Source: Candidatus Poseidoniaceae archaeon (lineage in GTDB: Archaea > Thermoplasmatota > Poseidoniia > Poseidoniales > Poseidoniaceae). Taken from it: 20,088 nt of DNA. Within the stretch, counting starts at the first letter, position 1; every line of letters starts with the position of its first letter. The position numbers and the translations under genes were made by a program. The stretch spans positions 1 to 20,088 of the forward strand of contig JAKMFY010000178.1 in assembly GCA_022425185.1 (NCBI GenBank). Direction: 5' to 3'. Below are positions 1 through 20,088 of this stretch, piece by piece. The notes under the pieces are model-generated. The model ran no database searches. It saw nothing but the letters and a program-made list of their open reading frames with translations, and was not told where the DNA came from.

Positions 1-72
1 GTCAAGGACAGGGTCAAGGACAGGGTCAAGGACAGGGTCAAGGACAGGGTCAAGGACAGGGTCAAGGACAAG
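1..72 (+). repeat. 12-bp tandem repeat coding for (Gln-Gly)n
   Basis: The unit GTCAAGGACAGG occurs five times without a mismatch at 1-60, with a sixth degenerate copy at 61-72. The window edge cuts the array, so total copy number is unknown. In the reading frame each unit codes for Gln-Gly-Gln-Gly. The unit is a multiple of three, so copy-number changes would alter protein length and not frame. A looser 9-bp pattern (CAAGGTCAG / CAAGGACAG) continues to about 155. Confidence 0.9.
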
Positions 73-830
73 GTCAAGGTCAGGGACAACAACAAGGTCA
101 GCAAGGTCAGCAAGGACAGCAAGGTCAGCAAGGACAGCAAGGGCAACAGCAAGACAATGGGCAAGGACAGCAGCAACAAGGTGGAGACCAAGGAGGCCAA
201 CAAGGTCAACAAGATAGTCAAGACCAAAACGGTCAGAACCAAAACGGTCAGAACCAACAGCAGCAAGGACAAACCCAGAACGGTCAGCAAGGTCAACAAG
301 GCCAGCAAACCGATCAACAGCAAGGCCAGCAACTTGACAACCAAGACCAAAACGGCGAAAACGACAACGATGGAGACGGCATCCCTGATGACCTCGACAA
401 CGATGACGACAACGACGGATTGGTTGACGACCTCGACGACAACCCGCAAGATCACGACAACGACGGAATTGACGACGCTGAAGACAGCGACGATGATGGC
501 GATGGAATCGATGACGATGAAGAAGTGAACGACAATGATCCTAACACGAACATTTACGATCACGACAACGATGGAATCAGCGATGCTGTTGACCTCGATA
601 TCGACAACGATGGAATCGACAACAGAAATGACGTTGCTGAAGACGGTACCGATCTATCCCGTGACCACGATAACGATGGCATGGACGATGGAGTAGACGA
701 CGATGACGACAACGACAACATTCTTGATGTCGATGAAGCAGACGGCGACTTCGGTAACTACCGCTACGATCACGACAACGATGGAATCTGGGATCTCAGT
801 GCCACCGATGCCGATAACGACGGTCTTTAA
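3..830 (+). CDS. Gln/Gly-rich, TSP3-repeat surface protein (5' end outside window; interrupted by in-frame stop)
   Basis: The frame is open from the first full codon, so the start lies upstream. About the first 110 visible codons are almost only Gln, Gly and Asn, beginning with Gln-Gly dipeptides encoded by a 12-bp tandem repeat. From about nt 360 the protein changes to Asp-rich repeats of the form D-x-D-x-D-G-[ILM]-x-D (for example DHDNDGISD), about nine copies before the stop. This is the pattern of thrombospondin type 3 / EF-loop-like calcium-binding repeats, so an extracellular, Ca2+-stabilised stalk is inferred. The frame meets TAA at 828-830 in the middle of a repeat (ending DADNDGL), and the same frame continues with good repeats to 954-956. 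The ATG at 420 is inside the repeat region and is not a credible start. The N-terminus and any signal peptide cannot be seen. Coding is clear; exact function is unknown. Confidence 0.75.
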   Translation, partial: QGQGQGQGQGQGQGQGQGQGQGQGQGQGQQQGQQGQQGQQGQQGQQGQQQDNGQGQQQQGGDQGGQQGQQDSQDQNGQNQNGQNQQQQGQTQNGQQGQQGQQTDQQQGQQLDNQDQNGENDNDGDGIPDDLDNDDDNDGLVDDLDDNPQDHDNDGIDDAEDSDDDGDGIDDDEEVNDNDPNTNIYDHDNDGISDAVDLDIDNDGIDNRNDVAEDGTDLSRDHDNDGMDDGVDDDDDNDNILDVDEADGDFGNYRYDHDNDGIWDLSATDADNDGL

Positions 831-956
831 GACTGGTTTGAAATCAACGATGGCAACGATCTCACAGGTCAATTTGACCACGACAACGACGCTATCGACG
901 ACCACGTCGATGACGACGATGATGGCGATGGAATCCTCGATTCCCTCGAAGCTTGA
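831..956 (+). pseudogene. In-frame continuation of the TSP3 gene beyond a premature TAA
   Basis: Directly after TAA (828-830) the same frame reads DWFEINDGND, then DHDNDAIDD, DDDDDGDGILDSLEA and a TGA at 954-956. These 41 codons keep the repeat pattern and Asp codon usage of the upstream part, and the hairpin terminator lies 57 nt after the TGA, not after the TAA. The simplest reading is that the original gene ended at 956 and a single base change (for example CAA, GAA, AAA, TAT or TAC to TAA) broke it, or that this is a sequencing or assembly error. Recoding to Sec or Pyl is unlikely because the codon is TAA. There is no start codon or ribosome binding site to translate this piece alone. Confidence 0.7.
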
Positions 957-1013
957 ATACGTTGAACGGATTTATGTCGTAACTCCAATGCAACTTGTAT
1001 TGGACGGCCGGGT

Positions 1014-1051
1014 CTCAGGGGAGTCAGCTCCCCTGAGGCTCCTTTCTTTTT
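1014..1051 (+). terminator. Rho-independent-like hairpin with T-tract
   Basis: CTCAGGGGAG (1014-1023) and CTCCCCTGAG (1028-1037) form a perfect 10-bp stem with loop TCAG. The stem can be lengthened at its base by pairs that include G-T wobbles. A pyrimidine tract ending in five Ts follows (1041-1051). It sits 57 nt after the second stop of the TSP3 gene and before a separate promoter-like element. Archaeal termination usually depends on T-tracts alone, so a bacterial-looking hairpin is somewhat unusual, but the position fits a transcript end. Confidence 0.7.
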
Positions 1052-1101
1052 GATATCCTTTTATTCCGGGTGATACTTTTGGCTCCCAACCACCCATTGT
1101 T

Positions 1102-1109
1102 TTGATATA
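1102..1109 (+). promoter_or_regulatory. Candidate TATA box for the giant surface-protein gene
   Basis: TTGATATA matches 7 of 8 positions of the archaeal TATA consensus TTTAWATA. Initiation about 25 nt downstream would fall near 1130. That leaves a leader of about 16 nt that still contains the GAGGGG ribosome binding site (1136-1141) before ATG 1147. It lies just after the hairpin terminator. No BRE is obvious, and the promoter has not been shown experimentally. Confidence 0.4.
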
Positions 1110-1135
1110 CAGTTCTCTGGTCAGCAACCTGTTAA

Positions 1136-1141
1136 GAGGGG
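1136..1141 (+). promoter_or_regulatory. Shine-Dalgarno site GAGGGG deciding start at 1147
   Basis: GAGGGG lies 5 nt upstream of ATG 1147. This supports 1147 over the in-frame TTG at 1102, which overlaps the probable TATA box and adds no conserved or signal-like sequence. Confidence 0.6.
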
Positions 1142-1146
1142 CTTAC

Positions 1147-4100
1147 ATGCTGAAAATCCGATACAAAAAGAACTCAGAATCAAACATACTCACATCAGTG
1201 ATTTTAGTCATGCTCATGGTTATGAGTACGACACTCGCAATGATGATTCCAACAGAATGGGATGAGTCAGAGACAACAGTTGACGTTGAATACAGCCCTA
1301 TGGAAAGTAGCCCTGCTATGCAATCAATGAATCAAGCAGGTCAAGGTAGTTACGACGGCGTTACAACATTCAATGACGATAATGTCCACCCCTCTCTCAG
1401 TGACATTATGTGGGCAGATACCGGCATTGCATCTGGAGTAATCAATGACATTACTGCTGTTGAAGCAATGATGTCTTCGAATAATTTCCTCGTAGAAGAA
1501 TCTAACCGCGACGATCACGATAACGATGGTATCAGCGATTTGTACGATCTTGATGACGATAACGACGGAATCTATGACCTTCTGGAACGTTTCGACGGTT
1601 GTTTCGGAACAGACCCATTCGATCACGATAACGATGGTATCTCTGATGCAGATGACTGGGATGACGATAACGACGGAATTCTCGAAGGACCTCTTGACAT
1701 CGCCGCTCTTGAAGCCCAAGGACTTGATCCCCTCAATGTTAGTACTCACCGTTACTTGCCTGCTGATACAATTCATCCATGGACTGGTACCCAAGTTGGT
1801 GCCTTTTATCTTGCTGACCAGAGCCCATTTGACCACGATAACGATGGCGTAACAGACGAAGACACAGATGGATCTGGGGCAGGACGATTCGATGAAGATG
1901 ACGATAACGATGGCCGTATTGACCAATTTACATGGCCATGTGATTTCGATAATGACGGCGTAAGAGACTACTTTGACGAGGATGATGATGACGATGGTGT
2001 CTTAGACGTTGAAGATTCAAACCCGTATGATGCAACCATTACAACATCCCACACTCAAGCAGGCAATCTTTTCGCAGCCCCAACAGTATGGGACTTCATT
2101 GATTACCGCGACTACTCTGGTGGCGTGAACTACGTTACATGGGAAGCTGCAAGAGTAGATGCAAACGACGAGTTTGATTATGCGGGCGGAACAACTGGTG
2201 ACGGTGCAGCAGGTACGCCCTCATTCACAGACATCATCGACGGAGATCTTGACGGCGACGGAATTCCAAACTTCATCGATCCCGATAACGACAATGATGG
2301 AACTCCTGACTCAGCAGATACTGACGACGATAACGATCTTATTCTCGACATGTTTGACCCAGACGACGACAACGACGGGATTCCAGATGTTTGTGTGAAC
2401 GTTGATTTCAACAACGATGGCCTAAGCGATTATACTTGGACGGACAGGTCACCTTACGAAACACCTGGTGGAAACACCGATGGTAAAGCTGGAGTAGATT
2501 GTGAACTTGATTATGATCAGGACCTTGACGATGATCGCCTTCGTCCATTCGACCAAAATTACAACGCGGTCTATGATTGGCTCGACCCAGATATGGGTGG
2601 TACGACATCACCTGATAATCTTGGAAACGTATTGGTAAGTGGAGACGCTACAAACTTTGAGTACGATACAGACGACGACAATATCGATAACGAGAATGAC
2701 AGTTTCCCTCTCGACAAGGCATCAGACGTTATTGCTTGGAACTGTCCAACAGCAGCCAATCCAAACCCAACTAATCCAGATCCACGATGTCAAACACGCC
2801 GTGCATCTTTCTCCCAATTCAATGACTGGGACGGCGATGGTATACTCAACTGGGAAGACGTTGATGATGATAATGACGGAATTATCGATATGCTCGATAT
2901 TGATTGGGACTGCGATCTTGACAATGATGGAGACCTTCACGCTATCAACGGTGCATTGTATCGGGATGACGGACCAAACTCGGTGGATTCAGATATCGAC
3001 GGAGACGGCTTAGAAAATGACATTGACTGGGATGATGACAATGACGGCCTTTCTGATTTGTTTGACCCAGATGATGGCAACTGTGGCTTGGTTGATTCAG
3101 ATCTCAGTGATGCTTTCCAGCAACCAGCATACCCTGTAGGCGACGGGGGCTCTCTCACTGGTGGAGCAGATAACCAAGATTATGCTACAAACGCAGACTC
3201 CTATTGGGCTATGGTTTTCCTACACAACCCATTCTCCGAGATGATGCTCGATTACAATGGATATGACGGAACAACTAACCCAGTAACGCCGGGAACAATC
3301 CCTGAATTCTACTGGTTCCTCTTCTCCCGCTGGTCTTCTTACAATGGTGGAAACGAATGGGATATCGACAGTGATGGCGACTCTCTTGTCAACGGTCTGG
3401 ACATTGACCAAGACGGAGACGGACTTCCTGATTGGTGGGATCAAGATGAAGGAAACGACGGAATTCTAGACGTTAACGACGTGAAGATGGGTGGTTCGTT
3501 CAACATGACAACATGTGGAATAACTGTAGGAAACCTTGGCCAAGGCTTCGTGTGCGGATATGCCTATGCTATCGCTTACCAAATGCCGCTAAACGGTGTC
3601 AATGCCCAATTCGGCCTTCCATATTCAACACGTCCAGATGCAGTCATCGACCAAGGAGCGACTGCTGGTGGAGCCTCTGGCAACTGGTCTTGTACTCCAG
3701 GGGCACAAGGTGGCTGCTGGCATTACGACTTCGGTGGAGACGGCAATACAGATTCTGCAATAACCTATCTCCAAATGCAAAACAACCGTGACTCCTTCGT
3801 TACATGGATGGGCCTTTCCACAGGTATTTGGCAATGGAACTCAGACAATGGTCCTGAAGCAGATTTCCCTGATGAACTCGGGGCTGACTTACTCCAAAAC
3901 GATGTTGACGGCGATATTGACGGCGATTTCTACAACAATTCAATCGACCTTGACGATGATTATGACTCAGTTTTCGATTGGTTTGACGTCGATGATGATA
4001 ACGATGGTGTATGGGATTATTTCGAAATAGATTCAAACGATGATCTTGACGATGACTCAGGCCAAGAAAACGGAAATTTCTTCTCAGGCACAAATTGTGT

Positions 4101-7100
4101 TGACAACGACGATGACGGTAACGATGCAGACGCCGATGATGATGGCTTCTACCAAGCCGTATGGGATCGTGGTGACATGACCCTTGGCCTCATTCAACCT
4201 AAGGTATACGACGTTGACAACGACAACGACGGTGTACCAGACGGAGAAGATGTAGATGATGACAACAACGGAATCCTTGATGTTGACCAAGAACTCATTG
4301 CAGGATGTTTCTGGGGCGAGGAACAATCAACATGGGACCACGACAATGATGGAATTGTTAACTGGGCAGATGATGATTGGGATGGTGACGGAATCAGCAA
4401 CACCGTGGAATTACAAATTTCGTTAACTCAAGCATTCGACCATGATAACGATGGTGACAGAGATGACATCGATGTTGATGATGATCAGGACGGAATGCAT
4501 GACGAAGACGAGGTTATGTTATGGCCTGAGCGATTCCAACGAAATTCTACAAATCCATGGGATCACGATGATTTCGGCAGTGGTGAAGCACTTGCAAACC
4601 CAACAGATCCCTCCACAGGTCCAGACGTAATCGACGAAGATGATGACAATGATACGAGAGCAGACGCAGATTGGGATCATTTGGAAGAAGGCTTCTCATC
4701 CGATCCATGTTATGCAGGAGCTCTTTCTTCAGATTGGGACTCCGACAACGACTGTACACTTGATGAAGATGACAAGGCACCTACATTCATCACTCTAGAC
4801 ATGCCAGGGAATCTATGGATGGATGCTCAGAGCCCTGCAATCTTCAGCGGTGTTGTTACATGGGTCAATCCAATTACACTCGCTCAGGAAAATGCAAGCA
4901 ATATGCCTGTCCAAGTTCATATTGAATGGGCTGCCAACGGAACTACTGCAATCGAGACAACAAATATTCTCACCGGACAAGATGGCCGTTTCTCAGTAGG
5001 CCAGTTCCTCTATCCAGAGGACATCGTCGTAGGCGATAGCACGACCTACAAGGTCTATGCTGTTGTAACAGAAATGTTTGCTTTCAACGGTGCTACTTCA
5101 GCTGATTATTTGGTTGGTGTTGAGTCGAATATGACCATTGATCCAAGCAGTAACAACTGGGAGTTCTTCAGAAGTGATGAACAACAGTTATGGTTAGAAT
5201 TTTATTCCTATTACACTGCTGACTATCAGCGTGGAATCTATTCAAATCCGATCCCATATGCTCCAGTAACATTCTCGTTCTATGGCGGACTGTTTGGTAA
5301 CCTCACAGAGCCGACGAACTTTACCAATTTTGACGGACTTGGCTATCGTGCCAACTCCAACGGATTGACCTCAGTTTCATTCGAACAACTTGGAGGCGCG
5401 ACTGGTGTTTGGAAGCAAGTACAGTTCAACTCTACGATGGATAACGGAGCAGGTGTAGCACCTGGTGGTCTTGAAGAAATCATCTGGAATAATAACACAA
5501 AGGTTCACGATATTGTTCAGGATTCAGCTGGCCTATCAGCTCAGTATGAGCGTGTCAATACGAGTTTGCCAGCAGGTGACTACAGTTATATCGGACGCGT
5601 TCAACCTGATCTCGCCACAGAATACCCATTCCCATTCTTACACGGGGATGAGGATGAACCTCGTTCAATGCGTGTTATGCACAGAATGAACATCGCGGGT
5701 ACAATGACGCTTGAAGGAACACAACCAATTTCATTCTTCGATGCAACAATCAACAACGGCGATGGAACATTCGGTAACTGGAGATACATGTATCACGGCC
5801 CTGCACTTACTGCAGCCGGAATTGATTACAACGAAGTGTCAGCTTACAAGGCCTACAGCACACTTTGGGATGGCAATGACGCCTCTCTAACAGGACAAGC
5901 AGTCAGCATTATTGATTTCGTTGATGTCAACGCAACACATTGGTTCATCACCCTTGTTAACGGCGGAGATTCAAATCTTCCTCCATGTGGACAAGTTGAT
6001 CCAAGCGACCCGGATAGCCCAGTACGTTGTGAGATTGTACCAGAAATGGATACAGGCACATCTCTTGGACTCTCAGGTGATGTTTCAAACAGAACTGAAG
6101 TTCCCTGGACAATTGATCCAATTGCAGTTCAACTTGACAGAGACCGCAACGGTATCTTTAGCAGTGGTGGAGAAACCCAATTCACTCAAACACCGAAGTG
6201 TAAAGATGCACTTGGAAACGACATCCTCATGGTCATTCAAGGTGACATAACAGAATGTGAGACGAAAGGTGGAACAGAAGCAGTATATGATTACAACTTC
6301 ACCTGGGAAAGCCAATTCGCATCTGGTACTTACGGAATGCGCGTCGACTTTACCAACTCAGCATACTACTTCACAGGTAATTCCTCAAATCTTGCAACCA
6401 CTGGTGCTTACATTAACGTAACAGTCATCGGTACAACCGACTTCGAATTGACTTCAATTCCACGTTTGTATCGTAACACGAACACGTCAATACAAGCTCG
6501 ATTGATCGACAATTCACTACAACCTGTCCGAGAAGCACCGGTTAACTATACTTGGTCATTCGACGGTCGAACTGAAACAAGCTATACCGACACAAACGGC
6601 TTCTTTGAAATGCCATTCAACATCACTTCAGATGACGACCTAGGCTCATTCACACTGACGTTTGATTATGAAGGGACATCGTTACTCAAACCAAGCAACG
6701 CAGTCCAACAGGTATGGGTTGTTTCACGAACCTTCGTTTCAGTAATTTCGACAGACGACAATAGACGCCAGTCTGGAGATTTGTGGGACTTTACGGCTCA
6801 AGTGAAAGATGATAACAAGACGTTTGAATACGATTCGGGCGGACGTGATCTTGATGGTACTACTGCACCAAACGGTGGTCTTGTAGACGTTATCTTTGAG
6901 GGAACTGACTTCGACAACGTTCAACACCGTCAAGTCATTGCTACACTCTCTCCATCTGCGGGTGTAATTTCGTTACCAGAAACTCAACCAGACAATGCTC
7001 ATCTTTGTTACTATGATGGAAATGGCGATGGATTCGCTGACCGTGATCTTAACCAGAACGGTGTTCTGGAACGATTGGAAAGTGTTGGTTGTTTGAAGGC

Positions 7101-9087
7101 GGACATCAGTCCACTGAATCCAATCAATCTCAGGGAAGATCCTGAATCTTTCTTACCAGACGGATTCGGACCAGTCAATGTCATTCTTCGATTCGAAGAA
7201 TCGTTGCCAAACGAAGGCTGTGAGAGTCTTGATGCAAGTTACCTTGGACTACAAGGGCAATGGGATCCATGTGCGAATGTACCTGGAAACAACCATTTCC
7301 GGACGGTTATGACCTACAACGCAAATGGATTTTCTCTTATTGGAAGGACCCTCCTATCGGTTGATGACCAGATTGTTTACACAAGCGAAATTGACCCGGT
7401 TACAGGACTTGTTGTTCCTAAGCCAATGGTTGTCACAGGACAGTTGAAAGATGAACTCGGAACCAATCTAACCGACCGTACAATTCGTGTGAGTTATGAG
7501 ATGGTAAACGGTCAAAGCGGCCCAGTGAATTGTAATGCTGGCGTTACTGACGGCGATGGATTCTACTCTATATCCTGCCCACTTTCCGATGCAACTGCTG
7601 GTAAGACGAAGGTTACAGTCTCGTATTCTTCGTATGATAACAACGATGCATTCCGCTACGACAACAAGACAGTTCAAACAGAATTCGATGTATTTTCAAA
7701 TTCAACACTCGCGATCAACGAAGTTGGGCCATTCAAGTCCAGTGTCGACACATTGACAGTTGATGGAATACCTTACCCAGTTCTTTACTTGAAGGAATCA
7801 TTCCACGTCGATGCATTGCTCAGCCAGAGTAACGGACGTTCAGTTGGTGGAAAGTGTTTGAACATCTATCTCGACCCTGAAGAAAATATTCGACCGATTG
7901 CAACAATTCGCACAAGCGATATTGATGGAACCGCAGAATGGTTTAGTGGAGATCCTCTCCAAAATCCAACACTGCGTGGTGTCGAATTAACCGGTGGTAA
8001 GAAAGAAGGATTCAGAACTCTACGAGTTGCCTTTGAGCCTGACTTCAACATCCCTGGTGGTTGTGACAGAGACATAGAGAATGTTCTCAATGGTTCATTC
8101 GCTGAACTGGATGTATTGGTTCGTTCTCGCGTCGACATGCGCGTTGAAACGACATGGTACAGAGGCGGCGAAGCTGGTGTTCCAGATGACACGCTCATCC
8201 TCGGTGAAGTAGCGTTACTGCGTGACAGAATTGACGTTGCAATCGAGGGTGAAGAGATTCAATTCATTGCTCAATATCGAAACGAAACCGGTGCATGGAC
8301 AACAATGCCTGGTTTGTTGGATAGTCCTAGTACCAAAACAACAGAACAAGGAATTGCTCGATTTGAGTGGAACTTCAGTGGACGCTCATGCGACGGGTCT
8401 GAGTGTACTGGCGAATGGCAAGTCATTGCTGTCTATTCCGGAAGCACTAATTTCCAAGCATCCCAGAACAACATCACTTTCGCTGTAGATTACAAAGAAG
8501 GCGTTAGCGAGGAAAAGGCTGGCTTCTTCTCTCCAGAGAATTTGATGGCGTATGGAATTGTCCTGATGGCCTTGCTTGTTGCTAGTGCACTGTACTATCG
8601 CCGAGCAATGAGCCGGAGACAAGTACAGTCTCTGCGTGGTATTCTCACAGATACGATGATGCAATTAGAAGCGAGTAACGAATACATCAAGATCATCTTC
8701 GATTGTTACAAGAATCTCGTCAAGCACTTCCGTAAGTACGGCTTCATGAAGAAGGTTTACGAAACAACTCGTGAATTCGAAGCAGCAGTTCGTGCAGCGT
8801 TCAACATGGTACCTCCGCAACAACTCGACGGTTTCCTCACTATCTTCGAAGAGGCACGTTATTCCGACCATAACATCGGAGTCATGCAACGTGACCAGGC
8901 CATTTCAACGCTCGGTGCTATCACCACTTCGATCACCGCCGCTCTTGGCGAGGACTCGTTAGTGAAGCGATACGAAGGCACTGGTTTGTACGATAAGCAA
9001 ACCAAGGCTGGAGAATTTGTTGCTGCTGATGGAACAACACGTCAAGCAGGAATCGTTGAAGGCGAATCGACCGACTTCAAGATTTGA
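1147..9087 (+). CDS. Giant TSP3-repeat / beta-sandwich surface protein with TM anchor and cytoplasmic DUF4129-like domain
   Basis: The protein is about 2646 aa from ATG 1147. Residues 1-35 are a basic start plus a hydrophobic stretch (ILTSVILVMLMVMSTTLAMM), a signal peptide or anchor. Residues about 122-1212 hold roughly 35 Asp-rich TSP3-like repeats (DDDNDGI, DHDNDG, DWDGDG), broken by Trp/Tyr- or Cys-containing inserts, the largest at about 779-918. Residues about 1215-2460 are beta-sandwich sequence with several G-x-[FA] turns such as TDTNGFFEMPF and TDGDGFYSISC, resembling carboxypeptidase-regulatory/Ig-like domains. A single transmembrane helix follows at about 2465-2486, then about 160 cytoplasmic residues. 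These include IIFDCYKNLVKHFRKYGF, a T-x-x-EF segment and LTIFEEARYSDH, a pattern I recognise as DUF4129-like. Predicted topology is outside stalk, one helix, inside domain. Role in adhesion, Ca2+ sensing or envelope structure is inference. The gene is alone between a hairpin terminator and a 51-nt gap. Confidence 0.9.
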   Translation: MLKIRYKKNSESNILTSVILVMLMVMSTTLAMMIPTEWDESETTVDVEYSPMESSPAMQSMNQAGQGSYDGVTTFNDDNVHPSLSDIMWADTGIASGVINDITAVEAMMSSNNFLVEESNRDDHDNDGISDLYDLDDDNDGIYDLLERFDGCFGTDPFDHDNDGISDADDWDDDNDGILEGPLDIAALEAQGLDPLNVSTHRYLPADTIHPWTGTQVGAFYLADQSPFDHDNDGVTDEDTDGSGAGRFDEDDDNDGRIDQFTWPCDFDNDGVRDYFDEDDDDDGVLDVEDSNPYDATITTSHTQAGNLFAAPTVWDFIDYRDYSGGVNYVTWEAARVDANDEFDYAGGTTGDGAAGTPSFTDIIDGDLDGDGIPNFIDPDNDNDGTPDSADTDDDNDLILDMFDPDDDNDGIPDVCVNVDFNNDGLSDYTWTDRSPYETPGGNTDGKAGVDCELDYDQDLDDDRLRPFDQNYNAVYDWLDPDMGGTTSPDNLGNVLVSGDATNFEYDTDDDNIDNENDSFPLDKASDVIAWNCPTAANPNPTNPDPRCQTRRASFSQFNDWDGDGILNWEDVDDDNDGIIDMLDIDWDCDLDNDGDLHAINGALYRDDGPNSVDSDIDGDGLENDIDWDDDNDGLSDLFDPDDGNCGLVDSDLSDAFQQPAYPVGDGGSLTGGADNQDYATNADSYWAMVFLHNPFSEMMLDYNGYDGTTNPVTPGTIPEFYWFLFSRWSSYNGGNEWDIDSDGDSLVNGLDIDQDGDGLPDWWDQDEGNDGILDVNDVKMGGSFNMTTCGITVGNLGQGFVCGYAYAIAYQMPLNGVNAQFGLPYSTRPDAVIDQGATAGGASGNWSCTPGAQGGCWHYDFGGDGNTDSAITYLQMQNNRDSFVTWMGLSTGIWQWNSDNGPEADFPDELGADLLQNDVDGDIDGDFYNNSIDLDDDYDSVFDWFDVDDDNDGVWDYFEIDSNDDLDDDSGQENGNFFSGTNCVDNDDDGNDADADDDGFYQAVWDRGDMTLGLIQPKVYDVDNDNDGVPDGEDVDDDNNGILDVDQELIAGCFWGEEQSTWDHDNDGIVNWADDDWDGDGISNTVELQISLTQAFDHDNDGDRDDIDVDDDQDGMHDEDEVMLWPERFQRNSTNPWDHDDFGSGEALANPTDPSTGPDVIDEDDDNDTRADADWDHLEEGFSSDPCYAGALSSDWDSDNDCTLDEDDKAPTFITLDMPGNLWMDAQSPAIFSGVVTWVNPITLAQENASNMPVQVHIEWAANGTTAIETTNILTGQDGRFSVGQFLYPEDIVVGDSTTYKVYAVVTEMFAFNGATSADYLVGVESNMTIDPSSNNWEFFRSDEQQLWLEFYSYYTADYQRGIYSNPIPYAPVTFSFYGGLFGNLTEPTNFTNFDGLGYRANSNGLTSVSFEQLGGATGVWKQVQFNSTMDNGAGVAPGGLEEIIWNNNTKVHDIVQDSAGLSAQYERVNTSLPAGDYSYIGRVQPDLATEYPFPFLHGDEDEPRSMRVMHRMNIAGTMTLEGTQPISFFDATINNGDGTFGNWRYMYHGPALTAAGIDYNEVSAYKAYSTLWDGNDASLTGQAVSIIDFVDVNATHWFITLVNGGDSNLPPCGQVDPSDPDSPVRCEIVPEMDTGTSLGLSGDVSNRTEVPWTIDPIAVQLDRDRNGIFSSGGETQFTQTPKCKDALGNDILMVIQGDITECETKGGTEAVYDYNFTWESQFASGTYGMRVDFTNSAYYFTGNSSNLATTGAYINVTVIGTTDFELTSIPRLYRNTNTSIQARLIDNSLQPVREAPVNYTWSFDGRTETSYTDTNGFFEMPFNITSDDDLGSFTLTFDYEGTSLLKPSNAVQQVWVVSRTFVSVISTDDNRRQSGDLWDFTAQVKDDNKTFEYDSGGRDLDGTTAPNGGLVDVIFEGTDFDNVQHRQVIATLSPSAGVISLPETQPDNAHLCYYDGNGDGFADRDLNQNGVLERLESVGCLKADISPLNPINLREDPESFLPDGFGPVNVILRFEESLPNEGCESLDASYLGLQGQWDPCANVPGNNHFRTVMTYNANGFSLIGRTLLSVDDQIVYTSEIDPVTGLVVPKPMVVTGQLKDELGTNLTDRTIRVSYEMVNGQSGPVNCNAGVTDGDGFYSISCPLSDATAGKTKVTVSYSSYDNNDAFRYDNKTVQTEFDVFSNSTLAINEVGPFKSSVDTLTVDGIPYPVLYLKESFHVDALLSQSNGRSVGGKCLNIYLDPEENIRPIATIRTSDIDGTAEWFSGDPLQNPTLRGVELTGGKKEGFRTLRVAFEPDFNIPGGCDRDIENVLNGSFAELDVLVRSRVDMRVETTWYRGGEAGVPDDTLILGEVALLRDRIDVAIEGEEIQFIAQYRNETGAWTTMPGLLDSPSTKTTEQGIARFEWNFSGRSCDGSECTGEWQVIAVYSGSTNFQASQNNITFAVDYKEGVSEEKAGFFSPENLMAYGIVLMALLVASALYYRRAMSRRQVQSLRGILTDTMMQLEASNEYIKIIFDCYKNLVKHFRKYGFMKKVYETTREFEAAVRAAFNMVPPQQLDGFLTIFEEARYSDHNIGVMQRDQAISTLGAITTSITAALGEDSLVKRYEGTGLYDKQTKAGEFVAADGTTRQAGIVEGESTDFKI

Positions 9088-9106
9088 AGCGTGAACGAAC
9101 CCCTAC

Positions 9107-9128
9107 AAGGATTGGCTTAGCCAACCTT
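9107..9128 (+). other. Imperfect hairpin after the giant gene
   Basis: AAGG-A-TTGG (9107-9115) pairs with CCAACCTT (9121-9128) around loop CTTAG, giving eight base pairs with one bulged A. It fills much of the 51-nt gap between the giant gene and the next. No T-tract follows, so it is a weak terminator candidate; it could be an RNA processing or leader structure, or chance. Confidence 0.35.
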
Positions 9129-9138
9129 CAAGGGTGGG

Positions 9139-9600
9139 ATGCGCTCTCAAGTTATCATGGAAGACTGGAAGATACTCATCGACCGAGCTATGCAGCAAGA
9201 AACACAGAACACGATTGAAGCACACAAGATATACGGTGATGCAGTACGTTCAGCACTCGCTCAAACCCAAATGCTTCTTGGCGATTTGGAGGCGGCACAA
9301 GTCATAGAGGCCTTGTACGGTGCTCTTGTAGCATACTCGCAGCAAGTCATGCTTCGAATGAAAGCGGAAGACCCAGAAGTCGGCGGTGTCGATCATGCAT
9401 TCCGTGCAGGCCAAGCTTACGGAGTCTCCTGTGTGCTAAACCATCTCATCGATCAATTGACCGACGTGGCTGGAATTACGGCTCTCGGCGCTCTAGATGA
9501 TATCTCAGATACACTTCATGACGAAATTATCATCCAAGGTCGTGCTGCAGGCTTAACTGTCGAACTCTTGGATGCAAAAGGCGAAATTCTCTTCGATTGA
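9139..9600 (+). CDS. Unrecognised 153-aa helical cytoplasmic protein
   Basis: I do not recognise this family. The protein has no signal peptide, transmembrane segment or Cys pair motif. The first about 130 residues look strongly helical and Ala/Leu-rich (QQETQNTIEAHKIYGDAV, EAAQVIEALYGALVAYSQQV), as in TPR/MIT-like or helical-bundle proteins. The C-terminus (GLTVELLDAKGEILFD) looks like a short beta hairpin. ATG 9139 directly follows GGGTGGG, too close for normal ribosome binding. A second ATG at 9157 (MEDWKILID) is an equally good start and would give 147 aa. It lies between the giant surface protein (51 nt upstream) and the ribosomal operon (76 nt downstream). A working partnership with either side is possible but unsupported by the sequence. 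Confidence 0.75.
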   Translation: MRSQVIMEDWKILIDRAMQQETQNTIEAHKIYGDAVRSALAQTQMLLGDLEAAQVIEALYGALVAYSQQVMLRMKAEDPEVGGVDHAFRAGQAYGVSCVLNHLIDQLTDVAGITALGALDDISDTLHDEIIIQGRAAGLTVELLDAKGEILFD

Positions 9601-9608
9601 GTCTCTCC

Positions 9609-9650
9609 TCTCGCGTCGGTGGCTTCATAACCAGCAGGTAGGTCGCGAGA
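9609..9650 (+). other. Inverted repeat in the leader of the ribosomal operon
   Basis: TCTCGCG (9609-9615) and CGCGAGA (9644-9650) form a perfect 7-bp stem around a 28-nt loop, followed by a small ATGC/GCAT hairpin. It lies just after the stop of the 153-aa gene and before the rpl18e ribosome binding site. It could be a leader structure or autoregulatory target for the ribosomal operon. The loop holds a CTTCATAACC stretch resembling a tRNA anticodon arm, but no cloverleaf folds. Confidence 0.35.
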
Positions 9651-9665
9651 ATGCCTCAAAGCATC

Positions 9666-9672
9666 GAGGGAG
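9666..9672 (+). promoter_or_regulatory. Shine-Dalgarno site GAGGGAG for rpl18e
   Basis: GAGGGAG lies 4 nt before ATG 9677. It supports the short L18e start over the in-frame upstream extension, which would run through the end of the previous gene. Confidence 0.65.
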
Positions 9673-9676
9673 TCAT

Positions 9677-10042
9677 ATGAGCAAGCCAATACGAAAGACA
9701 AACGCAGATTTGATCGAGTTAATCGGTCAACTGAAAGCCCAGTCTCGTGATACAGGTGTTGCACTATGGCGAGATGTTGCTCAGCGCCTCTCTAAGAGCC
9801 GCAAAAACTGGGCCCAGCCAAACCTAAGCCGCGTAACTCGTTACGCTCCAGAGGATGCCACCATCCTTGTACCTGGAAAACTGCTTGGATCTGGTGAAGT
9901 CACAGGGAACCGCACCATCGCCGCCTACAGTGTCAGCACAAGCGCACGAGCCAAGATTGAAGCCGCTGGTGGGCGAATTCTCACCTACGGTGAATTGATG
10001 AACGAAAACCCAAACGGAAACGGGGTGATTATCCTTGGATGA
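9677..10042 (+). CDS. rpl18e: Large ribosomal subunit protein eL18 (L18e)
   Basis: This 121-aa protein matches archaeal L18e, a 50S subunit protein of archaea and eukaryotes absent from bacteria. Visible family features are the N-terminal KTN...LI..L...S...G..LWRDVA..L segment, the central ILVPGKLLGSGEV motif and the C-terminal AAGGRILTYGEL...NPNG.GVIILG. Length is normal for the family. The start at 9677 gives MSKPIRKTN and has a ribosome binding site; an extension upstream adds about 35 non-conserved residues. It is the first gene of rpl18e-rpl13-rps9-rpoN, and its last 8 nt overlap rpl13, as expected for coupled translation in this conserved archaeal operon. Confidence 0.95.
   Translation: MSKPIRKTNADLIELIGQLKAQSRDTGVALWRDVAQRLSKSRKNWAQPNLSRVTRYAPEDATILVPGKLLGSGEVTGNRTIAAYSVSTSARAKIEAAGGRILTYGELMNENPNGNGVIILG
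10022..10029 (+). promoter_or_regulatory. Shine-Dalgarno site GGGGTGAT deciding the TTG start of rpl13
   Basis: GGGGTGAT lies inside the end of rpl18e, 5 nt before TTG 10035. It is close to the archaeal GGAGGTGAT consensus, and there is no in-frame ATG near enough that keeps the conserved L13 N-terminus. Confidence 0.75.
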
Positions 10043-10523
10043 AGCAACAACCTACGTCTTTGACGCAGATGGACTCGTCCTAGGACGTCTCGCATCTACA
10101 GTAGCAGATATGCTTCTGAAGGCTGCACGCTCGGACCGTGATGACAAAGTTGTCATCATCAACTCTGAAAAAGCAATTGTTTCGGGAAGTTCAACTTCTG
10201 TTCTACAGAACTATCACGATAAGTATGCACTGAACCATGCTCGCAAGGGTCCTTTTTACCCACGTATGCCTGACATGATTCTCAAGCGAACTGTCCGTGG
10301 AATGTTACCTTATCAAAGAAAGAGCAGTGGCCGTAGAGCACTACGAAACCTACGTGTAGAAATCGGCTGCCCACACCATCTTACCTCAGGCATGCCAGAA
10401 GGCCATGTTGAAGGCGATGACAGTAAGATTCGCAAATCCTTGCCAGAAAGCTATGTCCGCCTCGGCGACATCAGCGCAAGTCTCGGTGCGCCAGCGCACC
10501 GATGGACCGGAGGTGACCAATGA
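10035..10523 (+). CDS. rpl13: Large ribosomal subunit protein uL13
   Basis: The 162-aa protein is archaeal L13, an early-assembling 50S protein. The N-terminus reads VFDADGLVLGRLASTVADMLLK, the usual archaeal L13 opening, followed by VVIINSEKAIVSG, then KGPFYPRMPDMILKRTVRGMLPY, the highly conserved core. The start is TTG 10035, overlapping the L18e stop; it is chosen because a strong ribosome binding site precedes it and because the first in-frame ATG would remove the conserved first strand. The gene ends in a TGA that overlaps the rps9 start region (ATGA arrangement). The C-terminal tail (GDISASLGAPAHRWTGGDQ) is a little longer than the core family. Confidence 0.95.
   Translation: MDEATTYVFDADGLVLGRLASTVADMLLKAARSDRDDKVVIINSEKAIVSGSSTSVLQNYHDKYALNHARKGPFYPRMPDMILKRTVRGMLPYQRKSSGRRALRNLRVEIGCPHHLTSGMPEGHVEGDDSKIRKSLPESYVRLGDISASLGAPAHRWTGGDQ
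10509..10516 (+). promoter_or_regulatory. Shine-Dalgarno site GGAGGTGA for rps9
   Basis: This is a full-strength match to the anti-SD. It is 3 nt from ATG 10520 and 6 nt from ATG 10523, so the second ATG has the better spacing. Confidence 0.75.
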
Positions 10524-10954
10524 TGGCACGTAAGAAGAAGTCAGTAGAAAGTTCAGGAAAGAGAAAGACAGCGGTTGCACGAGCATCCGTTAAAGCAGGA
10601 AAAGGTCGAGTTCGCGTAAACAGTGAACCTATCGAAATCCTACAACCATCTCTTGCACGCCGTAAGGCAATGGAACCTCTGATCATTGCAGATGCAATGA
10701 ATCGCCTTTCCAAGGTTGACATCAATCTCACCACTAACGGTGGAGGAATCATGGGCCAAACCGATGCAATTCGAACTGCAATTGCTCGTGGCCTGGTTCA
10801 CTACAACGGTGGAGCAGAAGGAATCGACGAAGAACTTCGTGACGAGTACCTACGATTTGATCGTAGCCTGCTTGTCAACGATCCTCGTCGTAAGGAAGCA
10901 AAGCACCAACTTGGACGTGGTGCTCGCCGTAAGAAGCAAAAGTCCTATCGATGA
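10523..10954 (+). CDS. rps9: Small ribosomal subunit protein uS9
   Basis: This is archaeal S9 of about 143 aa, a 30S protein whose basic C-terminal tail reaches the decoding site. It shows the typical GKRKTAVARASV N-terminus, the central TTNGGGIMGQTDAIRTAIARGLV segment (equivalent to the G-G-G..GQ..A...GIARAL core), DPRRKEAK, and the invariant C-terminal GARRKKQKSYR ending in Lys-Ser-Tyr-Arg. Two adjacent ATGs (10520, 10523) are possible; 10523 has better ribosome-binding spacing, while 10520 overlaps the L13 stop. The gene is third in the operon, with rpoN starting 11 nt later. Confidence 0.95.
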   Translation: MARKKKSVESSGKRKTAVARASVKAGKGRVRVNSEPIEILQPSLARRKAMEPLIIADAMNRLSKVDINLTTNGGGIMGQTDAIRTAIARGLVHYNGGAEGIDEELRDEYLRFDRSLLVNDPRRKEAKHQLGRGARRKKQKSYR

Positions 10955-10965
10955 GGTGATGAAAG

Positions 10966-11169
10966 ATGATAATTCCAATCCGTTGTTTCAGCTGTGGTAC
11001 CGTAATTGCTCACAAGTGGGAAGCGTTCAATGAAAAACTCGCAGAAGGTGCTAGCATAGGCGACGCACTTGACCATGTAGGTTTCGAACGCTACTGTTGC
11101 CGACGTATGTACGTTGGACACATTGATTTGATCGAAGAAATCGTTCCTTTCAGTGCTCAACACAAGTGA
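10966..11169 (+). CDS. rpoN: DNA-directed RNA polymerase subunit N (Rpb10 homologue)
   Basis: This 67-aa zinc-binding protein is the archaeal RpoN/Rpb10 subunit, part of the Rpb3/10/11/12-like assembly platform of RNA polymerase. It begins MIIPIRCFSCG, where the C-F-S-C-G zinc motif is invariant, and carries the second metal ligand pair in RYCCRRM. The length is standard. A GAGGTGAT ribosome binding site (10953-10960) overlaps the rps9 stop and is 5 nt before the ATG. In many archaea rpoK, eno and rps2 follow; here a tRNA begins after 9 nt instead. Confidence 0.96.
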   Translation: MIIPIRCFSCGTVIAHKWEAFNEKLAEGASIGDALDHVGFERYCCRRMYVGHIDLIEEIVPFSAQHK

Positions 11170-11178
11170 AGATATCAC

Positions 11179-11253
11179 GGGCCTGTGGGTTAGCTTGGCC
11201 TATACTTGGCGGCTGGGGGCCGTCAGACCCCAGTTCAAATCTGGGCAGGCCCA
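11179..11253 (+). tRNA. tRNA-Pro (anticodon GGG)
   Basis: The sequence folds to a complete cloverleaf of 75 nt. The acceptor stem GGGCCTG pairs perfectly with CAGGCCC, discriminator A follows, and CCA is not encoded. The D loop contains the GG pair. The anticodon stem is GGCGG/CCGTC with one G-T pair and loop CTGGGGG, anticodon GGG at 11215-11217. The T arm is CCCAG-TTCAAAT-CTGGG. No intron is present. It starts only 9 nt after the rpoN stop with no clear TATA element, so it is probably cut out of the ribosomal operon transcript. Confidence 0.95.
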
Positions 11254-11302
11254 CTCAGTAGATATCCGAAGGTAACACCTGACCGAGCAGCCTTGCATTG
11301 AT

Positions 11303-14300
11303 ATGGTTCAATCGCTAGCACTTGTTATGCGCTCCCGAGCCGTTGCATTGTTTGTTCTTCTCCTAGCGACCAGTCTCACTCCATTTGTGTCTTCAGATGT
11401 AACCATCACAGCTGCTGATGCAACCTGGGATGGACAGAACCATGTTCTCGATGGTAACGTAACAGTTTCTTCCACATCAACTCTTACGATTGAGCCTGGA
11501 GCAGTCATTGACACGGGAGATTATTGGATTCAAATCGACGGAACTCTCATCGCTACAGATGTGGAATTCATGTCGAGTATAACGCCGAGCAGTCAAGGTT
11601 CAACTGGAGCAGGTTTGTGGCCAGGGATCATCATTTCATCAACAGCTGAAGCGGTACTAACCAATGTTACAATTCGTGGTGCAGAATCTGCATTAGCAGT
11701 CCATGGAGACGTTACAATCCATGAAGAAATCCTCATTACAAACAGCTACATTGGTCTTGATATACATCCCACAGGAACGGTAGTAGCGGAAAACGTAACA
11801 ATGGAAACAATCGATATCCAGGCGGTCCACAACGAGGGTCAATTTACTGTTACAACAGGCGAATTTACGAATGCCGCAACTGGAATTTATTCTTCAAACC
11901 AACTTACTGCATCCGATGTCACGTTTAATGAAACTGGTTTCGCCCTTGATATCGTCGCAGGAGATGCTACAATTGTGGGTCTTGGTCTGGATAATGTTAG
12001 CGTTGGAATAGGTTCTGATGCTGGGGCGTCAACCACCGTGAGTAGCATTTTTGGACAATACGTCGCCCTATTCATAGACGGTTCAGGTACTGACGATTTG
12101 ACAGTCTCAGACGCCCTTCTTACCGGAGATCGTTTCCTATGGGGATCGGTTGAGAGTATCTACGTGTCAGAAGTAGATTTCACTCAGCAGGCGCTTGATA
12201 GAACAGTAATTGACATACGCTGTACTATCGATTGTATGTTTGATGACGTAACACTCTCTCAAACAGAAATCGGGTTTGACATCGATGGGCCCGGCATAAC
12301 TGAAATTAAGAACAGCAATATTGAATCAACAAATACCGCTTTACGAGGTTCTGGAGACGGTCTGCTGATTATCGAAGAATCAAATTTCACATCCCAAGGA
12401 AAAGTAATGACGTTTTCAGGTCTCGATACCGAGATTACAGATACAAATGCCGAATTAAGTCAAGGAGATGGCCCTGCAGTCAAGGTCTTAGAAGGTCACC
12501 ATGAATGGAACGAATTTAATGTTGAAAAAGCTTACAGCAGTGCCGATGTTACATCTCAGGGTATCGATGCATGGTACACTTCGATCCAATCGACAACATT
12601 AACGACAAACGGATTTTCAACAGGTGCTTTATTCGAAGATAGCACTCTAACTGCGGAAACTGCAACGTTCATCAATGGAAAAGTCACTGGGCTTTATGGA
12701 ATTCAATCCACATTCACGTTTGAGGATTTGACAACATCTACTCAACAATACGGCGTTCGATTAGGGGATGAATCACATCTCCAAACTTCGATATGGGCCG
12801 CAAATCTCCACAATACACCACTTCTTCTCGAAGGAGAATCAACAGCAAACGCTCGTAAATTTACTCCTCAAAACACCGCTCAAGGGTCATCAGACGCAGT
12901 AGGCGATGGCACCTTCCTCTACGGAGGACCTATAACGAGCACAATCTCAACAACAGAATATGGCTATCTTTACGAAACATATGTCTCATTCACTGACATC
13001 AATAATCAACCTATTCAAGCAGAAGCGTATGCTCATCATTTCCTTTCGACCGGAGATACAAACGGGGTAGCCTCTCTTCCACTTCTATCGACGGGCTCAA
13101 TGGTCGATGTTCTCTATCAAGGCGCTGGAGTTCGCGCAGAATTAGTTGGTAATCAAGCGGGCCAATCGGTTCAGATCATAACCGTTCCTCAAGGAGATTG
13201 GAACCTTCCTTCTTCTTCCACCGTTGTTCTCGGAGCAAAACCTGACGGAAGCCCTCACATGCTAAATGGAAATCTCAACTTTGCAACAAACTCTCAATTG
13301 AAACTTATCGATACAACCCTGATCGTGGATTCGTCTTCTTCCGTTGACATGGGTGCGTCAGGCACACTTTCAGGCGACGGAGGAATTCTCAATGCAACCT
13401 CGCTCTCACTGAACGTTCAATCAACTTTTACATCCGAAGGAAACGGTCTTGAGATCCAATCACCGGTTCAATGGTCGTGTTCATCTCCACAATCCATTAG
13501 CAACGTTCGGTTCACATCAACGCTCTCCATTGGTGCATTATGCGATGTTGAAATGATTGGGGGAGAAGCGAATGAACAGATTACTGTAGGCTCAGGCGGC
13601 TCCTTTTCACTTTCATCAACTCTTGAAATCAACGTTCTCGACAAAGGAGTCCCCGTTGAAGGAGCTACAATCATTGTAGATGGCCAAACAGTTTCCACCA
13701 ACGCACTCGGGGAAGCAATAGCGCAAACAACAGCCCGTTCAGTTGACTCTCAGGGAGATGTTCAAAGCGGGATTAAAACAGTTACAATGCAAATCCAGTC
13801 GTTTACTGAGTTCTTTGCTTGGGATACAAAAAGATCGACATCTCACACATTCATGGCCTCTACAGTGCCTACAGGTACAATCAACTCATGGCTCGTTCTT
13901 GAGAAATCCTGGAGTCCGTATCGCCTTGAAGGAGACTTAACCATTGCATCCACAACGAAACTTACAGTCAATGACGGCGTTGAACTTCGTATTGCATCTC
14001 AGGCAGTCATCGATGTTCAAGGGGTCTTTGAAGCAGGTTCTGCAACCATTTCCTCGACAGGATTTGGAGCACGTTGGGGTGGATTACTTCTTGATGGAAT
14101 CGTTGGTTCAAGAATTCAACTTTCAGGAACTCAACTCGTCGAAGGCTCACCATTACTCACAGTATCAGGATACGGAGAGATGGTTGCAGAAAACGTGAAT
14201 TTTGCCCGTTCAGCAGGAGCTGATCCGTTGATTTCAATCAGTTCAGGTGCACAAGGAATAGTTTCAATTTCTAATTCTCATCTTCGAGACGCCGGTTCGA

Positions 14301-15991
14301 TGTGTATTCAATCACAAAGTCCTGACGCGAAAATAGTCCTAGACGGCGTTGAATTTACAGACTGCAACGGCGATGCAGCGTGGATTCGCTTGTCTGATGT
14401 TGCATTCAATAACGTAACAATCAATGAAGGGATGGACGATGGTCTTGCTCTAATTGGCGTCACCGGTCATGTAAGTAACCTGAAAACATCATCTTTCGTT
14501 GGAGATTCAACAGTTCGACTGGAATCTATCGATGGGGATTTTATTATCGAAGATTCTCAAATATCAGTTGGGTCAGAAGTCGGATTAATTGCCTTCAATT
14601 GTGATGATATCATCATCAGAAATCTGGAAATTGCAGGAGCTCCTGGATTAGATATTGACGAAACTTCGGGACAATTAGAGCAAATATATGCTCACGGAAA
14701 TGGAATAGGGACCGGCGTAACGATTCGACATGGGCAAGCCTCATCGATGATGGTCTCGGACCTTTCGATTACCAATTATTCGGTTGGCTTACGCCTCCAC
14801 GCACATGATTTTGAAGAACCAGGGGTAGCGTACTTCCACAATCTGTCAATCGATTCATCTGATGCTCTATCCATTGAGTATTACGATGCCCAAATTTCAG
14901 ATTCTGATTTAGTTGGATCGATTTCAGTAGCAGGAAGCACAATCAACATGATCGATAGTTCAATCGTTGGTACAAAATCAATCTCAGCTGATGGAATCCT
15001 TAGTGAATGGAGCACACACTCCTTAAGCGCAATGCTGAATGGGTTCTTTGTCGAAGCAACCTATGTTATTTCAACCGAACTACTCGATCAGCCTAGTACC
15101 TATAGCGGACAATTTGTTGATGTAATTCTTCAATATTCCAAGCATACAGAAACACAATCCGAATCGAGTACAAATGCAATGATAGAGACATATTCAGAAA
15201 TGAGCTTGGTCAACAATTCAGAATTTGAACTTGGAAACAATCTGAACCAACAGGTTACCATCGTCCTCTCGCCAAACGCTGCTCCAATTGCAACTGTAAA
15301 CGCCCCTTATTCAGGACAACGCTTTATGGAAACTACGCCAATTGAGGTTCGTTACATAGTTTCTGATGATACAACAGAACTCTCAGATATCGTCATGTCT
15401 TGGAAAGTCTTTGATGCCCAAGGGCAACTCGTCACTGAAGGGGCGCTCAGCGATACAGGTTCTGCATTCAACGTTACAAACTTAGGGCCAGGGTTGTATG
15501 TCTTGCAAGTTATTGCAACGGATGACCTAAATCTCTTCTCCACCACTGAGGTTGACTTTGAAGTAACACTCCTAGATACAGATGGAGATTGGATTTCATC
15601 ATGTAATTCAGACACATGGTTTGACGCGTCAAATGGAGTACAATGTGGGCCTGACATTTACGATCCTGATGATGATAATGATGGACGTCTTGATGATAAT
15701 GATGTATGGCCAATAGATGCTTGTGCTTGGATGGATACCGATGATGATGGGCAACCTGATCGCATTGAATGCCCAGAAGGACAGACAACCATGCTCTTTG
15801 AAGATCAAGATGATGATGGTGATGGGACTCCTGATGAACTTGAAGGAAAATCTTCCACCAAGAACGAAGATCAAAGCACAGGACTTCTCCTAATAGGAGG
15901 AATTGTTGTCATTGTTCTCATTATTTTCTTCGTACGAACTCGTGGAGGAGGCCCAAAGAGCCTCGGCGAGATTGACGAACGTATGCTCTGA
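11303..15991 (+). CDS. Parallel beta-helix surface protein with TSP3 segment and C-terminal membrane anchor
   Basis: The protein has 1562 aa. The N-terminus is a signal peptide (MRSRAVALFVLLLATSLTPF, cleavage near VSS-DV). The start may be ATG 11303 or ATG 11327, which begins exactly at MRSR; no ribosome binding site decides. The body is Thr/Ser/Asn-rich with short regular strands (LTIEPGAVI, VTIRGAES, IEESNFTSQG) typical of right-handed parallel beta helices. An opening module with L-x-G-x-[LV]-T-[IV] and W-x-G motifs appears near residues 38-120 and again near 870-945, with a weaker copy near 650-700. Carboxypeptidase-regulatory-like turns (DINNQPIQAEA, DKGVPVEGATI) separate these. An Ig/PKD-like domain covers about 1327-1424, and TSP3-like repeats (DPDDDNDGRLDD, DDDGDGTPDE) about 1425-1520. 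A helix at 1527-1547 and a basic tail (RTRGGG) form a type I anchor. Ligand and function are unknown; adhesion or polymer binding is a guess. Confidence 0.9.
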   Translation: MVQSLALVMRSRAVALFVLLLATSLTPFVSSDVTITAADATWDGQNHVLDGNVTVSSTSTLTIEPGAVIDTGDYWIQIDGTLIATDVEFMSSITPSSQGSTGAGLWPGIIISSTAEAVLTNVTIRGAESALAVHGDVTIHEEILITNSYIGLDIHPTGTVVAENVTMETIDIQAVHNEGQFTVTTGEFTNAATGIYSSNQLTASDVTFNETGFALDIVAGDATIVGLGLDNVSVGIGSDAGASTTVSSIFGQYVALFIDGSGTDDLTVSDALLTGDRFLWGSVESIYVSEVDFTQQALDRTVIDIRCTIDCMFDDVTLSQTEIGFDIDGPGITEIKNSNIESTNTALRGSGDGLLIIEESNFTSQGKVMTFSGLDTEITDTNAELSQGDGPAVKVLEGHHEWNEFNVEKAYSSADVTSQGIDAWYTSIQSTTLTTNGFSTGALFEDSTLTAETATFINGKVTGLYGIQSTFTFEDLTTSTQQYGVRLGDESHLQTSIWAANLHNTPLLLEGESTANARKFTPQNTAQGSSDAVGDGTFLYGGPITSTISTTEYGYLYETYVSFTDINNQPIQAEAYAHHFLSTGDTNGVASLPLLSTGSMVDVLYQGAGVRAELVGNQAGQSVQIITVPQGDWNLPSSSTVVLGAKPDGSPHMLNGNLNFATNSQLKLIDTTLIVDSSSSVDMGASGTLSGDGGILNATSLSLNVQSTFTSEGNGLEIQSPVQWSCSSPQSISNVRFTSTLSIGALCDVEMIGGEANEQITVGSGGSFSLSSTLEINVLDKGVPVEGATIIVDGQTVSTNALGEAIAQTTARSVDSQGDVQSGIKTVTMQIQSFTEFFAWDTKRSTSHTFMASTVPTGTINSWLVLEKSWSPYRLEGDLTIASTTKLTVNDGVELRIASQAVIDVQGVFEAGSATISSTGFGARWGGLLLDGIVGSRIQLSGTQLVEGSPLLTVSGYGEMVAENVNFARSAGADPLISISSGAQGIVSISNSHLRDAGSMCIQSQSPDAKIVLDGVEFTDCNGDAAWIRLSDVAFNNVTINEGMDDGLALIGVTGHVSNLKTSSFVGDSTVRLESIDGDFIIEDSQISVGSEVGLIAFNCDDIIIRNLEIAGAPGLDIDETSGQLEQIYAHGNGIGTGVTIRHGQASSMMVSDLSITNYSVGLRLHAHDFEEPGVAYFHNLSIDSSDALSIEYYDAQISDSDLVGSISVAGSTINMIDSSIVGTKSISADGILSEWSTHSLSAMLNGFFVEATYVISTELLDQPSTYSGQFVDVILQYSKHTETQSESSTNAMIETYSEMSLVNNSEFELGNNLNQQVTIVLSPNAAPIATVNAPYSGQRFMETTPIEVRYIVSDDTTELSDIVMSWKVFDAQGQLVTEGALSDTGSAFNVTNLGPGLYVLQVIATDDLNLFSTTEVDFEVTLLDTDGDWISSCNSDTWFDASNGVQCGPDIYDPDDDNDGRLDDNDVWPIDACAWMDTDDDGQPDRIECPEGQTTMLFEDQDDDGDGTPDELEGKSSTKNEDQSTGLLLIGGIVVIVLIIFFVRTRGGGPKSLGEIDERML

Positions 15992-15996
15992 GGTGA
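15990..15996 (+). promoter_or_regulatory. Shine-Dalgarno site GAGGTGA deciding GTG start at 16002
   Basis: GAGGTGA overlaps the stop codon of the beta-helix gene and lies 5 nt before GTG 16002 (8 nt before TTG 16005). It argues against the open frame's upstream start, which would overlap the beta-helix gene by about 90 nt. Confidence 0.65.
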
Positions 15997-16001
15997 AATG
16001 T

Positions 16002-16529
16002 GTGTTGCCAAGTGCTGAGCCAGTTGCATTTGCAATGGTTGTCATTCTTGGCGTCATTGTTGTATGGGATGCCTGGTGGCTAACTCGACAGCACTTGGAC
16101 ATACCATCATTCGGGATTTTGCCGAAGAATGGATTTGCATGGAAGAGTGAACAGCAACACGAAGTCCTCCGGCAATGGGCTAATTTAGGTTCTATGGCAG
16201 CAATGATCGCTTTACCATGGGGCTTTGCATCGTTTTCAGACACGCCGATTATGTATGTCATTCTGTGGGATGTTTTGCTTAGTTTACACATTATTTCCCT
16301 TCTCGTTCCAAAGCGATATGCAGTCACTTCAACACATTTGTTTGCAGATGGCCAGAGGTATGAATGGAAGCGGCTTACCTTACCCAAACGCCAACCAAAA
16401 AAGCGTATCATGCTCTTGAGAAAAGGATGGGGGCCTTTCGGGCCACTGCCTCTTGGCGGGTCTCGTGAAGATCTCGATATAGCAGCAGAACGAATCATAG
16501 CGATTCTTCTTCCTGACGAAGAGGAATGA
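16002..16529 (+). CDS. Small membrane protein with PH-like cytoplasmic tail
   Basis: From GTG 16002 the protein has 175 aa. Three hydrophobic segments are visible: VAFAMVVILGVIVVWDAWWL, LGSMAAMIALPWGFASF and PIMYVILWDVLLSLHIISLL. The remaining about 70 residues are soluble (YAVTSTHLFADGQRYEWKRL, then KKRIMLLRKGWGPFGPLPL). This arrangement, a 'what the gene product looks like in the on-state' strand pair with a W-K-x-I/L motif after a membrane anchor, resembles bacterial PH-like (bPH/DUF5673-type) membrane proteins; the match is by pattern only. The gene starts 10 nt after the beta-helix gene, so the two are probably co-transcribed. I cannot assign a biochemical role. Confidence 0.8.
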   Translation: MLPSAEPVAFAMVVILGVIVVWDAWWLTRQHLDIPSFGILPKNGFAWKSEQQHEVLRQWANLGSMAAMIALPWGFASFSDTPIMYVILWDVLLSLHIISLLVPKRYAVTSTHLFADGQRYEWKRLTLPKRQPKKRIMLLRKGWGPFGPLPLGGSREDLDIAAERIIAILLPDEEE

Positions 16530-16569
16530 ACAGAGGTATGCCTAAGTGGCTCCTTGACTTGAGAAGGTT

Positions 16570-17004
16570 ATGGAATGGGCCCGAAGTGGCGATGACATCA
16601 TGCTGGTGCTCGAACCAGGTGAAGAAATACACGCATCAATTCAGAAACTAGCAGACAGATTAGATCTCAATGGCGCTGTCATCACAAGTGGTATTGGCAG
16701 AACACGCAATTGCATCTTTGGATACATGGATGCCGATTTTGTCTATCACCGCAAAGAACTTCAAGAGCCAGTTGAATTGGTAACGTTACAGGGAAATCTC
16801 GCAAGACATGAGAATGGTTCCCCATTCACTCACCTGCATGCAACATTCTCAAATGATGATTTCCTCACCAAATCGGGGCATTTATTTTCAGCAACAGTAT
16901 TCGTTGTTGCAGAGATACATCTTCGTGTTATGAGCGAAGTTGTGATGACCAGATGCCCGATGGTTGATGGAGAATTTGTTGAACTAAAATTCCCCTCATC
17001 ATGA
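16570..17004 (+). CDS. PPC/DUF296 domain protein
   Basis: The 144-aa protein is nearly all one PPC (plants and prokaryotes conserved, DUF296) domain. Visible family marks are LEPGEEIHASIQKLA, the turn GAVITSGIGRTRNC, the strand pair ELVTLQGNLA and the motif PFTHLHATFS followed by GHLFSATVFVVAEIHLR. H88, H90 and H104 match the His triad that in some prokaryotic members binds a metal. In plants the domain accompanies AT-hooks, but no AT-hook is present here. Single-domain prokaryotic members form trimers of unclear function. ATG 16570 gives MEWARSGDD; ATG 16600 (MLVLEPGEE) is also possible. It lies 40 nt after the membrane protein and 31 nt before ligA. Confidence 0.88.
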   Translation: MEWARSGDDIMLVLEPGEEIHASIQKLADRLDLNGAVITSGIGRTRNCIFGYMDADFVYHRKELQEPVELVTLQGNLARHENGSPFTHLHATFSNDDFLTKSGHLFSATVFVVAEIHLRVMSEVVMTRCPMVDGEFVELKFPSS

Positions 17005-17035
17005 ACCTTAAATGAGGTCGAGTGGGTGGGTTGGT

Positions 17036-19162
17036 ATGGCCAAATCTGACGCGTCCGATAATGGTCAGAATCAACGCATAGATTGGCTTGCTGAACAAAT
17101 TGCATACCATTCAGATCTCTATTACAATCAAGCGGTAACTGAACTTTCAGATTCAGAATTCGACGCTCTGTGGGATGAACTGAAACAACTCGACTCAACA
17201 CACCCCCAATTGCAACGCGTCGGAGCAGAAATAGATCCTGGAACCGTTAAAGTAGACCACATGTTTCCCATGCGCTCGTTAAACAAAGGCACAACAGATG
17301 AAGACATTGGCCACTTCGTGCGCGAATCCTCTCTTGAGGCGACCCGATTTATTTCCCAGCCCAAACTCGATGGATCGGCTCTCTCTCTTGAATACAGAAA
17401 AGGCCGCCTTGTCCGCGCAGCAACCAGAGGTAGTGGAAACCGAGGAGAAGATGTTACGAAGAATGCTCGGCGAGTAGAGAATGTCCCTCATACGCTTGGT
17501 GTTGAAGTAGATGTCCACATCCGTGGAGAGGTGGTTATGCGCAAGTCAATCTTCGAAGAGCGCTATGCAGAAGTTTCCCCCAATCCAAGAAATCTAGCCG
17601 CAGGGGCATTGCGTCAAAAGAAAGCAGAAGGCAAAGCCAATGCGAGCGATTTGGTGTTTCTAGCATATGATGCCAAATTTCCCGAAGAATCACTACGCCA
17701 TCCCGACTCAACTTCACCCCCAGTCGTCGAGAATGATAGCGAGATTCTTTCTTGGCTTTCGGAGACTGTGGGGGTTACGCCTGCCCCATGGATAATCACT
17801 GAATCGGAGGAAGCAGATGAGTTAACAATAGGGCTCTGCAATGAAACAGAGAAGTGGACCAATGAACGAACAGGATATGAGTTTGAAATAGATGGTCTTG
17901 TTTTCAAAGTCGACGATTTATCGAAGCGAGAATTACTCGGTATGACAGCGCACCATCCAAGATGGGCGCTTGCATGGAAATTCCCACCCGAGGAAGCCAC
18001 ATCTGTCTTGCTTCACGTCGATTGGCAAACAGGACGAACAGGAACCATCACTCCGGTTGCACGCATCGCTCCTCAACGAGTTGGAGGGGTTACGGTTGAG
18101 AACACTACGCTACACAATCTTGGTGAAGTCGAGCGTTTGGACATCAGTATTGGAGATAAAATCCGAATCGTACGACGAGGGGATGTTATTCCAAAAATCG
18201 AGGCCAGCCTCGGGCCCGCATCACAAACAGATCTCGAAGGGCGAGTCCATGCAGATGGAGAGCCGTTCACAGGCCTGTTACCAGGAAGAAAGCCGATAAA
18301 TGCGCCCGATGCGTGTCCTGCATGCAATGGTGCAGTGGAGATTGAGGGCGCCTTTATTCGATGCGTCGATGTACATTGTGATGCCAGAATGGGAAGAAGC
18401 ATCCTCTACTATTGTCGTGCATTGGAGATGGATGGTATTGGCGAGAAGCTCGTCGATCAGCTCCTTTCAGAGGGGCTCATAGATGGCATAGCGGATCTCT
18501 ATGAGTTGGATGAAACAAAACTTCTGTCCCTAGAACGAATGGGACAGAAATCTGCAACGAATGTTCTCAAAGAGATTGATAAGACTCGTTCGATGACCTT
18601 TTCAAAATTCCTTCAAGCACTTGGATTACCAGGTATTGGGCCAGAATTAGCGTTTGCTATCGCCGTACATTTTCAACAACCTAGTCGGTTGATGGAATGG
18701 GTTTCGGAGAGTTATCAAGAGCCAGAGAGAATTCAAGAATTGACCTCTCTCGAAGGTGTAGGGGATATCGTTACGCTTCAATTACGAGACGGAATTAAGA
18801 TCCGCAGTCAGGCAGTTGAGTCTCTCCTCTTACATCTAACGATTCAAGCAGAGCAACCAAAAATCGATCAGGGTCCTTTTGTTGGTATGACGTTCTGTGT
18901 TACAGGAACGCTTTCCGAACCGAGAAAAACCATACAATCGAGAATTAAAGCAGCCGGTGGAAAAATTGTTGGAAGCGTATCAGGCAATCTCTCAGTACTC
19001 GTTGCTGGAGAAAATGCTGGCTCCAAACTCGCCAAAGCAGAGAGTTTAGGCGTTACTGTTTGGAATGAAAAACTCCTCACACAACAGATTCTCGATGAAC
19101 CAATCCAAGAGAAACCTACTGAGAAAGCCCACTCAGAGCAACCGACTTTATTCGATTATTGA
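17036..19162 (+). CDS. ligA: NAD+-dependent DNA ligase (bacterial type LigA)
   Basis: This 708-aa protein seals nicks in duplex DNA, using NAD+ to form the enzyme-AMP intermediate. All LigA domains are present in order. They are the Ia NAD-binding region (YHSDLYYNQAVTELSDSEFD), the adenylation domain with the nucleophilic Lys110 in QPKLDGSALSL, the RGEVVM and FEIDGLVFKVD motifs, and WALAWKFPPEEA. The OB fold (RTGTITPVARI) follows, then a four-Cys zinc finger (C427, C430, C443, C448), helix-hairpin-helix repeats (about 470-600) and a BRCT domain (about 612-682). Start: ATG 17036 gives MAKSDAS; ATG 17012 would add eight non-conserved residues. Most archaea use ATP-dependent ligases, so this is a gene of bacterial origin. 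The C-terminal tail after BRCT ends in QPTLFDY, resembling a PCNA-interacting peptide. Confidence 0.96.
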   Translation: MAKSDASDNGQNQRIDWLAEQIAYHSDLYYNQAVTELSDSEFDALWDELKQLDSTHPQLQRVGAEIDPGTVKVDHMFPMRSLNKGTTDEDIGHFVRESSLEATRFISQPKLDGSALSLEYRKGRLVRAATRGSGNRGEDVTKNARRVENVPHTLGVEVDVHIRGEVVMRKSIFEERYAEVSPNPRNLAAGALRQKKAEGKANASDLVFLAYDAKFPEESLRHPDSTSPPVVENDSEILSWLSETVGVTPAPWIITESEEADELTIGLCNETEKWTNERTGYEFEIDGLVFKVDDLSKRELLGMTAHHPRWALAWKFPPEEATSVLLHVDWQTGRTGTITPVARIAPQRVGGVTVENTTLHNLGEVERLDISIGDKIRIVRRGDVIPKIEASLGPASQTDLEGRVHADGEPFTGLLPGRKPINAPDACPACNGAVEIEGAFIRCVDVHCDARMGRSILYYCRALEMDGIGEKLVDQLLSEGLIDGIADLYELDETKLLSLERMGQKSATNVLKEIDKTRSMTFSKFLQALGLPGIGPELAFAIAVHFQQPSRLMEWVSESYQEPERIQELTSLEGVGDIVTLQLRDGIKIRSQAVESLLLHLTIQAEQPKIDQGPFVGMTFCVTGTLSEPRKTIQSRIKAAGGKIVGSVSGNLSVLVAGENAGSKLAKAESLGVTVWNEKLLTQQILDEPIQEKPTEKAHSEQPTLFDY

Positions 19163-19207
19163 GAAATTCGCTGACCATAAGAACGAACTCTTTTACACAA
19201 GAAGTGT

Positions 19208-19212
19208 GAGGT
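19208..19212 (+). promoter_or_regulatory. Shine-Dalgarno site GAGGT for the last gene
   Basis: GAGGT lies 6 nt before ATG 19219. An AT-rich element (CTTTTACA, about 19189-19196) farther upstream could be a TATA box but would give a transcript starting at or past the ATG, so it is not called. Confidence 0.5.
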
Positions 19213-19218
19213 TAACTT

Positions 19219-20088
19219 ATGAAAATGCGTTCGCTTGGTCTTTTTGCAATCCTATGCTTGGCCATGGCTGCGCCCATGACGAACGCGTATAGTGGTGGAA
19301 TTTACGGCCAGAGTACGGGATGTGGTGGCGGGTATTGCCATGGCTCTGGAACACAAACAGCAACCCTCTCAATGTCAGGACAGCCAACAACATATGCTGC
19401 TGGAAGTACATACACATTAACCGTATCAGTAACAGGTGGAGTATCCTCATCCAACGGAGGATTTTCTCTAGATGTCGACAAAGGCTCATTATCGTCTCCG
19501 GGAACTGGGGTCAAGATCAATACTGCTGCAGATAGTGCAACACATACGAATTACAATTACAGAAGTTGGAGTGTAGACTGGACAGCACCTTCAACGGGTT
19601 CAGGCGTTGTATCAATCGATGTTGCTGCAAATGCTGTTGACGGAACAGGAAGTGCCTCTAATGATGTATGGGATACTTCAACGTACCAGATTTCAGAAGG
19701 TAGCGCATCCACCAACAATGCTCCAACGGTGAGCAATATCTTGCTCAGTCCAACCATTGCAAGTACAACAGACACTCTTGTTTTATCATATACCTTTGAT
19801 GATGTAGACGGTGATACAGAAGCAGGGTCAACAATTCAATGGTTCAGAAACAGTGTTCTCGAAACTTCGCTAAATGGAATGATGTCAGCCCCTTCTTCCC
19901 AGACAGAAAAGGGTGAGAGCTGGATCGTGGAAATCACTCCAAATGATGGAACCGATTTTGGAACAATGGTTGCTTCCAGTTCAATTACAATCGCCAACTC
20001 AGCACCTGTGCATTCTTCTGTCTCAATAGGGGTTTCAAATCCTGGAACAACAGAAGATCTATCTGTCCTGAATTCATCTTCAGATGCA
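19219..20088 (+). CDS. Secreted protein with Reeler-like (choice-of-anchor V-like) domain and Ig-like repeats, 3' end outside window
   Basis: The frame is open from ATG 19219 to the last base, 290 codons, with no stop. Residues 1-23 are a signal peptide (MRSLGLFAILCLAMAAPM, cleavage near TNA). Directly after it comes STGCGGGYCHGSG, a CX4CH motif. The next about 130 residues (ATLSMSGQPTTYAAGSTYTL, GGFSLDVDKG, RSWSVDWTAP, DVAANAVDGTG) follow the Reeler-like pattern often labelled choice-of-anchor V in prokaryotes. From about residue 165 an Ig-like repeat begins (NNAPTVSNILLSP...DDVDGDTEAGSTIQWF...VEITPNDGT). A second repeat starts at NSAPVHSS. Proteins of this build are large, and a C-terminal anchor may lie beyond the window. 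It starts 56 nt after ligA and may have its own promoter. Function is unknown. Confidence 0.85.
   Translation, partial: MKMRSLGLFAILCLAMAAPMTNAYSGGIYGQSTGCGGGYCHGSGTQTATLSMSGQPTTYAAGSTYTLTVSVTGGVSSSNGGFSLDVDKGSLSSPGTGVKINTAADSATHTNYNYRSWSVDWTAPSTGSGVVSIDVAANAVDGTGSASNDVWDTSTYQISEGSASTNNAPTVSNILLSPTIASTTDTLVLSYTFDDVDGDTEAGSTIQWFRNSVLETSLNGMMSAPSSQTEKGESWIVEITPNDGTDFGTMVASSSITIANSAPVHSSVSIGVSNPGTTEDLSVLNSSSDA

Follow-up and report, generated by a model that had tools for sequence, protein, structure and literature searches.

A conserved PCNA-interaction-like peptide at the C-terminus of the bacterial-type DNA ligase of Poseidoniales

The bacterial-type, NAD+-dependent DNA ligase (LigA) of a Candidatus Poseidoniaceae archaeon ends in the heptapeptide QPTLFDY (residues 702-708; positions 19139-19159, plus strand), which, judged from sequence comparison, is very probably (about 0.88 by our own estimate) a functional PCNA-binding motif, of the single-aromatic type that is common in its phylum. 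This PIP-like motif occupies the extreme C-terminus of the protein, is conserved across the order, has been kept through synonymous codon changes and resembles the ends of the FEN1 proteins of the same order. The pattern suggests that a bacterial-type ligase has been refitted to an archaeal replication machine. The order, Ca. Poseidoniales or Marine Group II (MG-II), is an abundant group of ocean archaea (PMC10160649). The window analyzed here, a stretch of 20,088 nucleotides, is one contig of a 1.67-Mb genome that is 76% complete.

The ligA gene (17036-19162, plus strand, as are all features of it given below) encodes a putative NAD+-dependent ligase of 708 residues, whose cofactor use and ligase activity are assigned from its domains and from full-length profile matches above cut-off (TIGR00575 of NCBIfam, 524.7 bits against 444.45; PRK07956, 527.9 against 369). 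Residue numbers count from the start at 17036, and an alternative in-frame ATG at 17012 would lengthen the product by 8 residues. A profile search finds a single LigA match in the window's own genome. The Pfam matches comprise the NAD-binding Ia, adenylation, OB, HhH and BRCT domains, and the zinc-finger model is not among them. In a 28-sequence alignment, K110, D112 and G113 of the KLDG motif (residues 110-113, 17363-17374) are invariant, K110 presumably being the adenylated lysine, as are four cysteines, C427, C430, C443 and C448 (18314-18379), which we take to be the zinc finger expected of LigA. Behind the BRCT domain (residues 613-681, 18872-19078; PF00533, 45.2 bits) lies a variable linker (residues 688-701, 19097-19138), and the protein closes with ...EPIQEKPTEKAHSEQPTLFDY, followed by the stop codon. 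The AlphaFold2 model (28 sequences) has a mean pLDDT of 86, falling below 50 for residues 688-708, where linker and motif are predicted to be disordered; a three-residue helical turn at 705-707 in this low-confidence part was given no weight. The sequence-only reading had placed QPTLFDY directly before the stop, with the spacing Q-x-x-L-x-x-Y and no second aromatic, which is correct, and had called the tail after the BRCT domain probably disordered, which holds as a prediction.

Elsewhere in the window, a PCC-domain gene (PF03479, 16570-17004) directly precedes ligA and is read in the same direction. Two very large proteins, putatively located at the cell surface and encoded at 1102-9087 (2661 residues with many DxDxDG repeats) and 11303-15991 (1562 residues with a right-handed beta-helix match), flank an L18e-L13-S9 ribosomal cluster at 9572-10954.

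The archaeal PIP has been defined as QXXhXXaa (PMC4929162) and, for Haloferax volcanii, as QxxLxxFx (PMC7776575). QPTLFDY places Q702 at position 1, L705 at position 4 (L/I/M) and the aromatic Y708 at position 7, where the protein ends, such that the second aromatic of the strict definition (position 8) is missing, while the looser definition, which does not require it, accommodates the peptide. Its location is predicted to be flexible and exposed, as the low pLDDT of residues 688-708 indicates. Because the second aromatic is absent, we class QPTLFDY with single-aromatic PIP-like motifs, which would work as a PIP does, and do not count it as a full QXXhXXaa member. Known archaeal carriers include FEN1, PolB, PolD, RFC-L, RNase H2, NucS and NreA (PMC4929162, PMC7776575), which share the Q-x-x-hydrophobic-x-x-aromatic pattern, often at a flexible C-terminus; here, the motif is instead carried by a bacterial-type NAD+-dependent ligase, and the word "ligase" has 0 occurrences in the main text of PMC4929162. 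A structure of A. fulgidus PCNA in complex with a PIP peptide is available (1RXM), and the residues following the Q adopt a 3-10 helix, which enters a hydrophobic pocket.

LigA is present in 57 of 60 Poseidoniales genomes, including each of the 20 with completeness of 90% or more and contamination of 5% or less. Across 66 Poseidoniales LigA, one per genome and from both sampled families, 51 carry Q..[LIM]..[FYWH] (the Q-motif) in their last 15 residues, and 10 more retain the core with another residue (R, K, P, S, E, A, L or T) at the Q position, e.g. RQTLFDF, KKTLFDYE and GTLDRWL; the position-7 aromatic of these 61 is F or Y in 57, W in three and H in one. When each 30-residue tail is shuffled over 2000 rounds, 0.45 of the 66 match on average and 5 at most. 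Left out of this set were genomes without a LigA match (G019, G020, G028), without the LigA C-terminus (G002, G014) or not fetched (G171, G174), together with duplicates (L057, L058, L091-L098, L100-L103). Three named Poseidoniales stand outside the 66, namely L144 with QTTLGDF, L147 with QSTLGEF and the g15-like L149, whose LigA has no motif.

Absence of the peptide from close relatives, which the sequence-only reading had named as evidence against itself, applies to five of the 66. The LigA of three members of genus g15 stop right behind the BRCT fold and have no tail; L033, of genus g16, has a short unrelated end, and its g16 mates end RQSSLGDF and EESLDDF, as in a decay series of the motif; for L052, a remnant, DQKSLMDF, survives only in another frame. 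Given these five proteins and L149, the motif is dispensable in some lineages.

Within the genus of the window's organism, the T, L, F, D and Y of TLFDY are invariant in 20 of 20 members, 19 of which retain Q and 18 P, and T, L, F and Q are written with different codons (three for T, four for L, two for F, and 10 CAA to 9 CAG for Q). Conservation of the DNA instead of the peptide is rejected by these synonymous changes at fixed residues. In contrast to this fixed end, each of the 13 preceding positions, counted from the end without gaps, shows 5-11 different residues among the same 20 members. Counting the window's own protein, the 120 nearest in the database end QPTLFDY in 115 cases, QSTLFDY in three, and QQTLFDY and NPTLFDY in one each. 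Measured from the GSK motif of the BRCT domain to the stop, the tail spans 26-69 residues (median 46) in the 66 Poseidoniales LigA, as compared with 23-47 (median 28) in 77 bacterial LigA and 24-93 (median 28) in 39 LigA of other Thermoplasmatota. A fixed end on a freely changing tether looks like a short binding motif, and the tail motif is real and under selection at the protein level. A chance origin is rejected by the shuffles and by the control LigA sets described next.

The bacterial control set was drawn with two conserved-word patterns, covers the phyla unevenly and consists of 77 LigA among the best 80 of the matches listed; the Q-motif is found in the last 15 residues of none of the 77, one of which (L166) is cut by the contig end. 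Common occurrence in bacterial LigA, another finding that had been named as contrary evidence, is therefore not seen among the matches listed. The Q-motif is likewise found in 0 of 40 LigA of other Thermoplasmatota (40 of the 41 in the sample, G087 being the one not included), which rejects the notion that all archaeal LigA have the tail, and in 0 of 108 further, mostly unnamed, LigA hits. A query of viral contigs with the window LigA as single protein gave no match; an alignment used as query gave 199 viral relatives, the best 80 of which contain one C-terminal match (L331), which lies inside the BRCT fold, and one near the N-terminus (L270, QKTLTDH); a viral origin or spread of the tail is rejected on these grounds. 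Three single LigA of other lineages, L109, L131 and P0130, end KQSTLL*, QKTLF* and YQTKLFQ*, which resemble shortened versions of the motif. The sequence-only reading had named conservation in archaea only as what would support it. Conservation in both sampled families and absence from the 77 bacteria bear out part of this, and "archaea only" proved too wide: because two or three other Thermoplasmatota LigA lineages lack the Q-motif, the statement narrows to this order, plus a sister clade that carries the motif at the other terminus.

Proteins that would work beside LigA end in the same way. A DNA pattern for the end motif gave 22 matches in eight genomes against 12 for the backward pattern, a weak signal modestly above control; the 22 comprise six LigA, two FEN1, one piece of a family-B polymerase (PolB), one photolyase and 12 short frames or frames without a true stop. 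The FEN1 ends thus found are QTSLFDF and QPTLFDF and the PolB end is QQTLFDF; as the FEN1 pair scores below the TIGR03674 cut-off (329 and 326 against 352) and the PolB piece below its cut-offs too, these names rest on best matches. FEN1 matches occur in 49 Poseidoniales genomes, and 40 of the ends were read: 30 of 30 follow [QKR]-x-[ST]-L-F-[DS]-F, 26 of them with Q, and a further 10 of 10 match the core, all with Q and one (L257) with two residues beyond the motif, bringing the core to 40 of 40 ends, 36 with Q and 39 without a second aromatic. The C-terminal piece of the window genome's own FEN1 reads GQTSLFSF. Outside the order, Q-x-x-L-x-x-F is present in 10 of 10 readable FEN1 ends. Among all 50 FEN1 ends, only L261 (QSSLSDFF) has a second aromatic; given that the other 49 lack it, stopping at the first aromatic is usual here, and the worry that LigA lacks a second aromatic is answered by FEN1 of the same order.

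Two further observations were made on these proteins. The FEN1 gene of the window's own genome (G000:C207:1983-3028) is split over two frames, through sequencing error or real damage. The photolyase/cryptochrome-like protein of another Poseidoniales genome (L076; G029:C17, minus strand, end at 1501), named from best matches below cut-off, ends GQKSLVDF*, a PIP-like tail on a repair enzyme.

The cell appears to hold the clamp that such a tail would require. PCNA is found in 54 of the 60 Poseidoniales relatives, and the PCNA of the window's organism (L031:899-1648, minus strand) is, among solved structures, closest to those of Haloferax and A. fulgidus, sharing the C-terminal LAPR[IV]xS. The ATP-dependent ligase domain PF01068 was found in 0 of the 60 relatives, many of whose genomes are incomplete (20 are at least 90% complete), and a control search was positive in 6 of 14 named genomes. 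LigA is the only replicative-type DNA ligase found in Poseidoniales.

Across a sample of 145 Thermoplasmatota genomes, compared by hand, LigA is present in 75, PF01068 in 74 and both in nine, such that the two ligases are almost mutually exclusive. Three listed classmates outside the order, of family f3, have LigA in 0 of 3 and PF01068 in 2 of 3. LigA from two genomes that also hold an ATP ligase (L135, L139) have no Q-motif. Family f16, with 18 sampled genomes that have LigA and none with PF01068, has no Q-motif either, and LigA can therefore serve at an archaeal fork even where no obvious motif is present.

In phylogenetic trees, the Poseidoniales LigA form one clade next to a clade that holds the LigA of genome G098 (family f26, not among the 74 genomes with PF01068), with forks at or near full support, and the other Thermoplasmatota LigA fall into two or three separate clades among bacteria. 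The first tree comprised 30 rows from Poseidoniales, 38 of the 40 from other Thermoplasmatota and 40 drawn at random from the 77 bacteria; the second comprised 13 Poseidoniales, 11 other Thermoplasmatota, 22 bacteria and 8 of 12 proteins of the neighboring clade. As both were rooted at midpoints and bacterial sampling is uneven, calling this clade "sister" assumes a root among bacteria, and the uneven coverage of phyla means that the donor of the Poseidoniales LigA cannot be named. The LigA of two family f2 genomes (L042 of G051, L045 of G037) nest within the f1 clade, which hints at transfer inside the order.

The sister clade carries the motif at the opposite end of the enzyme. In all nine of the proteins P0121-P0129 it lies within the first 45 residues, as QRNLLNF, QLNLFDY, QGSLLDF, QGKLFDY, QVGLFDY, QGRLFDF or QGTLLDF; shuffled sequences give 0.44 matches on average and at most 4 of 9. 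Among full-length members this amounts to 9 of 11, P0130 and P0132 being without it; P0131 is a fragment. The nine are not independent of one another, since P0122-P0124 share 81-84% identity with P0121. No such N-terminal motif was found in the first 45 residues of 108 other LigA, 120 f5-type LigA or 120 Poseidoniales LigA, and a looser N-terminal scan matched 2 of the 77 bacteria among the matches listed, in the first helix region (L179) and in frame upstream of the likely start (L193). The host phylum is known for P0121 (G098) only, and G098 is the sole match at E 1e-150 in 389 Thermoplasmatota genomes. That the peptide recurs on this enzyme, but at the opposite end, had not been predicted and is the best independent support for the clamp-binding reading. 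In f5-type LigA, [TSP]LD[EK]F without the Q, e.g. TLDEFF, occurs in the last 20 residues of 29 of 120 proteins and of 0 of 108 others, a possible Q-less PIP and weaker third case; in L112, L118, L126, L107, L113, L114 and P0241-P0271, f5 LigA that were separately acquired, it stands behind a charged linker.

We would lay even odds on a history in which the NAD+-dependent ligase supplanted its archaeal counterpart in the ancestors of both Poseidoniales and the sister lineage (one member of which, G098, is known to be archaeal), after which a clamp-binding peptide arose independently at opposite ends, C-terminal in Poseidoniales and N-terminal in the sister lineage, with perhaps a third, Q-less C-terminal version in f5. 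If true, these opposite-end gains would be a natural replicate experiment in which short linear motifs connected a transferred replication enzyme to a foreign clamp.

For Poseidoniales, we propose that a bacterial-type NAD+-dependent ligase replaced the ATP-dependent ligase of archaea in an ancestral member of the order and, once transferred, became coupled to PCNA by acquiring a short peptide. The linker behind the BRCT domain would act as a flexible tether, and Q702, L705 and Y708 at its end would insert into the PIP pocket of PCNA as the FEN1 tail would. PCNA left at a processed Okazaki junction may hold FEN1 and then LigA, the nick being handed from the former to the latter, a role less sure than PCNA binding itself. 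Given the losses in g15 and g16 and the tail-less, LigA-only family f16, the tail would be helpful but not indispensable. The claim that a bacterial ligase was fitted to an archaeal fork by a clamp-binding tail, as put forward in the sequence-only reading, is supported by the order-wide motif and the controls, from which we infer the binding to PCNA.

Other explanations of the tail must account for the same observations. If it were a bacterial beta-clamp-binding motif inherited from the donor, the fit of QPTLF to the QxxL(x)F consensus and the precedent of H. pylori LigA, which is held by its own beta clamp via a short peptide near the BRCT domain (PMC4976356), would be readily explained. That peptide, however, is residues 554-561 and meets a bacterial clamp, as opposed to the extreme C-terminal peptide and, as we infer, archaeal PCNA of Poseidoniales; the beta clamp domain PF02767 was found in 0 of the 60 relatives, while the control search was positive in 10 of 14 named genomes, these 10 being bacteria; such a tail is seen in none of the 77 bacterial LigA among the matches listed; and the conserved part extends to [DE]-[FY], as in archaeal FEN1. 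As far as these partly incomplete genomes show, the beta-clamp reading is rejected, and we give it almost no credence. Slightly less far-fetched, yet still highly improbable, is the view that the disordered end is neutral, serves only for protection or acts as a degradation tag, and resembles a PIP by chance. Predicted disorder and the five of 66 LigA without the motif agree with it, but it leaves unexplained why the motif is conserved over two families behind a linker that varies in sequence and length, why codons vary synonymously at fixed residues, and why FEN1 and one PolB have the motif in common with LigA.

A further alternative agrees with our preferred reading on PCNA binding and differs in purpose: the tail would serve mainly excision repair, not Okazaki joining, with replication relying on other contacts. 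The motif loss in g15 and the tail-less, LigA-only f16 show that replication is possible without the tail, and each of the two Haloferax ligases, LigN among them, can provide the essential function (PMC7776575). Since FEN1, an Okazaki enzyme, has the same tail, and the search for an ATP-dependent ligase alongside LigA was negative in the order (0 of 60), we consider a primarily repair-related role unlikely, if the most credible of these alternatives, and favor PCNA-bound LigA acting at the replication fork.

Eukaryotic and archaeal ATP-dependent ligases bind PCNA, and their PCNA-binding site lies at the N-terminal end. The job proposed for Poseidoniales LigA, PCNA-coupled nick sealing, is the same, and the N-terminal motif of the sister clade lies at the corresponding end; cofactor and domain order differ, and PF01068 is not found in the order. 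The studied archaeal NAD+-dependent ligase is H. volcanii LigN, also a bacterial-type ligase acquired by an archaeon, which in vivo can take a share in the essential ligase function (PMC7776575, PMC4606414); it differs in standing beside an ATP ligase, and the portions of these two papers available to us do not mention a LigN PIP. In Table 3 of a 2014 comparison, the ATP-dependent ligase of MG-II is marked X, i.e. absent or unavailable, the genome being incomplete, and its NAD-dependent ligase is bracketed as transferred from bacteria (PMC4153887). The transferred ligase of MG-II was therefore already known, and what is new here is the tail; in the open-licence PMC literature we found no description of an NAD-dependent ligase with a PCNA motif.

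A bacterial-type enzyme from the core of replication seems to work in the replication machine of another domain of life, with a seven-residue peptide as its visible adaptation. This makes testable how transferred informational genes get fitted to foreign partners, for which the opposite-end motif of the sister clade would provide an independent replicate.
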